A stretch of DNA of 64,000 nt from a virus. The stretch lies in IMG/VR virus record IMGVR_UViG_3300044691_000366, positions 1-64,000 of that record; one strand, written 5' to 3'. This document shows, piece after piece, positions 1 through 64,000 of the stretch. Made by a program: the position numbers and the translations under genes. The notes under the pieces are model-generated. The model saw only the letters and a program-made list of their open reading frames with translations, searched no databases and had not been told where the DNA came from. Positions within the stretch are counted from its first letter, which is position 1, and each line of letters begins with the position of its first letter.

Positions 1-1307
1 TCCAGGGCCTTGTGCGAGGAGGGCAGCTTGAAGATGTCGCCGTGACCCGACGCGATCTCCTTTGCGTCTTCCTGACCCAGCACCTTGATGATGTGGTAGG
101 CGGAGACGCGCATCTTGGACTGACCGTAGGGAACCGCGATCACGTCCTTCGGCTGGATCTTGACGATACAGACGCGATGGTGTGAGCCGCCGCCCCAATA
201 GCTGCCCAGATAGCTGCGGGCCGCAATGTGCAGTCCGGTGCTACAGGCGACCCGGCGATTGTCGTCGACCTTGGAGTCGGGCATGAACACCAGCGAGCCG
301 AGCTTCTGCTTGACCAGCTTCGAGTGCTGATCGACCATGTGATCGCCTTCCACGACCAGCACCTTGTAGGCCAGGATCGAGCCGTCGTCCGAGAACGGCA
401 TGTCTGCCTGCTTGAGGAAGACCAGCAGCTCGTCGGCGGTGTGCTGGCGCTTGATCTCGGCGAACTTCTTCAGGAAGTTGGCAAAGCCCTTGGCGCCTTC
501 GCCGGCGACGGCGCGCTCGATGTGCTGTTGCAGCGCAGAAGCGTCCTTGATCGCGACGCGGCCGTTGGTCTCGATCTTGAGCACGCCGGCCTCGTCCTCG
601 GTGACTTTGATGTTCGGGTTGCCGATCGCCGCTTCAAGCTGCTTGGCGATGGTGTAGCCGTCCAGGTCGATCTCGACGCCGCTGTTGCCAGCGACCATGA
701 GGCCGTTCAGGGTCGCCTGAATGCCTCCATCGCGCAAAACCCGTATGATAGCGCTGTAAAACGTGGATTTCTTGTCGCGGTCGATCGGGATCGAGACCTT
801 GAGGCCCGACATGGTAGTTGGCATCGACGCCATGAGCTGGATCGACGGCTTGCCGTCCGTGTCGTCGTTGCCGGCGGTCAGGGCGTAGGTGCTCTGGACG
901 TGATTACAGCGGCTCGTGACCATGAAGTGATCGGTCAGACAGAACGGCGCTTTGCAGCCGAGGCCGAAGCCGCCGATCTGGCTGTCGTCATTCGTCTTGG
1001 TCGAGCCGAAATAGGTGAGATAGACCTCGACCATCTTTTCGTCGGGGATGCCGGTGCCATCGTCTTCGATGGTGAACTCGGTGTCGGTCAGCGTGATCCG
1101 GATCGGGTGATTGGGCTTGCCCGACGCGATATGAGCGTCTTTGGCGTTGCAGATCGTCTCGCGGACGACCGCACCCTCTTTGTCGCGATACAGCGCATCG
1201 GACAGGATCTTGAAGGCGTGCGCCGAACTTGCGATCTGGAAGTCGCGAGACTTGCCGCCCCCGACGATCGCATAGTTGTCCGATGGCTGCGCGTGGCTGA
1301 CTTGCAT
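1..1307 (-). CDS. RIIA/RIIB-like fusion protein, GHKL ATPase (3' end outside window)
   Basis: The N-terminal half is a GHKL-type ATPase. It has an N-box (VRETICNAKDAH), a G1 motif (IEDDGTGIP) and a glycine-rich G2 loop (GGFGLGCKAP), as in T4 RIIA-like proteins. The C-terminal part resembles the RIIB family: SDDGSILAYK, DDNRRVACSTGLHIAARSYL and KIQPKDVIAVP. T4 encodes these as two separate proteins, so this looks like a natural fusion. The frame starts at ATG 1307 and stays open to base 1, so the C-terminus is missing. RII proteins are known as early, membrane-associated proteins acting in superinfection or exclusion; the exact role here is inferred. The gene has its own promoter (about 1349-1376) and an AGGGG ribosome-binding site. 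Confidence 0.8.
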   Translation of the reverse strand, partial: MQVSHAQPSDNYAIVGGGKSRDFQIASSAHAFKILSDALYRDKEGAVVRETICNAKDAHIASGKPNHPIRITLTDTEFTIEDDGTGIPDEKMVEVYLTYFGSTKTNDDSQIGGFGLGCKAPFCLTDHFMVTSRCNHVQSTYALTAGNDDTDGKPSIQLMASMPTTMSGLKVSIPIDRDKKSTFYSAIIRVLRDGGIQATLNGLMVAGNSGVEIDLDGYTIAKQLEAAIGNPNIKVTEDEAGVLKIETNGRVAIKDASALQQHIERAVAGEGAKGFANFLKKFAEIKRQHTADELLVFLKQADMPFSDDGSILAYKVLVVEGDHMVDQHSKLVKQKLGSLVFMPDSKVDDNRRVACSTGLHIAARSYLGSYWGGGSHHRVCIVKIQPKDVIAVPYGQSKMRVSAYHIIKVLGQEDAKEIASGHGDIFKLPSSHKAL

Positions 1308-1344
1308 CAATTGCCCCTGAATGTGTGCGTGTTCGTTTCGCTAT

Positions 1345-1380
1345 CGTGAATATAGCGAGATCGAAAAGGATGTCGGTTGG
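1345..1380 (-). promoter_or_regulatory. Promoter of the RII-like gene
   Basis: On the minus strand a -10 TATATT (1349-1354) preceded by CGC is separated by 16 bp from CCGACA (1371-1376). The spacer begins TCCTT, matching the CCCTT seen in the other phage promoters of this window. No palindromic operator is present here. Confidence 0.55.
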
Positions 1381-1383
1381 CAG

Positions 1384-1992
1384 CTAGTGGCGCGCGAACT
1401 TCTTCGATTGCCCGACCAGATCATCGAGGCGTTCCTTGAAAATCTGTCCGGTGTGGGCGCGCCTGGTCTGGAAGTCCGTGGTCATCAGCGTCTGGATGAA
1501 GATGGTGTCGTCTACCTGACGGCAGGCGCCCTCGATCAGAAACTGGATCGCGCTCTGGAAGGCGGGGTTCAGCGGCGGAGACTTGGCGTCCACCACGTAT
1601 TTCGTCAGCGGCCGGCAGATGACGATGGTGTCGAACTGGGTCAGCGCCGCTTCCAGGCACTTCACCACATAGGCATCGATGCGCTTGGCGAGCACCGGGT
1701 CGGTGTTGTGCATGGTGACCTCGCCGAGCATGTAGCCGATCATGTCGAGCGGCGTGCGGTCGGTGATCATCGGGCGCGGTGCCCAGTGAAGGTTCTGGAG
1801 ATACTTCCCCAGCAGGAACTCCTGGGCCTCGATCCGCTGTTGCAGCGGGATGTCGCCCACGGCGTCGATGCCGAATTCGCGCATGATCGCGGAGACGGAG
1901 CCGTTATGGTAGGAATAGCCGAGATCCTCGGCGACCTGCTTTGCCAGCGTGGTCTTCCCGGTGCGGTGGGCGCCTGCGAGGCCAAAGCTCAT
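1384..1992 (-). CDS. P-loop nucleotide kinase-like protein (AAA_28 type)
   Basis: This 202-residue protein starts at ATG 1992, giving the N-terminus MSFGLAGAHRTGKTT, which is a Walker A loop at residues 5-14. A later ITDRTPLDMIGY segment fits the DR(S/T)-type motif of NadR/dNMP-kinase-like P-loop proteins of the AAA_28 family. It probably phosphorylates a nucleoside or nucleotide; the substrate cannot be told from the sequence. The start overlaps the stop of the upstream small membrane gene (ATGA), and dUTPase lies in the same operon, which supports a role in nucleotide metabolism. A longer in-frame reading to 2166 lacks family similarity and was not used. Confidence 0.7.
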   Translation of the reverse strand: MSFGLAGAHRTGKTTLAKQVAEDLGYSYHNGSVSAIMREFGIDAVGDIPLQQRIEAQEFLLGKYLQNLHWAPRPMITDRTPLDMIGYMLGEVTMHNTDPVLAKRIDAYVVKCLEAALTQFDTIVICRPLTKYVVDAKSPPLNPAFQSAIQFLIEGACRQVDDTIFIQTLMTTDFQTRRAHTGQIFKERLDDLVGQSKKFARH

Positions 1993-2261
1993 GACGTGAG
2001 ACCCGCGAAAATGAACGCCAGGACCGTGGAGATTCCGAGCAGCCAGAGAGCAATGCGAAGGTTGCTGATCGACGGCACTAACAGATTGCGGTCTGAATCG
2101 CAGTCGCAGTGTGGATGCCAACAGGGGGTTGGGCCGTTCAGATTGAGGTTCTTGCACTTGGCCCAATCCGATGGCGTGGTGTAGTAGGTCGGCTGATCAG
2201 TGCCGGTCAATCGTTTGCAATCCGCGGCCGTAAAACTCACAGGTGCTTTCCTCCGTAACAA
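1989..2261 (-). CDS. Small membrane protein, 90 aa
   Basis: Not recognised. The N-terminal part is Cys-rich and polar (CKRL, CWHPHCDCD). The C-terminal 25 residues form one hydrophobic helix (ALWLLGISTVLAFIFAG). Its stop codon overlaps the ATG of the kinase-like gene by ATGA, and its 5' end overlaps the preceding 35-codon membrane ORF. It belongs to a run of tightly coupled small membrane genes between dUTPase and the kinase. Confidence 0.55.
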   Translation of the reverse strand: MLRRKAPVSFTAADCKRLTGTDQPTYYTTPSDWAKCKNLNLNGPTPCWHPHCDCDSDRNLLVPSISNLRIALWLLGISTVLAFIFAGLTS

Positions 2262-2344
2262 AGGGCCAAGATGAAGCCGGCGACGCCGCTGAAAACCAGC
2301 GTCCAGTAGATCGATGCGAGGCAGTAAGCTCCGCGGCTGCTCAT
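2237..2344 (-). CDS. Tiny membrane protein, 35 aa
   Basis: The ATG at 2344 overlaps the stop of the preceding 26-codon ORF (ATGA). The peptide begins [14 protein letters not shown] and carries one clear transmembrane helix (LVFSGVAGFILALCY). No function is known. Coupling by overlapping start and stop codons is the main support, as the ORF is too short for composition to be informative. Confidence 0.45.
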   Translation of the reverse strand: MSSRGAYCLASIYWTLVFSGVAGFILALCYGGKHL

Positions 2345-2421
2345 GAGATGCACCAGTAGGCGCCGGCCCAGAACGCCAAACAGGCGAGGATGCACCAACA
2401 GAGCCCGGAGGGCGGGTTCAT
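2341..2421 (-). CDS. Tiny Cys/Trp-rich membrane peptide, 26 aa
   Basis: ATG 2421 overlaps the dUTPase stop codon (ATGA), and its own stop overlaps the next ATG at 2344 in the same way. The peptide runs [18 protein letters not shown] and ends AGAYWCIS, almost entirely hydrophobic, so it is probably a single membrane span. It is supported only by the position and the double ATGA coupling. Confidence 0.4.
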
Positions 2422-2945
2422 GCGAGAACTCCACCTGGGCGCATTTCGTCGCGAATCTGCCTCACGGCCTCCATCGAGAGACCCTGCGCATTGACCGAGA
2501 TGCCCGTATGGCCGAAACCGCCATCGCCGCGAACGGTCTCGGGCAGGTCGGGAACCTCGGTCAGCGTCGCGCGAGCGAACGGCGCGATCACCAGTTGGGC
2601 GATGCGGTCGCCCTGACTGACGGTGAACGGCGCATCGCTCGTATTGAACAGGATCACGCCGATGTCGCCGCGGTAGTCGGGATCGATGGTGCCCGGCGCG
2701 TTGAGGACGATGATGCCCTTCTTGAGCGCCAGGCCCGAGCGCGAGCGGATCTGGGCTTCCATGAAGTAAGGCAGGGCGATGGCGATGCCGGTCTTGACCA
2801 GCTTCGTTTTGCCGGGCCAGATCGCGACGGCTTCCATGCGGCCGAGATCAGCGCAGAGATCCATGCCGGCGGCCAGCTCCGTCGCGTATGTCGGGATGAT
2901 CGCGGTCGTAGTGAGCCTGGTGAAGTGGATGTCGAAGCCGTTCAT
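2418..2945 (-). CDS. dut: dUTP diphosphatase
   Basis: This trimeric-type dUTPase hydrolyses dUTP to dUMP and pyrophosphate, keeping uracil out of phage DNA and supplying dTMP synthesis. All five motifs are visible: [48 protein letters not shown] and [11 protein letters not shown] near the C-terminus. At 175 residues it is somewhat longer than most homotrimeric dUTPases (about 150) because of a tail after motif V. The start at 2945 overlaps the stop of the upstream endonuclease gene by ATGA. Confidence 0.95.
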
Positions 2946-3415
2946 TGCTTGGATTGTCCTTTGATGATGTGAGGGGCGCGTCGTTTTCGCGGTAATTTCT
3001 GCGGGATAATGGCTGCGTTGTTCGAGAGATATTCCGCCGCTGCGATCAATCGCGTCGCGTCATCCTTAAAATAACCAAGCCCAGTGTTGCACTGCCCACA
3101 CAGCAGTCCACGAACAACATCGGTCGTGTGATGATGGTCGACAAAGAGAGTTTTGTTCATATTTGGAGGGCCGTGGCAGATTGCGCACAGGCCGCCCTGA
3201 CTAACCATCAGCGCGTCGAATTGCTCGCTGGTGATGCCGTAGTAATGAACCATTTCGTATCGGCGGCGCTGTTCGCGCGTCACGCCGTCCGAATGCTTCT
3301 TCGAGTGGGCGATATTGCAAATCTTGCACCGATTGCAGTGACCATCCGGCTTGCTACGGTCGAGGTGAAAATCTTCCAAAATCTTGGATTGCTTGCAAAT
3401 GCGGCATAGCTTCAT
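2942..3415 (-). CDS. Recombination endonuclease VII / HNH-type nuclease
   Basis: This 157-residue protein begins [11 protein letters not shown] with paired CxxC motifs (CRIC, CNRCKIC). The core follows as [27 protein letters not shown] and NTGLGYF. This is the zinc-bound His-Cys core of the T4 endonuclease VII (gp49) family, which resolves branched DNA; related proteins also act as free-standing homing nucleases. The ATG at 3415 was chosen because residues further upstream show no similarity. It sits directly before dut (ATGA overlap). Confidence 0.8.
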
Positions 3416-3450
3416 GATCGAGATCACGCCGGCCGCGTCAGCTATTTGGG

Positions 3451-3726
3451 TTATGACGCGCATCGAGCCGATCTCGTGTAATAGAAAATCTGACCGAGAT
3501 AGACGACGTTCACGCCGGTCAGAAGAATGGACCCGTAGAATGAAGTCCATTGGCTTAAGCCGCTGTAGAAAGCCAAATTCCACCCACCCCAGCTCGCAAA
3601 GAAGAAAATCGCCAGGGTCGAGACCCCGCGGACCATCTTTTCGCGGTGGAGCCTTCGAACCGAGAGGAGCAAGGCGAATGCCCCTCCCAGCTCGAAAGCG
3701 CCGTTGATGGTGTCCGCGAGCGTCAT
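3451..3726 (-). CDS. Small integral membrane protein, 91 aa
   Basis: Three hydrophobic segments are visible: about residues 10-22, 36-55 (STLAIFFFASWGGWNLAFY) and 64-83. The SWGxWNLxxY pattern recalls small membrane proteins seen in other tailed phages, but no function is known to me. The start overlaps the stop of the upstream gene (ATGA). Confidence 0.6.
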   Translation of the reverse strand: MTLADTINGAFELGGAFALLLSVRRLHREKMVRGVSTLAIFFFASWGGWNLAFYSGLSQWTSFYGSILLTGVNVVYLGQIFYYTRSARCAS

Positions 3727-3914
3727 GCGGCTTCCGGCTCGACCTTATCGATGAAGGTCTCCGCATCCAGCTTCTTGGGCGGGTGCGCGGCGTAGGTCTT
3801 GCCGCGGTTGTAGCCGGTGGCGTATTTGACCCGCGGATCGCGCGGACGGCCGCCGAGCAGCTCGTTGGTCAGGCGATCGTTCAGCCGGGTGAAGCCGACG
3901 TTGTGGGCGCTCAA
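3723..3914 (-). CDS. Hypothetical basic protein, 63 aa, TTG start
   Basis: Not recognised. The reading SAHNVGFTRLNDRL starts at TTG 3914, which overlaps the upstream stop codon as TTGA, the same coupling seen throughout the region. A longer reading to 3995 runs inside the preceding gene and looks like a shadow. The C-terminus is Lys/Glu-rich (DAETFIDKVEPEAA). Confidence 0.5.
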   Translation of the reverse strand: MSAHNVGFTRLNDRLTNELLGGRPRDPRVKYATGYNRGKTYAAHPPKKLDAETFIDKVEPEAA

Positions 3915-4150
3915 GATTGTTCTCCTGTTGAATCGGTAAGGGCGTCGCGAATGAACGCGGTGGCGGCGTTGATCGCGTCCTGGCGCGTCCTGCACGGGCC
4001 ATCGAGCGCGATCTCGGTCGACTTGTCGTCGCCGGGCAGCGGAATCGACCAGTAGAAGCCGGGCTCGGTCCCCGGCGGCGTCGCGGTCAGATCGGTCAGG
4101 TCGTAGACTAGGAACGGCACCTGGGCGGCTGCGAAGTCGGTCGAGATCAT
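3911..4150 (-). CDS. Hypothetical protein, 79 aa
   Basis: Not recognised. Starts MISTDFAAAQVPFLVYDLTD at ATG 4150. It is the first gene after the promoter/operator at 4165-4210. An internal segment ALDGPCRTRQDAINAATAFI looks like a helix that binds a strand, but no family is evident. Confidence 0.55.
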   Translation of the reverse strand: MISTDFAAAQVPFLVYDLTDLTATPPGTEPGFYWSIPLPGDDKSTEIALDGPCRTRQDAINAATAFIRDALTDSTGEQS

Positions 4151-4164
4151 CTGTCGTTCCTGTG

Positions 4165-4210
4165 TAAGTAAATGCTGACTGTAATATAGCAGCAAATGAA
4201 AGGGTTACAA
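4165..4210 (-). promoter_or_regulatory. Promoter with operator palindrome
   Basis: -35 TTGTAA (4205-4210), 16-bp spacer, -10 TATATT (4183-4188, preceded by TGC). The palindrome TAAGTAAATGCTGACTGT (4165-4182) lies immediately downstream of the -10, where a bound protein would block transcription. Confidence 0.75.
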
Positions 4211-4432
4211 TCGGCAGCTATCTACAGGAGTCCCAGTCTGCGAAAGGCCGTATTCCCTTGTGGAAGGTAGTTGCGCCGCCGACGTCAACTTGGAGGTAAA
4301 ACCGTCAGCGGCGCTCAGGAGGGCACTCCTGATAGGAAGATCAACTCGGCCCGTGAGGGCGAGATTTGCTCAATTGGGTCGCTCGGTGATTCACATGACG
4401 TCCTCCTCGTGTGACATTAATTAGCTTCGACC
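4196..4432 (-). ncRNA. Candidate structured non-coding RNA or long leader
   Basis: About 240 bases follow the promoter/operator at 4433-4484 without a convincing gene. The only strong ribosome-binding site (GAGGAGGACGTC) is followed by ATGTGA, an immediate stop, or by a 17-codon GTG frame. Two hairpins can be drawn on the minus strand: TCAGGAG/CTCCTGA with a 4-nt loop (about 4315-4332), and an 11-bp stem CGCCGCTGACG/CGTCGGCGGCG with one G-U pair (about 4274-4313). The region could be a small RNA, a leader for the genes at 3911 and below, or a remnant of a lost gene. Confidence 0.4.
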
Positions 4433-4484
4433 ACAGTCAATGCTTACTGTCAATGTAGTATAGCAGAGAATGCAAGGATGTCGA
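4433..4484 (-). promoter_or_regulatory. Promoter with operator palindrome
   Basis: -35 TCGACA (4479-4484), 16-bp spacer, -10 TATACT (4457-4462, after TGC). Operator ACAGTCAATGCTTACTGT at 4433-4450. The promoter lies inside the 3' end of the methyltransferase gene and fires into the apparently gene-free stretch 4196-4432. Confidence 0.75.
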
Positions 4485-5043
4485 TCGGCGTCGGTCGGTG
4501 AAGCAATCGGACGACGGGATCCGCCGTAGACCCGCGGTGCCAGACGAACCAGGAGCATTCGATCACCGGCTTGCCCTTGCCGTTGAAGTCCACGCGCCAG
4601 GTCAGCGGATAGATGATCGCCGGCGGATGCTTCTCGAACAGCGCCGAGCGGCCCTTGGCGTGGAAGAAGGTCGATTTGAGCAGCAGCGCCATCTTGCGCG
4701 GCTGCAAAACCTCGAGCCCGTGCTCGATCATGGATGCTGCGATGTTCCAGGGCGGGTTGGTGAACAGGTTGTGCCCGACCTTCTTCTTGATCGAGAAGAA
4801 GTCCCGCTGGTGCCCGTAGCCGCGATTGATAAGGTCGGATGAAACGACCTTATATCCTGCCTTTTCTATCAGCTTCGACATGGTGCCGTCGCCGCAGCAG
4901 AACTCGTGCATGACGCCGTCGAACTTCTCGACGCCGAGGATGGCGATCGTCGGCTCGATGGGCGTTGGGTAATGGTCGTTTTCGACCCGACCATCGGCGG
5001 GGTTTCCGCCGGCCATCATTGCGCCCAGACCAAGAGTGGTCAT
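4450..5043 (-). CDS. SAM-dependent N6-adenine-type DNA methyltransferase
   Basis: This 197-residue protein has a SAM-binding motif (MHEFCCGDGTMSKLIEKAGY, about residues 46-65) and the catalytic NPPW tetrapeptide (TNPPWNIAASMI), the [DNS]PP[YFW] motif of amino-group methyltransferases. It likely methylates adenine in phage DNA, perhaps to escape host restriction; specificity cannot be read from the sequence. The start at 5043 overlaps the ribonucleotide reductase stop by ATGA. Its last codons contain the next promoter, and its TGA stop abuts an operator palindrome. Confidence 0.75.
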   Translation of the reverse strand: MTTLGLGAMMAGGNPADGRVENDHYPTPIEPTIAILGVEKFDGVMHEFCCGDGTMSKLIEKAGYKVVSSDLINRGYGHQRDFFSIKKKVGHNLFTNPPWNIAASMIEHGLEVLQPRKMALLLKSTFFHAKGRSALFEKHPPAIIYPLTWRVDFNGKGKPVIECSWFVWHRGSTADPVVRLLHRPTPIDILAFSAILH

Positions 5044-8000
5044 GCGGCGACCTTCTCGCCGATATCCACAGGACAAGCTCCAGAAGCGCAATCGATATGT
5101 TCAAGGCCAATATCCTCCATCATGTTGCTGGCGGCGATCGCCGCCGCAATGTGCTCGTATTCCTCCTTGTTGACGGCGCTCTCGGGCAGATACTCGTAGG
5201 CGGACTTGTCCTCCTGCGGCATCACCGAGCAGCAGCGGATCTTGAACTGACCTTCGATCAGGGTGTCCCAGAAGCGATCGAAGGAGATCTTCTTCGGATC
5301 GTATTTGAGGGTGTAGGAGACCTGGTTGCCGGTCTCGGCGAGCGGCGTGACGCCGTCTTCCTCGACGCCGGTCAGCCAGTATTTCTCCAGCAGCTCCAGG
5401 AAGCGGTATTGCTCCTCGGGCGTTGCTTCGGAGGCCGTGACCACCCAGGCGCCGCCGTCCAGCTCGCAGATCGCAGGGCGGGTCGGGAAGCCCACGATCG
5501 TCGTGCCGGAATAGGTCTTGAGATGCTTGATCGGGTAGCCCTTAGATTCGTATTCCTTGACCAGTGGATCGTCGTTGCGGAACTGCACCCAGCGGACGAA
5601 CTCCCGCATGGTCGGCAGATGCGCGCCCTCCGTCAGACCGAACAGCTTCGATGTGGTGCCCGCGGGTTTGAAGGTTGTGTTGGTGTGTGGAATGGTAACG
5701 CCGAGTGTCATGGCGTATGTCATCGACTCATCGACGATGGCACGCTTGAACCGCGACAACGTCAGCCACATTTCCTTGGACTTCTCCTCGTCGACGATAT
5801 CGTGCCAGGTGAAGCCGAAGCGGGCATAGGCCCACTCGTGAAAGCCGGTGATGCCGACGCCGATGCGGTTGGTCCGCGTGACCTCGCGCTTGTAGATGCA
5901 GTCCATCAGGTTGGTGCGGATCAGCGCCCGCGTCGCAGTGCGGAAGGCGTCCTCGGCGTCCGTGTCCCAAGCCCACTCCTGAACCTCGGGCGAAAAGTCC
6001 GAATTTCGAGCCAGCGTGCCCGCATGAAACGGCACCACGTCGGCGATGACGCAGTAGCCGCCCAACAGCAGAAGCACGATCTCGCCGCAGGGGTTCGTGA
6101 TGACCTTGTATTTCAGGCCGATGCACGCCTTCGCCAGTGCCTGCATCAGGGGCAGGCTCTCGGCGTCGACCTTGAACTTGGCGCCCTCGGCGAACATGCC
6201 GTCGAGATATTCGGGCAATCCTTCGTCGTTCTGGGTCAGCCGGTCCTGGTTGATGATCCCAGGCTCACCGGTGCCGTCGTTGTAGGCGGCCGCGGCGATC
6301 GCCTTCATGACGCGGAAGGCGTGAACCTCCATTTCCGTGGCGTATTTGTCGGCCACGATGTAGGCGAGCCACTTATCCGTGTGGACGGTGCTGGTCGCGC
6401 CTTCCCCAAAGAAACGCCGCATTAGCGCCCGCACTTTAAGCACGCCGTTCCTAAAATCGGCATCGACAGTGACCGAATTATTTGACGACCAAAGGAAGCC
6501 GCCGCGCTTGACCGCGATGAAGTCGAAAATGGTCTTGTCGCGCCAGTTCTTGGTGGACATGCGCGCCGCGCGCCGGGCGCCGCCGACGAGCACGCATTCG
6601 GCCGCATAGTGGTCGGCGTAGATCGCTGCGCGCCACGGCGCCATGCCGGCGTCACGGAGCTTCGCAATATTGGCGATCGCGGCCATCAGCGGCCCCGGAC
6701 CCGACGCCGGGCGACCCTGCATGCCCATGATCGGCGCGTCGCGCGGGCGGACAATCGAGAAGTCCAGGATCAGCACTTCGTCGCGCCGTTCCTCGAACGC
6801 CATGCGCTCAACGATCTCGATCGCCTTGGCCCAGCCCTCGCGACTGTCGGGGACGACATAAGTGGTGACCTTGCGGTCGGCGTAGAGGTGCTTGGCGTCC
6901 TTCACGGTCGAGTAGCCCTGGATCAGGCGCTTCTCGACGTCCTGGTGGTTCCAGTCGATCGCGCAGACTACGATCGGCATCTGGTTGAGATCGGCGACGA
7001 TCATGTCATCGTCATAGGCGCGGCCGACGCCGGCGCCGTTGAGCAGCAGATAAAACAGCAGGAAGGTGTTCGCCGCGGTGGCGCAGTTGCCGGTCAGAAG
7101 ACCATTGGCGAGCACGAAACCCTGAGTGACCGGCTCCTCGACGCAATAGACCTCGTCGTATTCGAAGTCCTCAATGCCTCGAACTTTTACGAAAGTCTCG
7201 CGGGTGAGCCTGATCGTGTAGAGCGTTTTTCCGTTGTCAAAGCCTGGGTGGATGCGTTCACTTCGATCATGAACGGTCATGCCGACAATTCGATATCCCG
7301 CATAGGCAGCGTATTCCCGAAGCCAATCAATAGCGGCCTCGTTTGACGTGCTGATCTCAATGCCGGGCCGGTCATAGGTTTTGGAACCATCCGCGAGCCA
7401 CCAGCCCTTGATAAAGCCTGCGACATAGCTCGGATCGACCGTGAACGGCACTTCTTTCCAAAACCGCTTCTTGCCGACGTAGACGACAGGATCGCCGCCG
7501 GCGCTTTTTGGATAGGAGACGCCGAAACCATCAAAGAGTGAGAGATATTTCTTGTCAGCGCCGCAAAGCCGGATCCCGAGATAATCTCGCCCCTGACACG
7601 CCATACCGTCGTGATAATCGTTGCGCCGCTTATGCGATGAACCGTCGCCAAAAATCAGACCGTGTCGAATTGCCTCATCGTCCTCATCTTCGAGAAAGAC
7701 GGGGTTCTCCAGCACGTCGCCAACCTTGAGCGTCGTGGTCACCGTGCCGTCGCGCAAGAACCAACGATGGTTGGCTGTTGCGATCACTTCCTGCGACGTG
7801 CGACTCATTGGCCCCGACAGGCCGCCGAACTTGATCCGGAAAAGCTCCTGGGTGCCGTATGATTTGACCGCGGCCGGGCGCCACACGCCGTCGCGCGCCT
7901 TCACAGTGACCGTTTGTCCGACGATAGTGTCGATTGCTACCGGACCATGTTCGAGCGTCAGAATCTTCGTGTCGCCATGTAGGCAGTTCGTGAAAACCTC

Positions 8001-8483
8001 CATGTTACGAGTCGGTTGGGTCTCGTCGCCGTGCTGCAGATGGCGCCCGGACATGAGCACCGAGGCCTGGCGCAAATGGTGCTCCAAGGCCTGGCGCTCC
8101 GAGGCCTGCATCATCGGCCTGGGTTCGAGCAGCGAATTACCGTGCGCTACGCGCTTCGCCACATCTGCCCAATCTTCAACACCTTTTCGCCCTGTTGCCC
8201 AGAAAAAGCCTGACATTGTCTCTTTTTCGACACCATTATACGTGCCGTATTCGATCGGATCCGTAAGCACGTATCCCTCTTTCGCAGCGTAGGCTTCGAC
8301 CATTGCCCGTGCAGTTTCGTGACTAATGTCACCGGGCGCCGGAATATTGAATTGGATCAGCTCCGGTTCGTCGAACTTGCGGATGATCTTACGGTTCACG
8401 GTGCGGTCTGCGACGGCTTTGCCCATGCCGCTGTGATAATTACGGGCGGGGGTGGAGAGGGCATGCGTCGGCGATCGGCCCAT
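5040..8483 (-). CDS. nrdJ: Class II (adenosylcobalamin-dependent) ribonucleotide reductase with intein
   Basis: The 1147-residue precursor holds a 300-residue intein (167-466), leaving an 847-residue enzyme that reduces ribonucleotides to deoxyribonucleotides. Class II features are NPCGE in the active-site region, a CSVMP segment near the C-terminus, and a terminal DCASGACP cysteine pair of the kind that re-reduces the active site. The layout resembles the monomeric ribonucleoside-triphosphate reductase branch. No NrdB-type radical subunit gene is present. The ATG at 8483 has a strong AAGGAG site 8 bases upstream. The downstream gene is coupled by ATGA. CobS/CobT-like genes elsewhere in the window may relate to the B12 cofactor. 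Confidence 0.9.
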   Translation of the reverse strand: MGRSPTHALSTPARNYHSGMGKAVADRTVNRKIIRKFDEPELIQFNIPAPGDISHETARAMVEAYAAKEGYVLTDPIEYGTYNGVEKETMSGFFWATGRKGVEDWADVAKRVAHGNSLLEPRPMMQASERQALEHHLRQASVLMSGRHLQHGDETQPTRNMEVFTNCLHGDTKILTLEHGPVAIDTIVGQTVTVKARDGVWRPAAVKSYGTQELFRIKFGGLSGPMSRTSQEVIATANHRWFLRDGTVTTTLKVGDVLENPVFLEDEDDEAIRHGLIFGDGSSHKRRNDYHDGMACQGRDYLGIRLCGADKKYLSLFDGFGVSYPKSAGGDPVVYVGKKRFWKEVPFTVDPSYVAGFIKGWWLADGSKTYDRPGIEISTSNEAAIDWLREYAAYAGYRIVGMTVHDRSERIHPGFDNGKTLYTIRLTRETFVKVRGIEDFEYDEVYCVEEPVTQGFVLANGLLTGNCATAANTFLLFYLLLNGAGVGRAYDDDMIVADLNQMPIVVCAIDWNHQDVEKRLIQGYSTVKDAKHLYADRKVTTYVVPDSREGWAKAIEIVERMAFEERRDEVLILDFSIVRPRDAPIMGMQGRPASGPGPLMAAIANIAKLRDAGMAPWRAAIYADHYAAECVLVGGARRAARMSTKNWRDKTIFDFIAVKRGGFLWSSNNSVTVDADFRNGVLKVRALMRRFFGEGATSTVHTDKWLAYIVADKYATEMEVHAFRVMKAIAAAAYNDGTGEPGIINQDRLTQNDEGLPEYLDGMFAEGAKFKVDAESLPLMQALAKACIGLKYKVITNPCGEIVLLLLGGYCVIADVVPFHAGTLARNSDFSPEVQEWAWDTDAEDAFRTATRALIRTNLMDCIYKREVTRTNRIGVGITGFHEWAYARFGFTWHDIVDEEKSKEMWLTLSRFKRAIVDESMTYAMTLGVTIPHTNTTFKPAGTTSKLFGLTEGAHLPTMREFVRWVQFRNDDPLVKEYESKGYPIKHLKTYSGTTIVGFPTRPAICELDGGAWVVTASEATPEEQYRFLELLEKYWLTGVEEDGVTPLAETGNQVSYTLKYDPKKISFDRFWDTLIEGQFKIRCCSVMPQEDKSAYEYLPESAVNKEEYEHIAAAIAASNMMEDIGLEHIDCASGACPVDIGEKVAA
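7086..7985 (-). mobile_element. Intein with LAGLIDADG-type homing endonuclease in nrdJ
   Basis: The in-frame insert starts at Cys167 (CLHGDTKILT, block A) and continues with a block B-like ATANHRWFL and VGD. It ends GFVLANGLLTGN followed by Cys468+1 extein residue C467, so the splice junctions are N-C at both sides (FTN/C and TGN/C). Two dodecapeptide-like motifs, IRHGLIFGDGSS and VAGFIKGWWLADG, mark a LAGLIDADG endonuclease. All catalytic splice residues seem intact, so it should splice. Insertion is next to the conserved segment ATAANTFLLFYLLLNGAGVG of the reductase. Confidence 0.9.
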
Positions 8484-8534
8484 AATCAGGCTCCTTACAT
8501 TTTACGTGGATGAGTGGTCGGAATGGTAGAGTTT

Positions 8535-8575
8535 AGAACAGTCAACGGTGACTGTATAGAATGAAGATTCGTTGA
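8535..8575 (-). promoter_or_regulatory. Operator with probable promoter upstream of nrdJ
   Basis: The palindrome ACAGTCAACGGTGACTGT (8538-8555) is symmetric over both 7-bp arms. A TATACA -10-like element (8553-8558) overlaps it, but the -35 match is poor. The spacer ATCTTCATTC resembles other promoters of the set. Confidence 0.6.
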
Positions 8576-8579
8576 CGGC

Positions 8580-9191
8580 TCAGGCCGCCTGTGCAGGAGC
8601 GGCGCGCCACATGGCGAGCAACTGTTTGAACTGGTCGGTCTGGATGCCGGCGTGGGCGACAGCCATTGCGTCGGCGACGTGCTCCTCGTCGTCCATGATA
8701 TCGCCCTTCTTCCGAACGAGCTTGCCCTTGCGGATGATATCCCGCTCGTAGCGCACCCAGGGGCCTCCTGGGTAAGCCGCAGCCGCCCACTCGATCATTT
8801 CCTCCTTCGAGGCGGTCTTCGTCCCCACGGTCGCCAGCTTCGTCTCTGAGGGCTGAACCTGAATAACCGGAACCGGGCAGGCGGCGACAGCCATGGTCGC
8901 AGCGCCGAATGACCACATCGCGCGCGCATCCTGGGCGCCGGTGGGGATCTCCGCGAAGACCACGGTGCAATCGGCGACCAGCGGCCGATAGGCGTTGATG
9001 ATCTCCTGGCAGCGCCGCAGATCGTCTGAGTTCTGCCGAACGATCTTGCGCGCGGCCTTGGCGACCTTCTCGGTTCGGATCGTATGCAGGCTGATGATGC
9101 CGAACTGGAGCGTTTCCAGCTTCAAAACCAGCCGGGCGACGGCGAAGTTCGACAGCGAGGGGTCGAGGGCGGCTACCCGGATGGCTTTCAT
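8580..9191 (-). CDS. RuvC-like Holliday junction resolvase (RNase H fold)
   Basis: The 203-residue protein shows the acidic layout of the RuvC superfamily: VAALDPSLSNFAVARL near the N-terminus (first Asp), VVFAEIPTGAQDARAMWSFG (Glu) and DEEHVADAMAVAHAG near the end (Asp cluster). It probably cuts recombination or replication junctions before packaging. The ATG at 9191 overlaps the upstream stop as TGATG; a start five codons earlier is possible but lies inside that gene. Confidence 0.7.
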   Translation of the reverse strand: MKAIRVAALDPSLSNFAVARLVLKLETLQFGIISLHTIRTEKVAKAARKIVRQNSDDLRRCQEIINAYRPLVADCTVVFAEIPTGAQDARAMWSFGAATMAVAACPVPVIQVQPSETKLATVGTKTASKEEMIEWAAAAYPGGPWVRYERDIIRKGKLVRKKGDIMDDEEHVADAMAVAHAGIQTDQFKQLLAMWRAAPAQAA

Positions 9192-9742
9192 CAGAACGAG
9201 CCCCAATTCGGGTTGTCGCCGTAGGCGTCCTGCATGATCTCGGCCTTCACCTCGACCGCGGTCTTGATCTCGCCCTTAAGGCGATCACGCTCTGCGGAGA
9301 TCCAGCCAACCTTGGAGTTGGCGAAATTGACGGCCCTATCGTGCGTGACGTTGAGCGCCACAATGAGCGATTGTTCAAAGTCCGGGAATACACCAAAGGC
9401 TTTGGTCTCGTCGATCTCGATGTGGATGCACTTGGTCGGATCGAGCGGCTCGAACTCGAAAATGATCTGGTGCCTGGCGCCGAGCTTCGCTGTCTTGAAG
9501 GTGAACTCTTCGTCGGCCGCGATCGGTTTGACCTTGTAATTCTTGTCGTGGGTCCAGGTCGTGACCGAAACCGGGGCGCTCGGAGCGAAGATTTCAGCAG
9601 CGATCGGGCCAGTGAACATCTTGTCGTTCAGCGCGTGAACGAACGCCTTGAGCAGCGCGATCGGGCTCATGGGATCCGACGAGGGCATTCCGGCGTTGTC
9701 GAACTCGTCGGTCTTAGTCCTGGGTCGCGGTCGTCGTGCCAT
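9191..9742 (-). CDS. Hypothetical protein, 183 aa, with C-terminal NPNWGSF
   Basis: Not recognised. It has a basic N-terminus (MARRPRPRTKTDE), a mixed alpha/beta middle and the C-terminal peptide YGDNPNWGSF. The same ending, ENPNWGLF, occurs in the WGR-like protein at 40115-40642, although the rest of the two proteins differs. It is the first gene behind the operator at 9754-9771 and is coupled to the RuvC-like gene. Confidence 0.65.
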   Translation of the reverse strand: MARRPRPRTKTDEFDNAGMPSSDPMSPIALLKAFVHALNDKMFTGPIAAEIFAPSAPVSVTTWTHDKNYKVKPIAADEEFTFKTAKLGARHQIIFEFEPLDPTKCIHIEIDETKAFGVFPDFEQSLIVALNVTHDRAVNFANSKVGWISAERDRLKGEIKTAVEVKAEIMQDAYGDNPNWGSF

Positions 9743-9926
9743 TTGTGCCCGTTTCAGTCAGTGTTGACTGTTTTAATATAGCAGAAAATCGAAGGTTTGC
9801 GACTTCTCTCAGGGCGGCGGCCGCGGCGATCGCAATCTCGCCGGGCTGTTGCAGGAAGCCGCGGGCGTCACGCTGCGGCTTTTCGAGGATGCTGGCGTAG
9901 GTCAGCATTGTCTCGGGCGAGGTCAA
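9714..9926 (-). CDS. Hypothetical protein, 70 aa, TTG start
   Basis: Not recognised. The TTG at 9926 overlaps the upstream stop as TTGA. The peptide MTSPETMLTYASILEK continues with an Ala-rich helix (GEIAIAAAAALREVANL). Its 3' part spans the promoter/operator at 9754-9802 and overlaps the next gene by 29 bases, so it could also be a chance frame. Confidence 0.4.
   Translation of the reverse strand: MTSPETMLTYASILEKPQRDARGFLQQPGEIAIAAAAALREVANLRFSAILKQSTLTETGTNGTTTATQD
9754..9802 (-). promoter_or_regulatory. Promoter with operator palindrome
   Basis: -35 TCGCAA (9797-9802), 16-bp spacer, -10 TATATT (9775-9780, after TGC), operator TCAGTCAGTGTTGACTGT (9754-9771). The first gene starts only 12 bases further on. 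Confidence 0.75.
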
Positions 9927-10168
9927 TCCGGCGTCCAGCCGGCTTCGACCAGCGCGTCGATGCCATCGAAGAAGATCGCCGTGCGATTTTCGCCGGGGTG
10001 CGCAGAAATGACGATTCGACCGGGTTGCAGGCCCTCCTGATAAATCACGCCGAACTCCATCGGATTATCGCTGATCCGCTTCATACAGAGATAGACGCCG
10101 GGCCAGGTGCTCTTGTCGAGAACCATCTTACGGGCGCGAGCCTCGCGAACGGGGTCTAGTTTGGTCAT
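9923..10168 (-). CDS. Hypothetical protein, 81 aa
   Basis: Not recognised. Basic N-terminus (VREARARKMVLDK), then a beta-rich part (PGRIVISAHPGENRTAIFFD). Overlaps its upstream neighbour by ATGA (10168/10165). Confidence 0.55.
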   Translation of the reverse strand: MTKLDPVREARARKMVLDKSTWPGVYLCMKRISDNPMEFGVIYQEGLQPGRIVISAHPGENRTAIFFDGIDALVEAGWTPD

Positions 10169-10458
10169 GTTGTTTCTCTCTTTATCTGACGGATAATATC
10201 GCCCATCGAGCCAACTTTGGTGATGGACCAGCCGCAGGTCGGGGCGGCCGAATAGGGCTGAACGGGCAGTGCCTTGAGTAGATTGCGAATGCTCATACCA
10301 GCTTCCTGCATTCGGTCGCGGAAGTCCGCTTCGCTCTCATCATGGGACACGATGGCGCGACTGAACCCGCCGACGCTCGGGGGCGGCAATTCGTTACCCG
10401 AAATCCCGTAGAAGCCGATGGTGAAGATGCAGACCTGACGCTTCGTCACGAAACGCAT
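10165..10458 (-). CDS. Hypothetical protein, 97 aa
   Basis: Not recognised. Starts MRFVTKRQVCIFTIGFYG at ATG 10458, overlapping the 3' end of the SbcC-like gene by 13 bases. The segment IVSHDESEADFRDRMQEAG suggests a helix. It follows the SbcC-like gene in the same transcript. Confidence 0.55.
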   Translation of the reverse strand: MRFVTKRQVCIFTIGFYGISGNELPPPSVGGFSRAIVSHDESEADFRDRMQEAGMSIRNLLKALPVQPYSAAPTCGWSITKVGSMGDIIRQIKRETT

Positions 10459-12386
10459 TCCTCTATAGTTGCCTTGCCGCCTGATTTCTTCACGGTGATG
10501 GTGTTGCGACACATATCCTTGAGGTCGTTGTGGCTGATGACGAGCACGGTGCCGCGCTCCTTGCCCTTTTCCTCGAGAATCTCGGCCAGACGCTGCAAGC
10601 CCGCGGGATCCAGCGCATCGTCGATTTCGTCGCCGATGAACAGCTCGATGGGCTTCGAGGCCCGGCGCGCGACCAGGTCTTGCAGGGCGAGGGCGCAGGC
10701 GATCCGCACCTTGCGCTTCTCGCCGCCCGACACGCTCTTGAAGGTGGCGCCGCCGCTGGTGGTCGCGATCTCGACCGAGAACTTCTCCCGCAGCTCGCCC
10801 TTGGCGTTCTTGATCAGGGTGGTCCAGGTCGCGCTGATGTTACCATCGGACAGCGTTCCCAGGTATTTCGCGGTCTGATCGTTGAGGAACGGCGTCACCT
10901 CGTCGAGCAGAAAGGCGCGGACACCGCTCGGGCTGAAGATTTCGGAGACCTTGGTGTGGACCCTGACGGCCGTTGTTGCGGCGATGACCAGATTCTGATC
11001 AGCTTTCGCTTTGAGCGCCATGTCGACCATTCGCTTCTCGGCCGCGGTGATCTGGGCGATGAACGGGTTGGTTTCGTCGCGTTTCGCCTTGATCGCGCGA
11101 ATGGCGTTGGCGAGGTCGGATTTGAGCCCCTTGATGCCGCTCTCGGCCAGGGTCACGGCACGCAGCGCAGCGATCAGGGAAGCTCGCTCAGCGACGGAAC
11201 CAGTTAGATCAGTCATTGACGCTTTGTAAGCGTCCCGCGCACTGACAGCGCTGCGAGCGTTTAGCAAAGCGCTATCCTTCGCAGCGCGTGCATCTGTCAG
11301 CGCTTCACTCGCTTCGGTGAGCTTTTTGAGGGCGATTTTCTTTGCGGGCTCGATGTCGGCCGCGGTGAACGGTCGATCGCAGGTTCCGCACGGGCAGCCG
11401 ATCTTGTGATCGAGGCCCTTTAGAGCCTTGGCGTTATCCGTCACCTGGCGCTCGAACACGATCAGATTGGTCGTTGCTTGATCAGCGGCGCCGCGCGCCT
11501 TGTGCATCGCAGCCTCGAAATCTCTCAATACCGTCTGCTCGGCTTCCACCGAGGCGATCTTGTCGTCGAGCGCCGCGATCTGCGCCTCAAGGTCGACGCG
11601 CGACACCATTTCAGCGAGATCCGCTTCTGCGTCGGCGACGCCGGTTTTGGTCCTCTTCGCTTCTACGGCGATCTCCCGAACCGTCTCGATGCGATCCGCC
11701 TCGAATTTGTCCCGCGCGTCGTGACTGGATTTGATCAGTTCGGCTGCCTCCTTTTCGCGCTGCGCCGCGTTGGTCGCGTGCAGTTCTGCGGCGCCGAGGG
11801 CGTTTTTCTTCGCCAAAAGCAGGGCGTTGGCTTCCTTGTAAGCTGCTTCGAGCAGCATGGCGCCGGATGCTTCCTCGATCAGCACCTTGAGCTGCTTGTC
11901 GGTCATGCCGGGAATGTCGGGCATCTTCTCTTGTCCGGCGTAGATTGCGCCCCAGAACACCTCCAGCGAGCAGCCCATGATCGCATCGACTACCGGCTGA
12001 GTTAGCGGGGTGGTGCCTTTGGTCATATTGATCGTTGGAGAACCAGCGGTGGTGCTGGAGACCGTCAGCGTGTTCTTGCCGATCGAGTGCTTGCGGTGGC
12101 GCGCGACGACATATTCAGTGTCACCCTCTCGGATGTGGATCGAGACGCGGGTTCCCTTGCCGGCGGCGATGTTCACGACGCCGTCGCCATCCTCCTCGCG
12201 CGCGGTGGATCCGTAGAGGCACCACGACAGCGCGTCGGCGATCGACGACTTGCCGGCGCCGTTGCTGACGGCGGAGCTATCGTCCTCGTTCTCACCCTGG
12301 ATCAGCACCAGGCCGCGATCAGCGAGGCTCAACTCGGCGCGGCCGATTGCCATAAAATTGTCGATGCAGAGCTTGGTAAATTTCAT
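10446..12386 (-). CDS. sbcC: SbcC/Rad50-type nuclease subunit (T4 gp46-like)
   Basis: An SMC-family ATPase of 646 residues that should pair with the SbcD-like nuclease at 14394-15464 to process DNA ends during recombination-dependent replication. It has a Walker A loop (SNGAGKSS, about 42-49), long coiled-coil arms with a central cysteine cluster (GCPCGTCDRPF, about 328), an ABC signature (KSVSGGEKRKV) and Walker B (IELFIGDEIDDALDP). The hook shows CxCxxC rather than a bare CxxC. The length is short for bacterial SbcC but usual for phage versions. Confidence 0.9.
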   Translation of the reverse strand: MKFTKLCIDNFMAIGRAELSLADRGLVLIQGENEDDSSAVSNGAGKSSIADALSWCLYGSTAREEDGDGVVNIAAGKGTRVSIHIREGDTEYVVARHRKHSIGKNTLTVSSTTAGSPTINMTKGTTPLTQPVVDAIMGCSLEVFWGAIYAGQEKMPDIPGMTDKQLKVLIEEASGAMLLEAAYKEANALLLAKKNALGAAELHATNAAQREKEAAELIKSSHDARDKFEADRIETVREIAVEAKRTKTGVADAEADLAEMVSRVDLEAQIAALDDKIASVEAEQTVLRDFEAAMHKARGAADQATTNLIVFERQVTDNAKALKGLDHKIGCPCGTCDRPFTAADIEPAKKIALKKLTEASEALTDARAAKDSALLNARSAVSARDAYKASMTDLTGSVAERASLIAALRAVTLAESGIKGLKSDLANAIRAIKAKRDETNPFIAQITAAEKRMVDMALKAKADQNLVIAATTAVRVHTKVSEIFSPSGVRAFLLDEVTPFLNDQTAKYLGTLSDGNISATWTTLIKNAKGELREKFSVEIATTSGGATFKSVSGGEKRKVRIACALALQDLVARRASKPIELFIGDEIDDALDPAGLQRLAEILEEKGKERGTVLVISHNDLKDMCRNTITVKKSGGKATIEECVS

Positions 12387-12407
12387 GTTCTCTCTCGTTT
12401 GCTCAGA

Positions 12408-12632
12408 TCAGAATGCGCGCTCATACTTCGGATAGCGATCGGGGCCTCGCGGCTTCGCTCTGAAGGTGACGCTGCAATCAAATACCTCCAACACCTGGCG
12501 ATCCGACCATTCGCGGGGAATCGCAACACAGCCGGTTCGGATGTTCCGCCCGCGCCGGCTGTCCTGGGTGATCACGGCTCGGCGACCGCCTGGGTAAACC
12601 AACAGGAAGCGGAACGAGCATTTACGCTGCAT
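12408..12632 (-). CDS. Hypothetical basic protein, 74 aa
   Basis: Not recognised. Starts MQRKCSFRFLLVYPGG at ATG 12632, overlapping the rtcB 3' end by 11 bases. It is rich in Arg/Lys (SRRGRNIRTG, PRGPDRYPKYERAF) and could bind nucleic acid. Confidence 0.5.
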   Translation of the reverse strand: MQRKCSFRFLLVYPGGRRAVITQDSRRGRNIRTGCVAIPREWSDRQVLEVFDCSVTFRAKPRGPDRYPKYERAF

Positions 12633-14010
12633 CGCCCAGTTCCTTGCCTGCCCGGCGCCAGTCGATCTCGCCGGCCATGATGCAGCCGTAGGGCAGCACC
12701 TCGTCGACGATCTCGGCGAGACCGAAGCTCTTGATCTGTCGGCGAACGCTCTCGGCATTCTTGTAGGCGCCGGGCAGTTCGCTGAGGTCTTGCTTGCCAG
12801 AGAACCAGCGAGCATCGACCGTGGTTGTCGGAACTTCGTCGCCCAGGCTCTTGAGATAGCCGGTGCGGCTCAGGTTGCGGCCCGCGCCGTGCGGGGCAAA
12901 GCCCAGACCGTGATCGGCGTTGAGCCCGCGCGCGATCAGGATCGGCTCGGCCATATTCATCGGGATCAGCGTCAGACCGTTGGTGTCGACCGAGAAGCCC
13001 GGATAGGCTGGCGTCGCGCCCTTCGCGTGATAAAACAGTCCGTCCGGCTTCTGGAAGACGAAATTGTGCTCGTTCCAGAAGCGATCATCCATGAAGGAAT
13101 GCGTGTAGCCGGCGACGATTGTGTGGATCGAGAAGTGGTTCACCTTGGTCCAGGCGCGGCAGATTTGCAGAGCTTCCCAGTAGTCCTGACCTTCCTGCGA
13201 GTCGGCGACGATCCAGGCCTGGTGCTTGGGCACCGAGGGTGCGATCTTCTTGGTCATCGCCTCTGCGATCCGCATGCCAGCCTTGTAGACACGCGCGCCG
13301 AAGCCGCGAGATCCGTGGTGCGTCACGAGCGCGGTGCGACCTGAAGACTTCTGGGTGCCGGCGTAGTAAAAATGATTTCCATCACCCTGCGTGCCCATGT
13401 GGCGCTCGGCGTGTTCGATCAAAGGCGCCGTGATCGGGTTCGCCAGAATACGCGCACGCAATCCGTCGGGGAGGCGAAACAGGTCATCGTGTCGGCCGCC
13501 CGGCCCGAAATGCGTCAGCTTCATGCCGGCATCGAGGATGACTTTCGGCGTGGTGCTCGGACCAAAGACGGTGATTGCCATCGAGCAGCAGACGTCGGCC
13601 GAGTGAAAGCCCGGATGAATAGCGTTCTCGCAGGCGACCACGCCGCCGACCGGGATCGTGCCAGGCGCGGAGCCAGCGGGGCAGGCGTCGGGCATCACGG
13701 CGCCGGCCTTGATTGTCGGCACGCGCATCAGTTGGTGCATGTGAATATGAACGGCGTCCCAATTGGTCACTTCGTCGTCGGACATAACCTCGTCGCCGCC
13801 GGGGTTGTCCATGTTGCAGAAGTAGCCCAGCTCGCCGAAAGCGCGCCGCGGAATGTAGACCGGCGGCTCGGGAGCGTAGAGCGAGAGGGTGCTCTGAATC
13901 TGGTCAATCTCCATGCCCTCGTGAACCAGCTCGTTGGCACGCTCGATCGCCGGCTTGAACCACGGGCCGGGCGTGTAGCCCCATGCGATCAGGTCTTTTC
14001 CGGTGATCAT
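12622..14010 (-). CDS. rtcB: RNA-splicing ligase RtcB
   Basis: RtcB joins 2',3'-cyclic phosphate and 5'-OH RNA ends using GTP and Mn2+. Family landmarks are HPGFHSADVCCSM (metal-binding Asp-x-x-Cys region), GTQGDGNHFYY, THHGSRGFG and APHGAGRNLSR, which holds the guanylylated His. It is 462 residues long, close to the usual size. Coupled by ATGA to the upstream 105-aa gene and followed by the SbcC operon. In a phage it could repair tRNAs cut by host anticodon nucleases; that role is inferred. Confidence 0.92.
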   Translation of the reverse strand: MITGKDLIAWGYTPGPWFKPAIERANELVHEGMEIDQIQSTLSLYAPEPPVYIPRRAFGELGYFCNMDNPGGDEVMSDDEVTNWDAVHIHMHQLMRVPTIKAGAVMPDACPAGSAPGTIPVGGVVACENAIHPGFHSADVCCSMAITVFGPSTTPKVILDAGMKLTHFGPGGRHDDLFRLPDGLRARILANPITAPLIEHAERHMGTQGDGNHFYYAGTQKSSGRTALVTHHGSRGFGARVYKAGMRIAEAMTKKIAPSVPKHQAWIVADSQEGQDYWEALQICRAWTKVNHFSIHTIVAGYTHSFMDDRFWNEHNFVFQKPDGLFYHAKGATPAYPGFSVDTNGLTLIPMNMAEPILIARGLNADHGLGFAPHGAGRNLSRTGYLKSLGDEVPTTTVDARWFSGKQDLSELPGAYKNAESVRRQIKSFGLAEIVDEVLPYGCIMAGEIDWRRAGKELGDAA

Positions 14011-14324
14011 CGCGACAACGCCGCTGAGAGGTCGCCAGTCGCTGCGGCCGAGGGCTTCTCGATCGCAACAGGCTTCGGTGCTCGCGGCCGATAGTAGGTC
14101 GGCTCCTTCACCAGAACGATCTCGGGCTTGGTGAATGAGTCGTCCTGCGCAGTGATCACCACGTTGTTGAGGGGAAATTGGCGCTGGTAGCCGAGCGCCG
14201 TCGACCAGGGCAGATCGCCGTAGATCTGCGGAATGTCACGCTTGGTCTCGCTGAGCCGGCGACCGCGATCATCGTAGCGGCAGATGATCTCGGTGCGCGT
14301 CATCGTAACCGTGTAGAGCGGCAT
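14007..14324 (-). CDS. Hypothetical protein, 105 aa
   Basis: Not recognised. Starts MPLYTVTMTRTEIICRYDDR after an AGGGGA ribosome-binding site. It appears beta-rich, with a Pro/Ala-rich C-terminus. Its stop overlaps the rtcB start (ATGA), so it may work with RtcB. Confidence 0.6.
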   Translation of the reverse strand: MPLYTVTMTRTEIICRYDDRGRRLSETKRDIPQIYGDLPWSTALGYQRQFPLNNVVITAQDDSFTKPEIVLVKEPTYYRPRAPKPVAIEKPSAAATGDLSAALSR

Positions 14325-14375
14325 TGAAATTCCCCTGTGTGTCTGTCTATGCTTCGATAATAGCGATATCGACGC
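14325..14375 (-). promoter_or_regulatory. Probable promoter and AGGGG leader before the rtcB operon
   Basis: A TATTAT -10-like element preceded by CGC lies at 14357-14362, without the operator palindrome. The leader ends ACACAGGGGAATTTCAATG, nearly identical to the leader of the cobS-like gene (ACACAGGGGAATTTTAATG at 30346-30364). Confidence 0.45.
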
Positions 14376-14393
14376 GGTTGTCGGTCGGGAGCG

Positions 14394-15464
14394 CTAGGCT
14401 TCTACTGCCCGCACGGTCGAAAGAATGTCGGCCGCAGCCGCTTGGATCAGGACCAGCTCGGCTGCATCCATCTCCTTGAACTTCTCCTCGGCCCAGGAAT
14501 GCACGCTCTCGTCCAGCGTCATCGACTTGGTAGCCGCTCCGCCGGCGCGCGCCGTGACGACGTTGCGCGTGACCTGGAATGAGACGCCCTTGGCGCCCAT
14601 GTCGGTCAGCTCGGTGCGCAGCCCGTTGATCTCGGCATCGGTCAGCTTGAAGCCGCGGATGCGGACATAATTCTGGTCGACGATGATGGCGTATTCGTCC
14701 GGATCGTCTTCGTCGGTCAGCTCGATGAAGGAGGGCGCATGGGACGCGCAGAACTCCACTCGGTCGGGATACACCATCAGGAAGCCGGCCTTTGAGCCGA
14801 TATCGCCCCACTGCTGGTGCGTGGTGGCGCCGATCGAGTAGACCTTGCCGCCTTCCATCTCCTTGAAATTGTGGTAGTCGCCGGCGAACACGCGCTTGAA
14901 GCCCCAGGAGGCAACCTCTTCCGAGGACAGACCAGTGGGCGGCACGCCTGGGAGAACGCCGTCGATGCCGACGTGCATGATCAGGTCAATCTCGGAACGC
15001 CCTGTCAGCGGAATTCGCTTGATCTGGGCGCGCAACAGATCCTTGGTGGCTTGCCAGGGAATCATGATGATCTTCTGGGCGAAGACAGTTGGCACGGTGC
15101 AGACCGTGACGCCCTCTATCTCACCCAGCGTCTGAATGGCGTTGCCGAGTTCGGTGGTGTCGCGACCCTTCAGGTCGTGATTGCCGGGAATAATGAAGAT
15201 TTTGATGCCGTTCTCGGCGATCTGCTTGATCGTGCGGTGCAGCGGGTTGAACACTTCTGGATCCATCGAGCCGCGGGTGTGGACCAGGTCGCCGGCGATA
15301 TACATGCGATCACCGCCGCGCTTGCGCAGCTCCTCGGCCGCGCGCACCAGCTCGTCGAGGATGATTCCCAGGCGCGAGTTGATGCCATTGGTCTGGACCT
15401 TCGAGAACGGGCTCCATGCGTGACAGTGCATATCGGCGATCAGACAATAGGGAACATCAGTCAT
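14394..15464 (-). CDS. sbcD: SbcD/Mre11-type nuclease (T4 gp47-like)
   Basis: A 356-residue calcineurin-fold phosphoesterase with motifs DMHCH, GDLVH, PGNHDLKG and, later, GDYHNF. It is the expected nuclease partner of the SbcC-like ATPase at 10446-12386 and is separated from it by rtcB. The start MTDVPYCLIADMHCH at 15464 overlaps the preceding membrane gene by 8 bases. The longer frame to 15566 gives only a shadow peptide. Confidence 0.9.
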   Translation of the reverse strand: MTDVPYCLIADMHCHAWSPFSKVQTNGINSRLGIILDELVRAAEELRKRGGDRMYIAGDLVHTRGSMDPEVFNPLHRTIKQIAENGIKIFIIPGNHDLKGRDTTELGNAIQTLGEIEGVTVCTVPTVFAQKIIMIPWQATKDLLRAQIKRIPLTGRSEIDLIMHVGIDGVLPGVPPTGLSSEEVASWGFKRVFAGDYHNFKEMEGGKVYSIGATTHQQWGDIGSKAGFLMVYPDRVEFCASHAPSFIELTDEDDPDEYAIIVDQNYVRIRGFKLTDAEINGLRTELTDMGAKGVSFQVTRNVVTARAGGAATKSMTLDESVHSWAEEKFKEMDAAELVLIQAAAADILSTVRAVEA

Positions 15465-15702
15465 AATCGATCTCCAGTCTGCCGAGCAATTTCCAAAACC
15501 ACTTGAGGCCCTTCCACAAGAAGCGAAGCACCCAGCCGGTGACCCAGCACAGCACGGCGAACGCAATCAGCATGTGAACCCACGAGGGCACATTGCTGAT
15601 AAGCCCGCAGGCCGCTGCGCCGCCAATCCAAGCCAGCAAACCGATGCACATCGCGTCGAGGTGTGGCGTGTTGCATTTGTCGTCGGGGTCGGGATAACTC
15701 AC
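15457..15702 (-). CDS. Membrane protein, 81 aa, GTG start
   Basis: Not recognised. GTG 15702 overlaps the MazG-like stop (GTGA). Two transmembrane helices are clear: AMCIGLLAWIGGAAACGLI and MLIAFAVLCWVTGWVLRFLW, followed by a basic, aromatic tail. Confidence 0.6.
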   Translation of the reverse strand: MSYPDPDDKCNTPHLDAMCIGLLAWIGGAAACGLISNVPSWVHMLIAFAVLCWVTGWVLRFLWKGLKWFWKLLGRLEIDYD

Positions 15703-16088
15703 GCTGCGATCACCCTCTGTGCGACCAGGTGCGGCTTCTTCGCGTCGTGCTTGGTGCGACACTTGTCCTTGTTGTTGAGCATCCGCTCGATCTCGGTGAT
15801 GCACACCTCATAGACGTCGACCTTGTGCGAGGTCGCCAGCGCGAACAGGGTATTCTGGACACCCGCGATCTCCTGGGAAAGCTCGCCCGCGACCGGCTTC
15901 TCGAGGAATTCCTCGTAGGCCAGCGCCATCACGTCGGACATTTTCAGCCCGGCGGATCGCATCAGCTCCATTGCCTCTTCGCCGAAGCGAAGGATGCGCT
16001 CGCGCTGGTCATCGATGTTTGCGTCGCCAAAGACAACGCGACCGACGACTTCGACGTTTCGCTGTAGGCCGCGCATTGAGTTGTGCAT
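15699..16088 (-). CDS. MazG-like all-alpha NTP pyrophosphohydrolase
   Basis: This 129-residue all-helical protein has the pattern of the MazG/PRA-PH superfamily: RERILRFGEEAMELMRSAG (EExxE-like metal-binding helix) and, after a spacer, GELSQEIAGVQNTLFALA, where ExxxD is only partly kept (E-I-A-G-V). It may hydrolyse NTPs or alarmones. ATG 16088 follows a GAGATGAC site; a GTG start seven codons upstream lies within the operator and is less likely. Confidence 0.6.
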   Translation of the reverse strand: MHNSMRGLQRNVEVVGRVVFGDANIDDQRERILRFGEEAMELMRSAGLKMSDVMALAYEEFLEKPVAGELSQEIAGVQNTLFALATSHKVDVYEVCITEIERMLNNKDKCRTKHDAKKPHLVAQRVIAA

Positions 16089-16101
16089 GTCATCTCGCTT
16101 G

Positions 16102-16151
16102 TAAGTCACTGTTGACTGTTCACACTATAGCGAAGAACGCAAGGGTTGCGA
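16102..16151 (-). promoter_or_regulatory. Promoter with operator palindrome
   Basis: -35 TCGCAA (16146-16151), 16-bp spacer starting CCCTT, -10 TATAGT (16124-16129), operator TAAGTCACTGTTGACTGT (16102-16119), upstream of the MazG-like gene. Confidence 0.75.
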
Positions 16152-16162
16152 TCGGGAGAACG

Positions 16163-16561
16163 TCAGATTTTAACGGAACCTGTTTTGACGGTGAAGCGGT
16201 CGAGGGGCAGAAAACGCTGCAAAGACCCGCCTTTTGAGGTGAAATTGAGCATTTTATACTGGTTCTTGTCGAAATAGTTCCGCAGGTCGGTCAGGTAAAC
16301 GTCGGCTGTTTCTTTCACGAGGACGCCGACCATGCGGACCCCGGTGACCTTGAGCCGGATCAGGTCTCGGTCGTCAATCGCCCAGGCAGCGGTGCCCAGG
16401 CGGATCGCGGTGGAGATGTCCTTTTCCCCAGCGCGATAGATTTCGCGGATCCTGCGCCACGCCAGGTAGCAGCGGCGGCCGTCCGGGAGCGTGTAGGTCG
16501 CCCCGTAGGTCCGCCGGCCGCGCTTATTTAGTTCGATGGAGATTGACGACGTTCGCTTCAT
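16163..16561 (-). CDS. Hypothetical protein, 132 aa
   Basis: Not recognised. Basic N-terminus (MKRTSSISIELNKRGRRTYG) and mixed alpha/beta content. Overlaps the ASCH-domain gene by 38 bases. A promoter for the next operon starts just after its stop codon. Confidence 0.55.
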   Translation of the reverse strand: MKRTSSISIELNKRGRRTYGATYTLPDGRRCYLAWRRIREIYRAGEKDISTAIRLGTAAWAIDDRDLIRLKVTGVRMVGVLVKETADVYLTDLRNYFDKNQYKMLNFTSKGGSLQRFLPLDRFTVKTGSVKI

Positions 16562-16979
16562 CGGGCCACAACCATATTCCTTGTGCCCCTCTGCAGGGGA
16601 TCGGTTTGTCGAGCGCCTGGTGGTCTCGGCAGCGCCAGGCGTAGCGCCCAGGTCGCCAATCTCCGTAGATCAGCTCCTCTTCCGTGGTGTCCTCGATATC
16701 GTCGTCGGTGATGATATCGCTCGAATTGACGTAAACCGTGCCGACGAGGGCGCCGTGCACCAGCTCGTCGAAAGGCGGCAGACCCGTCTTTTCGTAGTAT
16801 TCCATGAACTTGGGGTCATCGAACACCATCCGCTGTTCCGGCTTGATAGTCTTCGTGGAGGCGATGCCGAGCCGCTGACGCAGCACGGTTGCCGGCGCCG
16901 GGAAGGGCCGGGTCTCATTCAGCTTGAAGCCGTGGACCAGCAGGCTGGCATAGGGTTGCCACAGGGAAATAACGCGCAT
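16524..16979 (-). CDS. ASCH-domain protein
   Basis: The start MRVISLWQPYASLLVHGFK is typical of the ASCH domain, a PUA-like fold: ISLWQPYA, then the K-x-x-E-T-R-P-F element (KLNETRPF), a LVGTVYV strand and a final GAQGIWLW. Such domains are thought to bind RNA or modified nucleotides, and some are nucleases or hydrolases. Length 151 residues. A longer frame to 17087 has no similarity. Confidence 0.7.
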   Translation of the reverse strand: MRVISLWQPYASLLVHGFKLNETRPFPAPATVLRQRLGIASTKTIKPEQRMVFDDPKFMEYYEKTGLPPFDELVHGALVGTVYVNSSDIITDDDIEDTTEEELIYGDWRPGRYAWRCRDHQALDKPIPCRGAQGIWLWPDEANVVNLHRTK

Positions 16980-17010
16980 TGAAGAACTCCTCGAATCAGG
17001 GCGCGCCACG

Positions 17011-17226
17011 TTATATTTCTTCATCCCCCTCGGCGAGGGCTTCGATGCCCTCGACCCACGCAACGCCAATTTGGTCTGTATGATCAATTTCCCAGATCAA
17101 ATCCATATCCGCACTGCGACCCAAAGCGCGCACCTTCGCCGCCTCATCATCTGCGCCGTCCACGTCGACGGTGGTCTTTTCAACCACCGTCGACTCGCGA
17201 ACCAATGTGACGCGGCTTATCGTCAT
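17011..17226 (-). CDS. Small acidic hypothetical protein, 71 aa
   Basis: Not recognised. Acidic C-terminal half ending EALAEGDEEI. ATG 17226 overlaps the stop of the RecA-like gene (ATGA), so it is co-translated with the recombinase and could be a partner or regulator. Confidence 0.55.
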   Translation of the reverse strand: MTISRVTLVRESTVVEKTTVDVDGADDEAAKVRALGRSADMDLIWEIDHTDQIGVAWVEGIEALAEGDEEI

Positions 17227-18317
17227 GCTGCGACCGTCTCCGGCTCGGACTCAGCGCCTTCGATGATCTCGGCAACGGTCGCAGGTTCGTAGGCGGCAGG
17301 CAGCATGTCGATCAGCTCCTTCAACTTGCCTTCCTTCTCGATCAGGCGGGCGAGCGTCTCCTTGCCCTTCTGCACGCCGTTCCACATGACGAAGCCCGGC
17401 TTGCCGATCGGGAGAATCTTCTCCGCGACCAGGAATTCGATCATCGACCGCTCGACGTCGAAGCGACCGGTGCCGTCCTTCATGAACATGAAGCGCCAGG
17501 TCGCCTTGAGCCAGGGTCGCGAGACCTTGTTCTTGATGACGACGCCGGTGATTTCAGAGCCCAGAACCTCTTTTGACTCACCTTCGCCGCGAGTGATCTT
17601 GGTCGCGCCGAGCATGACGCGCTGCGACGAGTAGAACTTCGGGGCGTCGCCGCCGGGCGTGGTCCGCGGATCGCCGTAGACGACGCCGATCTTGGTCCGC
17701 ACCTGGTTGAGGAAGATCGCGCAGATGTTGAGTTCCTCGACATACTGGTTGAAGGCGGGAAAATGCGCTGACGTGGCGCGAGCGAGCGCCGCAGTATCAT
17801 TCATGTTCCGGGTCCGGGGATCGCGGTCCTTCTTCGTCTTCATGTCCATAAGCACCGACTGCGGCACCATCGACGCCAGTGAATCGAACACCCAGGCGAT
17901 CGGGGCTTCGGGGGCGATCAGCTTCTTCTCGCGGATGTGAGTCGCTGCCTGAACGCATAGCGAAATGCTGTCCTCGAATGTGCGCGGGGTCTTGTAGATG
18001 AACGTGCCGTTGATCTTGAGGCCGAGATTTGGCGCCAGGATCTGGGAGAACGACCGTTCGTGATCGGAGAAGGCGGCGATACCGCCCATGCGCTGGGCTG
18101 CGGCCATGGCGCAGGTTGCGATCGCGGTCTTGCCGGCTGACGGCGGCCCGGACATTTCGGCCATGCGACGGCAGGCGAAACCCCCGTTCCATTTGTTCGA
18201 CAGGGCGTGGTTGAACGGCGCGTAGCCGGTGTCCAAGAACGTATCGACGGTGCTCTCGTCGTCGTTCTTGCCGATTGCGCCACTCAGGCTCTTTGCGATG
18301 TCTTCGGCGGATGCCAT
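17223..18317 (-). CDS. RecA/UvsX-like recombinase
   Basis: This 364-residue strand-exchange ATPase has Walker A GPPSAGKTA (about 57-65), Walker B WVFDSLASMV and an L1-like segment. An NQVRTKIGVVYGDP motif follows the typical RecA pattern NQxRxKIGVxxG, with TPGG after it. The sequence is closer to bacterial RecA organisation than to T4 UvsX, but shorter motifs differ. It should form filaments on ssDNA with the SSB at 20893 and help recombination-dependent replication. Confidence 0.88.
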   Translation of the reverse strand: MASAEDIAKSLSGAIGKNDDESTVDTFLDTGYAPFNHALSNKWNGGFACRRMAEMSGPPSAGKTAIATCAMAAAQRMGGIAAFSDHERSFSQILAPNLGLKINGTFIYKTPRTFEDSISLCVQAATHIREKKLIAPEAPIAWVFDSLASMVPQSVLMDMKTKKDRDPRTRNMNDTAALARATSAHFPAFNQYVEELNICAIFLNQVRTKIGVVYGDPRTTPGGDAPKFYSSQRVMLGATKITRGEGESKEVLGSEITGVVIKNKVSRPWLKATWRFMFMKDGTGRFDVERSMIEFLVAEKILPIGKPGFVMWNGVQKGKETLARLIEKEGKLKELIDMLPAAYEPATVAEIIEGAESEPETVAA

Positions 18318-18338
18318 TTTGGTCTCTCTTTCTTGGGG

Positions 18339-19037
18339 TTATTCAGAATCGATGAAGCCGGCGAGCTTGATGCCCTTGTGGACCGGGTCGGGGATTTCGC
18401 CGGCCATATCCGGCATGGGATTGGCTGGCTTCACGCCGCCGTTCAGTTCGAACACGGTCGGGCCGGGCACGCCGGTCCCTTCTTCGCGCACCAGTCGCCC
18501 GGTCGCCTTGTGATCGTTGGTCGGTCGCTTGCCGACTGCCACCAGGACGACGGGCTCGGGGATGTAGGCGCTTTCGCGCGCCTCCAGCGCTTCGAGCGCT
18601 GCGTCATCCTCATCGTCGATGATCTCTTCGGGCGCTGGAACAACGGTGCGTGTCAGCGGCGCCGGCTGTGCTGCGGTCGGAACCTTCAGCACAAGATCAG
18701 GGCCTGGAATGATCTTGCTCGTGTGTCTGTCTACGTGACCGCCCAGAATGACCAGATCCTTGGTCGGCGGTGCATACTCCGCATCGAGCGAGAACGTCGC
18801 GCCCCTGATCTTTTCGGCCGCATTAAGCGCGTTGCCGATATCCTGCTTCATCGCTTCAAGCTGGATTACCAGGAAGGCGACGGCCTTCTCGGCGTCGGTT
18901 GATCCAAAATTCACGGCATGTTCTTCGATCACTACTCCAACCTGACGAATAGCTTTGCCGGCATTCATCACAAGCATTTCGAACACGGCTCGCGAGTTTT
19001 CGGGTTTTGTCGTCATTCTGCGGGGTTGCCGGCTCAT
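18339..19037 (-). CDS. Hypothetical protein, 232 aa, with helical N-terminal domain
   Basis: Not recognised. MSRQPRRMTTK starts at ATG 19037, overlapping the exonuclease stop (ATGA). Residues about 20-95 look helical; the C-terminal half is Pro/Glu/Asp-rich and probably disordered, with an acidic patch (PEEIIDDEDDAALEALEARE). It lies between the exonuclease and recombinase genes, so a replication or recombination accessory role is possible. Confidence 0.55.
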   Translation of the reverse strand: MSRQPRRMTTKPENSRAVFEMLVMNAGKAIRQVGVVIEEHAVNFGSTDAEKAVAFLVIQLEAMKQDIGNALNAAEKIRGATFSLDAEYAPPTKDLVILGGHVDRHTSKIIPGPDLVLKVPTAAQPAPLTRTVVPAPEEIIDDEDDAALEALEARESAYIPEPVVLVAVGKRPTNDHKATGRLVREEGTGVPGPTVFELNGGVKPANPMPDMAGEIPDPVHKGIKLAGFIDSE

Positions 19038-19984
19038 GCTGCTATCGCCTCTTCCTGCGGGCCAAAGGGCGCGCACCAATCTTCAAGTTTCGTGGTGATC
19101 GAGTTGAACAGGAACTGCTCACAGAACGTGCCGAACGCGGGCACGTCGAGCTGACCCTTGACTAACTGCAAATTGACCGGCGCCGGCCGCTCCGCTGTGC
19201 TCAGATCCATCAGGCGCATGTTGCGTCGGAACAGATCCTGTTTTTCGTCGCTGGTCGCGAAGTCGCGGAACTTTTTGTGCAGCTTGGTGATGTCGATGGT
19301 CTTGTCGGCGCACTGGTTGAGGAACGCTGCGACCGAGCCATACTGGTTGATGAACTCTTTCGCGCCCTTCTCGCCGATCTTGCCGACGCCAGAGATATTG
19401 TCGCCGAGATCGCCCATGAGACACTTCACCTCAAGGTGCGCGCGCGGGGAGGGGACGCCCTGCTTCTCCATGATGTTGCCGACCGTGACGAACTTGTTCC
19501 GGTCCTTGATCGGATCGCGCCAGGCAACCTTGGACCGCACGAGCTGGATCCAGTCCTCGTCGGCCGAGAGCATCATGATCCGCGAGCCCTGCGGCGCGTA
19601 GCGCTCGACCAGGAGACCAGCGAGATCGTCCGCCTCGTAATTGAGCGCCGAGAGCTGCTTGACGCCGAGCAGCGACAGGCCCTCGCGGATGAAGGGAAGC
19701 TGGGTTTTCAGATCAGCCTTGAGCTTCTTGGACTTGATTTCGTGGGGCATGACCGCGGGCTTGTCGCGGTTTGCCTTGTATTCGGCGAACACGTGATGGC
19801 GCCAGGATGACTTGTCCCAGAGCACGACCGGCTCGAAGGCGCGGAACACGTCCATGATCGGCCGCATCGAGCGCATGAACCCGTAGATCGCTTGCGTGGG
19901 CTGGTCGCCGCAGCGCATCGGCGTCATGTGGTTCTGGGCAGAAGCCACATTCGGACCATCAATGAGTAAATAGTTACGCGGCAT
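19034..19984 (-). CDS. 5'-3' exonuclease (FEN/RNase H-like, PIN fold)
   Basis: 316 residues starting MPRNYLLIDGPNVASAQNHM. Acidic metal ligands are visible in LLIDGPN, NYEADDLAG and LSADEDW. An H3TH region follows: CLMGDLGDNISGVGKIGEKG. The family removes RNA primers and flaps in lagging-strand synthesis. The start was placed at 19984, where the downstream end of the HNH gene overlaps by 11 bases; the longer frame is out of family. Confidence 0.88.
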   Translation of the reverse strand: MPRNYLLIDGPNVASAQNHMTPMRCGDQPTQAIYGFMRSMRPIMDVFRAFEPVVLWDKSSWRHHVFAEYKANRDKPAVMPHEIKSKKLKADLKTQLPFIREGLSLLGVKQLSALNYEADDLAGLLVERYAPQGSRIMMLSADEDWIQLVRSKVAWRDPIKDRNKFVTVGNIMEKQGVPSPRAHLEVKCLMGDLGDNISGVGKIGEKGAKEFINQYGSVAAFLNQCADKTIDITKLHKKFRDFATSDEKQDLFRRNMRLMDLSTAERPAPVNLQLVKGQLDVPAFGTFCEQFLFNSITTKLEDWCAPFGPQEEAIAA

Positions 19985-20519
19985 CAATATGCTTCCAATC
20001 TCGCTCGCGCTTGATGTTATAGATGGTCGATTTATGCACGCCAAATTCGCGAGCGATTTGAGCACCAACGTCACCCCGAGCCAAGCGCCTCTTGATCTCA
20101 GCGACCTGTGGCTCAGTCAATATTGAGAATCCGTTTTTCGATCCGCGCGCAGTGCGGCCGTTGCGATCTCGGTCCTCTGAATTTCCCCTTCGGCTGTCCC
20201 AGCGAAGGTTGCTTAGAACGGAATTGGATCGAATATCATCTTCGTGGCACCCCTCCTCGCCGGGCGGGCAGGGGCCGCGAAACGCCTGAAGGATCAAAGA
20301 ATGAACTGTTCGATTTCTCGAAATTCCAGGCATTCTCAGGTGAACAGAAGGATATCCATTTGATGGATCGATACCGACCTTGCGCATCTTGCCGCCGCGA
20401 GGAACATTTCGAATATCTCGGCGCGGCACTCCGTAGACTCGACCGAGGCTCGATATCTCGTAAAAGCCTTCAAAACCGACTACGTCGCGCCACTCTTCGC
20501 CTGGCAGGTAATTCTTCAC
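19974..20519 (-). CDS. NUMOD4/HNH homing endonuclease
   Basis: The 181-residue free-standing endonuclease begins with a NUMOD4 motif (EEWRDVVGFEGFYEISSLGR), has a degenerate HNH core (VHSLILQAFRGPCP, CHEDDIRSNSVLSNLRWD) and ends with a helix-turn-helix (GAQIAREFGVHKSTIYNIKR) that would read the target site. It lies exactly between the 90-aa gene and the exonuclease start, so it probably inserted there. Confidence 0.85.
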   Translation of the reverse strand: MKNYLPGEEWRDVVGFEGFYEISSLGRVYGVPRRDIRNVPRGGKMRKVGIDPSNGYPSVHLRMPGISRNRTVHSLILQAFRGPCPPGEEGCHEDDIRSNSVLSNLRWDSRRGNSEDRDRNGRTARGSKNGFSILTEPQVAEIKRRLARGDVGAQIAREFGVHKSTIYNIKRERDWKHIDAA

Positions 20520-20788
20520 AGAGAAACTTCCAAAATAACGACCCAGGGCAGCACTTTTTCCTCGCCGTCAGGCTCCTCGACGTTGAACACGCGGACGTTT
20601 TCGTGATTGAATTCGGCTTCCAAGAGGGCTTCATCCGAGGGCATATCATCCTCATCGTAAGTCTCTCGGAGCAGCTCGATCATGTAGGCTTTCCACAGGT
20701 CAAGCGCGCGCTCTGCGGTCTCTGCCCAGACAACCTGGTCACGATTGTTACCTTCGACGTCGGAGGCGACGACAAGAAAAATCTGCAT
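20516..20788 (-). CDS. Hypothetical acidic protein, 90 aa
   Basis: Not recognised. MQIFLVVASDVEGNNRDQVV starts a small alpha/beta protein (VVWAETAERALDLWKAYM, NVRVFNVEEPDGEE). Overlaps the HNH gene by ATGA. It lies after the SSB terminator. Confidence 0.6.
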   Translation of the reverse strand: MQIFLVVASDVEGNNRDQVVWAETAERALDLWKAYMIELLRETYDEDDMPSDEALLEAEFNHENVRVFNVEEPDGEEKVLPWVVILEVSL

Positions 20789-20816
20789 GGCTGAAAATCT
20801 CGTCTGAGGAAGAAAA

Positions 20817-20885
20817 GGCGGCGCGCTACCGGGGAAGCAGCGCGCCGCTGACGGTCGGGTGGAAAGGGGACTAAAACACCCGACC
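20817..20885 (-). terminator. Terminator after the SSB gene (two hairpins)
   Basis: On the minus strand a 9-bp hairpin GGTCGGGTG/CACCCGACC pattern (20853-20885) is followed by a second 9-bp stem CGGCGCGCT/AGCGCGCCG (20819-20847) and then CCTTTTC. The second is a standard intrinsic terminator for the ssb transcript. Confidence 0.8.
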
Positions 20886-20892
20886 TAACTGG

Positions 20893-22032
20893 TTACTCGT
20901 CGAGACCGGCGAGCATCTCGTCGATCTCGTCCTGCGGCAGAGCAGCGCCGAAACCGTCATCCTTCGAGACGGTCGAGTCGACTGCGGCGGCCTTGGCTGC
21001 GGCCGTCTTCGTAGCGGCAGCAGCCTTCTTCTTGGCGGCGAGCGCGGCCATCTTCTCGTTCAGTTCGCGCTCCTCCTTCTCGTCGTCGGTCTCGACCGTG
21101 GCAGCTTTTGCCCTGGCTGCGACTTCCGCGGCGGCCTTCGCCAAGGCTTCCGCGGCATCCTTCGCCGCCTTCACCACCCTGCGAGCGGCGATCTTTTCGG
21201 CCAACTCGCGTTCTTCCTTCTCGTCGTCGGACTCGGCGACTTCTTCCTCGACGATCTCGGCGATTTCCGCATCCTCGACAACCGAGCTGGTCAACAGACC
21301 AGCGGGGCGGTGCGCGAGAGCGGCGGTCTTGAGACCATCGGTGTTGATGCCGGTCATGTTCGAGATCGCGAGCATGGCCTTCGGTTCGTCACCGCGGAAG
21401 AACTCCTTCTCGATGTGCGCCAACAGATCGGGCATACGAGTGAGAATGTCCCTGTCGACCTTGTCGGACTTCGGGGCGACCTGAACGCGATACTTCGTGT
21501 CGAAGCCGCGGCCCGAGCGCTCGATGACCAGGTCAACGCCGGTATCGGGATCGAGAATGTCGACGTCATCGGCGAGGTAGGTTTCCCAGGTCGAGCAGAT
21601 GTCGGCGAATGCACCGCCGGTGAGTTCGACGATCTGCGGTTCGGGGCTCTTGTCGGCGCCGGACTTGACCAGAGCGACCACGACCGCGGTCTTCTTGGTC
21701 TTCCACTCCTTGATGATCGCCAGCTCTTCGTCGCTGGTAACCGCCTTGGAGGCGCGATCGATGGCGGTGCAGGTTGCGCATGGCTTGCCGTAGACTTCGT
21801 CATGGCAACCGACGACCGCGACGGGCTTGCCGTCCTTCTCGGTCTTGATCCAATGCACCCCGAGTTCCTTCCAGAACTTGCCGGTGCCACCTGCAGCGAC
21901 GGTGTCTTTCGGGGCGATCAGAAGGCGAAGGGTGGTCTTGCCTTCCTTCAGCTTCACGGAGTTGCCCCCGCGGGAATATCTGTTCTTGGCGTTCTTAACG
22001 AGCGCGAGGAGAGCTGCGGACTGAATTGACAT
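20893..22032 (-). CDS. Single-stranded DNA-binding protein (T4 gp32-like)
   Basis: 379 residues. The N-terminal 110 residues include a basic KNRYSRGGNSVKL segment, and the zinc-type element HWIK...GCH...CATC is like the His-Cys3 zinc ribbon of gp32-type SSBs. A long Ala/Lys/Glu-rich linker with two DDEKEEREL repeats follows. The tail is acidic (LPQDEIDEMLAGLDE), as in gp32, where it recruits replication and recombination partners. ATG 22032 was preferred over an upstream TTG at 22050. It has its own promoter and terminator, as expected for an abundant protein. Confidence 0.8.
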   Translation of the reverse strand: MSIQSAALLALVKNAKNRYSRGGNSVKLKEGKTTLRLLIAPKDTVAAGGTGKFWKELGVHWIKTEKDGKPVAVVGCHDEVYGKPCATCTAIDRASKAVTSDEELAIIKEWKTKKTAVVVALVKSGADKSPEPQIVELTGGAFADICSTWETYLADDVDILDPDTGVDLVIERSGRGFDTKYRVQVAPKSDKVDRDILTRMPDLLAHIEKEFFRGDEPKAMLAISNMTGINTDGLKTAALAHRPAGLLTSSVVEDAEIAEIVEEEVAESDDEKEERELAEKIAARRVVKAAKDAAEALAKAAAEVAARAKAATVETDDEKEERELNEKMAALAAKKKAAAATKTAAAKAAAVDSTVSKDDGFGAALPQDEIDEMLAGLDE

Positions 22033-22111
22033 TTTGGCGTTTGCTTTCAAAGACTTATGGCTGGGGACTGGTGATTGAGACTACTTTTTCGCGATTTAGC
22101 GAATTAGCACT

Positions 22112-22142
22112 TTCAATATAGCGAAAACTTCAAGGGTTCTGT
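22112..22142 (-). promoter_or_regulatory. Promoter of the SSB gene
   Basis: -10 TATATT (22115-22120) preceded by CGC, and a spacer AACCCTTGAAGTTTTC of the same type as the other promoters. No operator palindrome follows, so this promoter may escape the common repressor. Confidence 0.6.
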
Positions 22143-22148
22143 CTGGGG

Positions 22149-22484
22149 TCAGAGCACCTCTGCGGTGACAGTGGCGACGCCGGCTCCGATGATGCCGATC
22201 GCGCGGGCCGCAGCGGTCGAGAGATCGAGCACTCGGCCGCGAACGAACGGGCCGCGATCGTTGACCGTGACGATGACGCTACGACCGGCGTGGGTGACCC
22301 GTAGCTTGGTGCCGAACGGCAGCGAGCGATGGGCGCAGGTCATGGCGTTCTGGTTGAAGCGCTGGCCCGAGGCTGTTCGACTGCCGGACTCGTTGCCGTA
22401 GTAGGAGGCTTTGCCTGTGAAGCTGCCGGCATGGGATGCGCCGCTGATCATCAGGGCGAGCGAAAGGGTGGCGAGAAACCGCAT
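22149..22484 (-). CDS. RlpA-like cell-wall protein with signal peptide
   Basis: A 111-residue protein with a signal peptide (MRFLATLSLALMISGASHA) and one double-psi beta-barrel domain: GKASYYGNESGSRTASGQRF, CAHRSLPFGTKLRV, VNDRGPFVRGRVLDLS. RlpA proteins act on peptidoglycan. In a phage it could weaken the cell wall for entry or lysis. It is the only recognisable wall-active enzyme in the window. Confidence 0.8.
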   Translation of the reverse strand: MRFLATLSLALMISGASHAGSFTGKASYYGNESGSRTASGQRFNQNAMTCAHRSLPFGTKLRVTHAGRSVIVTVNDRGPFVRGRVLDLSTAAARAIGIIGAGVATVTAEVL

Positions 22485-22505
22485 TACGAGGAGATCCTTG
22501 TTTTG

Positions 22506-22835
22506 TTAGGAGGAGAGGCCGACCGCTTGACGACCACGACGACGCGCCATATCGGCGCGGATTCTTTTGTGCAGGGAGTCGAGGCGAGCCTGGTGACGCC
22601 GCGTGTTCCAGCGGCGGACGAAGCTGATACGACCAATTCGGTCATAGATTGCGACCATGCTGACCACGAGCAGGTAGATCGCAAGACCGACGAAGAAGCC
22701 GACCACGAACCAGATCGCGGGCCAAAACAGCAGAATCGCCCAAGTTTCCCACCTGAGCCAGTCGGTCGGGCCGAGCAGCGCCAGATTCGTCAGGATGCCG
22801 AAGCCCGAATAGAAGGCGAGGAAGGTGATTCTCAT
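22506..22835 (-). CDS. Membrane protein, 109 aa
   Basis: Not recognised. Starts MRITFLAFYSGFGILTNLAL at ATG 22835. Two to three hydrophobic segments (WAILLFWPAIWFVVGFFVG, IYLLVVSMVAIY) are followed by a strongly basic C-terminal tail (RRWNTRRHQARL), probably cytoplasmic. It precedes the RlpA-like gene, which makes a role in envelope modification or lysis possible. Confidence 0.6.
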   Translation of the reverse strand: MRITFLAFYSGFGILTNLALLGPTDWLRWETWAILLFWPAIWFVVGFFVGLAIYLLVVSMVAIYDRIGRISFVRRWNTRRHQARLDSLHKRIRADMARRRGRQAVGLSS

Positions 22836-22839
22836 GGTG

Positions 22840-23376
22840 TTATTCCTTGCTTGCGACGCGCGCCTTGGCGCGTTCGAGAATGGCTTCGCGTGCGCTCTGC
22901 TCCATGATGCGAAACTCGCCGCTTCGCTCCTGACGTGAGTCATGCCCCTGCTGTTCGAGCATGCCCTTGCGCTGATGAAAGGCTTCGACAGCGACGGCAC
23001 AGTTGGCGGCGATCTGCTTTGCTTCGTTGAGGCCCTTCTCCAGGGCGATCACCAGCGGGTGGGCCGTTACACAGGCGGCCAGATAGGGCTCGGTGAACTT
23101 CGAGCCCTTTTCGACGGCGCCGTCGCGGGTGTTGCGATAGACCTTGGCTTCGGCGATTTTCAGCTTCAACTTGATGTCGTTGACCTGATGCACAGCCATC
23201 GCGTGGAGATCGCCATAGTAGCTGGCGAGTCCGGCTTGCTTCATGAAGGCGTCGTTCAGATCGACCATCGAATAGGTCAGATCCGCCTTGAACTTCTCGG
23301 CGTCGATGAAGTTCTTGACCTTGAAGACGATCGGCTTCCTCGGCTCGATCGGCAGCGTTTCAGCGATATCGGTCAT
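22840..23376 (-). CDS. Conserved-looking helical protein of the replication module, 178 aa
   Basis: I cannot name a family with certainty. The pattern is helical throughout (LASYYGDLHAMAVHQVNDIK, GLNEAKQIAANCAVAVEAF, QRKGMLEQQG) and resembles small coiled-coil proteins found near SSB and recombination genes in other phages. It is the first gene behind the operator at 23390-23407 when started at ATG 23376, and lies between the polymerase and SSB genes. Confidence 0.55.
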   Translation of the reverse strand: MTDIAETLPIEPRKPIVFKVKNFIDAEKFKADLTYSMVDLNDAFMKQAGLASYYGDLHAMAVHQVNDIKLKLKIAEAKVYRNTRDGAVEKGSKFTEPYLAACVTAHPLVIALEKGLNEAKQIAANCAVAVEAFHQRKGMLEQQGHDSRQERSGEFRIMEQSAREAILERAKARVASKE

Positions 23377-23389
23377 TCGTTCCTCGTGA

Positions 23390-23438
23390 ACAGTCAATTC
23401 TTACTGTTTAGTTATAGCAAAAAGATCGAGGGTTTAGT
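23390..23438 (-). promoter_or_regulatory. Promoter with operator palindrome
   Basis: Operator ACAGTCAATTCTTACTGT (23390-23407), -10 TATAAC (23411-23416, after TGC), -35 near GACTAA. It overlaps the end of the polymerase C-part gene. Confidence 0.7.
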
Positions 23439-24588
23439 CGATCAGCGTGGCGACCTGGGCGAACACCTCGTTGAGGGGTATCTGCTTGTCCGGGTCGTAG
23501 AAAATCTCGCCGGGGTTGAAGCCGATGATCATGTTGGCATCGAGTTCCTTGTTGTAGACGATCTTGCCCGCGGCGTCGGATGCCTTGCCCTTCAGATCGG
23601 GCATGAAGTGGCGAACGATCGCAGAGCCCATCAGCACGATCACGGGCGGCTTGATCAGGTCGATTTCCATGCGCAAGTAGGGCAGATATGCCTCGATCTC
23701 CTGGGCCGAGACCTGTTTGCCGGACTTCGGCCGCTTGATTAGCGCGGTCCAGTAGGCGTCGCCCCGGTTCAACCCGGCTTCGGCGAGCGCTACAAGGGTG
23801 GTGCCAAAGCTGTCGCCCCAGGCCATCTGGCCGATTCGCTCCTCCTGGCTCGTCGGGCAGTCGCTGATGACCATGAAGCGCGCCTGCTTGCCGAGCATCG
23901 GTTTGATCTGCTCGCCGTCGTCCTTCTTCTCGTCGCGGTATTTGACGACGATCTCGCCGAGCTTGGCCGCGGTGTATTTGTCCTTCAGCATGCCGCGGTC
24001 GACCGGCACGGTGTCGGTGATCAGCCCTGGGATCAGATCGCGCTGATCCTTGATGCGCAGCGGGTCGCGCTGCGCGGGCAGGGTCGGGTCGATGCTCGAA
24101 AAGGCGCCGATTTTGTTGAGGATTTCGACATGACCCTTGTGACAGGCCCGCTTTTCGACTCGACTGTTGAGGTCTGCGACACTTTCGAACTTTTTGGACC
24201 CTCTTGCTTTGACGATCGCTTCCGAGGTTCGCGACGCGATGCCCTTGATGCGGTTGAAGGGGATGCAGAGCAGGGTGTCGGTGAGAATTTCGAACTCGCC
24301 CGAGGACATATTGATGTCGGGGAGCATGATCTCGACGCCGGCAGCCTGAGCATCCTTTAATATGGCGGGCAATTCTTCCGCCTTAAGCAAGCTTAGCGCT
24401 GCGGCGAAGAACTCGACCGGGAAGTTGGTCTTGAGCCACATCACCTCGTAGGAGATCAGCGTGTAGGTTACGGAATGGGCCTTATTGAAGCCATATCCCG
24501 CAAACCCTTCGATCTTGTCGAAGAGGTCACCGGCAAGAGTGGGTTCGAGCGCCGGCTTGATCGAAGTCTTGGAGACGATTTTAGGCAT
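23434..24588 (-). CDS. dnaE: DNA polymerase III alpha, C-terminal part, with UDG-like domain
   Basis: Begins MPKIVSKTSIKPALEPTLAG and goes straight into a conserved DnaE segment, GDLFDKIEGFAGYGFNKAHS. This continues what the N-terminal gene (25270-27657) lacks. Residues about 95-165 match the tandem helix-hairpin-helix region. Residues about 234-384 do not look like the usual OB/tau-binding end but like a family 4-type uracil-DNA glycosylase fold (RFMVISDCPTSQEE, GLNRGDAYWTALIKRP, IKPPVIVLMGSAIVRHF, GFNPGEIF). ATG 24588 overlaps the HNH stop; a TTG at 24597 is possible. Confidence 0.85.
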   Translation of the reverse strand: MPKIVSKTSIKPALEPTLAGDLFDKIEGFAGYGFNKAHSVTYTLISYEVMWLKTNFPVEFFAAALSLLKAEELPAILKDAQAAGVEIMLPDINMSSGEFEILTDTLLCIPFNRIKGIASRTSEAIVKARGSKKFESVADLNSRVEKRACHKGHVEILNKIGAFSSIDPTLPAQRDPLRIKDQRDLIPGLITDTVPVDRGMLKDKYTAAKLGEIVVKYRDEKKDDGEQIKPMLGKQARFMVISDCPTSQEERIGQMAWGDSFGTTLVALAEAGLNRGDAYWTALIKRPKSGKQVSAQEIEAYLPYLRMEIDLIKPPVIVLMGSAIVRHFMPDLKGKASDAAGKIVYNKELDANMIIGFNPGEIFYDPDKQIPLNEVFAQVATLID

Positions 24589-25261
24589 ACCGAACAAGAT
24601 CCTCGAATGGGAAGTTTGCAGCCAGAAGCCATGCTCGCTGATCGAGACACTGGTCTTTGCGCATAGCGACGTGGAGTAGGGTGTGATGTTTCGAGGAAAG
24701 CACCAGCAGATTGATCGGCCCGTTATTCTTTCGATCGAGGTCGACGTGGTGAACCTGTTCCTTCGTGAGCAGCTTTCGCTTCAGGAGCGCCTCTGCGACG
24801 CGACGGTGTTCATATTTGCGCTGTTTGCCGCCGCCCGACTGCTCGTAGCCGCCTGTGACGTGTCCGCCCTTCCATCGATTCGATTGTTCGCGAAACTTGC
24901 CGCGTTTGTTAGCGGCTTGAAGCGCACGAAGCTCGGAGCTACCCCGGCGCATCTTCTTTTCGTTGCGGTCTCGAATCGAGCCTGGAACTCGAATTCCCTT
25001 TCGCGCTTGAGGCCGAATACCTTCGCGACACAAAAACCCTCGATCGCGAAAAATGCCGTGTGCCTGAAGGTAGCGCCGTGTCTGAATGACGCTACATTTC
25101 ATCTCCGCAGCGAGGACATCGATGATCGCGGCGTCGTCTATGTAGCGCCCGCGCGCCCACATCGGGTCGATATGGCCCATCAGCTCGCCACGAGCCATTT
25201 TAGCCTGCTGATCGAGTTTGATGGCGTTCGCTTTAGAGTTGCCGCGCGCTGTATCTGACAT
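24581..25261 (-). CDS. HNH homing endonuclease between the two dnaE parts
   Basis: 226 residues with a canonical HNH core near the C-terminus (VHHVDLDRKNNGPINLLVLS, then KHHTLLH). The N-terminal half has a helical, helix-turn-helix-like region (DDAAIIDVLAAEMKCSVIQT) likely to bind DNA. It starts 8 bases after the stop of dnaE part 1 and ends inside the start of dnaE part 2 (ATGCCTAA). The nuclease presumably homes into intact dnaE genes. Confidence 0.88.
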   Translation of the reverse strand: MSDTARGNSKANAIKLDQQAKMARGELMGHIDPMWARGRYIDDAAIIDVLAAEMKCSVIQTRRYLQAHGIFRDRGFLCREGIRPQARKGIRVPGSIRDRNEKKMRRGSSELRALQAANKRGKFREQSNRWKGGHVTGGYEQSGGGKQRKYEHRRVAEALLKRKLLTKEQVHHVDLDRKNNGPINLLVLSSKHHTLLHVAMRKDQCLDQRAWLLAANFPFEDLVRYA

Positions 25262-25262
25262 A

Positions 25263-25286
25263 CTGTAGTTTACTGCTTAACTACAG
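25263..25286. repeat. Inverted repeat at the dnaE-N stop / HNH start
   Basis: Perfect 8-bp arms CTGTAGTT (25263-25270) and AACTACAG (25279-25286) around 8 bases that contain the dnaE-N stop codon. It could form an mRNA hairpin that limits translation of the nuclease. Confidence 0.6.
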
Positions 25287-27657
25287 GAAAACAAAGAGAA
25301 AAATCGCTTTTCTCTATTTCTTCCAAGCTGTGAAATCCACCTTCCTCGACCTGGTATTTTTCGTTGGATCGAAGGTCTACGGTCGAGCCATTGTCTAGCT
25401 TCACCGAGAAGATTTCAGCCTCACAGCCCGAAATAAATTTCCCCTTCTCCTTCGCCATTTCGAGCGGGAGCTTTTTACCCATGATCTTGCGGAGCTTGTC
25501 AGCATCCGGCCCTGAGTAGCCCGCAAGCGCTCTGGACGCCTGCATCACTTCTTCCTGGTATACGAAAACGCCGTATGTATCTTTCAGAATTGGTTCGAGC
25601 AGCGGGTGATCATACTCAATGGCTTCGACGCCCTGCTTTCTTTTGAAAAAGCTATCCATCATGCCCGACTCCATCGGACCCGGTCGATACAGCGCGGTCG
25701 CAGCCGTAATATCGTCGAAGGTGATGACGCCGTCCTTGCCGAGTTCCTTCAGTAGCCGGCGCATGCCGCCCGAGGCGAACTGGAAGACGCCCGTCGTCTT
25801 GCCGGCAGCGAACTGCGCCAGCACCTTTTCGTCGTCGAGCGGAATGCGAAGCAGGTTGACGTGCTTGGCGTGTCGCTTCTTGATGTATTTGAGAGTCAAA
25901 TCAATGAGATCCAGGGTCGATAGGCCCAAAATGTCGACCTTGACCAGGCCCTGATCCTCGACGATGCGCTTGTCCCAATTGAGGGTGTCGCCGTCCTTTC
26001 GCCGCTCGATAACGCCGCGCTCGGTCAGATCCACTCCGCCGACGACGATACCGGCGGCGTGCCGCCCGTAGTTCGTCATGGTGTCTTCGAGCCGCACCAT
26101 CACGTCCCAGGGGCCGGGTGCGCCCGGCGTGCCCTTCCATTTGTCGCGGAAGGCGCCGATCTCCGACACCATGTCGGCCGCCTTGGGCAGCGGGATGTTG
26201 GCGCCGTGCGCTTTCGGGGTGAATTTCGAGCAGCGGTAGTCGTCCTCGCTCAGACCGAGGGCCTTGCCGACGTTGCGAATCGATGAGGCGGCTGCGAGGG
26301 TCGAGAAGTTGGAGATGCCGGCGACGCGCGCCTGACCATACTTCCCGATCAGGTATTCGATTATTTCGTGGCGTCGCTCGGACATGAAGTCGAGGTCGGC
26401 GTCGGGAAGATCGATTCGGTCGGGGTTGATGAACCGCTCAAAAAGTAGGCCAAAACGAATGGGATCACAATCAGTGATGCCAGTAAGGTAAGCAACAAGG
26501 GAACCTCCCACGGAGCCACGGCCAGGGCCGACAAGGATGCCATTTGTTTTCGCATAGTCGACGATGTCCTTGACCAGGAGAAAGTAGCCGGAGAAGCCCA
26601 GCTTCTTGAGAACGCTCAATTCGTAGACTAGCCGCGGGGCATAAACGTCCCGCAGTTCGTCCGTCGTCGGCTTGTGCCCGAATGTCGTCTGACCCATTCG
26701 CGCGCCCCAGCCCTTCTTACAGGCGATCTTGAGGGCCTCGTATTCGTCGGGCGCCATGACGGGCAGCGCGATCGGGGCTTTCGACCAGGACCAGGTGATC
26801 CGGGCGACGAAACCATCGGTGTTTTCGAGCGCGATCTTCCATTGCCCAGTGCTGACGGTCATGTATCGCCCAGGCAAACGTTTGGCCGAGGCAACCAGCT
26901 CCCCGAGAAACTCTTTCTGACCCATCGGATGCAGGTTGCGCATCTCAGGCGCCTGGATCCACAGATCGCTCATGCGGATATTGCGCGAGACGGCGTTCTT
27001 GATGTCAGCGGCGTCCGCGCCGCCCTGCTCGTAGAGCACGGGACGGGTCGCGAGCGTGGGCAAACCCTGGTCGCCGGCGATCTTGAGCGCTTCGGCGTTC
27101 ATGCGGTCGAAATAGGGTGTGTCGATCGGCGTCAGCGTCATAAAGACGCTTTCCTTACCGATCAGCGCCACGATGTTCTTGAACACGATGCCAGCTTGCG
27201 GATGGGCAACCAGGCTGTTGGTGTCGCCCGAGGCGATCGCGACGTCATCGCCGGTCAGATCACCGAGCGTGTCGAGAAAATCCTGAATGCCGAGCTTCGC
27301 CGTGTAGTAGAAATGCGCCTCATCGTTGGCGAGCGACAGCAGCTTGAACAGCGCCACCAGGCCCTTTTCCGAGCGCACGTAATAGGTCACGAACCATTCG
27401 CCGGGCAGCTTCGACTTTTCGCCCTTCGGCTTGCGCCAATTGTGATCGTCCACCAGGCGCAGCCGGCAGCCGACGATCGGTTTGATCTCGGCCTTCTTAG
27501 CCCGATTGGTGAAGTCGATCAGCCCGGTGACGGACATGGTGTCGGTTAAACCGACAGCAGTGGCGCCGGCGAGCTTCGCCTGGTCGATCAGCTCCTCGAC
27601 CGTGAGAATGCTTTCGCCGATCGAGAAGGTGGAGCGCGCTGCGAGAACGGTATGCAT
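25270..27657 (-). CDS. dnaE: DNA polymerase III alpha, N-terminal part, with intein-like tail
   Basis: 795 residues. An N-terminal PHP domain (MHTVLAARSTFSIGES, AVGLTDTMSVTGL) is followed by the polymerase core: GPGRGSVGGSLVAYLTGI, catalytic acids in LPDADLDF, the third Asp in LVKVDILGL, and fingers up to YQEEVMQASRALAGYSG and KLRKIMGKKLPLEMAKEKG. The DnaE reading stops at ISGC. The last 51 residues (Cys745 to the end) match the second half of an intein N-fragment (EIFSVKLDNGSTVDLRS, EGGFHSLEEIEKSDFSL) and end in a stop. The ATG at 27657 overlaps the upstream stop (TAATG). Confidence 0.9.
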   Translation of the reverse strand: MHTVLAARSTFSIGESILTVEELIDQAKLAGATAVGLTDTMSVTGLIDFTNRAKKAEIKPIVGCRLRLVDDHNWRKPKGEKSKLPGEWFVTYYVRSEKGLVALFKLLSLANDEAHFYYTAKLGIQDFLDTLGDLTGDDVAIASGDTNSLVAHPQAGIVFKNIVALIGKESVFMTLTPIDTPYFDRMNAEALKIAGDQGLPTLATRPVLYEQGGADAADIKNAVSRNIRMSDLWIQAPEMRNLHPMGQKEFLGELVASAKRLPGRYMTVSTGQWKIALENTDGFVARITWSWSKAPIALPVMAPDEYEALKIACKKGWGARMGQTTFGHKPTTDELRDVYAPRLVYELSVLKKLGFSGYFLLVKDIVDYAKTNGILVGPGRGSVGGSLVAYLTGITDCDPIRFGLLFERFINPDRIDLPDADLDFMSERRHEIIEYLIGKYGQARVAGISNFSTLAAASSIRNVGKALGLSEDDYRCSKFTPKAHGANIPLPKAADMVSEIGAFRDKWKGTPGAPGPWDVMVRLEDTMTNYGRHAAGIVVGGVDLTERGVIERRKDGDTLNWDKRIVEDQGLVKVDILGLSTLDLIDLTLKYIKKRHAKHVNLLRIPLDDEKVLAQFAAGKTTGVFQFASGGMRRLLKELGKDGVITFDDITAATALYRPGPMESGMMDSFFKRKQGVEAIEYDHPLLEPILKDTYGVFVYQEEVMQASRALAGYSGPDADKLRKIMGKKLPLEMAKEKGKFISGCEAEIFSVKLDNGSTVDLRSNEKYQVEEGGFHSLEEIEKSDFSLCFPVVKQ
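25273..25425 (-). mobile_element. Hint/intein N-fragment remnant in dnaE
   Basis: The codons from Cys745 of the polymerase N-part onward align by eye with the second half of the Npu DnaE intein N-fragment: EIFSVKLDNGST corresponds to EVFEYCLEDGSL, and FHSLEEIEKSDF to MLPIDEIFEREL. Block A and about the first 60 residues of an intein are missing. Confidence 0.55.
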
Positions 27658-27761
27658 TACTGTTTCACCTGATAGCAAATAGGAGCTTTCTCCAGCTTGT
27701 CGACGATCTGACCGATGTAGTAGAGACTGATAATCATGCCGACGAATGTTATAGTTTTCAT
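27657..27761 (-). CDS. Tiny membrane protein, 34 aa
   Basis: MKTITFVGMIISLYYIGQIV followed by DKLEKAPICYQVKQ: one transmembrane helix and a short charged tail. Coupled on both sides (ATGA with the 77-aa gene, TAATG with dnaE). Confidence 0.5.
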   Translation of the reverse strand: MKTITFVGMIISLYYIGQIVDKLEKAPICYQVKQ

Positions 27762-27991
27762 GTGAACCTCACTGCTGAATAGGTGCCGGTGACCGCGCCT
27801 GCGATTGCAGGCAACAGCATCCAGGGATTTGTCGTGTAGCTGATGGCAGCGAAGCCACTGAGCCCGATGATGACGCCGGCATAGCCGGACGCTTGCCAGG
27901 GCCATCGAGCGGTGATCGCCTGAGTGTAGCGCGCCCACACAAAATCGAGCGTGAACAGCGCCGCGAATACCGTGATGCCCTCGATGATCAC
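27758..27991 (-). CDS. Membrane protein, 77 aa, GTG start
   Basis: Not recognised. GTG 27991 overlaps the previous stop (GTGA). Three hydrophobic stretches: ITVFAALFTLDFVWARY, SGYAGVIIGLSGFAAIS and WMLLPAIAGAVTGTYSA. Confidence 0.55.
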   Translation of the reverse strand: MIIEGITVFAALFTLDFVWARYTQAITARWPWQASGYAGVIIGLSGFAAISYTTNPWMLLPAIAGAVTGTYSAVRFT

Positions 27992-28515
27992 TGAAAATTC
28001 CTCAGTCGCAGCGATCCGTCGACCTCGTTGGCCGCGCCGACAGCCTTGAGATACTGCACCGCCTGAATGACGTGGGCGTCGGCCGTGCCCTTGCTCCAGT
28101 TCAGCTTGGACATGAAGCAGGTGCAGAGCAGATCGCGGCTGATCCCCATCGGCAGTTTGAGCAGCAGATGACAGGTCACGCGCAGAAACGAGGGCCGGGT
28201 AGTGAACGGGTTCAGGCCCTGCGCCAGCGCTTCGGTGACCTTGATGCCGGCGGCGTCGATGCGCGTCATCAATTCTGCCACCTTCTTGGGCAGGTTGAGC
28301 GCGAGCGCCGTGGGACTGACGGTTGGGTTTTTCACCAGGCGCTTCGGTGGCGCCACCTTGACGACGATACCCATCTCGGCGCGAATACGTTCGAGCTGCA
28401 GGGCCGCCTTGGGGCCGCAGGTCGCGCCGAACGGGCAGGTCGAGCACTCGTTGCTTTCCGCCTTGAACAGCGTTCCCATGCCGTAGCAGCCGGGCGCTCC
28501 AGAGATTTCAAGCAT
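27988..28515 (-). CDS. Hypothetical protein, 175 aa, with Cys cluster
   Basis: Not recognised. Near the N-terminus it has CYGMGTLFKAESNECSTCPF followed by GATCG, so four to five cysteines that could bind zinc or an iron-sulphur cluster. The rest is helical. It overlaps the sigma-like gene by 8 bases, so the two are translated together. Confidence 0.55.
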   Translation of the reverse strand: MLEISGAPGCYGMGTLFKAESNECSTCPFGATCGPKAALQLERIRAEMGIVVKVAPPKRLVKNPTVSPTALALNLPKKVAELMTRIDAAGIKVTEALAQGLNPFTTRPSFLRVTCHLLLKLPMGISRDLLCTCFMSKLNWSKGTADAHVIQAVQYLKAVGAANEVDGSLRLRNFQ

Positions 28516-29176
28516 CAGCCATTTGCTCCAGATTCATGATCAGCCGGACTTCGCCCATGATGGCCGCCCGTTGTTTTGCGTTTGCGCCCATGACGTCGAA
28601 AATCAGCGACATCGAGAGCTTTTTGAGGAAGAAGCCGGCTGCGAGCCCGCGCTCGGCGGCGAATTGCTTCTTCGCCTGCTGTGCTTCGAGGATCGCCATG
28701 ATCTGCGGGGGCGGGCTCTCGAGGATTTCCATGAACTTGCGGGCGTCGGCCGACAGGCATTCGAGGTTCTGCTCGCGCGCGTCCTTGCGCTCCAGGATTT
28801 CGAAGGCGCTGTCGCTCTGATCCGGCGTGACACCGTGGGCATCGCTCTCGAACTCGCCGGTCAGCGGCGCATCCAGGTCGAGGTGACCCCAGCCGTGCTC
28901 AAGAATTTCCTTGTCCGCCCAGCGATTGATGTGGTTGCGGACGCCATTGGCGAGATAGGCTCCGAACGGCACCTGCTTGATCGTGCCGTCATCCAGTGTA
29001 ATCTCGGGCTTCCATTTGTCGCGCGCGATGCACCAGGCGATGCAGCACTCCTGAAAAATGTCCTGTAACTGGGTCGACTGGCCGCCGCAGCTAAAGACGC
29101 GCCGGTGAACCCGATGCGCCCAGTGCATCAGAAGACCCTTGTGGTCCTCGAACTCGATTATGTAATTCGAGTTCAT
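28508..29176 (-). CDS. Sigma-70 region 2-like transcription factor
   Basis: 222 residues. Residues about 13-80 fit sigma region 2: LLMHWAHRVHRRVFSCGG, LQDIFQECCIAWCIARDKW and then FGAYLANGVRNHINRW, following the usual D-x-x-Q-E and F-x-x-Y-L pattern. No clear region 4 helix-turn-helix is visible in the C-terminal half, which looks helical. It may redirect host RNA polymerase to phage promoters, or be a degenerate regulator. It is coupled to the CobS-like gene by ATGA. Confidence 0.6.
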   Translation of the reverse strand: MNSNYIIEFEDHKGLLMHWAHRVHRRVFSCGGQSTQLQDIFQECCIAWCIARDKWKPEITLDDGTIKQVPFGAYLANGVRNHINRWADKEILEHGWGHLDLDAPLTGEFESDAHGVTPDQSDSAFEILERKDAREQNLECLSADARKFMEILESPPPQIMAILEAQQAKKQFAAERGLAAGFFLKKLSMSLIFDVMGANAKQRAAIMGEVRLIMNLEQMADA

Positions 29177-30348
29177 CCGAAGATCCGCTGTGCGAAGGCC
29201 TTGACGACCTCGCGATCGACAGTGGACAGACGATTTGCGAACGCCATCATCAGGCCGCCGCTCCAGTCGCTACCGCGCACCATGCCCAGCCTGCCGGCGT
29301 TGATCAGTTCGCGCGGCGAGACCGTGCTGGAGATCAGTCGGCCGACGAACGCCTTGCGAACCTCGGTTGCGAACGAAACCAGCTTCTTGGCGTCGTCCAG
29401 GCGAATGTTCGCCTGGCCCGCGACGATCGCGGCCTCGACCTTCGCTTCGGGATAATCGACCTGCTCGGTGATGCCAAAGCGCGAGAAGTTCGCGGCGTTC
29501 ATGATCTGGGTGCCCTGATAGAGCCCCGTGTCGTCGCCGCCGCCGTTGGTGTTGCCGGTGCCGACGAAGCGAAAGTTCGGATGCGGCTTGATCACGCGCC
29601 ATTCGAGCGGCGCTTCCTTGATGATCAGGCTCTTGCCTTCGAGCACCGGCTGGTAGACGGCGGTGACGTGGGGCAGGGCGAAATCGTATTCGTCGGCGCA
29701 GTAGACCGCGCCCATCAGCATCGCCATCGGCAGCGGGCCGAGCGCAAAGCGCGTCACAGCGGCGCCGGCGGCGTTGCTCTCGACGACCATCTGACCGAGA
29801 ATGTGGCTCTCTTCGGTGTTGACCGTGTGCTGAACGCGCATGAACGCGCGACCGGTGCGGCACGCCGCCTGCTCGGGCAGGGTCGACTTGCCCGAACCAT
29901 GCAGGCCCCAGAGATAGACGGGGATGTTGAGTTCGAAGCCCAGGATGACGGACTTTGTCAGCTCGATCGGGAACACGTATTTCGCGTCCAGCTCGGGCAG
30001 ATAGACCCTCTCCTCGGCCGTGAAGTTGCTCGGCTCGAAGTAGCGCAGCATGATCTGTTCGCCACGCGGGTTCTTGAGCTTGTCGGCCGGCATGCCGAAC
30101 AGTTCAGCCATCGACTTGCGGGGAACGGAGGCGACTGCGACTTCCGCAGCCTTCTCGGCGCGGCTCAGACGCACAGCGTCCATTGCGGTCTGCGACAGCA
30201 GCGGTTCACCAGGGAACTCGGCGCTGTAGCGCGCGACGGTCCAGACGCCAGCGTGGTTCTTGCTGATGTGGTTTTTGATCGAGTGGCACAGCGCGTTATC
30301 GATCTTGCAGATGATCCGCGTGTCGGATGTCGTATCGGCCGTCGTCAT
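29173..30348 (-). CDS. cobS: CobS-like / MoxR-type AAA+ ATPase
   Basis: 391 residues. The N-terminal part has the IICKIDNALCHSIKNHISKN segment typical of phage and bacterial CobS proteins. Then come Walker A (LWGLHGSGKST), Walker B (VYCADEYDFA), sensor 1 (FVGTGNTNGGGDDTGLYQG) and an arginine-finger region (NFSRFG). In bacteria CobS is the ATPase partner of CobT in aerobic cobaltochelatase. Here it pairs with the VWA protein at 30981-33365, so it may serve B12 synthesis or a MoxR/VWA chaperone-type activity. Confidence 0.85.
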   Translation of the reverse strand: MTTADTTSDTRIICKIDNALCHSIKNHISKNHAGVWTVARYSAEFPGEPLLSQTAMDAVRLSRAEKAAEVAVASVPRKSMAELFGMPADKLKNPRGEQIMLRYFEPSNFTAEERVYLPELDAKYVFPIELTKSVILGFELNIPVYLWGLHGSGKSTLPEQAACRTGRAFMRVQHTVNTEESHILGQMVVESNAAGAAVTRFALGPLPMAMLMGAVYCADEYDFALPHVTAVYQPVLEGKSLIIKEAPLEWRVIKPHPNFRFVGTGNTNGGGDDTGLYQGTQIMNAANFSRFGITEQVDYPEAKVEAAIVAGQANIRLDDAKKLVSFATEVRKAFVGRLISSTVSPRELINAGRLGMVRGSDWSGGLMMAFANRLSTVDREVVKAFAQRIFG

Positions 30349-30366
30349 TAAAATTCCCCTGTGTCT
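30346..30366 (-). promoter_or_regulatory. AGGGG leader of the CobS-like gene
   Basis: The leader ends ACACAGGGGAATTTTAATG, matching the leader at 14322-14340 with one change. The AGGGG is the likely ribosome-binding site. Confidence 0.5.
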
Positions 30367-30406
30367 CTGTGTGCAAGATCAACTTGCACGAAATTATCGT
30401 GGAAAA

Positions 30407-30424
30407 CAAGTCAATAGTGACTTA
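30407..30424 (-). promoter_or_regulatory. Operator palindrome, overlapping a stop codon
   Basis: CAAGTCAATAGTGACTTA. Its last three bases (TTA) are the TAA stop of the 183-aa gene. It sits upstream of the CobS-like gene; no -10 of the standard type is clear. Confidence 0.65.
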
Positions 30425-30973
30425 CTTTTCGAGGGACAATCGAAGGGCTTCATCCAAATTGGATCGAACCTCATCGATATCGGCCGCCTCCTCGAACACC
30501 TTGCTCGTGTTGTCGGTGAGCCATTCGCCGAGCACCTCGACCGCTTTCTGGACTGCGATTTGCAGCGGCGTCAGCACGGGCTCAGGACGGTGAACCAGCG
30601 TCAGCTCGCGCAGGTCGATCCAGCGGGGATCCCACTCGTGGTCATTCTTGTGAAGGAGCGCGCGCTGAAAATCCCGTGTCTCCTCGATCTCCGAGATGAT
30701 CGCGGTCTCGGTCAGGGTATTCGGCGGCTTGCCACCGATCGTCCATTTGTAGGAGACGGTGTCGCGGGGCTGGAACATTCCCCGTGGGACTGGCGGAGCG
30801 GGATCCGGTTGGGCATAGGCGCAGTCCGCACACGAATATGCACGTTTGGCGCCGATGAAGTATTTGCCGCAGCCACCGCCGCACTTATTGATGTAGCCGC
30901 CTGGCGCCCAGCCGTGCCGATGTGGTCGCGGATCTTCGCGCTTGCAGTCCTCAAGTCCGATCGGCTTCTTCAT
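30422..30973 (-). CDS. Hypothetical protein, 183 aa, zinc-ribbon-like N-terminus
   Basis: Not recognised. Four cysteines in two CxxC-like groups (KCGGGCGKYFI, YSCADCAYAQ) suggest a zinc ribbon. The C-terminal 60 residues are helical. It lies between the CobT-like and CobS-like genes, so it may belong to their system. Confidence 0.6.
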   Translation of the reverse strand: MKKPIGLEDCKREDPRPHRHGWAPGGYINKCGGGCGKYFIGAKRAYSCADCAYAQPDPAPPVPRGMFQPRDTVSYKWTIGGKPPNTLTETAIISEIEETRDFQRALLHKNDHEWDPRWIDLRELTLVHRPEPVLTPLQIAVQKAVEVLGEWLTDNTSKVFEEAADIDEVRSNLDEALRLSLEK

Positions 30974-30980
30974 TGTGTCC

Positions 30981-33365
30981 TCACGCCGCTGTCAGAATGG
31001 TCTTGAGTTCGCGCATCACGGCGCCAGGCAGTTCTTCCAGGGTCCGCAGCACAGCGAACTTCGGATAGAAGCGCCGAACGCTGTCATCCATGATGCCGAT
31101 GCCGACCAGGTCGATCCGCATCTTCTTCGCGTCCAGAACCGCGCGATGCAGATCAGCCTCGATCTCGTGCGGGAAGCTGCTCTCGCAGGCGGGACTGCCG
31201 TCCGACAACACGATCATCACCTTGCGAACTTCGCGACGCATCGCGAGCCGACTACCCGCGATCCGGACGCATTCGCCGTCGATGTTCTGGTGCAGGCGCA
31301 GATGACCGGCGCTGGGCATCGCAAAGCGACGCTTGACCTCGGGTGTCAGCCGTTCGTCGAAGGTCTTGTAGATCGGGACGTAGAGCGGCTCGACCCGCGT
31401 GAAATCCTTGCCGATGCGCGCAGCTTCCGCGGCGACTTCGACATGATCAGGAGCGGGATCGGTAGCGCCATATCTGCCGTAGGGCAGGGTAGTAAAGCCC
31501 AGAACCTCGTGCTTGATGCCGACCCGCTCCAGGGTCTGCGACAGCGCGAAGCCCGCTTTCATGGCGACGGCGATAGGGGTATCTGTTGCGCCGCGTCCGC
31601 CGTGTCTCATTGACCCGGAATTATCGATCAGCAGGGTGACGGCCGTCTCCTTCGACTTGTGCTCCTGCTTGCGGCGGAACACCCGATCGTCGTTGATGGT
31701 CAGGCGGTGAAGGGATCCAGCGTGTAGCCGGCCCGATCGAAACCCAGGCACCTTGATGACCTGGCTGCGCGATGCCATCATGCGCTCGATGTCCTTTTGC
31801 ATCGGCGCGACCATGTGATTGGTGTCGTCTTCCATGCGCTTGACGACGCTGGCGGACAACATCGAGGTATCCTTGACGATCTCGACCTTGTCGAACTCGC
31901 GGGTGTAGACCCGGTAATCCGAATCGAGGGCGTCGGCCGTTGCGATCTCGGTCAGGACTTCGGCGATCGCGTCGCCCAGATCCGTATCCGAGAGGTCTAT
32001 TTCCGCTTCACTGAACGGCGTGCATTTGCGGCCGGCTGCAGTTTCGTCGCTTTCACCCGGCTCATCGTCGTCGGCACCATCCGAACCGTCACCAGGCTCG
32101 TCGTCCGAATCACCATCGCCTTCAGCATCATCGGCCCCATCGTCAGCGTCCGAGCCGCCTTCATCGGCTTCCGCGTCGCCGTCAGGCGCGTCACCCGCAT
32201 CCTCGTCAGGCCCGCCATCGCCGTCGCCGGCTTCATCATCACCGGTCGACTCGGGCTTCGTGCCCTCGGCGTCATCCTCGCCATCGCCTTCATCTCCAGC
32301 AGGTTCATGGTCGCCGTCATCGGCTGGATCTTCCGCTTCGGCGGGTTCGTCGCCCTCGGCGTCGTCAGGATCTTTCGACCCCTCTTTGGGCTTTTCCTTT
32401 GTCGGTTCATCATCTTCACCTTCAGGCTTGGTCTCGTCTTTTTCACCGCCGGAACCTTTGTCCTCGTCGTCCTCGGGCTTCTCCGGGTTCGAACCTTCGC
32501 CGTCCTGCTTTTCATCGGACTTCTCATCCGATTTGCTATCGTCGCCAGGCTCGTCGCTCGGCTTGCCTGCCGGCGGCGGAGGGGGCGGGGGAGGCGGCGC
32601 CGGATGCAGGATCTTGTAATACTCCTCGGCGATCGTCAGTGTGTCGGCGGTGCTCTTGAGCCGCGGCATGCGCTCGATGTCGGCGGCCGACATCGCTTTA
32701 GCGAAGGCTGCGACCAGCGGGTGCGCCCACAGATTGTTATCGTTCATGAAGCGCTGGAAGATCGGCTGACCAGACCAGGCGCGCGTCATCGGCACCATGA
32801 TCGCGCTAAACGATTCCTCGTCGGTCCTGGCCTTCTCGATCGCGGGCAGAGCGACCCGTGCCAGAAACATTTCGTGCAGTTTTTCGAGGTTGTAGGCCGA
32901 ACCCTTGAACTGGTTCGACATCATCCGCTCCTCGTAGGGATCCTCGACGATATTGTGGAGCTGATGCAGCTCGGCGATCGCGACCTTGTCGCTCTGCTTT
33001 GAGACCTTCGCCAGCTTTAGCGCGGTCGACTCCTTGAGCCGGCCCATCTCGGGGCTCATGTCGGTATGGAGAATGTGACCGACTTCGTGATCGATGAAGC
33101 CCTGGATCGCCATCAGGAAGACGTCGTCAGCATCGTCCGGGATATGCGGAATGTTGACGCGATTGACCTTGCCCGTTCGCGGGTCGTGGGCGACGTAGGC
33201 CTGCGCGCCAATCTGGGTGACGCGAAGGCCTTTGCCGGCAATCATCGGGGTGAGCTTTACGATAACCTCGCGAAGCAGCGCGACCTTCGGGTTGATTGTC
33301 CCGACTGTCGGCTTGGCTACTGCTTCGGCCGATCTAAAGCTTGATCTCGATCTCGGTCGTCTCAT
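30981..33365 (-). CDS. cobT: CobT-like VWA protein with HExxH motif and acidic linker
   Basis: 794 residues in three parts. Residues about 20-260 contain HEVGH (93-97), followed by NIVEDPYEE, a zinc-metallopeptidase-like set. Residues about 265-460 are a Pro-rich, very acidic low-complexity linker, with many D/E-G-D repeats. The C-terminal 300 residues are a VWA domain with an intact MIDAS (LLIDNSGSM and later a Thr/Asp pair, LSDGSPAC). This is the layout of CobT and of DUF2201-type VWA proteins. It should work with the CobS-like ATPase. Whether it inserts cobalt or acts as a protease or chaperone is open. Confidence 0.8.
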   Translation of the reverse strand: MRRPRSRSSFRSAEAVAKPTVGTINPKVALLREVIVKLTPMIAGKGLRVTQIGAQAYVAHDPRTGKVNRVNIPHIPDDADDVFLMAIQGFIDHEVGHILHTDMSPEMGRLKESTALKLAKVSKQSDKVAIAELHQLHNIVEDPYEERMMSNQFKGSAYNLEKLHEMFLARVALPAIEKARTDEESFSAIMVPMTRAWSGQPIFQRFMNDNNLWAHPLVAAFAKAMSAADIERMPRLKSTADTLTIAEEYYKILHPAPPPPPPPPPAGKPSDEPGDDSKSDEKSDEKQDGEGSNPEKPEDDEDKGSGGEKDETKPEGEDDEPTKEKPKEGSKDPDDAEGDEPAEAEDPADDGDHEPAGDEGDGEDDAEGTKPESTGDDEAGDGDGGPDEDAGDAPDGDAEADEGGSDADDGADDAEGDGDSDDEPGDGSDGADDDEPGESDETAAGRKCTPFSEAEIDLSDTDLGDAIAEVLTEIATADALDSDYRVYTREFDKVEIVKDTSMLSASVVKRMEDDTNHMVAPMQKDIERMMASRSQVIKVPGFRSGRLHAGSLHRLTINDDRVFRRKQEHKSKETAVTLLIDNSGSMRHGGRGATDTPIAVAMKAGFALSQTLERVGIKHEVLGFTTLPYGRYGATDPAPDHVEVAAEAARIGKDFTRVEPLYVPIYKTFDERLTPEVKRRFAMPSAGHLRLHQNIDGECVRIAGSRLAMRREVRKVMIVLSDGSPACESSFPHEIEADLHRAVLDAKKMRIDLVGIGIMDDSVRRFYPKFAVLRTLEELPGAVMRELKTILTAA

Positions 33366-33378
33366 TATTCCCCGCCTT

Positions 33379-33420
33379 TAAGTCACGATTGACTGTAGTC
33401 AGAAACTACAGCGAAGCGAT
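33379..33420 (-). promoter_or_regulatory. Operator palindrome upstream of the CobT-like gene
   Basis: TAAGTCACGATTGACTGT (33379-33396). The neighbouring -10-like sequence is CGCTGTAGT, a weak version of GCTATAnT, so the promoter assignment is uncertain. Confidence 0.6.
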
Positions 33421-33618
33421 ATGGGAAACAACTGGGAGCAGCGCGGGAAGTAGTGCCCAGCCGCCCATCGCGGGCAGCAGCACATGGATAGGCCCATAGG
33501 CGGGGTGTCGGCCGCTGACGATCTTGATCGAGGGGGTTTCGTGAACGGCGCTGTCTTGCAGGTCGAGCGCGATGGTGATGGCTTCTTCGTGACTTACATT
33601 AAGAATGGAGGAAAGCAT
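33406..33618 (-). CDS. Hypothetical protein, 70 aa
   Basis: Not recognised. Starts MLSSILNVSHEEAITIALDL at ATG 33618 (an ATG at 33657 is also possible). The C-terminal end is hydrophobic (LLPAMGGWALLPALLPVV). The gene sits between two operator palindromes. Confidence 0.45.
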   Translation of the reverse strand: MLSSILNVSHEEAITIALDLQDSAVHETPSIKIVSGRHPAYGPIHVLLPAMGGWALLPALLPVVSHIASL

Positions 33619-33660
33619 ATTCGGAGATCCGTTCTGCCGCCGCACGGGGCATGCCATGAA

Positions 33661-33678
33661 TAAGTAAACGTTGACTGT
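33661..33678 (-). promoter_or_regulatory. Operator palindrome
   Basis: TAAGTAAACGTTGACTGT between the terminator of the XRE-type regulator and the 70-aa gene. No good -10 is seen. Confidence 0.6.
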
Positions 33679-33690
33679 AGGCTTAGGGCA

Positions 33691-33730
33691 CGAAAAAGGC
33701 GCACACGCAATAGCGCAAGCGCCTTTTTCG
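33691..33730. terminator. Bidirectional intrinsic terminator
   Basis: A perfect 12-bp stem, CGAAAAAGGCGC (33691-33702) with GCGCCTTTTTCG (33719-33730), with A-tract and T-tract on either side. It ends the XRE-type regulator gene on the minus strand. Confidence 0.85.
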
Positions 33731-34153
33731 CTAGTGGACGAGCGCGGACAGCGCCTTGTGGGTGCCGACCGGCGGCGCCGGATCGCTATCTTTGGTGACC
33801 TTGCGCCAAATATCGATCAGGGCCGATTCGTTTTTGGTGATGATATTGCCGAAGATCTCCTGAACCGCCTGAAGTTCCTCGGGCCAATGCTGCACCATGA
33901 CCAGGCGCATCAGCAGCGCCGGATCAACGCCGAGCGATCGCGCCAGTTGCGGCACTTTCGGGATCGGCACTTTCACTTCTTCGCGGCGGAACATGGAAAC
34001 CATATTCGGCATCTTGTAACCCAGCTCTTCGGCAATGATCTTCTGGGTTCGCCCCATCGACGCCTGGATGTCGAGGTGCTTGGAAATAAATTCCGCAACG
34101 GTAATGCGGCTATGCGCGTCGGACCCTGCGGTCCTTGCGGTAGATTTTTTCAT
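33731..34153 (-). CDS. XRE/Cro-CI-type DNA-binding regulator
   Basis: 140 residues starting MKKSTARTAGSD at ATG 34153, with a GAGGACG ribosome-binding site; an ATG at 34180 is possible. A helix-turn-helix is visible in RTQKIIAEELGYKMPNMVSM, followed by the typical IPKVPQLARSLGVDPALLMR extension of XRE-type regulators. It stands at the divergence point between leftward and rightward transcription, has the operator palindrome in its own promoter and its own terminator. It is therefore the best candidate in the window for the protein that binds the 19 palindromes. Confidence 0.7.
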   Translation of the reverse strand: MKKSTARTAGSDAHSRITVAEFISKHLDIQASMGRTQKIIAEELGYKMPNMVSMFRREEVKVPIPKVPQLARSLGVDPALLMRLVMVQHWPEELQAVQEIFGNIITKNESALIDIWRKVTKDSDPAPPVGTHKALSALVH

Positions 34154-34240
34154 GTCTACGTCCTCGTGGTGGATACTCATCTAACTCAAAACCTTCTTCT
34201 GTTGTCCTTGTGTGTGCGTTGCTCAACTGAGCACGATAGA

Positions 34241-34282
34241 GATATAGCAGCGCATCAAAGGGACAGAAGTCAATTCTTACTT
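34241..34282 (-). promoter_or_regulatory. Promoter and operator of the XRE-type regulator
   Basis: -10 TATATC (34241-34246, after TGC), 16-bp spacer, -35 TTCTGT (34263-34268). Operator GAAGTCAATTCTTACTTT (about 34266-34282) overlaps the -35, so self-regulation is likely. Confidence 0.65.
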
Positions 34283-34319
34283 TGCTTATTTGGGAGTTTC
34301 GGGCTGGAGTCAAGCATCT

Positions 34320-34547
34320 TTTAACCAATTGTGTTTATTAGGTTCGAAATATCAAAGCCATATCAATGGCTTACAGGCAAAATATTCCATAATGAAGGTT
34401 ATGCGAATCGGCTTTGCCGTTCAACCTTGACTGTCTGAACCAGGCTGTGACCTGGTTTCGCGGTCAGAATACCAGGCTACAGCCTAACCCCTATGCGACT
34501 CAACTCGAATCGGTCATGACTCGTGGCGCAACGAGTCGGAGCCCTCA
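34320..34547 (+). promoter_or_regulatory. Control region with several inverted repeats
   Basis: An AT-richer stretch with no gene. Inverted repeats: AAGCCAT/ATGGCTT (34354-34371), AACCAGG/CCTGGTT (about 34438-34457), AGGCT/AGCCT (about 34473-34484) and GACTCGT/ACGAGTC (about 34518-34537). A plus-strand -10-like CATAAT (34388-34393) is followed by the operator half-site TTGACTGT (34427-34434). It may hold the rightward promoter and regulator sites. Confidence 0.5.
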
Positions 34548-34751
34548 ATGGATACCGGAAATCACGACCGCGTCCGCAAGATGCGGCAGAACCGCAAGAA
34601 GGCGGGCTTCACCGAGACGAACGTGTGGATCCCGAGTGAAGTGCGTCAGGCGATCGACCAAAAGATAGTCGAAGGTGAGTTCCCGACCCGTCGCATGGCT
34701 ATTATTCACGCTTTGGAAAAGGCTTACAAACCAACGAAAACAGAGGCTTAG
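34548..34751 (+). CDS. Small RHH-like regulator, 67 aa
   Basis: A basic N-terminus (HDRVRKMRQNRKKAG) leads into a strand FTETNVWIP and two helices (SEVRQAIDQKIVEGEF, RRMAIIHALEKAY). This order fits a ribbon-helix-helix DNA-binding fold. It lies directly upstream of repC with an intrinsic terminator between, so copy-number or rightward promoter control is likely. The family assignment is by pattern only. Confidence 0.55.
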   Translation: MDTGNHDRVRKMRQNRKKAGFTETNVWIPSEVRQAIDQKIVEGEFPTRRMAIIHALEKAYKPTKTEA

Positions 34752-34755
34752 ACAA

Positions 34756-34830
34756 GCAAAAGCCCCGCTGAGTTTGCCGCTCAGCAGGGCTTTCGGGTCT
34801 TGGAAGGCGTAAGAGGGGCCTTGAAACACC
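34756..34830 (-). ncRNA. Candidate antisense (counter-transcribed) RNA in the repC leader
   Basis: On the minus strand a promoter is visible with -35 TTGACA (34859-34864), a 17-bp spacer and -10 CATAAG (34836-34841). The transcript would run about 70 bases to the hairpin at 34761-34791 (11 of 12 pairs) followed by GGGGCTTTTGC, an intrinsic terminator. A small RNA of this size and position, opposite the repC leader, is the known copy-number control of repABC replicons. Confidence 0.55.
34758..34793. terminator. Terminator hairpin between the RHH-like gene and repC
   Basis: AGCCCCGCTGAG (34761-34772) pairs with CTCAGCAGGGCT (34780-34791) with one mismatch. It has TTT on the plus side and TTTT on the minus side, so it can end transcripts from both directions. 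Confidence 0.7.
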
Positions 34831-34914
34831 CCCTCCTTATGCCCTCCCAGAATCAAAGTGTCAATAACGCCGCTTTGGCGATCGCCCGCGCTTGTCCAAA
34901 TTTTGGGGAAGATC

Positions 34915-36075
34915 ATGCGAACGGCTCTTTCGGGAGGCCGGCCGACGTCGGCTGCTGCCTTGGAGGCACGACAACACCAGCTCGACGCCGAGCGCCAGGT
35001 CACGCGCAAGGAACTGTCGATGGCTGGGCGCGACGCCATGCGCGGGCTCAATCTTCGCGCCAACGACCGCCTCCTCCTGGGCGAGCTGATCGGCTGCTGG
35101 GGTGAGCGCATGGTCAATGACCGGATCATGGTCCACCCCTCGAACGAATACCTGGTGGCCCGCACTGGTCTGTCCGAGCGCCAGGTCCGCTATGGGATGC
35201 GGCGCCTGGTCGAGGAGAAGCTGGTGATCCCGAAGGACTCCGCCAACGGCAAGCGCTTCGTGGTCAAGAACCGGGCCGGCTCGATCGTCGACGTCTACGG
35301 CTTCGACCTGACCCCGGTGTTTGCGCGCCGCGGCGAGTGGTTCACGCTGGTCGCTGCCCAGGAAGCGCAGCGCGAGGCCAGGGCGCGTCTGTTCGACGAG
35401 GTGACAATCTGCCGGCGTGCGATCGAGGAGGTCGTCAGCGCCCTCGCCCGCCTGAGCAACGAGCGCTTTCAGGTCGATCTCGATCTCGAGGAACTGGCCG
35501 CGCGCACGCCGCGCCGGAATCTGACCGTTCATGAAGGCGTGCTGGCGCTGCTCGTCGACGCCTGGCGATCGCTGCGCGAGGTTGCCGAGGAAACCTACTA
35601 CCAGGCCGCCTCTGGCGGCAAACTGTGCCCTCACATTGAATCAAAGCCCCCTGGTCTATTAGATAAAACCTTGGAACAAGAAGCTTCCAACGAAGCTGGG
35701 GGCGTAGAAGAACCTTCTCCGATCGCGAGCAATGCGCCCGTCGAGCTGGTAGTCGAAGCATGTCCTTCTCTTTTGGAGTTTGTCGAGAGGCCGCGAACCG
35801 AGGTTGATCTGGTCGCCGCCGGGCGGTATTTGCGGTCATCGCTCGGGGCGTCGGGCGATGTCTGGGACGAAGCATGCAAGGCGCTGGGGCCGGTCAATGC
35901 CGCCGCGGCCGTCTGCCTGGTGTTCCAGCTCTACAACGACGACGTTTCCTCGGAGGAGCCCAAGATCCGTAATCCGGGCGGCTACCTTCGCGCCATGGTC
36001 CGGACGTTCAAGGACGGCCGGTCGAACGTGCGCCGCGAGTTGATGACGATGATCCGAAAACGGGAGCGACAATGA
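34915..36075 (+). CDS. repC: RepC-like replication initiator (repABC family)
   Basis: 386 residues. The N-terminal half matches plasmid RepC: VHPSNEYLVARTGLSERQVR, MRRLVEEKLVIPKDSANGKR, VKNRAGSIVDVYGFDLTPVF and then an ARLFDEVTICRRAIEE region. The C-terminal half (LGPVNAAAAVCLVFQLYN, NPGGYLRAMVRTF) also fits. RepC binds its origin, often inside repC itself, to start replication of alphaproteobacterial plasmids. No repA/repB partition genes are in the window. ATG 34915 follows TTGGGGAAGATC. The next gene overlaps by ATGA. Confidence 0.88.
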   Translation: MRTALSGGRPTSAAALEARQHQLDAERQVTRKELSMAGRDAMRGLNLRANDRLLLGELIGCWGERMVNDRIMVHPSNEYLVARTGLSERQVRYGMRRLVEEKLVIPKDSANGKRFVVKNRAGSIVDVYGFDLTPVFARRGEWFTLVAAQEAQREARARLFDEVTICRRAIEEVVSALARLSNERFQVDLDLEELAARTPRRNLTVHEGVLALLVDAWRSLREVAEETYYQAASGGKLCPHIESKPPGLLDKTLEQEASNEAGGVEEPSPIASNAPVELVVEACPSLLEFVERPRTEVDLVAAGRYLRSSLGASGDVWDEACKALGPVNAAAAVCLVFQLYNDDVSSEEPKIRNPGGYLRAMVRTFKDGRSNVRRELMTMIRKRERQ

Positions 36076-36833
36076 AGCCGTTAGGTTTTTACAACCCGCG
36101 AACGGCCGCGGTTGTTCGGAACACGGCAAAGCGAAACAAGATGCGCGACCGGCATTTCGACCGATTCGTCGGCCCACTGATCGAGCAGGCCTATGACGAA
36201 GGCGTGGTCTATTTTGGGCAACTGGCCGATTGGCTCAACAGTCGCCCTGTTCGCACCTGGAAAAACGAAGTCTGGACCAGGAGTCGGATCAAGGAAGCAT
36301 TCCGGCGCCAGCGTATTCGTCTCGCGCTGAAGTATCCGGTCGGTTTACCCACCTGCCCTGTCTGCGGCAGGATCGATCGCGTCGGCTGCGAAACCCAGGC
36401 GACCTGGTGCTATCCTGATTTTCGGATCAAGGGAACGACCAAGCCTCGCGTGTATAAGGCCCGCCCGATGCCACCGCCTCGGCAGATGCTGATCGCGCAA
36501 GAGGAGGAATGGCGCCGGGTCGACGCGCTTAAAATCGGGATTTCAAGCCGCGGCCGAGTTCGTAGGCGACGGCTTTTGGAACCGAAGGTTGGGCTGGATG
36601 GGCATTTATACGTCGAAGTCGATGGCTTTCGGTATTTCGTCGCCTATCTCGTGACGACAATCTTTCATGGACCGCGGGTCGGAGCCGAGACCATTCACTT
36701 CATCGACGGCGATTATGGCAATGCTTGTGCCGCAAATCTCGGCTGGGGCAAAGCTCGGCGGAAACGGTTGGCGCTGCCGGCGCCGCGGCCTGTGAGCGAT
36801 ATTGACCAGACGCTGAAATTGGGTTCAAGCTAG
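36072..36833 (+). CDS. HNH-like protein with additional N-terminal domain, 253 aa
   Basis: The C-terminal part resembles a NUMOD4/HNH core: a FVAYLVTTIFHGPRVG segment, then TIHFIDGDYGNACAANLGWG, where the usual HxD..N...NLxW pattern is kept but one His is not obvious. A pair of cysteines (CPVCG) lies mid-protein. The N-terminal 90 residues (HFDRFVGPLIEQAYDEGVVY) are helical and unassigned. It is co-translated with RepC (ATGA), so it may be a mobile nuclease or a RepC accessory. Confidence 0.55.
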   Translation: MKPLGFYNPRTAAVVRNTAKRNKMRDRHFDRFVGPLIEQAYDEGVVYFGQLADWLNSRPVRTWKNEVWTRSRIKEAFRRQRIRLALKYPVGLPTCPVCGRIDRVGCETQATWCYPDFRIKGTTKPRVYKARPMPPPRQMLIAQEEEWRRVDALKIGISSRGRVRRRRLLEPKVGLDGHLYVEVDGFRYFVAYLVTTIFHGPRVGAETIHFIDGDYGNACAANLGWGKARRKRLALPAPRPVSDIDQTLKLGSS

Positions 36834-36861
36834 GGTTGCGCCCTGAGAGAGCGCAACGAAC

Positions 36862-36904
36862 AAAGGCGGCCCGTGTCTCCACCGCGTTGGCACGGGCCGC
36901 CTTT
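36862..36904. terminator. Bidirectional intrinsic terminator
   Basis: A 14-bp perfect stem, AAAGGCGGCCCGTG with CACGGGCCGCCTTT, around a 15-base loop. It separates the rightward repC operon from the leftward genes. Confidence 0.85.
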
Positions 36905-36906
36905 GA

Positions 36907-36984
36907 TCAACCCTTGCGGGCCGCCCAGACGACTGAGGCGGTGCCGACCAGGATCAGGAAACTCATAACTCCGAACTCAATCAT
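36907..36984 (-). CDS. Tiny membrane protein, 25 aa, strong RBS
   Basis: ATG 36984 follows AAGGAGGTTTCA, the best Shine-Dalgarno sequence of the region. The peptide MIEFGVMSFLILVGTASVVW ends AARKG: one membrane helix and a basic tail. Function unknown. Confidence 0.5.
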   Translation of the reverse strand: MIEFGVMSFLILVGTASVVWAARKG

Positions 36985-37011
36985 TGAAACCTCCTTGAGG
37001 ACGGCTGACAA

Positions 37012-37218
37012 TCAGCCGACAGTGAACTTGGTGACCTTGGAATCCTTGTCGACCCAGACATTCAGCCGATCGGGCTCGACGTCGATATTTCCCGAGATGC
37101 CGTTGCTGGGGTCCAGGACGTTGACTGAATGGTGCTGCGCGTGGGCCGCAAGCTCGATCGCGTCCTCGACGAAGCGCAATTCTTTGCCCTTGAAGGCGGC
37201 GAAGGGTGCGAGGTTCAT
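37012..37218 (-). CDS. Small protein resembling I78 peptidase inhibitors, 68 aa
   Basis: The C-terminal EPDRLNVWVDKDSKVTKFTV matches the RLNvxvDxxgxVtxv pattern of the I78 inhibitor family, although the usual terminal Cys-Gly is replaced by Val-Gly. The N-terminal part is helical (DAIELAAHAQHH). No signal peptide is seen, so an inhibitor of a cytoplasmic protease, or simply a related fold, is possible. Confidence 0.45.
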   Translation of the reverse strand: MNLAPFAAFKGKELRFVEDAIELAAHAQHHSVNVLDPSNGISGNIDVEPDRLNVWVDKDSKVTKFTVG

Positions 37219-37241
37219 TGTGCGACCTGACGTTAGAGAAT

Positions 37242-37317
37242 TGGTTGCAGGGGCGGGATTTGAACCCGCGGTGGTCGGTTATGAGCCGAGTGCCTTACCG
37301 GACTTGGCGACCCTGCT
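37242..37317 (-). tRNA. tRNA-Met (anticodon CAU) with encoded CCA
   Basis: 76 bases read on the minus strand. D-arm GCC/GGC, anticodon arm CTCGG-CTCATAA-CCGAC, T-arm GCGGG-TTCAAAT-CCCGC, then CCCTGCA, discriminator A and CCA. Acceptor pairs 2-71 to 7-66 are intact, but 1-72 is A-A and 27-43 is C-C. A CAU anticodon could also decode AUA as isoleucine if modified to lysidine. Confidence 0.88.
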
Positions 37318-37350
37318 AAAAGTTTGAGCCCCTTCCCGCAGGAGAGGGAC

Positions 37351-37372
37351 ACCCGGAGCCGTAGCTCCGGGT
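37351..37372 (-). terminator. Hairpin downstream of the virion-type protein gene
   Basis: ACCCGGAGC (37351-37359) and GCTCCGGGT (37364-37372) form a perfect 9-bp stem with a 4-base loop. No long T-run follows on the minus strand, so it may be a weak terminator or a processing/stability hairpin before the tRNA. Confidence 0.5.
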
Positions 37373-37378
37373 CTTTGG

Positions 37379-38119
37379 TTACGAAATCGCGCCCGTGCTC
37401 ACCAAGGCAACCCAGGTGCTGCCGAGATACTTGAGTTTGGCGAACTTGCCGACCGTGTCGAGCGTCAGCTTGGTTCCGCCAACGAACGCGCCATTGATCT
37501 GCGCGTTGGAGCCGGCGCCCTTGGACGCAAGGTAGAAAGTCGTCTCCTGGCCTTCCCCGCCGATCGGCAGGTCGAACTCGGTGACGGTGGTGCCGGCGAC
37601 GGTCGACAGCGCCTTGGTCTCGGCGTCGAGATCGAGCTTGTCGGCGTCCGTGCCGCCCGTGAGGGTCGCAGCCGAAACGGTCGCGTTGGCTGAAACTTCA
37701 GCCAGCGTGAAGAGGTTGCCATCGGCGCCGTAGTTAACGGCGAGGACATGAAGCTTGGTGCCACCCACGTTCGAGTAGGTCGCGTAGCCCAGCACCTTCG
37801 GCACGATCACCGCGGGAACAGCGGACAGACCGGCAGCAATCGCCGCATTCTCGACAACGAGAGCCGCCGCGATCGAGGCGACCAGCGCGTCGATGGACAG
37901 GGTCAGCGAAACGCCGATGTTGAATTCGTTGGCGACGGCGCCGGCAGCGCGGGCGGTGAAGGTGTGGCCCTTCAGAACGAAGGTCTCGCCTGCAGCGGGC
38001 TGTGCCGTGAAGGTGATGTCGCCGAGCGCCTGGCGCTTGCCGCCCAGCGGGGCGGACTGGACCTGGCCGGCAGCCAGCTCGCGGGTCTTCGACGGGTAGA
38101 GGAAGTTAATCTTGTTCAT
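37379..38119 (-). CDS. Virion-type structural protein, 246 aa
   Basis: Contains GETFVLKGHTFTARAAGAVA and EFNIGVSLTLSIDALVASIA, a pattern of small beta-domains seen in capsid-decoration and tail proteins of phages. The whole protein is Gly/Ala/Thr/Val-rich without cysteines. It is a single-gene transcript with its own promoter/operator and a downstream hairpin, which suits strong late expression. Which virion part it belongs to is unknown. Confidence 0.6.
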   Translation of the reverse strand: MNKINFLYPSKTRELAAGQVQSAPLGGKRQALGDITFTAQPAAGETFVLKGHTFTARAAGAVANEFNIGVSLTLSIDALVASIAAALVVENAAIAAGLSAVPAVIVPKVLGYATYSNVGGTKLHVLAVNYGADGNLFTLAEVSANATVSAATLTGGTDADKLDLDAETKALSTVAGTTVTEFDLPIGGEGQETTFYLASKGAGSNAQINGAFVGGTKLTLDTVGKFAKLKYLGSTWVALVSTGAIS

Positions 38120-38148
38120 CGTATCGGCCTCCCAAAGGGCTATTCGAG

Positions 38149-38185
38149 TTCAGTCAACATTGACTATAGCAGGAAACCCCTGGAG
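38149..38185 (-). promoter_or_regulatory. Promoter with overlapping operator palindrome
   Basis: The operator TCAGTCAACATTGACTAT (38149-38166) overlaps the -10 TATAGT (38163-38168, after TGC). It lies upstream of the virion-type gene. Confidence 0.7.
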
Positions 38186-38222
38186 AAAAAAGGGGCGACG
38201 CCGAAATTTTGGACGCCGCCCC
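38186..38222 (-). terminator. Intrinsic terminator
   Basis: On the minus strand GGGGCG and CGCCCC (with a further imperfect inner stem) are followed by TTTTTT (38186-38191). It ends the ligase operon just before the promoter of the virion-type gene. Confidence 0.75.
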
Positions 38223-38251
38223 TGCACACAACAGAGGAATTGGGCTAGGCC

Positions 38252-38269
38252 CAAGTCAATTTTGACTTA
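38252..38269 (-). promoter_or_regulatory. Operator palindrome at a gene end (stoperator-like)
   Basis: CAAGTCAATTTTGACTTA. Its TTA is the stop codon of the 74-aa gene. It precedes a terminator instead of a gene, so it cannot serve as an ordinary promoter operator for a neighbouring start. Confidence 0.65.
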
Positions 38270-38491
38270 CTTTTGACCGCAAAGCAAGGTGTCATTCACC
38301 TGAAGCGGGAAACCGACCTTGGGAATCTGAGCCTCGGCCTTCCTGGCGCGGGCCAGGAGTTCGTTATTGTGGACCAGGAGTTCCAGGTTGCGGATCTCCA
38401 GCTCGATGACGCGCTTCTCGAACATCTCCTGAGCGATACCCTTGCGGATCAGGCGGTCGGCTTCCTCGATGCCTCCTTGAAAGGGTGCCAT
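38267..38491 (-). CDS. Small coiled-coil protein, 74 aa
   Basis: Not recognised. Starts MAPFQGGIEEADRLIRKG at ATG 38491, overlapping the ligase stop as TGATG. The middle is a strong coiled coil (EMFEKRVIELEIRNLELLVH). Possibly an accessory of the ligase or a structural chaperone. Confidence 0.6.
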   Translation of the reverse strand: MAPFQGGIEEADRLIRKGIAQEMFEKRVIELEIRNLELLVHNNELLARARKAEAQIPKVGFPLQVNDTLLCGQK

Positions 38492-39597
38492 CAGTCCACT
38501 CTCCCCGTCGGACCCTGGAAGTCGATCGCGACCGGGAAGCGCAGCATGCCGTCCGGCGTCTCGCCGAAGTATCGGATCGTCGCCGACTTGCAGAGATCGG
38601 CGCGCGCGAGCAGGTTCTTGGCGAAGTCCTGGGTGCCGCGCATGCCGGCGCCGCACTCCTGGCCGTTTGGCAGCTTAATGACGATGCGCTTGGCGTAGCC
38701 GGCCCAGTTGCCGAGACCTTCCTCGATGCGAATGACCGGGAACTCAGCCGTCGTGAACTCCTTGCGCTTGAGCAGCGACTTGGAGCGGGTGTCGAACTCG
38801 TAGGGCAGATTGAGGCGCACCATCTGGCCTTCGTAGCCGGCCTCGGTGTATTCGCCGTTCAGCTCGTCGAGCCGCGCCTGGTTGCCGACTTCGTGGGTCG
38901 GCACCATGACGATGTGGGGCGACTTGATTTCGTCGAACAGATCCATCAGAGCGAAGGTCCGCTTAATGAACGGCAGCTCGCCGCGACTCGGCAGATCGTA
39001 AACGTGATACTGGATCAGCTTCGCGGCCTCAGCCCGCTGTTCCTCGGTCGGCTTCTGCTTGCGCACCACCGAAACGATCTTGTTGAAGTCTTCCTTCAGA
39101 TCGTGATTGTAGAACTCGCCATCGAGCATCGTGTCGGGATACAGGGCGAACATCGGCGCCAGAGCGGCGAGAATGTGGTCGCAATTGTAATGCGGCTGAA
39201 GTTCGCGGCTGAATGCACCGAACCGGGTGATGATCGCACGAATGCCATCGAGCTTCGGCTGCGAAGCGACCGGGAACGTGACCGGCTTCTTGAGCTTGTC
39301 GTAGGAGGCGGCGAGCATCGGGCCGACCGGGACGCTGTCCAACTCGGCGATCGTGATGCGGTATTCGCGCTTGAGCTTCTTGCCTTCGTCGGCAATTGCC
39401 TCGGCGTGCGCCTGTTCCTGGGCGGTCGTTTCGTTCGCCCTGCCCTCGTTCTTGGGCAGACACTTGGTCCAGCCGGTGGTGACGAGATTGCCACCCATGA
39501 TGCCGGCGATGGTGCGGTAACTTTCGTCCCCGACCTCGTATTGCCAGGTCCGGGTCTTGCCGGAGGTGTCGCGCTTGTAGATCGGGCTCGAAATCAT
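38491..39597 (-). CDS. ATP-dependent DNA ligase
   Basis: 368 residues. Motif I (SQPKLDGIRAI) holds the adenylated Lys; motif III-like FYNHDLKEDF, motif IV EGQMVRL and motif V LLKRKEF follow in order. The N-terminal 90 residues (KTRTWQYEVGDESYRTIAG) form an extra domain. It seals nicks after lagging-strand synthesis. It is coupled by ATGA to the upstream 173-aa gene. Confidence 0.9.
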   Translation of the reverse strand: MISSPIYKRDTSGKTRTWQYEVGDESYRTIAGIMGGNLVTTGWTKCLPKNEGRANETTAQEQAHAEAIADEGKKLKREYRITIAELDSVPVGPMLAASYDKLKKPVTFPVASQPKLDGIRAIITRFGAFSRELQPHYNCDHILAALAPMFALYPDTMLDGEFYNHDLKEDFNKIVSVVRKQKPTEEQRAEAAKLIQYHVYDLPSRGELPFIKRTFALMDLFDEIKSPHIVMVPTHEVGNQARLDELNGEYTEAGYEGQMVRLNLPYEFDTRSKSLLKRKEFTTAEFPVIRIEEGLGNWAGYAKRIVIKLPNGQECGAGMRGTQDFAKNLLARADLCKSATIRYFGETPDGMLRFPVAIDFQGPTGRVD

Positions 39598-40115
39598 AGG
39601 CTAGTCTCCGTGTTGATGGCCGCGGACATATCGCCCGTTGCCGCTGCTGTGATGATTGCGTCTGAAACGGCTGGCGCTGCGACGTCTTCCAGCTTCGGCG
39701 CCGCCGTGCGCTTGTAAGCCTTCGGCGAGGCCTTCGAGTGGGATCCGTCGCGCGCTTCGGCGTTGCAGCGATGCATCGCCTTTTTCTCGAGGTCGGAGGC
39801 GCCGGACTCGTCGATCTTGCGATCCTGGATCAGGGTCGGGCCGATCTGCGCGAGGATCTTCTGATCGAGCGCGCCCTTCTTGGGCTCCGTCGAATGATAG
39901 ATGTCCTCGTTGAGCCGGATCATCCTGGTCAGGATTGCCGAGATCGGGCACTTCGAGGCGTTCAGTGCGACCTGACAGCCCTGGCGAACCGGCGGCCCCT
40001 CGCCTCGCGCCCACAGGTCGCGCAGCGTGAAGCACGAGGAGATCCTGACGTCGGCTCGAAACACCGGACAGGTGATCAGCATTTGGTTTTCGGGCGAGAG
40101 CGTTTTCGAGATCAT
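39594..40115 (-). CDS. Hypothetical protein, 173 aa
   Basis: Not recognised. The N-terminal half carries four cysteines (ITCPVFRADVRISSC, RQGCQVALNASKCPI) that could hold a metal. The C-terminal half is Ala-rich and low-complexity. ATG 40115 overlaps the stop of the WGR-like gene (TAATG), and its own stop overlaps the ligase start. Confidence 0.55.
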   Translation of the reverse strand: MISKTLSPENQMLITCPVFRADVRISSCFTLRDLWARGEGPPVRQGCQVALNASKCPISAILTRMIRLNEDIYHSTEPKKGALDQKILAQIGPTLIQDRKIDESGASDLEKKAMHRCNAEARDGSHSKASPKAYKRTAAPKLEDVAAPAVSDAIITAAATGDMSAAINTETSL

Positions 40116-40642
40116 TAGAACAGTCCCCAGTTTGGATTTTCGGAAATTCGCGCTTCGATCGGCTCCTCGATCGGCTTTGGCTCCTCGACCAGGCGACGCT
40201 TCGGGTCGACCCAGGCGCCGCGGCCGTCTTCGTCGGCCTGAAATCCGCCGGCGTCTGCCTGTGGTTTAACGCCTGTCGTGTCGATGCCCGGACAGATCCA
40301 TTCGAGATCCTCGGGCCTCATCTTGAAGAAATACGGGCCGAGCGCCTTTCGAAGTGACTGTTCACTGCCGCAGACATCCGTCTTATCGATGAAGTGGTCG
40401 CTGTATTGCTTGCCGAGCTTGTCTCGCCATTTATCGGTGTAGGCGACGAGCGCGTCGTGCATGTCCTGGAAGCGGTCGACCTTGAAGCCGACACCCCAGG
40501 AACCTTTCTTGCCCCAGCGGTTAATGACGATCGATCGACCTTCATCGCCATGCGAGATCCGGACCAGGTGATATTCTTTGCCGCCCGACACTGAGTCGGC
40601 GCGACCTGATTCTTTCTTCACTGTGATCGGATAGATCGACAT
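40115..40642 (-). CDS. WGR-like domain protein, 175 aa
   Basis: The segment EYHLVRISHGDEGRSIVINR followed by WGKKGSWGVGF and FKVDRFQDMHDALVAYTDKW matches the WGR domain, a small nucleic-acid-binding fold named for Trp-Gly-Arg (here Trp-Gly-Lys). A Pro/Glu-rich linker leads to the C-terminal peptide ENPNWGLF, shared with the 183-aa protein at 9191-9742. The operon continues with ligase, suggesting DNA-end or nick recognition. Confidence 0.65.
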   Translation of the reverse strand: MSIYPITVKKESGRADSVSGGKEYHLVRISHGDEGRSIVINRWGKKGSWGVGFKVDRFQDMHDALVAYTDKWRDKLGKQYSDHFIDKTDVCGSEQSLRKALGPYFFKMRPEDLEWICPGIDTTGVKPQADAGGFQADEDGRGAWVDPKRRLVEEPKPIEEPIEARISENPNWGLF

Positions 40643-40685
40643 TCTCGTCCTCGAAGCGCTCGCTTGCGCTCTTGTGTGCAGTGTC

Positions 40686-40728
40686 GTTATAGCAGAACAT
40701 CGAAGGGTTGACAGTCATAATTGACTAT
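40686..40728 (-). promoter_or_regulatory. Promoter with operator palindrome
   Basis: -10 TATAAC (40686-40691, after TGC), 16-bp spacer, -35 TGTCAA (40708-40713). Operator ACAGTCATAATTGACTAT (40711-40728) overlaps the -35. It drives the WGR/ligase operon. Confidence 0.7.
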
Positions 40729-40732
40729 CCGA

Positions 40733-41848
40733 CTATCTACCCAGAAAGGGATCGCGGAGGCGCCATTTGACATTCAGCATTTTGGTGTAGACCGTGGCTT
40801 CCCAGAACGCCTTGCGGACTACCTCGGGCAGCACCTCGTTGGGATCGCGCCCGGCAGGCAGTATGGCGATGCGGACCCGAAGGCCCACCTGGCGCAGCAG
40901 CTCGGCGGCGTCGAGGGCGGCAATCAGGGCTTTCCATTCGCCGTCCCACATGATCGTCACCTCCTCCAGGCCGGCGGCCTTGAGCTGGCGAAATTGACCG
41001 ACCTGGTCGTTACCGTGGAGATCGCCGTAGCTGAGGTGCTTTCCGAAGGAGCCGAGCGGGACGACGTCCCGCAACTCGCTCTCCTCATCGAACGCCATCT
41101 TCATGGCGGCGACGTCAAAAATTCCTTCGGCCATACAGACGCGCCGCGCCCTTCCTACCGATTGACCATTGAGCAAATAGCGCCCGGTTCCCGGAAGTCC
41201 CGATGCGAAGAGGTATTTTTTATCTCCGGCAAGGCCTGTGGTGTCGCGACCCTGAAAGGTGACGAATTTGCCGTCGAGGTCGAACACCGGGATGATCACG
41301 CGCCCGTCGAATTTCTGGTAACCCTTTGTGCCGTCAGGGCGGGTGAAGTCGTGCTTGCCGTGGATGCAGTAGCGCAGGTGGAAGTATCTGGCGATCTCGC
41401 TGGTGAAGCCGCGCTTTTCGAGATAGACAAGGTTTTCGCCGGCAGGCGTCGGCAGCTCGAACGATTCGGGGAGCACAGCTTCCTGGTATTCGACCGCGAC
41501 CGTGACTGTCCGCCGCGGGCGCCAGCCCTGCTCGCTCATACACTCCTTGACGTGCTTGTAGGTCTCGCGCCAGCCCGCGGTGTCGTCCATCGTGTGGCCG
41601 AGCGCCTGGTGAACGAAGCCGAGCTTTGAGAACTTCTCGCCGCAGCTACCCGCAAAGCAGTTGCCGGCGCCGCTCTCCTTGTTGAGATAGACCTTCCACT
41701 TCATGTTGCCGCAGACAGGGCATTCCTGGGCGTTGATCTGCTCGCCCGAGGATCCGTGCGTGACCTTGAAGGGCCGACTCTCGCGATCGAACCAGTATTC
41801 CAGGTCGAACTCTTCCGCGATCTCCTTGGAATCGGATGCAAAGCTCAT
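40733..41848 (-). CDS. DNA primase (DnaG/Toprim type)
   Basis: 371 residues. An N-terminal zinc ribbon (ECPVCGNMKWKV, CFAGSCGEKF) is followed by the primase core and a Toprim domain (RVCMAEGIFDVAAMKMAF with the Glu, VTIMWDGEWKA with the Asp). It makes RNA primers with the helicase at 42519-43874, from which it is separated by an HNH gene. Starts MSFASDSKEIAEEF, overlapping the HNH stop (ATGA). Confidence 0.9.
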   Translation of the reverse strand: MSFASDSKEIAEEFDLEYWFDRESRPFKVTHGSSGEQINAQECPVCGNMKWKVYLNKESGAGNCFAGSCGEKFSKLGFVHQALGHTMDDTAGWRETYKHVKECMSEQGWRPRRTVTVAVEYQEAVLPESFELPTPAGENLVYLEKRGFTSEIARYFHLRYCIHGKHDFTRPDGTKGYQKFDGRVIIPVFDLDGKFVTFQGRDTTGLAGDKKYLFASGLPGTGRYLLNGQSVGRARRVCMAEGIFDVAAMKMAFDEESELRDVVPLGSFGKHLSYGDLHGNDQVGQFRQLKAAGLEEVTIMWDGEWKALIAALDAAELLRQVGLRVRIAILPAGRDPNEVLPEVVRKAFWEATVYTKMLNVKWRLRDPFLGR

Positions 41849-42522
41849 GCTCCGAAGCCCGTTACGTGCGCCCAGAGCTTGCCGCGGTTGATATCGCTGA
41901 TGTTCTGCGGCGTAACGCCCATGTCAGCCGCGATCGCGGCCTGGGGCTCGGAAGCCTTGAGGCGCCTGGCGATCTCCAAAACCTTAATCTTGTCCAGTTT
42001 CCGGCCGTGGGTGGAATGCGTCGGTGGCCTGATGTTCGCTGCGCTACGACCCGTGAGCCAACCCCAGATCGATCCAGAGTTTATGTGCGTCACGAGACCG
42101 CGTCGAAGTCCCATGTCTTCCGCGATCGTTCGATATTTCTCGTTAAGATCGAGGCGACGACAAACCTCTAACACCTGTTCCCGTGTTAGCTTTGCAGCCG
42201 CGGCGTCGATACCCTTTGCTCGATTGTTTCGAACGCGATCGTCAGCATTCTGTTTCGAATTGCCATAGTATAAGTTCGATAGATAGTTGTGCGACCGAAT
42301 GTCGTCTTCATGGAGACCCCAGAGACCAAGCGGTCGCGGCCCCTTGAAAACATGCAGCACCAGAGCGTGAAGCAGCCATTGTCGACCGATGTTGATCTGA
42401 GTGTATCCGTCAGTTCGAACCGATCCGCCTAGGAAGGCGTTTCGCGTCTTGTTTCGAACCCGACCAAAATCCGAAACCTCGTAATTGGAGTTTTCTGGGT
42501 AATCGCGCCAGGTCTCGATCAT
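41845..42522 (-). CDS. NUMOD4/HNH homing endonuclease between helicase and primase
   Basis: 225 residues. N-terminal NUMOD4 (IETWRDYPENSNYEVSDFGR), a degenerate HNH (LLHALVLHVFKGPRPLG, LHEDDIRSHNYLSNLYYGN) and two C-terminal helix-turn-helix repeats (KYRTIAEDMGLRRGLVTHIN and PQAAIAADMGVTPQNISDIN), each resembling intron-encoded nuclease repeats. It is joined by ATGA overlaps on both sides. Confidence 0.85.
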   Translation of the reverse strand: MIETWRDYPENSNYEVSDFGRVRNKTRNAFLGGSVRTDGYTQINIGRQWLLHALVLHVFKGPRPLGLWGLHEDDIRSHNYLSNLYYGNSKQNADDRVRNNRAKGIDAAAAKLTREQVLEVCRRLDLNEKYRTIAEDMGLRRGLVTHINSGSIWGWLTGRSAANIRPPTHSTHGRKLDKIKVLEIARRLKASEPQAAIAADMGVTPQNISDINRGKLWAHVTGFGA

Positions 42523-43874
42523 CTTGTAAGGCCCACGATTGAGGAGATAAATTTCATCTTGGCCCTGCACTGCTTGATCGATAGCGTGATCTCCTTCTGG
42601 TTGCGTGATGCGATAAACTTGATCCGAGCCTCTTCCGAATCCTTCTCAGCTTCGGATGCAGCGCCAGCTACAACCAGATCGGCGATGCGGATCTTGTTGT
42701 AATCCTCGGCGACGTCGGTCGCGGCCGGCATCATGGACTTTGCGCCGGCGCGGTTGGTCTGTGTCGCGGTCAGGACTGCGGCGTTCTCTTCATAGGCGAT
42801 ACCGCGCAGGTCGATCCAGACGCTTTTCGAATCCTCGCGCGGCTGATCTGACGGCTTCTCGGCCTGCATCAGATCGGCGTAATCGACTTCGATCAGGTCG
42901 AAGATGATGCCTTCATTGCGATATTCCTGCAGAACGCGACGGAGCTGCGAGGGTTTGAGACTACCGCTGGCGAAGTCTCTGATCTTGAGATGGCCGTGCG
43001 GGCGAGCTGCCCAGGCCAAGACCTTCTTCTGGACCTCGATCGGCTTGTCGCGGATCAGATCCATCAGAGTGTCGGAGAAGTTCGCGTCGAGGCGCTCGGC
43101 GTAGATTTCGCGCGAGACTTCGCAGGAGGCGATGAAGACGTTGTAGCCGGCCATCGCCGCTGACTTGCCGAAGTCGCCCAGCGCCATCGACTTGCCGAAC
43201 TTGGCGTCGGCCATGATCGCGCTTAGTTCCTTGCGACCCCAGCCCCGGTGATAGAGATGCTTGTCGAGATCGGGGAACCCGGTCGTGATGCCGTTCGGCT
43301 TGATGGTGCCGGCGGCCATCGCGATGCGCGTTGCCGTGCGGCTCTCGATCTCCTCGAAATAGTCGTAGTCGCCGCCATCCGCGGCCGCGCCGACGAGCTG
43401 CGCCGCGTCGACCAGCTTCTTGATGCCTGCGAAATCGCGCTTGGCGAGCAGATCGACCGAGGCAACGATCGCGTTCTCGTATGCCCGCTCCTGGGCGAAC
43501 TCGGACACCTTGTCGATCACGAAGTCGCGATCGGTGATAGTCGCCGACAGAAGCTGGCTCATGCGAGCCTTGAGGCCCGGATAGGTCTTCATCTTCTTGG
43601 AGGCCATCGCCTCCTTGAGGATCAGCGCGACAGAGCCCTTGTCGGGCACCTTGCGATATTTGGCGTAATAGGCCGCAGCGACGGCGATCAGGGCGCCGTC
43701 GATCTCATTCTCGAAATACTCTGGCTTGATCAGCCCGTCCGTCCGCTGCGCAAACTTCTCGTCGCGCCAGATCATGTTGACGATCTTCCGTTGGAAGTTT
43801 TCGTCGAACTCGAATTTGGCGATCGGAAGTTCCGCTACCGGCGGTTCGGGGACCAAGGTGGCTGCGCTCGGCAT
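42519..43874 (-). CDS. Replicative DNA helicase (DnaB/gp41 type)
   Basis: 451 residues. N-terminal helical domain, then RecA-type core with Walker A (ADAKFGKSMALG; the phage AxxxxGK form), a Glu/Walker B region (IFDLIEVDYADLM), sensor TATQTNRAG and C-terminal ARIKFIASRNQKE. It should form the ring helicase that unwinds the fork with the primase. Starts as TGATG overlap with the upstream 98-aa gene. Confidence 0.9.
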   Translation of the reverse strand: MPSAATLVPEPPVAELPIAKFEFDENFQRKIVNMIWRDEKFAQRTDGLIKPEYFENEIDGALIAVAAAYYAKYRKVPDKGSVALILKEAMASKKMKTYPGLKARMSQLLSATITDRDFVIDKVSEFAQERAYENAIVASVDLLAKRDFAGIKKLVDAAQLVGAAADGGDYDYFEEIESRTATRIAMAAGTIKPNGITTGFPDLDKHLYHRGWGRKELSAIMADAKFGKSMALGDFGKSAAMAGYNVFIASCEVSREIYAERLDANFSDTLMDLIRDKPIEVQKKVLAWAARPHGHLKIRDFASGSLKPSQLRRVLQEYRNEGIIFDLIEVDYADLMQAEKPSDQPREDSKSVWIDLRGIAYEENAAVLTATQTNRAGAKSMMPAATDVAEDYNKIRIADLVVAGAASEAEKDSEEARIKFIASRNQKEITLSIKQCRAKMKFISSIVGLTR

Positions 43875-44170
43875 CAGACCGCTGCGTAGGCGTCGATGGC
43901 GTGCTTGAAGTAAGTCACACTTGACTGTTGATGGTCGTCAATATTTTGAACCTTGACGGAAAACTGATCAGCCTCAATCAAGGTAACCTTGGTCCACTTT
44001 CCGAAGACCTTGAGCGAAAGTTTTCTGCCCTTCAGGGTGTTCAGTTCATCCTGGTGCGACCAGCGCTTGGGCTTCTTGTTGCGGGTCAGGCCGCTCGGCG
44101 CGAAGTCGTTTCGCAGGTCGCCAACGGCGTTGAGTGCTGCCTTGCGGGCCAGGCGTGCGCTGTCTGTCAT
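43874..44170 (-). CDS. Hypothetical basic protein, 98 aa
   Basis: Not recognised. Basic in the middle (SGLTRNKKPKRWSHQDELNT), beta-rich after that. Contains an operator palindrome inside its coding sequence (43911-43928). Confidence 0.55.
   Translation of the reverse strand: MTDSARLARKAALNAVGDLRNDFAPSGLTRNKKPKRWSHQDELNTLKGRKLSLKVFGKWTKVTLIEADQFSVKVQNIDDHQQSSVTYFKHAIDAYAAV
43911..43928 (-). promoter_or_regulatory. Operator palindrome inside a coding region
   Basis: TAAGTCACACTTGACTGT, about 40 bases upstream of the helicase gene and within the 98-aa gene. Confidence 0.65.
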
Positions 44171-44198
44171 GTTCTTCTCTCTGTTTGCGTGCGTTGCG

Positions 44199-44996
44199 TT
44201 AGTTATAGCGTGATTGATCAGGGTTGCGATCGGTGACAGCGAGCACGCGCTGAAACAGCTCGGCGTTGAGCCGGCCGCGGACCTTGATCTCGGGAAGCAC
44301 CTTGTCGTCGAAGATCATCCGCGACAGCACCTCGGGGTGGTTGCCGCGGCGCTCCGCCTGCTCGAACAGCCATTCGTGATGGGCGTTCTGCGACTGCAGG
44401 ATCTTGCCCTCGAAATCGCCGTCGTTCATCTGGGCCGTGATCGCCTCATAGGCGGTGTTCTGGTATTGCGGCAGCCGGCTGAAATACAGCTTGTGATTCT
44501 GGTATTCGTCCCAGTCGATCGCCGCCCGATCGGTCGCAATGTCGCCGTAGAGCTGCTGGGCGCGCGGCAGATGGCGCTGTTGCCAGTAGCGAAGCGTCCA
44601 GTGGAAGGCGCGATCGAGATAGACGTCGTAGGGCATGCCCATTGCGTCGGCGACCTGGCGCCCGCGCCACAGACCCGAAATCTGCTGCTTGCGGCGTGCG
44701 ACGTCCTTTTTGGTCGCACCCTCGCGGATGTGGAACATATCCTCGTCGAGGACGATCCTGATGTTCGGACCCTTGATCGAGTCGATGTTGCGGGAGAACG
44801 CCGCCCGATAGCAGCGGACGAAGTGATGGGCGTAGAGATAGGTCGCCTGGACCGGGTTGAGGAAGCGGTAATCGAACCATTTGCCCGTGTAGAGGGCGGT
44901 CTCGACCTTGATCCAGTCGTTGTTGATGAACTGGAACATCAGGCGTGCTGCATCGTCCGCGCTGGTATCAAGGCCGTAGATCACTTCGTCGGTCAT
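44199..44996 (-). CDS. Hypothetical phage protein, 265 aa
   Basis: Not recognised. Starts MTDEVIYGLDTSADDAARLM at ATG 44996. Helical, aromatic-rich (FQFINNDWIKVETALYTGKW, HWTLRYWQQRHLPRAQQLYG). No catalytic motif seen. It sits between PhoH and the helicase module. Confidence 0.6.
   Translation of the reverse strand: MTDEVIYGLDTSADDAARLMFQFINNDWIKVETALYTGKWFDYRFLNPVQATYLYAHHFVRCYRAAFSRNIDSIKGPNIRIVLDEDMFHIREGATKKDVARRKQQISGLWRGRQVADAMGMPYDVYLDRAFHWTLRYWQQRHLPRAQQLYGDIATDRAAIDWDEYQNHKLYFSRLPQYQNTAYEAITAQMNDGDFEGKILQSQNAHHEWLFEQAERRGNHPEVLSRMIFDDKVLPEIKVRGRLNAELFQRVLAVTDRNPDQSRYN
44202..44229 (-). promoter_or_regulatory. Promoter of the helicase operon
   Basis: -35 TCGCAA (44224-44229), 16-bp spacer beginning CCCTG, -10 TATAAC (44202-44207). 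It lies within the 3' end of the gene at 44199-44996. No palindrome overlaps it, although one lies 270 bases downstream. Confidence 0.65.
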
Positions 44997-45033
44997 TACG
45001 CTCTCAGGTCGGGCGCTCAATCGCGCTTCGATC

Positions 45034-45063
45034 TGTATATAGCGAAACGAGCGACGCTTTACT
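45034..45063 (-). promoter_or_regulatory. Probable promoter of the 265-aa gene
   Basis: A TATATA -10-like element after CGC at 45036-45041 with AGTAAA about 17 bp upstream. No palindrome. Confidence 0.4.
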
Positions 45064-45802
45064 TACCGTAATACGTCTCGGCGATCGCCTGACACATTGG
45101 ATCTCGAACGATGTCAGCCACGGTGAAGTTGACCACCTCGACCATGCGTAGATGCGCCAGTCGTTTCGCCGCATCCTCGAGCCCGGACCTGCGGTTGATG
45201 TCGTTCTGTTCCACGTCGCCGTTGACGATGAATGTTGCGCCCTTGCCGATCCGGGTCAGGAACATTTTCATCTGCTCAATGGTCGAGTTCTGCATTTCGT
45301 CCGCGATCACCCACGCATTCTTCAGCGTGGAGCCACGCATAAAGGCCAGCGGGCGGGCCTCAATGATGCCGGCCTTGATCATGTATTCGACCTGCCCTGA
45401 ACCCAGCCGCTCCTCCAGCGCCTCGCGCACGGGCCGGAAATAGGGCTCGTATTTCTCGTCCATGTCGCCCTTGAGGAAGCCCAGGCTCTCGCCGGCCTCC
45501 TTTGCGGGCCTGGTCACGATGATCTTCTCGATCTCGCCAGCGGCGAGCTTGTCAGCCGCTAGAGCTGCGGCATACCAAGTTTTTCCGGTTCCTGACGGCC
45601 CAATGCCGAAGACGACTCGGCTTGCGAGGATCGCGGCGCCATAACGGCGCTGAGTATCCGTAAGAGGAACGAGGGGCGCTCGGGCGGCACGAACAGGTTT
45701 TCGTCGAACTTCATCACGCACCAAAGCCAGAAAAGGCCCGTCATCTCGGACCTTACTTGCCCTTCGGCTTTTTCGGGCTTCGCTCTTGGGCTGACGCGGC
45801 AT
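45059..45802 (-). CDS. phoH: PhoH-like ATPase
   Basis: 247 residues with Walker A (GIGPSGTGKTWYA), Walker B (NAWVIADEMQNSTIEQMKM) and the PhoH-type VTRPAKEAGESLGFLKGDM, and an NGDVEQND sensor. PhoH proteins are common in phages and are linked to RNA metabolism or phosphate stress; the actual role in phages is unknown. RBS CCGGAGCC precedes ATG 45802. Confidence 0.9.
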   Translation of the reverse strand: MPRQPKSEARKSRRASKVRDDGPFLALVRDEVRRKPVRAARAPLVPLTDTQRRYGAAILASRVVFGIGPSGTGKTWYAAALAADKLAAGEIEKIIVTRPAKEAGESLGFLKGDMDEKYEPYFRPVREALEERLGSGQVEYMIKAGIIEARPLAFMRGSTLKNAWVIADEMQNSTIEQMKMFLTRIGKGATFIVNGDVEQNDINRRSGLEDAAKRLAHLRMVEVVNFTVADIVRDPMCQAIAETYYGK

Positions 45803-45824
45803 TTTTGGCTCCGGTAGTGGTCAC

Positions 45825-46598
45825 TTAATAAGTCCTGGACATGACGTGGACCGGCTTGCGCAGCACGGAGAGCATTCTCTTCCGCCGCGACTGATTTGGT
45901 GAGGTGGCGAGCAGAGTATTCAGGTTGCCGTCGAAGATGTGATCGACGAAGCCCCATCGCTTGGCCTCGTCGGCCGACAGCCACACGTCGCTCTTTCGAT
46001 CCATATGACCGCGGAGAATGTTGAAAATATCCTCGTCCGTTTTCAGCTTGTATTGACCGCGCTCTTTGAGACGGGCCACATAGAGCCGCATCATGACTTC
46101 GGACGATTTGCGCAGTTCATCCGAATCCGTCAGCACTTCTTTGGTCGTTCCAAATATCGAGGCCGAGCCATCGTGAATCATGTATCTGGCTGGAGGTCGC
46201 ATTGCGAAACGATCCGCCGCCAGCGGAATGATCGAGGTCATCGACCTTGCCCAGCGCGTCGCCAGCACCGTCACCGGGTTCGGACAGGTCAGGATGGCGC
46301 CGAACATTTGCATTCCGGCTTCCCAATCGCCGCCGCAGCTCGCCAGATGCACGAGGATGGGCCGATGAGGATCGATGCCGCTGAGAATTGACAGGTTCAT
46401 TTCGAATCTGTCGGCCATCAGGTATTCAACGCCTGGCTCGCTATGATCTTCATCCGCTGCGTGAAGCGGGTCGCCGCCAACGTAGACGGTAAAGGAGTGC
46501 CGATTGATGCGATACAGGTGAACATCTTCGAGAACGAAGTCGCCAAGTAGCGACTTATTAGCGCTCCCAAGACTGGCGTAGGCTTTCTTTCTCGGCAC
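45825..46598 (-). CDS. ClpP-like serine protease
   Basis: 257 residues from GTG 46598, which has CAGGAG upstream. The ClpP fold is visible in ILVHLASCGGDWEAGMQMFG, a nucleophile Ser in ATRWARSMTSIIPLAADRF and a His in RYMIHDGSASI, with a later Asp-containing helix (SDELRKSSEVMMRLYVARLK). Phage ClpP-like proteins usually act as prohead proteases or with AAA+ partners. No capsid gene is near, so the target is unclear. Confidence 0.75.
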   Translation of the reverse strand: MPRKKAYASLGSANKSLLGDFVLEDVHLYRINRHSFTVYVGGDPLHAADEDHSEPGVEYLMADRFEMNLSILSGIDPHRPILVHLASCGGDWEAGMQMFGAILTCPNPVTVLATRWARSMTSIIPLAADRFAMRPPARYMIHDGSASIFGTTKEVLTDSDELRKSSEVMMRLYVARLKERGQYKLKTDEDIFNILRGHMDRKSDVWLSADEAKRWGFVDHIFDGNLNTLLATSPNQSRRKRMLSVLRKPVHVMSRTY

Positions 46599-46619
46599 AG
46601 CAGCTCCTGATCTGCCACA

Positions 46620-46645
46620 GAGTATAGTCAACGATGACTGTTGAG
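46620..46645 (-). promoter_or_regulatory. Operator palindrome before the protease gene
   Basis: ATAGTCAACGATGACTGT (46624-46641); a TATACT -10 (46620-46625) overlaps one end. Confidence 0.65.
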
Positions 46646-46760
46646 ACCAGTCAGAAATTTATTTATTTCGCGACCTCCCTGAGACCTATCTTGTCGCAGT
46701 TCCTCCCCGTTAACCTCGAATCAGGGTTGATAGCGGGCGCAACGTCGAGTAGCGTGGGGC

Positions 46761-46853
46761 ATGAAAAACACAGACAGAAGTGAAGCGCAGTGGCTGGCTG
46801 CACTAATTATCGTCAGCCTGATATTTTACGCGCTTACCGGCGGGATGAGGTAG
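46761..46853 (+). CDS. Tiny membrane protein, 30 aa
   Basis: MKNTDRSEAQWLAALIIVSL then IFYALTGGMR: one transmembrane helix. It lies directly before the acyltransferase on the same strand, in a part of the window that reads differently from the surrounding operons. Confidence 0.4.
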   Translation: MKNTDRSEAQWLAALIIVSLIFYALTGGMR

Positions 46854-46887
46854 TTAACAAATCCATTTTGTGGTCGAGTTTTTTCCA

Positions 46888-47925
46888 ATGAAACGGTTTT
46901 ATTTGATAGACGCCTTGCGGGCATCCATGATTTTTATTGTCCTGGCCCACGCCAAAGATGGTCATCACATCGACGACCTGATCGCGGTGTCGCCATCGTT
47001 CGTTGTTTTTATCTTCAATCACGGCGTTTGGGCTGTTGGCTTGTTCTTCGTCATTAGCGGGTTCGTTGTCACTCACAATCTGACTGGCTTACCTATCACC
47101 GGCTCGTTGAGCTTGCGGTTCCTGGCAAGACGGTCACTGCGCCTCGATCCCACATATTGGTTCGCGATTGCGCTTTCTATTTCCGTCGCGTTCCTGTCCA
47201 CTAAATTCGTTGTCGGCAAAGAGCTTCCGCACTATCTGATCCCGCAGCTCGTCTCGCATGTGTTCTATCTGCAGGGCATCCTTGGCTACGATCACATCGA
47301 TCCCGCCTACTGGACTCTTTGTTTCGAGTTCCAGTTCTATATTTCCTTCGTCCTCATACTCTGGCTCGGCGGCGGCGATCCGCTGGCAAAGGATGCGCGC
47401 GGCACCCGTTGGGCGCTCGTCTCGATCGCCCTCGGAAGCGTGATCTGGCCTCTCTTTGGGGCGCCATGCCCGCAGGGCGTTTTTCTTGAAGTCGCTTATA
47501 TGTTTTTCTTTGGCGTATTCGCCTATTGGGCTTTCCGCTCCAGTGCATTGCGGCCGTGGTTTTTGGGCTACAGCGTGCTGCTCGCCGTCGCATTCGCTTT
47601 CGTGGGCAATGATCTTGCCTGCTTTTGCGCGCTGGCCGCTCTGGCTCTCTCGATGGTCGCGTGGGCAGATCGACTCAATCTGGGCAACTGGAAGTTCCTG
47701 CAATTTCTCGGCCTGATTTCCTATTCCGTCTATTTGGTACACAACCCGATCAGCGCCGTCGTCTTTCGAATCGGCACCAAGCTGATGCCAAATCAAACTC
47801 CCGCCGTGCAAGCCCTTTGGCTGGCAATCGACGTGACGGCATGCGTCGGTTTTGCCTACCTCGTGTGGCGTTTTGTGGAGGGACCAAGCACCGATCTGGC
47901 ACGCCGGGTTAAATTAACGCCATGA
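46888..47925 (+). CDS. Membrane acyltransferase (OafA/acyltransferase 3 family)
   Basis: 345 residues with about ten hydrophobic helices. It starts MKRFYLIDALRASMIFIVLA, where the family has R-x-D-x-x-R-A-xx (here IDALRAS) and a His following (AHAKDGHH). Further family traits are the GLFFVISGFVV segment and an RFLARRSLRLDPTYW motif. These enzymes acetylate or succinylate surface sugars. In phages they change the host O-antigen or other glycan and block superinfection by relatives. It is one of few plus-strand genes and looks like an acquired cargo gene. Confidence 0.85.
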   Translation: MKRFYLIDALRASMIFIVLAHAKDGHHIDDLIAVSPSFVVFIFNHGVWAVGLFFVISGFVVTHNLTGLPITGSLSLRFLARRSLRLDPTYWFAIALSISVAFLSTKFVVGKELPHYLIPQLVSHVFYLQGILGYDHIDPAYWTLCFEFQFYISFVLILWLGGGDPLAKDARGTRWALVSIALGSVIWPLFGAPCPQGVFLEVAYMFFFGVFAYWAFRSSALRPWFLGYSVLLAVAFAFVGNDLACFCALAALALSMVAWADRLNLGNWKFLQFLGLISYSVYLVHNPISAVVFRIGTKLMPNQTPAVQALWLAIDVTACVGFAYLVWRFVEGPSTDLARRVKLTP

Positions 47926-47939
47926 TATGAGATAGCGTA

Positions 47940-48017
47940 GTGACAGAAACTATCGCCCTGTTACTTCTTATTCTTCTGTGCGTGTGCATCATTGTCGCTA
48001 AAACACGCCAGAGATAG
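47940..48017 (+). CDS. Tiny membrane peptide, 25 aa, GTG start
   Basis: VTETIALLLLILLCVCIIVA then KTRQR: a single hydrophobic helix with a basic end. It overlaps the 3' end of the opposite-strand glycanase-like gene by 20 bases, so it could also be chance. Confidence 0.3.
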   Translation: MTETIALLLLILLCVCIIVAKTRQR

Positions 48018-50367
48018 CCCCTGATCCCCGGTATCCGATATAGAACGTATTGTAGGTGTTGATGTCGCCGCAAACCGTCGTGACGATATCAGAACGCCCC
48101 AACGGGAATGTGCCGAGCAAAGTCCATGTTGGCGTTGCCTGCTCGAAATCATCCGAGCGATAGACGCCGTAAACGCCACTCAGCCAACCAACAATGAATA
48201 CTGTGGGATGACCGCCGCCACCGGGCTTGGCCTTGCCGAACCCGAAATGCTTGACTTCGGTGACGTTTGAAATCGCGGCCCATGTCACACCGGAATCCGT
48301 CGATCGCGTAAACGCGCCGAAGATGCTGCCGCCGGAATCTCCGGACGTATACACCAGACGGCCAGTGTAAGATGCTCCTGGAACCGCTTCAAGCTGAGCA
48401 TTGAAGCCATCAGCACCCGCCGTAGATGCACCCGCCATATGACCCGTGAAGACCTTCGTGAAGTTAACACCGCCATCTGTTGACTTGTAAACTCCGGGAT
48501 TCGTACCGGAATTGTAGGCGTAAAATACTCCGGCATAGTCGCAAGTGATGATCTGGCGGTGCAACGCATTGTTGCCGTCCTGCCAGCCATCAGTAACGCC
48601 CGTGACGGTCGAACTCGCCCATGTCGTGCCGCCGTCCAGCGTATAACGTGGCGTCTGCGGAGAACTGCCGTGGATGACGACGAAATTCTGATTGGTCGCC
48701 GCCGCGATGCCGCCGCCGTAACTGCTACCGAACAGGATCGGATCGCCACTGTTGATAATGCTGGTCGCATTCGCGGACATCACCACTGTGGTAGCGGTCC
48801 AACTGACGACGCCGGTACCGCTCGGTATCTGCGTAAACGGTGCGGTCTGATCAGCCAGACCCATCCCGACAAAGATATCGGCAGGCACGGTGCCGGAGGT
48901 GAAATGCAGCGTGTTGTTGCCGGAGGCCGTGCTGGCATTGGTGTTGACGTTGCTAAGAACGACAGGCTGCTTTGCGAACAATACCCAATTTTGGCCACCG
49001 TCAGTCGATTTGCCTCCGGCCGCTGCACCGCCATTGTCGGTGGCGTGAACGACGATGCACGTCGGATCTGACTTGGCATAGTCGCAGCCCCATCCGTGCA
49101 TGATGGACTGGGTGTAGTTGATGCCGTGGTTGGCTGGATAAGCTGTCAGGCTCGGCAAACGAAAGACAGGACGATCCCAACACGATGTTATCGGAACGCC
49201 GCTTGGTGGGGAGATGATCTTGTTGACGACAAGCTGTTCGATGCCTTTCGACATTGAATTCCACGTCGTTGTCGCCCCCGGACTATCCGTGTACCAAGCG
49301 CCGATGCCTTCGGCAAAGATGATCCGCCCCGTCGAAGTCGTAACCATGTTGCCATTGGTCATGCTGTTTTCGAGCGTTTGCGAAAACCATCCGGGCTCTC
49401 CCCCTCCTGCCACGCGAATAGGAGGGATGTTCGGATCGGTCCAACTCGATCCCGCATTCGTTGATGTAATAATGTCGCCACCGTCCATCGCCGCCCAAAT
49501 GTTATTTGCAGTGCTTGGGGAAGCAACGATGCTGTAGACCCTGTTAGTATACGACCCTAGATTCTTGTTGGTCCAAGTCCCTCCGGAATAGAGATACGTG
49601 ACGTGCGTGCCGCTATCCGTGAGCGCCCACAACCGACTGTACTTATCGTGATACAGCCTGCGAAAATTCTTCAAGGTCGGCGGCGTTCCCGAAGAAATAG
49701 CTGAGAAAGTTCCCGCGACTCCGGTTGTCGATTGATAGACGCCGACTCCAGCGCTCGCAATTGAAACCGTGTTGCCGTTCGTCGGATCGAACGTGACCAA
49801 CATTCCCGGCCCGTTGGTGGTCGGGTTGGTAATCCCTGAAATCGCGGTCCAGTTAGACCCTCCGTCCGTGGTGTAGAAGGCCCCATTCGATTGCGTCGTT
49901 GCGACGACGGTGTTCGGGTCGGTCGGATGGATAGCCATCCGCGAGCCAAAGCGACGAGAATTGAAATAGTTGCTGTCGCCAAACACCCGCTGCGTGAACG
50001 CAGTCCGAGTCCAGTTTCCGCCTTGGTTGGTGCTCTTGTAGACATACCCATTATACATCTTGTATAGGATTTGCGAATTCGATGGCGCGATGCAAATCTC
50101 ATAGCAGCCGTATGGCGGCTCGATCAGATCGCCGTTGGCGTCCTGCCCGATATCCGTCCCGTTGACCATGGTTAAGGTCGTGGCAAGCTGGACCCAAGAC
50201 GCGCCGTTCCAAAGATATTCGCCGTAAGTGTCGGTGCGCACAACGATCGTGTCATCATTCGCGATGCTGACATTAGAAAGAAAGCCGCCGGCGCCTATCG
50301 GCAGCACGGCGAATCCGGTTGCTGTAATGACCGAATGACCGGCAAACTGAAGCATTCCAAAAGACAT
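47998..50367 (-). CDS. Tail-associated BNR-repeat beta-propeller (GH74/sialidase-like)
   Basis: 789 residues with about eight Asp-box-like repeats: YKSTNQGGNWT, FYTTDGGSNWT, ITSTNAGSSWT, GKSTDGGQNWV, RYTLDGGTTWA, VYKSTDGGVNF, TRSTDSGVTWA and VYRSDDFEQAT. This is typical of seven-bladed or double-propeller glycoside hydrolases such as the GH74 type. In a phage it probably degrades or binds a host surface polysaccharide. It lies at the end of the tail region. Confidence 0.7.
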   Translation of the reverse strand: MSFGMLQFAGHSVITATGFAVLPIGAGGFLSNVSIANDDTIVVRTDTYGEYLWNGASWVQLATTLTMVNGTDIGQDANGDLIEPPYGCYEICIAPSNSQILYKMYNGYVYKSTNQGGNWTRTAFTQRVFGDSNYFNSRRFGSRMAIHPTDPNTVVATTQSNGAFYTTDGGSNWTAISGITNPTTNGPGMLVTFDPTNGNTVSIASAGVGVYQSTTGVAGTFSAISSGTPPTLKNFRRLYHDKYSRLWALTDSGTHVTYLYSGGTWTNKNLGSYTNRVYSIVASPSTANNIWAAMDGGDIITSTNAGSSWTDPNIPPIRVAGGGEPGWFSQTLENSMTNGNMVTTSTGRIIFAEGIGAWYTDSPGATTTWNSMSKGIEQLVVNKIISPPSGVPITSCWDRPVFRLPSLTAYPANHGINYTQSIMHGWGCDYAKSDPTCIVVHATDNGGAAAGGKSTDGGQNWVLFAKQPVVLSNVNTNASTASGNNTLHFTSGTVPADIFVGMGLADQTAPFTQIPSGTGVVSWTATTVVMSANATSIINSGDPILFGSSYGGGIAAATNQNFVVIHGSSPQTPRYTLDGGTTWASSTVTGVTDGWQDGNNALHRQIITCDYAGVFYAYNSGTNPGVYKSTDGGVNFTKVFTGHMAGASTAGADGFNAQLEAVPGASYTGRLVYTSGDSGGSIFGAFTRSTDSGVTWAAISNVTEVKHFGFGKAKPGGGGHPTVFIVGWLSGVYGVYRSDDFEQATPTWTLLGTFPLGRSDIVTTVCGDINTYNTFYIGYRGSGAISGVF

Positions 50368-51066
50368 TTACGACGCCCATGAAGCAGCGGCGAGAGTACC
50401 GCCGAATGATAGGGACGAACTGCTGGAAACACCAACTGTCCCGGTTGAAGTGGAATGCGCCAAACTTATTTGTGAGTTCGCGTCGCCAGACGTTTTGTCG
50501 CCAGCGCCAGCCGTTGTCCCGGTCCATGTAAAGGTGGGCGCAACCGCGCCTGCCTTGTTGCCTGCAACGGCGATTCCGATGCCGCCCGCAGGAACGGTCA
50601 ATGAAACGGTCAGAGGTTGCGCGCCGACTGCCGTATTGACCACCGCGTTGGCTGATGTTGCGCTGCCACCACCGCTTTGCCCTTTGAGTATTCCGACTGC
50701 GATACTGATGCTCTGCGAGCCGCCCGGAAACTCAACGGTCATCGTCGTGCCGGAGGGAATATTGGCGTAGTAAAGCCCGATTTGATCGGAGACTGCGACC
50801 CCCGCTGAAGCGACGCTCCAAGCGCTGCCGCCGTTATATGTTGGTGCAGGCAGGTTAGTTCCGGAATCCGTCTGATAGCCCATTACAACTATGCGATCGG
50901 CACTCGCTGCGCCGATTGCTACCGATGCGAAGGAGCCGGGAGAAAAGCCGGAGGCTACGGTCTGTGCATCGGTTTCGGTGAAGGCGATTCCGCCTCCACC
51001 ACCGCCACTCGCGGCCTTCCCGTAAACGGCGACTTGGCCGAAGCGCTTGCCGCGAATTCGCATCAT
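50368..51066 (-). CDS. Structural protein, 232 aa, Gly/Ser/Ala-rich
   Basis: Not recognised at family level. A poly-Gly stretch after the N-terminus (AASGGGGGGIAF) is followed by repeated beta-type sequence (VGILKGQSGGGSATS, VSLTVPAGGIGIAVAG). It is coupled by ATGA to the upstream repeat protein, and its stop abuts the glycanase start, so it is probably a tail-fibre or receptor-binding part. Confidence 0.55.
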   Translation of the reverse strand: MMRIRGKRFGQVAVYGKAASGGGGGGIAFTETDAQTVASGFSPGSFASVAIGAASADRIVVMGYQTDSGTNLPAPTYNGGSAWSVASAGVAVSDQIGLYYANIPSGTTMTVEFPGGSQSISIAVGILKGQSGGGSATSANAVVNTAVGAQPLTVSLTVPAGGIGIAVAGNKAGAVAPTFTWTGTTAGAGDKTSGDANSQISLAHSTSTGTVGVSSSSSLSFGGTLAAASWAS

Positions 51067-52592
51067 GTGAAGTTGCCAACGCCGATTGCGGTGACGTTTA
51101 GGTTCGTTATGATTTTCCAGCCGCCCGCGCCGCCCGAGCTGATGGCGCCGAACGGCACAAAGAACGGGGCGAGTGTCGGGAGCGCCGTGGTGCCGCCGCC
51201 CGCGAAGATCGTGATGGCAGCGCCACTGCCATCCTTAATTTGAACAATGCCCGCTGCTGCCGCGCCGGGAATGATCAGAACACCGTCCAGATAGTCGCCA
51301 GTCGCGCCAGTAGCGCCGCACTGTTGCGTGGCGCTAACTGCAACGGGCACATACGTCATCGAATTGAGGACGACGGGCGCTGATGCGGTGGGCAGAGCGC
51401 GGCCGTTGGGGTTGAGTCCAGCAATGAATGCTTGCAGTGTCTTGCTGATCTGTTTCCAGATGGAGATTGCAGAGATGGGCGTCGCGTCGGTAGCCGCATT
51501 AGCTGCATCCGCCTTGGTGCCCAGAACCGTGTTGGTCGCGGTCTCCTGGGTCAGGATCGAACCCAGATCGGCGTGAAGGGTCGTGCCGACGTCAGCGTGA
51601 AGCGTCACAAGGTCGGCGTGATTGGTCACTAGATCGGTGTGCAGAGTTCCAAGTGCAGTAATTTCTGTCGCCTGGTTGGCCGAGGTCGCGAATCCCGTGA
51701 TCGCCGCCGGAGGCGTCAGGGCCGTAACGGTAGCCGCAGGCAACGAAACCGGCGTCGCACCGGCTACGAGCGCCGGGGTCTTAGTATCGAGAGAGGCCAG
51801 CGAGACCTGGGCCGCCGTCTGGGCAGCGGCAGTGGCAAAGCCGGTGATTGCAGCCGGGGGTGTCAGAGCGGTCACCGTTGCAGCGGGCAAGGAGACAGGC
51901 ACAGCGCCAGCGATAAGCGCAGGCGTCTTGGTATCGAGCGAGCTGAGAGAGGTCTGCGCAGCCGTCTGAGCCGCGGCCGTCGCGAACCCAGTAATGGCTG
52001 CGGGCGGCGTCAGGGTCGCAACCGTTGCGGCCGGCAGCGACACGGGAGACGCACCGGCTACGAGCGCCGGGGTCTTAGTATCGAGCGAGGCCAGCGAGGT
52101 GTTGCCGGTATCCTGCTTGGCCGAGGTGGCGGAGCCGACAACGGTGGTCGAAATCGGCGAGATATTGGCCGAGGACGGCGCCGAGCCGAGCAACTGCTCG
52201 GTCGTGGCGTTGATCCAGAAATGAGCAATCACGGCGCCCGTCGCCGGGTCAGCCGTCACGTAATGATTGACGAAGTCGCCGATCGAATAGCCGGTGCCGG
52301 CCGCGGTGGCCTGATAGGCCGACCTGTCCATGATGATCGAGGGGCCGGCAGCCGGACGGCCGCTGGCGCCCGGCGCCGACGTAGCTGTGCCGTTCGCAAA
52401 CGTCCAGGTGATCGTGCCGCCCGTGTTGACGCGAATGTAGAAAATGCCGTTGTCGTCGGTCCAAAGCGATTCGGTGACGATCGTAGTCGAGCCGCCTACA
52501 CCACCCGTGATACCGTCGACATGCACAACGTCCGGAACGCCCGTCAGAACGCGATTGTCGACATTTACGTCCGGTGAAACTGTCAAGCCCAT
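51063..52592 (-). CDS. Tail protein with three 49-residue repeats
   Basis: 509 residues. Residues 1-160 form a beta-rich domain (FYIRVNTGGTITWTFANGTA). Residues 165-311 are three near-identical repeats. A helical segment with LGTLHTDLVTNHADLVTLHA repeats follows, then a C-terminal beta domain. It is likely a fibrous tail component. Starts at ATG 52592 behind a perfect operator palindrome. Confidence 0.6.
   Translation of the reverse strand: MGLTVSPDVNVDNRVLTGVPDVVHVDGITGGVGGSTTIVTESLWTDDNGIFYIRVNTGGTITWTFANGTATSAPGASGRPAAGPSIIMDRSAYQATAAGTGYSIGDFVNHYVTADPATGAVIAHFWINATTEQLLGSAPSSANISPISTTVVGSATSAKQDTGNTSLASLDTKTPALVAGASPVSLPAATVATLTPPAAITGFATAAAQTAAQTSLSSLDTKTPALIAGAVPVSLPAATVTALTPPAAITGFATAAAQTAAQVSLASLDTKTPALVAGATPVSLPAATVTALTPPAAITGFATSANQATEITALGTLHTDLVTNHADLVTLHADVGTTLHADLGSILTQETATNTVLGTKADAANAATDATPISAISIWKQISKTLQAFIAGLNPNGRALPTASAPVVLNSMTYVPVAVSATQQCGATGATGDYLDGVLIIPGAAAAGIVQIKDGSGAAITIFAGGGTTALPTLAPFFVPFGAISSGGAGGWKIITNLNVTAIGVGNFT
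51660..52100. repeat. Three tandem 147-bp repeats in the tail-protein gene
   Basis: The repeat unit begins SLxSLDTKTPALxAGA, continues PVSLPAATVTALTPPAAITG and ends with FAT plus a variable Ala/Gln-rich end, 49 residues long. Copies 1-3 cover residues 165-213, 214-262 and 263-311; the DNA copies are also highly similar. Confidence 0.85.
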
Positions 52593-52618
52593 GTCGAAAT
52601 CTCCAATTCAGGGACAGT

Positions 52619-52636
52619 ATAGTCAACGTTGACTGT
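52619..52636 (-). promoter_or_regulatory. Operator palindrome
   Basis: ATAGTCAACGTTGACTGT; the central 14 bp AGTCAACGTTGACT are perfectly symmetric. It lies between the T5 A1-like gene and the repeat protein gene. Confidence 0.7.
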
Positions 52637-52641
52637 AAAAG

Positions 52642-54531
52642 CTAGCCGCGCCATTTGCCATTTTGCAGAGTGACAATCTGTCTCTTGCCGTCCGGCTGCT
52701 GCACCACCAGGGCCACGGCCCAGCCCGAGGGGCCTTTGTTGTAGCCGTGGTTGAGTTCCATGACGCCGGCGACATAGACGCCATCCTCGATCTGGGGCGA
52801 ATGCTTGTCGCCGATCGTCATCTTGATGCCGAGCCGGGCGAAGCCGATCACGGACCCCTTGGCGCCGTTCGACCCGCGAAAGCCGTGATGACCGTGCTCG
52901 ATGCCGTCGATCTTGAAGGATTTGCCGTCATAGGCCCAGATGATGTCGTCCATGGCCTTGCCGCGCATCCGCCGGCCGAGGGTCTCCAGTAGGCTCCAGT
53001 TCGGGGTCTTCTCGTAGGTGTCGCGGCAGCGGGCGATGACTTCGTGACGATCCAGCAGGTCCGCTTCGAGCTGGTTGCCCAGGCGAGCGTTGATGCCGTC
53101 CATCCGGAACCGGCCCTCGACAACGTAGCGGTTAAGGGCAATGTCGTGGTTGGCCTCGATCACGACCGACGTGGTCCCAGGCCGCCTGGTCTGAATCAGG
53201 AAGTCGAACCCCTGCCCGGCCTCGTTGGCAACGATGCCCTTGCCGCGGAACGCCTGCTCGTAATTGTGCATCGGATCCTTGGCGTGGTGGTGGTTCCGAT
53301 CCTCGTTGTCAAAGAAGTCGTGGTAGGTCATGAACTCGGGATTGAGCACCTCGACCATGCTCTTGGTGTTCTTCCAGCCGGGCAGCACGTCGCGGCAGCG
53401 TTTGCCGGTAATCGGATCCCAGCCCCAGATCACGCGGGCGTTCCGCGGACCCATCTTCGCCCGATGGCTGTCGGGCGTGGTCAGTGCTTTGACCCTGTGC
53501 TTGCCTCGAATGACCTTGCCGTCCTTCACCTGAACGTCGAGATCGTAGAAATTGCCGTGCTTGTCGGCGGAGATGTGCCGGCAGAATACGTCGCCATCCT
53601 GGTCGAACTCGACGACGACGACGCCGAGCACGTGATGGAACAGGCTCTTGATGCCGGCCTTGCGGGGAATGACCTTCGGCTTGGTGACCAGCCCGGTCGA
53701 CATGACCTGCACAGCCTGCACGTCCGGGTCGGTCGAGGGCACCGATCGAAGCTGGCGCTTGGAATGCGGGAACACGGCCCAGCGGCCGCGGCTATTGGGC
53801 ACCAGGTCCGAGATGGGACTGGGCGCCGTGGGAATAATGTTCATCTGACCGCAGAACATGAAGTTCTCGCCGATCTCGAGCTGACCAAAGCACAGGTGCT
53901 TTTCCAGGACCGAATCGTAGGCGCGTGCGGTCGGGTTGTTCTCGCTCCACCACTGGGTCTCGTAGGTGCCGGGACCGATCGCGATATCGTGGCCGAATTT
54001 CTTGGAGTAGGCCTTGAGGTTGTTCCAGAAGCCCTTGTGAACCTCAGTGTCGTTCTGTGCGCCGGAGAAGATGAACTTGCGACCGGCTGAGTTGGCGATC
54101 GGCGCCACCAGGGGTGTCGAGTTGAGCCAGGTCCGAGGGCTGCTCTCGCGCAGCACATAATGGCCGCGATCGCGGTCATACTTCCGCATCATGAAGCTCT
54201 CGGTCTGGATGCAGTCGGGATTGATCAGCGGGTATTTCGAGCGGGTCGTGAGAACCGTGATCTGTTCGGCGAGATCGAGCGCGCGGGCGTGGGCGTGCTG
54301 CTGCGGGGTCATCTCTTCAGTCTTCGCGACCACCTTCACGAACTGATTGTTGCCGCGCTGGATCAGTTTGACCAAACTGTCATCGAGCCGGGTGCGGGCG
54401 CGGTAGACCGCGGCCTTGTTTCGAATGGTCTGGTAGGAGATACCTAAAGTCGCGGCAAGATCCGTGAGCGCCGGGTATTTCTTGAGGTTGTTGTAAGCCT
54501 TAACGAATGTCTTCTGTTGAGCCGAAAGCAT
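52642..54531 (-). CDS. Large phage protein with N-terminal HTH, possibly T5 A1-like
   Basis: 629 residues. The N-terminus holds a helix-turn-helix-like segment (TDLAATLGISYQTIRNKAAV). The middle contains a His/Asp-rich loop (DNEDRNHHHAKD) and the C-terminal third has GIEHGHHGFRG, KMTIGDKHSPQI and NGKRQIVTL-like elements of metallophosphatase character. Proteins with this end are widespread in large phages, and T5 A1, needed for second-step DNA transfer, is one possible relative; I am only moderately sure. It is a single-gene transcript between operators. Confidence 0.5.
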   Translation of the reverse strand: MLSAQQKTFVKAYNNLKKYPALTDLAATLGISYQTIRNKAAVYRARTRLDDSLVKLIQRGNNQFVKVVAKTEEMTPQQHAHARALDLAEQITVLTTRSKYPLINPDCIQTESFMMRKYDRDRGHYVLRESSPRTWLNSTPLVAPIANSAGRKFIFSGAQNDTEVHKGFWNNLKAYSKKFGHDIAIGPGTYETQWWSENNPTARAYDSVLEKHLCFGQLEIGENFMFCGQMNIIPTAPSPISDLVPNSRGRWAVFPHSKRQLRSVPSTDPDVQAVQVMSTGLVTKPKVIPRKAGIKSLFHHVLGVVVVEFDQDGDVFCRHISADKHGNFYDLDVQVKDGKVIRGKHRVKALTTPDSHRAKMGPRNARVIWGWDPITGKRCRDVLPGWKNTKSMVEVLNPEFMTYHDFFDNEDRNHHHAKDPMHNYEQAFRGKGIVANEAGQGFDFLIQTRRPGTTSVVIEANHDIALNRYVVEGRFRMDGINARLGNQLEADLLDRHEVIARCRDTYEKTPNWSLLETLGRRMRGKAMDDIIWAYDGKSFKIDGIEHGHHGFRGSNGAKGSVIGFARLGIKMTIGDKHSPQIEDGVYVAGVMELNHGYNKGPSGWAVALVVQQPDGKRQIVTLQNGKWRG

Positions 54532-54541
54532 GAGACCTCGT

Positions 54542-54568
54542 TAAGTCAATGTTGACTGTAGAGTTATA
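54542..54568 (-). promoter_or_regulatory. Promoter with operator palindrome
   Basis: TAAGTCAATGTTGACTGT (54542-54559) and a TATAAC -10 (54563-54568, after TGC). It drives the T5 A1-like gene. Confidence 0.7.
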
Positions 54569-54631
54569 GCAGATTTCTGCGCCGGAATGCAATCTTCCAA
54601 GACCGCGTCTCGACTCTTACTGTCTACTCTC

Positions 54632-55012
54632 TTACTTCTTCGACCTACTAAAGAGATTAGATAGTCGAGATTTGGCGACTGTGATCGGGAGCGGCGCAGT
54701 GACGGCTTCAGTTCCCGGCGCAGGCCGACCTTCGTAATAATCCATCACGGCGTTCGCGCTGCTCATCCAGCCGTAGATCTCGACCTTGTTCTGAACCAGG
54801 CGCTGTGCTGCGGCCGGCGGAAGACACACCATCTTGCCGCAGCGCTGAAACTTTTCGTCGACCAGTTTAATGCCCGCCGGGCGTGCCGGCTTGAGTTCCG
54901 TCAACTGGGGCGCGGCCACGAAGGTTTCGTGAGGCACGTTCGAGCATCCGATTGAGGTCAGCGTGACCAGCGTTAAGGTGAGTAGCAGCAGTATCCGGTT
55001 GATCACTTTCAA
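54632..55012 (-). CDS. Rz1-like outer-membrane spanin lipoprotein
   Basis: 126 residues with a lipoprotein-type signal (MKVINRILLLLTLTLVTLTS ending IGC) and a Pro-rich mature part. It starts inside the Rz-like gene in another frame, as is typical for spanins. Together they would fuse inner and outer membranes at lysis. The lipobox (SIGC) is imperfect. Confidence 0.7.
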   Translation of the reverse strand: MKVINRILLLLTLTLVTLTSIGCSNVPHETFVAAPQLTELKPARPAGIKLVDEKFQRCGKMVCLPPAAAQRLVQNKVEIYGWMSSANAVMDYYEGRPAPGTEAVTAPLPITVAKSRLSNLFSRSKK

Positions 55013-55358
55013 TATCCTGTTCCAGGTCCATTGCGTCGATTTCGGCGCGCAGTTTCGAGACGTCCTCGGTCAGATCCTTGCGGCTCGTCTCCAGCGCGTC
55101 GGCCCGGCGCACCTGCTCATTGTGCTGGTCCTGAATTTGACCGGCGCGCTGATTGGCGAGATTTGTGGCGAGCGTCTGCTCGGCGAGTGCCTTCTGACTA
55201 TCGGCGTATTTGGTCTGCAGTTGATCGACGCTGTAAACGACACCGCCGATTGATCCCACTATAGCGAGAACCGCGAGGCCAATGCCGATCCACTTCCAGG
55301 GAACGACCTTGCCGGCGAAGTAGGCGGCGACGGGCGCCAAGAATGACATGCCTAACAT
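54867..55358 (-). CDS. Rz-like inner-membrane spanin
   Basis: 163 residues. An N-terminal membrane helix (IGIGLAVLAIVGSIGGVVYS) and a long periplasmic coiled coil (QKALAEQTLATNLANQRAGQ, DALETSRKDLTEDVSKLRAE) fit an i-spanin. It overlaps the Rz1-like gene by 146 bases. ATG 55358 has an AGGATAATCCCC site. Confidence 0.7.
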   Translation of the reverse strand: MLGMSFLAPVAAYFAGKVVPWKWIGIGLAVLAIVGSIGGVVYSVDQLQTKYADSQKALAEQTLATNLANQRAGQIQDQHNEQVRRADALETSRKDLTEDVSKLRAEIDAMDLEQDIESDQPDTAATHLNAGHADLNRMLERASRNLRGRAPVDGTQAGTPGGH

Positions 55359-55363
55359 GGGGA

Positions 55364-55765
55364 TTATCCTGAAGTTGACGGGGCGGCTGGAGCGGCTGGA
55401 TTCGAAACTTCCCTGGTGTCGGGCACTGGGGGCGAGGAGCTATTCTCAGCGTCGCTGGTAGCGTCGTCGGCAGCATCGACGTCGCTCTCTTCTCGCGCCC
55501 CGTAGCTCATCTGACGCTTGCTGTGATCGTCCCAGACGACACCGAAGACGTAGAAGAACAGCACCGAAATAACAGCGGTCGCGAGCGTGATGAAAATCTG
55601 GATCTCGAGGTTGTTGCCACCGCGCCAAACCGTGTCGCCGACGATCACCTCCATGTTGACGCCAAACAGAATCGTCCAGATCTTCATCCACCGGCGCCGG
55701 ATCGGCCAGGTATCGGAATTGATCTCCTTGCGTGCAGCCTTGGTGAGGATCTTGGTGATGGGCAT
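55364..55765 (-). CDS. Membrane protein of the lysis cluster (holin candidate)
   Basis: 133 residues. One to two hydrophobic segments (WTILFGVNMEVIVG and IFITLATAVISVLFFYVFGV), then an acidic, Pro/Ala-rich tail. The position directly before the spanins suggests a holin or holin-associated protein, but no family match is visible. Confidence 0.5.
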   Translation of the reverse strand: MPITKILTKAARKEINSDTWPIRRRWMKIWTILFGVNMEVIVGDTVWRGGNNLEIQIFITLATAVISVLFFYVFGVVWDDHSKRQMSYGAREESDVDAADDATSDAENSSSPPVPDTREVSNPAAPAAPSTSG

Positions 55766-56166
55766 CAGGGGGTCTTTTCGATGTCGTCGGTTCGCTTGGA
55801 GAGTTCGTCCTTGCGGCGCTCGATGGCGAGCAGGTCGTCATTGATCTGGCCGATGCGGTTATTGAAGGCAGACCGGCGCATGAGATCGATGCGCTCGGTC
55901 AGGGTCTGCTCGATGACGATGCGCTCGGCTCGCAAAATGCCCTTTCTGGTGTCGAGCTGGTCCAGGGAATTGCTGATGATCAGCACCTTGACCTGCTTCA
56001 GCGACTCCTTGAGTGGCACCAGGCGTTCGTCGACATAGGTCTTGGACGCCGGAACCGGGAACCCGGAGGCGACGTATGTCGATCCAAAAATCGCCAGAAA
56101 CGTGCAGACGGCGACAGCCAGCGGCGCGTTCGAGATGATCTTTTTGACGGTATCGCCGGCAGGCAT
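55765..56166 (-). CDS. Membrane protein with C-terminal coiled coil, 133 aa
   Basis: An N-terminal membrane helix (APLAVAVCTFLAIFGSTYVA) and helical, charged remainder (RAERIVIEQTLTERIDLMRR, INDDLLAIERRKDELSKRTD). First gene of the lysis operon behind an operator. It could be an additional spanin-like or holin-like component. Confidence 0.5.
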   Translation of the reverse strand: MPAGDTVKKIISNAPLAVAVCTFLAIFGSTYVASGFPVPASKTYVDERLVPLKESLKQVKVLIISNSLDQLDTRKGILRAERIVIEQTLTERIDLMRRSAFNNRIGQINDDLLAIERRKDELSKRTDDIEKTP

Positions 56167-56183
56167 CGCTCGCTCACTTCGTT

Positions 56184-56206
56184 ACAGTCAAGATTGACTG
56201 AGTATA
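56184..56206 (-). promoter_or_regulatory. Promoter with operator palindrome of the lysis operon
   Basis: ACAGTCAAGATTGACTGA (56184-56201) adjoining a TATACT -10 (56201-56206). Confidence 0.7.
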
Positions 56207-56235
56207 AAGGACGAGGCGTGATACCGCCAGCGCTA

Positions 56236-56532
56236 TTAAGGGGTCCAGGTGCCGATGACCTGAACTTCGGCAATGAAGGACATCGAGATCGAGCCGGCCT
56301 TGGTGTAGATCGCGACCATACCCAGCAGAGTTCCCTGCGGGTTGCTGAGAACCAATACTGGCATATCTTCGACACCCTGCAACGCCTCCAGGTGCTGGGG
56401 ATCCAGAAACAGAAATGTTCCCTTGGGGTGCGCAAACTGCTGATCGGCACTGGCGTTCGCGAACTTGAGCAGCGCCTGCGAGATCAACTGCGGCGTCGCT
56501 TCGACTTCCTGGGTGACGATCATTGCGGCCAT
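56236..56532 (-). CDS. Hypothetical protein, 98 aa
   Basis: Not recognised. Starts MAAMIVTQEVEATPQLISQA at ATG 56532. Segments FLFLDPQHLEALQG and VLVLSNPQGTLLGMVAI suggest a small alpha/beta protein. Located between the tail fibre and lysis genes. Confidence 0.5.
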   Translation of the reverse strand: MAAMIVTQEVEATPQLISQALLKFANASADQQFAHPKGTFLFLDPQHLEALQGVEDMPVLVLSNPQGTLLGMVAIYTKAGSISMSFIAEVQVIGTWTP

Positions 56533-56545
56533 TATGGTCTCCTGG

Positions 56546-56962
56546 TTAGAGCTGGGCTGCGGCCATAAAGAAGGCATCGATCTGATCGGAGGTCATGCCG
56601 TAGCCGGCGCCGATGGCGATCGTCAGCGGATCGGCTCGATTGAACGTGGTTGCGCCCGACACGATCATCTTGGCTGAGAACTGCTGCTCGGTCGGCATCG
56701 CGTCGATGAGCGTCATAAGTGGCGGAGGAATAATCGCAGCGTTCGAGGCGAGCGCCTGGTCCTGGGTGATGATGCCGGCGACAGCAAGCTGCTGGAAGAA
56801 TTGGCGATCCGAGATCGACGCAGGAACCGTATTGGGCGGCTTGAGATAAGCGACAACGGCGGCGTCGTCGTCAGACAGGAATTCTTCCGAAAAAATCCCG
56901 TTCTGTTTATTAGCACATACGCCACATATTGCGCCAGCGGCGTTGTATTGAACCCAAGCCAT
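56546..56962 (-). CDS. Probable tail-fibre assembly-type protein, 138 aa
   Basis: Starts MAWVQYNAAGAICGVCAN. The middle (SISDRQFFQQLAVAGIITQD) has the pattern of phage proteins that follow tail fibre genes and act as assembly chaperones. The start is adjacent to the fibre gene stop. Assignment rests on position and pattern. Confidence 0.45.
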   Translation of the reverse strand: MAWVQYNAAGAICGVCANKQNGIFSEEFLSDDDAAVVAYLKPPNTVPASISDRQFFQQLAVAGIITQDQALASNAAIIPPPLMTLIDAMPTEQQFSAKMIVSGATTFNRADPLTIAIGAGYGMTSDQIDAFFMAAAQL

Positions 56963-59662
56963 TTATGCGTCCCTTCCGCGACGGTCGATCCATCCCGCCG
57001 TGATGATGTAAAGAGAGTTTCCAGAAGCTTGGCCTGCAATCGCGTTGATTTGCGCCGATGTGTTGGTTCTTATGTTAAATGGACTGGAGCAGTATACGCT
57101 GATTACCGGGTTTGTGAGGCTCCAGCTTCCCGGTGGAGTTCCTGCGGCTTGAGCGGCTGAGGCCGGTGAATAAATCAGAGCAATTGCCTGTGCTATGCTG
57201 CTACTGGTGTAGTCGGCCTGAAAGAGAGCATTCACAACAACGCCAGTCGGCACGGACAACGTAAGAGCGGAGACAGTATTGGTGATGGCAAGAGCACTAG
57301 CGTCCGCTACAGGAACATCCCACAAAAATTCATCGCCGTTCTGGATGAACTTGACCCACTGGAACGAGCCATTGGTTTTCATCGATCCGATACGGCGGAA
57401 CAGCGTGTAATTTGCAGGCAAGTTTGGTGCTGTCGGGTTAGGTGACAAAAGAACATCAACGAGACCGGTATCCGGTCGCTTAATCAGAAAAACGTGATAC
57501 CAGCCTACATTAGCTGTAGGACTTGCGCCGCCACCATCCCACGCGCCGTTACCTGTTCCAACAGCCCATGCGCCCATTGTTTTCGTAAAGGCTGACGCCA
57601 GCGCCATGATATCAGAGTTGGTGCTATCGGCTGCAACGCCAGCGGCGACACCGAACGTTGCCGATGAACCGGCAGTCGATAGCGTCAATCCAGCGATATA
57701 GCTTCGCATGATCGTCGGAATGCCAAGAGATTTATTCGCGGTCGTCCGATCGGCCGGAACATAACTTACGGCCCTAACCAGACTACCGAAGGTAACCCAC
57801 TCGATCAAGTCGCCCGGAAAGGTCGTGAAAGAACTAATCCCCATAGGAGGATATAAACCAGTGACCAATTGAAACGTGACCGCGCCCGTATAGCGCGTCC
57901 ATCGGCGATGACCATCGCCAAGCGTGATCGCAGTCACCGTAGCCGAGCCGGTGATATCGACAAGGTAGCCGGTCGCTGTCTCCAAATTTAAGGTTGCGGA
58001 TGCCGCAATATTAGCGCCGCGAGAGGTCAGATTGTCGATCGCGGCTACCTTATTCGGTAGCTCAGAAAGATTGTTCGTGGAGAGCATATCGCCGGCGCCG
58101 GGGTCGCCCGCGGCGTTCAAATTCCAGTCAGCAAATGTGCCAGAGCCGCCAATGCGGATGACGTTGATGGTCAACGTCGTGCCAGCATAGGTCGTAATCA
58201 GGCCTTCCATATAGTTGGCGCCATTTGCATTCGAGCTGGCTCGCACGCGGGCACCGACGCTATAGGCAAGCCCTGCCGCTACAGTGAGGCTTGTGGAGCC
58301 TGTTGCAACCAGAAGCGAAGTTGCCGAAGAAGCACGAAAGCCTGAACCAGTGGCGCCAGTGTTTCCCTGTGCGCCGGTTGCGCCCTGTGGAATGCTGAAA
58401 TTGAGCGTCGCGGCTCCCGAGGTGCCGGAATTCGTGACGGCAGCGGCGCTGCCAGGTGCGCCGGTTGTAACTGTGCCGACAGCGATCGTTGCTGCGGTGC
58501 CAGTTGGTCCCTGCGGACCCGTGAAGGTCGATAGACTGTAAAGGTCGGTCCAGGCGATGGTGCCGACATAGCTCCACTGCAGCATCGCTCCGGACATACG
58601 AAACTGAACCTGGTCACCCTTGGGGCCGACCACGCTGACAGCCGCGGCCGCGGTCGAAACAAGACCGGTCGGGCCGACATAGGAGCCCACTGCGGGCTTG
58701 GTGCCCTCGCCGCCGGTCCAGTCTGCGATCTGTGCGACCTGTCCGCCGGCGCCGTTGGTGACGTAGGCCAAGATCGGCGACCAGCCCTTGGTGCCCGGAG
58801 ATCCCGAGCCAGTTGCCGAGCCCGAGATGGCGCGCCAGCGGCTGACGGCGCCATCATAGATCAGCAACGCGGAGGTGCCCGCGGGCACCACGATGTTGCC
58901 GGGGGCTGTAAAGCGGTTTGCGGCGGCCGAGGTGCCGCCCTCGTCTTCCAGATCCAGCTCGAAGGCGCCGACGTTCATCAGCGCCAGGACGCGCCCGTTG
59001 GCGCCGCCAGCGATACCGGTCAGGGTGCGCGCGGCATTAGTTGAGACCCGAAGAATATTTGCCTGTGCAATGCCGGCCGGCGCGAGGTCGTCTGTGGTCG
59101 CCGTAATTATTGGCGCTGTGACGACGCCGCCAAGCAGGAGCTGCGAGTAGATCGTGGCGGCGCCCGTGGTCGAGCTGATCCCGATCGCCTTGGTCCAGGT
59201 CGAGGCCAGCAGGTAGCGAAGCGAGAAGTCATCGTCCTGGAACGAGCCGGCCTCGAACAGGTCCACCCCGGCCTTCTGCAACAGCAGACCGGCCCGATCG
59301 CCTGTGGTCGATTTGCTCAGCCGCACCTGTTGATCGGGTCCGGTGAGATTGAGAATATTTCGGTAAAGGGTGGTGATTTCGCCCAATTGCTTGGACGCGG
59401 TGCGAACCGAGTCGCGCGCCAGGCTGGAGCGGAAGATGGTCCAGCCGGTGCCGCCTACCGAGGCCAGCGCAGTGGTGCCGGTATAGGTCCGGTCCAGGGT
59501 GGCGTTATTGTCGTCGACAGGCGACACCTCATACCAGTGCCCATCGGGCGCGAGAATGGGATCACCTGCGATCAGCGAAAGGAAAAAGGCGCTATGACCT
59601 ACCAGGGCTGCGGAGCCGTTGGTGAAGTCAATCGTCCCTGTCGTGTAAAGGGTTGTTGCCAT
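56963..59662 (-). CDS. Tail fibre protein with collagen-like segments
   Basis: 899 residues. The N-terminal domain probably attaches to the tail (MATTLYTTGTIDFTNGSAAL). Collagen-like Gly-X-Y stretches (GPKGDQ, TGPQGPTGTAA, PQGATGAQGNTGATGSG) lie around residues 350-445. A beta-rich C-terminal part (GIPTIMRSYIAGLTLSTAGS) is the likely receptor-binding tip. It stands between assembly-type proteins, behind a perfect operator palindrome. Confidence 0.75.
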   Translation of the reverse strand: MATTLYTTGTIDFTNGSAALVGHSAFFLSLIAGDPILAPDGHWYEVSPVDDNNATLDRTYTGTTALASVGGTGWTIFRSSLARDSVRTASKQLGEITTLYRNILNLTGPDQQVRLSKSTTGDRAGLLLQKAGVDLFEAGSFQDDDFSLRYLLASTWTKAIGISSTTGAATIYSQLLLGGVVTAPIITATTDDLAPAGIAQANILRVSTNAARTLTGIAGGANGRVLALMNVGAFELDLEDEGGTSAAANRFTAPGNIVVPAGTSALLIYDGAVSRWRAISGSATGSGSPGTKGWSPILAYVTNGAGGQVAQIADWTGGEGTKPAVGSYVGPTGLVSTAAAAVSVVGPKGDQVQFRMSGAMLQWSYVGTIAWTDLYSLSTFTGPQGPTGTAATIAVGTVTTGAPGSAAAVTNSGTSGAATLNFSIPQGATGAQGNTGATGSGFRASSATSLLVATGSTSLTVAAGLAYSVGARVRASSNANGANYMEGLITTYAGTTLTINVIRIGGSGTFADWNLNAAGDPGAGDMLSTNNLSELPNKVAAIDNLTSRGANIAASATLNLETATGYLVDITGSATVTAITLGDGHRRWTRYTGAVTFQLVTGLYPPMGISSFTTFPGDLIEWVTFGSLVRAVSYVPADRTTANKSLGIPTIMRSYIAGLTLSTAGSSATFGVAAGVAADSTNSDIMALASAFTKTMGAWAVGTGNGAWDGGGASPTANVGWYHVFLIKRPDTGLVDVLLSPNPTAPNLPANYTLFRRIGSMKTNGSFQWVKFIQNGDEFLWDVPVADASALAITNTVSALTLSVPTGVVVNALFQADYTSSSIAQAIALIYSPASAAQAAGTPPGSWSLTNPVISVYCSSPFNIRTNTSAQINAIAGQASGNSLYIITAGWIDRRGRDA

Positions 59663-59691
59663 CTCTGAGAGTATGCCATCCTTTTGAGAAG

Positions 59692-59709
59692 TAAGTCAAC
59701 ATTGACTTA
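59692..59709 (-). promoter_or_regulatory. Operator palindrome, overlapping a stop codon
   Basis: TAAGTCAACATTGACTTA, perfectly symmetric over 18 bp. Its TTA is the stop codon of the 113-aa gene. Upstream of the tail fibre gene. Confidence 0.7.
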
Positions 59710-60048
59710 TATTCTGGGGCGAACGCCTGCATCCTGCAGAATCTGGTCCAGCTCCGCGGAGTTCTTGGCCGCGCGCAGCCGCACGATCACCTGACGCCTG
59801 GCGTTTTCGCGCGCCATCAGGGCATCCGGCTTGGCGACAATCAGCGAAGCAAGGGTTTCAACAGTTAGGCCCTCAATCTGGGCCGCCTGTTGAAACTCTG
59901 CCGATGGCGTAGCGCCGGCGATCACCGCGAGCGCCGTCTGTCGCTTGCGATCGTGGGCGAGATCCTGGCCCTGGGGGTAAAAATCCCCATTGACCCGGCC
60001 TTCGGCCTGTTCGAGCAGCTTCGGTAAGGGGGTGACGACGATCTTCAT
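59707..60048 (-). CDS. Hypothetical protein, 113 aa, tail region
   Basis: Not recognised. MKIVVTPLPKLLEQAEGRVN starts at ATG 60048, coupled by ATGA. The C-terminal half is helical (RENARRQVIVRLRAAKNSAE). The stretch VNGDFYPQGQDLAHDRKRQT resembles tail-fibre assembly proteins. Confidence 0.5.
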   Translation of the reverse strand: MKIVVTPLPKLLEQAEGRVNGDFYPQGQDLAHDRKRQTALAVIAGATPSAEFQQAAQIEGLTVETLASLIVAKPDALMARENARRQVIVRLRAAKNSAELDQILQDAGVRPRI

Positions 60049-60455
60049 GTGGCCTCCACGGTCAAAACAGTTGCGCAATAGGGGAAAGCCGCCTCGAAGC
60101 TCAGCTCATAGGCGCCCGGATGATCGACGGCGAATTCGAGCGTGCCAACGGGGGAACTTTCCTGATGAACAATCGTGCCGTCGAGCCTGATCGTCAGCGC
60201 GAACGAGGCCGGCTCAATGGTTAGCTTCAGGGTATCGACGCCATCGGCCGCGATCGGGCGAATCTCGCCGGAAACTGCGACAGGAGGCCGCGGCAGCACC
60301 TGCCCGTTCTTGACGTAGATGCTGATGGTGTCCAGCACGTGATCGGCCTCGAGGACCAAGTGGCCGTTAGCCTCATAGATCGGCTTCAGTCGTTCGAAAT
60401 CGCCAACAAAGATCGCCTGGGTGACAAGTCCGGTATCGTCGTGAACAATCAGCAT
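60045..60455 (-). CDS. Hypothetical protein, 136 aa, tail region
   Basis: Not recognised. Starts MLIVHDDTGLVTQAIFVGDF at ATG 60455. Beta-rich (TLKLTIEPASFALTIRLDGT). Forms a translational unit with the neighbouring tail genes. Confidence 0.5.
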   Translation of the reverse strand: MLIVHDDTGLVTQAIFVGDFERLKPIYEANGHLVLEADHVLDTISIYVKNGQVLPRPPVAVSGEIRPIAADGVDTLKLTIEPASFALTIRLDGTIVHQESSPVGTLEFAVDHPGAYELSFEAAFPYCATVLTVEAT

Positions 60456-60465
60456 TTTCGTTTCC

Positions 60466-60921
60466 TTAGCGGTAGACCGAATACCAGAAGTAGGCATTCG
60501 CGAATGATCGGATCAGCGCATTATTGGGATCGCTGGGGTCATCAAAGAGCGCCGCGTAAAACTGCATATAGCTGTTCGTCACCTGGCACAGATCCATGCC
60601 CAGATACGTTCCGCCGCCGCTGGTCAGGCAAGCAAGAGGAGCTGTGACGGTGACCGGGTTGGTATCTGGGTTAGGGTTGGCGCCGCCGCCGTCATTATAG
60701 GCGCAAAACACCCGCGGAATAGTTGAGTAGCTTTGCGGGAAATAGACAGTGGTCCAGGTTTCTGCAGGCACATAGACAGAGCCTGACATGATCAGGCTCG
60801 TATTGGAAAAGCGCGCGTCGAACGCCATCTGATCGAGCGTCGCCGTGTTGACATCAAAGCCAGGAAGACTGACTTGCAACGACGCCAGCGCGCCACCTTT
60901 CATGAGAACGCGATCGACCAT
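60466..60921 (-). CDS. Tail-region paralogue 3, 151 aa
   Basis: Starts MVDRVLMKGGALASLQVSLP with GFDVNTATLDQMAFDARF. It shares this N-terminal pattern with the two genes upstream (60921-61307 and 61304-61747). The C-terminal part is aromatic (YMQFYAALFDDPS, NAYFWYSVYR). Coupled by TAATG. Confidence 0.6.
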   Translation of the reverse strand: MVDRVLMKGGALASLQVSLPGFDVNTATLDQMAFDARFSNTSLIMSGSVYVPAETWTTVYFPQSYSTIPRVFCAYNDGGGANPNPDTNPVTVTAPLACLTSGGGTYLGMDLCQVTNSYMQFYAALFDDPSDPNNALIRSFANAYFWYSVYR

Positions 60922-61307
60922 TACGGTAAAGACCTGTTGAAAACGAAGTAGTTGAAGATCAGCCCGAGCCCGGTTGAGTCGGAGAAGGTCATAGACGAGG
61001 CTGATACCGCAACCACAGTTTCGCCGGACCTGGTTACGGCGTTGGTCGGGAATGGGTAATATTCGACGCCCGAAGCGTTGGTCGGCCAGAAATAAACCAT
61101 TGGCTTGTCGCTCAAGGTCTGCGGAAAGAAGACGGTCTGCCCGCCGCTGGCCTGCCCAATCAGCATCACCATGTCGTTCTTGACACCTGGACAGATCAGA
61201 AAATTGTTCGGATCGACAGTCGTCGTCGCATCGATCCCCGGCCTTGAAAGCCAAATACCGTAGCTGCCGTCGAGCGGATGTCTGCCGAGGATGAGTCGCT
61301 GCGTCAT
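60921..61307 (-). CDS. Tail-region paralogue 2, 128 aa
   Basis: Starts MTQRLILGRHPLDGSYGIWL then SRPGIDATTTVDPNNFLI, matching the paralogue pattern. The rest is beta-rich (GQTVFFPQTLSDKPMVYFWP). Coupled to both neighbours. Confidence 0.6.
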   Translation of the reverse strand: MTQRLILGRHPLDGSYGIWLSRPGIDATTTVDPNNFLICPGVKNDMVMLIGQASGGQTVFFPQTLSDKPMVYFWPTNASGVEYYPFPTNAVTRSGETVVAVSASSMTFSDSTGLGLIFNYFVFNRSLP

Positions 61308-61747
61308 GATGCCGGGAACACCAGATAGATCCAGTTGCGATTGGTGCCGTAATAGGTCGGATCCGACTGTCCCTCGTAATTATCCGCGCGCTTGATCGTG
61401 AAGTTGCTTTTGGTCATCTTGGTATTATAGGGATTGAAGTAGAGGTCGGCGTGCGCCGAACCATGCATCCATTTCTGGAACAGGTTGTGAACGTTGGAGA
61501 TGCTCCCCGACGAATCGAAGGGCAGCACGAATACCTTCGGGAAATTCGTGTAGGTTGTTCCGTAACTGACCGTGGGAAAGTTGATGATCGATACGTTGAA
61601 TATGTAGCCACCCGTCAGCAGTCGCAGCGGCTTGCCGAAGCTCGAATCCACGGCCAGAAAATCCGGCGAGATCGTTGCCGTCTTGACGTCATAGCCAGGC
61701 CGAGAGATCGCAACACGTGTCGGCGTGATCAGAATGCGGTCGACCAT
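61304..61747 (-). CDS. Tail-region paralogue 1, 147 aa
   Basis: Starts MVDRILITPTRVAISRPGYD then VKTATISPDFLAVDSSFG. It is the first of three genes with the ISRPGxDVxTAT-type start. Directly follows the gpJ-like gene (TAATG). Confidence 0.6.
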   Translation of the reverse strand: MVDRILITPTRVAISRPGYDVKTATISPDFLAVDSSFGKPLRLLTGGYIFNVSIINFPTVSYGTTYTNFPKVFVLPFDSSGSISNVHNLFQKWMHGSAHADLYFNPYNTKMTKSNFTIKRADNYEGQSDPTYYGTNRNWIYLVFPAS

Positions 61748-64000
61748 TACGAATCCGCCACGATCAGGGTTGCGTTGGTGAGGTCGAATCGCACCAGATT
61801 GTTGGCGCTGCGGATCATGCCGGCCGTGACTGTGCCGACGTTGGCGCTGACCGCGGACAGACTGGTCACGTTGAGCTTTGCCGCGGAGATCGTGCCGTTG
61901 ACAATCAGGCTGCCTTGAATTTCGACGGCGAAATTCACGCTGCCGTCGAGTTTCTGGATGCCGGTGAAGCTGAAGCCGCCGGTGATGCCATTGATGGTGC
62001 CGATCACACCATACTGCACCTTGACGCCGTTCACGCTGGTTGTGACCGTGCTGATGTTCGCTGTATTGGTGCCGACCGTGGTGGTCAGGCTGCTCACCGA
62101 GGAGGCGATCGCGCTGTCGGCCGTCACTCGGGCGGTCGTCTCGGTCGCAACGGCCGCCGAAATAGCCGAGTTTAATGAGACTGCGAGCGCCGCCCGTGCG
62201 GTCGCTTCCGCGGTGTCGTTGGTCGCCCGTGTCACCGACTCGGTCGCAAGCGTCGCGGATACGGCGCCTACATTGACAGCAAGAACCTGACGAAGAGCTG
62301 CCTCGGCGAAGTCTGCCGCAACTCGCAAGTCCTGCTCGGTCGAGATCGAAGCGCCGAGACCCGTATCCTGAACAGCCAAAATCTGGCGCACAGTCTGGTT
62401 GTGACTATCGTTCGCGTCCCTGGTCTTGATGATCTCGGACTGGATCGAGGCAATTACGTCTTCGATATTGGCGATATCGGTGAGCGTTGGCGTATTTTTA
62501 AGAGTCTCCAGGTTCGGCAACACAGCCGCAAGGGTCGACTGCAGATCATTGATTTCGAGGTGCTGGGGATCGGAGAGAATAAGCCCAACCTTGCCGAACG
62601 CATCGTAAAGCGAAACCCAGACATACTGGGTGCCACCGCTGACCCAGGCGACAGTCTTGGTGTCCGGCCCGTCATAGACGAAGTTCGATAGTGTTGGAAC
62701 GAAGCCTGAATTTGTCGAGACCCAAACCAGGGCGCCCGCATAGTCCGCGTCGTTGTTGATCCAGCTTATGTCGATCGAGCCGACATCGCCCTGAAGCGTC
62801 GGCACAACCTTGGCCGGAACCGGGTTCGAGACGATAATCGAAGCAGGGGCCGACTCAGTGCCGGTTACATTGAGCGCCGTGATGTCGATGCGCACCGCGC
62901 GGCGCGGCCCGCCGTCATTGACGTTCTGCTCATAGGTGTAGGTGTAGGTCGGCGTCGTCACCTGCTCGGTGTGCAGCAAGGTATTGGAGATCGAATCGTA
63001 GACCCGGACGACGTTTTTGACGTCATATTGGACATAGTTCGCCGGGAAGACGTTGTTCCAGGTGATCGTCGGCGCGCGCCCATGAAAGGTCGTTCCGCCA
63101 TCGGTCGTCTTCAGGGTGTCAGGCACCGGTCCATTGACCGCTTCCCAACCCTGCACCGTGAGGGGAAAGGAAACAACGGTCGAGGTAGCGCCGGTGATCG
63201 AGCGGACGACGATGTAGAAGGTCCAGGCGCCCGGCGTTGCATCTAGCACGTCGAGCGTCGGCGAGATGCTGGAATTGAAGTTGACGAAGCCATGCGGGCT
63301 ATCTGCTGTCAGCAGATAGTCGGCGACCTGGAAGTCGTTGGGGCCGGTCCAGGAGATCGTGACGCGCGAGTGGGATACACCGTTCTGGAAGAAGCGAGCC
63401 TCGCTGCCGGTGACATCGGTGACCTTGCTGATAACGTTGCGCGGTCGCACATAGGGGATCGGATCAAGCGCCAAATTCTGCTCGACCCGAGCGAACTTAG
63501 CAGGATCATGGATCAGTGCCGTAACCTTGAAGAGATTCTCGCCATCTTCCTGCACCGCCATCACGCGATACTGGCGAGCGACCATATCGGCGCTCTGAAT
63601 GATGAAGTCGGCCGCGACAACCGGCACATTCGGGAAGGCTTCCGAGAGCGTGATCGTCTTGTGGTCGACCCCAAAGCTCGAGATTATCTTGGTCACGAAC
63701 ACGCCATCTGGCATCAGTGCGCTGATGGTGTAGGTTTGACCGGTCTCAGGTAGAAACGGGAAGTCGAGCACCACCGAAGTCGTCGAGATCGACTGCGCGA
63801 GCCGGCCGCCGGCGCGGAAATTGCCGTTCTTGCGCGGGTCGGTCAACAGGATGATATCGCCGGGCTTCAGCGCCTGGTTGTCCTTCAGGACATAGCCGTC
63901 CCAGGACATCGAGAACTGAACGGTCTCGGTCTGGTTCTTCTCGGTGTCGAGGATCCACTTGCCGTAGCGGTTCGCCTGCCCACGCGAAGTGCAACCCATC
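61747..64000 (-). CDS. Tail tip/central hub protein (lambda gpJ-like), 5' end outside window
   Basis: At least 750 residues of a much larger protein; the frame is open to the right edge, and the first Met at 63999 is internal to the family. The segment GCTSRGQANRYGKWILDTEK is the typical gpJ core, followed by a GDIILLTDPRKNGNFRAGGR element and fibronectin-type III-like repeats (VSHSRVTISWTGPNDFQVAD, GDVGSIDISWINNDADYAGA). The C-terminal part is a long helix-rich Thr/Ala/Ser segment (TEQDLRVAADFAEAALRQVL). gpJ forms the tail tip that recognises the host. Confidence 0.88.
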   Translation of the reverse strand, partial: MGCTSRGQANRYGKWILDTEKNQTETVQFSMSWDGYVLKDNQALKPGDIILLTDPRKNGNFRAGGRLAQSISTTSVVLDFPFLPETGQTYTISALMPDGVFVTKIISSFGVDHKTITLSEAFPNVPVVAADFIIQSADMVARQYRVMAVQEDGENLFKVTALIHDPAKFARVEQNLALDPIPYVRPRNVISKVTDVTGSEARFFQNGVSHSRVTISWTGPNDFQVADYLLTADSPHGFVNFNSSISPTLDVLDATPGAWTFYIVVRSITGATSTVVSFPLTVQGWEAVNGPVPDTLKTTDGGTTFHGRAPTITWNNVFPANYVQYDVKNVVRVYDSISNTLLHTEQVTTPTYTYTYEQNVNDGGPRRAVRIDITALNVTGTESAPASIIVSNPVPAKVVPTLQGDVGSIDISWINNDADYAGALVWVSTNSGFVPTLSNFVYDGPDTKTVAWVSGGTQYVWVSLYDAFGKVGLILSDPQHLEINDLQSTLAAVLPNLETLKNTPTLTDIANIEDVIASIQSEIIKTRDANDSHNQTVRQILAVQDTGLGASISTEQDLRVAADFAEAALRQVLAVNVGAVSATLATESVTRATNDTAEATARAALAVSLNSAISAAVATETTARVTADSAIASSVSSLTTTVGTNTANISTVTTSVNGVKVQYGVIGTINGITGGFSFTGIQKLDGSVNFAVEIQGSLIVNGTISAAKLNVTSLSAVSANVGTVTAGMIRSANNLVRFDLTNATLIVADS

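What the first reader, a model, noticed from the sequence alone, without database searches (positions are those of the whole stretch)
34756..36075. RepC initiator with a candidate antisense RNA: possible phage-plasmid
The repABC-type RepC gene is preceded by an antisense promoter (TTGACA, 17 bp, CATAAG), a roughly 70-base transcript region and a terminator hairpin, the arrangement of the counter-transcribed RNA that sets copy number in repABC plasmids. RepA/RepB are absent here. A tailed phage with this replicon may persist as a plasmid, and the regulon of palindromes could maintain that state.
Basis: partly seen in the sequence, partly recalled or inferred. Interest (0 to 1): 0.8.

Follow-up and report, generated by a model that had tools for sequence, protein, structure and literature searches.

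The report
Phage-plasmid replicon with antisense copy control
This is part of a roughly 117-kb tailed phage that very probably lives in its alphaproteobacterial host as a plasmid, using a RepC initiator whose level is set by a small antisense RNA; such RepC phage-plasmids are already known, but their antisense RNA does not seem to have been described.

Summary
RepC is genuine (Pfam, NCBIfam equivalog). The antisense promoter TTGACA-17-CATAAG and the terminator hairpin are exact, and recur at the same distance from repC in all 35 readable loci with this phage backbone and in RepC plasmids. A covariance model trained only on plasmid leaders finds the window's antisense RNA (E 3e-6). Two leader hairpins and a long-range helix covary.

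The record is a 67-kb fragment ending in tail genes, collinear with RHEph10, B1VFA and pLM21S1 (115-122 kb). All 14 near-complete relatives carry a ParA-like gene and two ParB_N genes beside the terminase, and no tyrosine integrase. Three are complete circular plasmids in sequenced bacteria. RepA/RepB are 'absent' because that part is missing and par is unlinked in this family. The closest relative is a Methylocystis MAG (RepC 72%).

The phage-plasmid reading is supported. The kind is known since 2015 (pLM21S1/RHEph10), and so is ctRNA control in repC/repABC plasmids. New here: the phage ctRNA and leader, outside Rfam's p42d models; at least six phage/plasmid switches in the RepC tree; a dispersed operator regulon. 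Transcription, autonomous replication and lysogeny are inferred, not shown.

The parts
33731..34180 (-). XRE/Cro-type HTH protein, candidate immunity repressor
   Evidence: syntenic with annotated XRE HTH in phages X66 and pLM21S1; PHROG transcriptional regulator, weak E 0.007; candidate operator in its own upstream region
34267..34282 (.). palindromic operator AAGTCAATTCTTACTT upstream of the XRE gene
   Evidence: one of 18 sites with at most 3 mismatches to AAGTCAANNTTGACTT in the record, null mean 0.75
34384..34408 (.). conserved 25-bp dyad ATTCCATAATGAAGGTTATGCGAAT between XRE and RHH genes, role unknown
   Evidence: single copy in window; same position and symmetry in L002, L003, L005, L013, L015, L027, L032, L062
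34518..34537 (.). palindrome GACTCGTGGCGCAACGAGTC just before the RHH gene, candidate RHH autoregulatory site
   Evidence: dyad; conserved ACTCGnnnCGnnACGAGT form in L002, L027, L031, L062
34548..34751 (+). 67-aa ribbon-helix-helix protein, first gene of the rhh-repC unit
   Evidence: orthologues annotated CopG/RHH in L004, L005, L016, L022; B1VFA orthologue matches NikR/CdrS/ParD RHH models weakly; window copy itself only MazE-like 0.01
34751..34757 (+). 5' arm GACAAGC of the long-range leader helix (pairs with 34890-34896)
   Evidence: covarying versions GGCAAGC/GCTTGCC, GGCAAAGC/GCTTTGCC, GGCAAAAC/GTTTTGCC, AACGCT/AGCGTT in relatives
34759..34793 (-). terminator hairpin of the antisense RNA (also in the repC leader)
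   Evidence: 14-pair stem; -28 kcal/mol; hairpin at equivalent place in nearly all relatives
34750..34829 (-). predicted antisense RNA (ctRNA), about 75-80 nt; ends inferred
   Evidence: promoter and terminator conservation; plasmid-trained covariance model hit 34741-34864 minus, E 2.8e-6
34836..34864 (-). ctRNA promoter TTGACA-17-CATAAG; spacer holds a GANTC site
34868..34880 (+). leader hairpin H1 CGCCG(ctt)TGGCG
   Evidence: 26 different stem sequences in 49 loci, all able to pair; compensatory changes
34890..34896 (+). 3' arm GCTTGTC of the long-range helix, overlapping the 5' arm of S (mutually exclusive)
34895..34907 (+). S hairpin TCCAA(att)TTGGG covering the Shine-Dalgarno GGGGAAG
   Evidence: 31 different stems in 49 loci
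34915..36075 (+). RepC replication initiator, 386 aa
35590..35740 (.). A+T-rich stretch inside repC, candidate oriV
   Evidence: about 45-50% A+T against about 33% in the rest of repC; same place in L002, L003, L018, L062; p42d precedent PMC3155836

Best explanation
The segment is the plasmid-maintenance cassette of a RHEph10/pLM21S1-type phage-plasmid, of which the record holds about 57%. Order: repressor-like XRE gene (minus), then on the plus strand a ribbon-helix-helix gene, a leader crossed by an antisense RNA, and repC with its origin probably inside the gene. Most likely mechanism: repC is transcribed with rhh, which probably autorepresses. In the free leader the GACAAGC:GCTTGTC helix forms and keeps the Shine-Dalgarno open. 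The constitutive antisense RNA binds the leader, sequesters GACAAGC, and frees GCTTGTCC so that the S hairpin forms over the Shine-Dalgarno; RepC falls and copy number stays low. Partition is supplied by the ParA-like/ParB_N genes in the missing part, and lytic replication by the phage's own polymerase, helicase and primase. Shown by sequence: genes, promoter, terminator, conservation, covariation, synteny. Inferred: transcription, RNA ends, switch mechanism, autonomous replication, rhh autorepression and the lysogenic state.
For: RepC domains and equivalog match. ctRNA promoter and terminator in 35 of 35 readable phage loci and in RepC plasmids; independent covariance-model hit at 2.8e-6. Covarying H1, S and long-range helix. 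Collinearity with B1VFA and RHEph10 from nuclease/polymerase genes to tail genes. ParA-like plus two ParB_N in 14 of 14 near-complete relatives, integrase in 0 of 15 records. Terminase and capsid on complete circular plasmids pLM21S1, pRlX6, pAMS5a. A+T-rich origin-like stretch and GANTC clustering (7 against 1.4) as in repABC loci (PMC3155836, PMC11514494). Dispersed operators.
Against: No RNA data and no replication test. The -10 box matches only 4 of 6. The record is incomplete, so its own par genes are not seen. The ParA match is weak (Walker region only) and the ParB_N proteins could be something other than partition proteins. pLM21S1 was not induced by mitomycin C (PMC4447125), so the full cycle has not been shown for the plasmid members. 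The long-range helix is unclear in some relatives, among them the closest (L062).
Confidence: 0.85

Rival explanations
1. RepC is used only to start lytic replication; the phage is virulent and the antisense RNA merely tunes early replication. No plasmid state exists.
For: Full replication module in the same genome (polymerase III alpha-like, primase, DnaB, ligase); RHEph10 and B1VFA are phage isolates; pLM21S1 was not inducible (PMC4447125).
Against: Three complete circular plasmids in bacterial assemblies carry the phage capsid and terminase genes with RepC; ParA-like/ParB_N genes in every near-complete relative; a repressor-like gene with dispersed operators; negative copy control has little use in a purely lytic genome.
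Confidence: 0.08
2. The hairpin is only the terminator of the 67-aa gene and the antisense promoter is a chance match; no regulatory RNA.
For: The hairpin begins right after the rhh stop codon and is nearly symmetrical; the -10 is imperfect; Rfam has no hit above threshold.
Against: repC lies downstream on the same strand, yet hairpin, promoter, spacing and leader structures are kept over wide divergence and found by a model trained on other replicons; classical repABC loci in the same scan show the analogous promoter where Rfam places ctRNA_p42d.
Confidence: 0.04
3. The cassette is a decayed or hitchhiking plasmid fragment without function in the phage.
For: RepC and its cassette move between plasmids and phages; one plasmid member, pRlX6, has RepC split into two ORFs.
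Against: Intact ORF, same site between cobT and ligase/primase genes in all phage lineages, conserved control RNA with compensatory changes.
Confidence: 0.03

Closest known systems
pLM21S1 / Rhizobium phage RHEph10 group of plasmid-like prophages (also B1VFA, V1VFA-S, RHph_X66, pRlX6)
   Same: Collinear backbone (cobS, cobT, sigma factor, polymerase, ligase, primase, DnaB, tail genes) and the XRE / RHH / ctRNA / repC locus at the same site; named as a group of plasmid-like prophages in PMC4447125 and as phage-plasmid-like in PMC12509600.
   Different: RepC only about 36-38% identical; the window belongs to a separate lineage with L002, L027, L032 and the Methylocystis MAG; operator sequence differs (AAGTCAA..TTGACTT against AAGTAA....TTACTT in B1VFA).
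RepC-only 'repC family' plasmids of rhizobia (pRmeGR4a, pSmeLPU88b second replicon)
   Same: repC not in an operon with repA/repB, antisense RNA upstream acting as negative regulator and incompatibility determinant (PMC10194956).
   Different: Those plasmid sequences were not compared directly here; the window's cassette sits in a phage genome and has an RHH gene upstream.
repABC replicons with ctRNA/RepE and S-element (p42d, Ti plasmid)
   Same: RepC, antisense RNA upstream of repC, SD-proximal stem-loop, A+T-rich origin-like region inside repC, GANTC clustering.
   Different: No repA/repB next to repC; RepC about 27-29% identical to the classical rhizobial proteins; longer RNA; Rfam RF00489 and RF00490 match classical loci but not this one.
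pMV158 CopG / RNAII / RepB control region
   Same: Order small RHH-type protein, antisense RNA, initiator gene: an analogy of design (PMC4485353 abstract for pMV158).
   Different: Unrelated initiator and rolling-circle replication; analogy only, RHH autorepression not tested.

Membership tests
RepC initiator family (Pfam RP-C, NCBIfam RepABC_RepC) | N- and C-terminal RP-C domains above curated cut-offs | tested here: met
   127.9 and 69.1 bits against 24.4 and 32.6; equivalog 194 against 150
repABC operon | repA and repB directly upstream of repC in one transcription unit | tested here: not met
   RHH gene in that place; no ParA/ParB match in the record
RepC-only ('repC family') replicon | repC without linked repA/repB, antisense RNA upstream | tested here: met
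RepC-only ('repC family') replicon | cloned repC region replicates autonomously | not testable with these tools
   needs suicide-vector assay
ctRNA_p42d (Rfam RF00489) and S-element (RF00490) | covariance-model match above gathering score | tested here: not met
   no hit in window at gathering or at E up to 10 near repC; control repABC loci do match. It works like a ctRNA but is outside these two models
RHEph10/pLM21S1 phage-plasmid group | collinear phage backbone with RepC locus between cobT and ligase/primase genes | tested here: met
RHEph10/pLM21S1 phage-plasmid group | ParA/ParB genes near the terminase | tested here: inconclusive
   region missing from this 67-kb record; present in 14 of 14 near-complete relatives
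Phage-plasmid (temperate phage replicating as plasmid) | extrachromosomal circular form in a host | tested here: inconclusive
   not seen for this record; seen for pLM21S1, pRlX6, pAMS5a
Phage-plasmid (temperate phage replicating as plasmid) | no chromosomal integration module | tested here: inconclusive
   no PF00589 in this partial record or in 14 near-complete relatives; serine recombinases not searched

The most novel reading that the evidence does not exclude
RepC phage-plasmids carry a distinct class of antisense RNA with a three-helix leader switch (the ctRNA tail repeats the leader segment it displaces), and are a reservoir from which plasmids repeatedly take complete RHH-ctRNA-repC replicons and give them back. 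The ctRNA would then act as an incompatibility and superinfection-immunity factor between phages and resident plasmids.
Probability: 0.3. Interest if true: 0.6.

Novelty: new member of a known kind. Interest (0 to 1): 0.45.

Why it matters
It extends a known group of RepC phage-plasmids from Rhizobium and Sinorhizobium to a deep lineage whose nearest relative is in a methanotroph (Methylocystis) bin. It also shows that the signature of copy control by a counter-transcribed RNA goes with the phage RepC across all its lineages. If the RNA also decides plasmid incompatibility, it would link plasmid compatibility with phage immunity, and the cassette's movement between phages and conjugative or megaplasmids gives a concrete case of replicon exchange. 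The control locus is compact (under 2 kb) and easy to test.

Tried and rejected
Rfam scan for known ctRNA/S-element: no hit in the window, though control repABC loci hit, so the name RF00489 is not used. The simple promoter scan did not list the antisense promoter because it demands T at -10 position 6; tested by conservation instead. My first palindrome pattern ATTCSCATAA..TTATGSGAAT gave nothing. The idea that the AGTCAA..TTGACT palindromes are plain -35 boxes was dropped: no -10 follows at 16-18 bp, while many sites are preceded by a GCTATA-type box. The 2010 p42d ctRNA mechanism paper is not held, so how far the long-range helix matches its model is not checked. PMC8631192 (temperate R. 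leguminosarum phages) does not mention RHEph10 or RepC and was set aside.

Full report
WHAT IS THERE. The gene at 34915-36075 + encodes a 386-aa RepC with both RP-C domains and scores above the cut-off of NCBI's RepABC_RepC equivalog. On the minus strand upstream stands TTGACA (34864-34859), 17 bp, CATAAG (34841-34836), then a hairpin of 14 pairs at 34759-34793 followed by TTTTGCTT.

IS IT MORE THAN CHANCE. I collected RepC loci from phages, plasmids, IMG/VR and bacterial genomes, and classified them by neighbouring genes. In all 35 readable loci with this phage backbone a TTGAC[AGT] box stands 16-18 bp from a -10-like hexamer at -73 to -98 from repC, with a strong hairpin downstream in all but one. 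The same holds for RepC-only and Microvirga repABC plasmids. The classical rhizobial repABC loci in the same scan show the analogous promoter where Rfam places ctRNA_p42d. As an independent test I built a covariance model from 14 plasmid leaders only: it finds the window's RNA (34741-34864 minus, E 2.8e-6 in 865 kb), nearly every other phage locus at the repC leader (some weakly), and nothing in the four classical repABC loci.

LEADER STRUCTURE. Between the antisense promoter and repC lie a hairpin H1 and a hairpin S over the Shine-Dalgarno. H1 shows 26 different stem sequences and S 31 among 49 loci, with compensatory changes (the sequences are related, so the p-values are only indicative, and the window's own hairpins taken alone are not better than shuffles). 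A long-range helix joins the segment just before the terminator (GACAAGC, 34751-34757) with GCTTGTC (34890-34896). Relatives carry GGCAAGC/GCTTGCC, GGCAAAGC/GCTTTGCC, GGCAAAAC/GTTTTGCC or AACGCT/AGCGTT at the same places; in a few lineages (L062, L035, L003, L005) the helix is not clear. GCTTGTC overlaps the 5' arm of S, so the two helices exclude each other. Because the antisense RNA is complementary to GACAAGC, its 3' tail, if transcription runs that far, repeats the leader's GCTTGTC. This gives a simple switch (inference): without ctRNA the long helix holds the S arm and RepC is made; with ctRNA S forms and RepC falls. It agrees in outline with the p42d model summarised in PMC3155836.

THE GENOME. 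The record is 67,173 bp, a linear virus record. It is collinear with B1VFA and RHEph10 from nuclease/polymerase genes through cobS, cobT, XRE, RHH, repC, primase, DnaB and PhoH to tail genes, and ends in the minor tail region. In B1VFA the capsid, terminase, ParB-like genes (49.8-51.2 kb) and ParA-like gene (46.1 kb) come next. None of these is in the record. All 14 near-complete relatives (109-122 kb) have one ParA-like match and two ParB_N matches; no record has a tyrosine integrase. B1VFA terminase and capsid homologues lie on pLM21S1, pRlX6 and pAMS5a, which are complete circular plasmids of Sinorhizobium, Rhizobium and Methylobacterium. The ParA match covers mainly the Walker region, so partition is probable rather than proven.

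HOST. The nearest RepC (72%) is in a MAG labelled Methylocystis, with the same backbone. The same MAG holds matching terminase, capsid and ParB_N genes on another contig. Methylocystis or a near relative is the best guess; binning errors are possible.

REPC TREE. The window groups with the Methylocystis MAG, L002, L027 and L032. Phage RepCs do not form one clade; holding them together is strongly rejected, with or without the recent case pRlX2. At least six label changes are forced by starred branches. pRlX2, a conjugative R. leguminosarum plasmid without phage terminase or capsid, carries 1.5 kb of rhh-ctRNA-repC at 85% nucleotide identity to a phage contig plus a 102-bp cobS fragment: a clear transfer, phage to plasmid by the cobS remnant. 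The deeper direction of transfer is open, since roots and long branches are weak and the sample was drawn by similarity to this RepC.

ORIGIN AND CELL-CYCLE SIGNS. An A+T-rich stretch lies in repC at about 35590-35740, at the same place as in relatives and comparable to the p42d origin region (PMC3155836). GANTC sites number 7 against 1.4 expected in 34181-34914, and 29 of 33 leaders have at least one, as reported for repABC loci (PMC11514494).

PALINDROME REGULON. AAGTCAANNTTGACTT has 18 sites with at most 3 mismatches against a mean of 0.75 in resampled sequence; 16 are between genes, mostly within 100 bp of a gene start, one before the XRE gene. Many follow a GCTATA-type -10 box. In B1VFA the motif is AAGTAANNNNTTACTT, with 34 matches in its first 75 kb against none expected. 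Operator and XRE protein diverge together, which suggests they belong together. This fits a lysogeny repressor with dispersed operators, as in P1 (P1 from my own knowledge), but is not proven.

KNOWN OR NEW. The group was named in 2015 (PMC4447125: pLM21S1 and RHEph10, no integrase, RepC and partition genes) and extended in 2025 (PMC12509600). Antisense control of RepC-only plasmids is also known (PMC10194956). I found no text in the held library on an antisense RNA in these phages: the word antisense does not occur in PMC5537653 or PMC4447125 and I saw none in PMC12509600; most subscription papers are not held. Verdict: a new, divergent member of a known kind, with a control RNA that Rfam does not cover.

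Noticed in passing
window 4166, 8539, 9755, 16103, 30408, 33380, 33662, 34267, 38151, 38253, 40712, 43912, 46625, 52620, 54543, 56185, 59693: Dispersed palindrome AAGTCAANNTTGACTT, 18 sites against 0.75 expected, mostly at gene starts and often just after a GCTATA box; B1VFA has a sister motif AAGTAANNNNTTACTT with 34 matches in 75 kb. Looks like a genome-wide lysogeny regulon.
   Followed up: partly
L142 4983-7087 (NZ_CP140864.1, pRlX2): Conjugative Rhizobium plasmid carries the phage rhh-ctRNA-repC cassette at 85% nucleotide identity plus a 102-bp cobS remnant, without terminase or capsid: replicon captured from a phage-plasmid.
   Followed up: partly
L062 (JALHNR010000003.1) and contig C4 of the same MAG: Methylocystis MAG holds the closest relative of the window in at least two contigs, with terminase, capsid and ParB_N genes.
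   Followed up: partly
NZ_CP006993.1 (pAMS5a), same as L030: A 117,697-bp Methylobacterium plasmid listed as an ordinary plasmid carries the backbone, terminase, capsid and RepC of this phage-plasmid family.
   Followed up: partly
window 34384-34408: 25-bp dyad ATTCCATAATGAAGGTTATGCGAAT, conserved in position and symmetry in most lineages checked; could be a centromere or regulator site.
   Followed up: no
window 36072-36833: HNH endonuclease gene overlapping the repC stop codon; no equivalent between repC and the tRNA in L002.
   Followed up: no
window 37242-37317: tRNA-Met (CAT) on the minus strand downstream of repC; a tRNA also lies right after repC in L002 and L062.
   Followed up: no
window 46870-47925: O-acetyltransferase, distantly like O-antigen acetylases, on the opposite strand to its neighbours: possible lysogenic conversion gene.
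   Followed up: no
window 12622-14010: RtcB-like RNA ligase, kept in B1VFA at 53% identity but at a different place in the genome.
   Followed up: no
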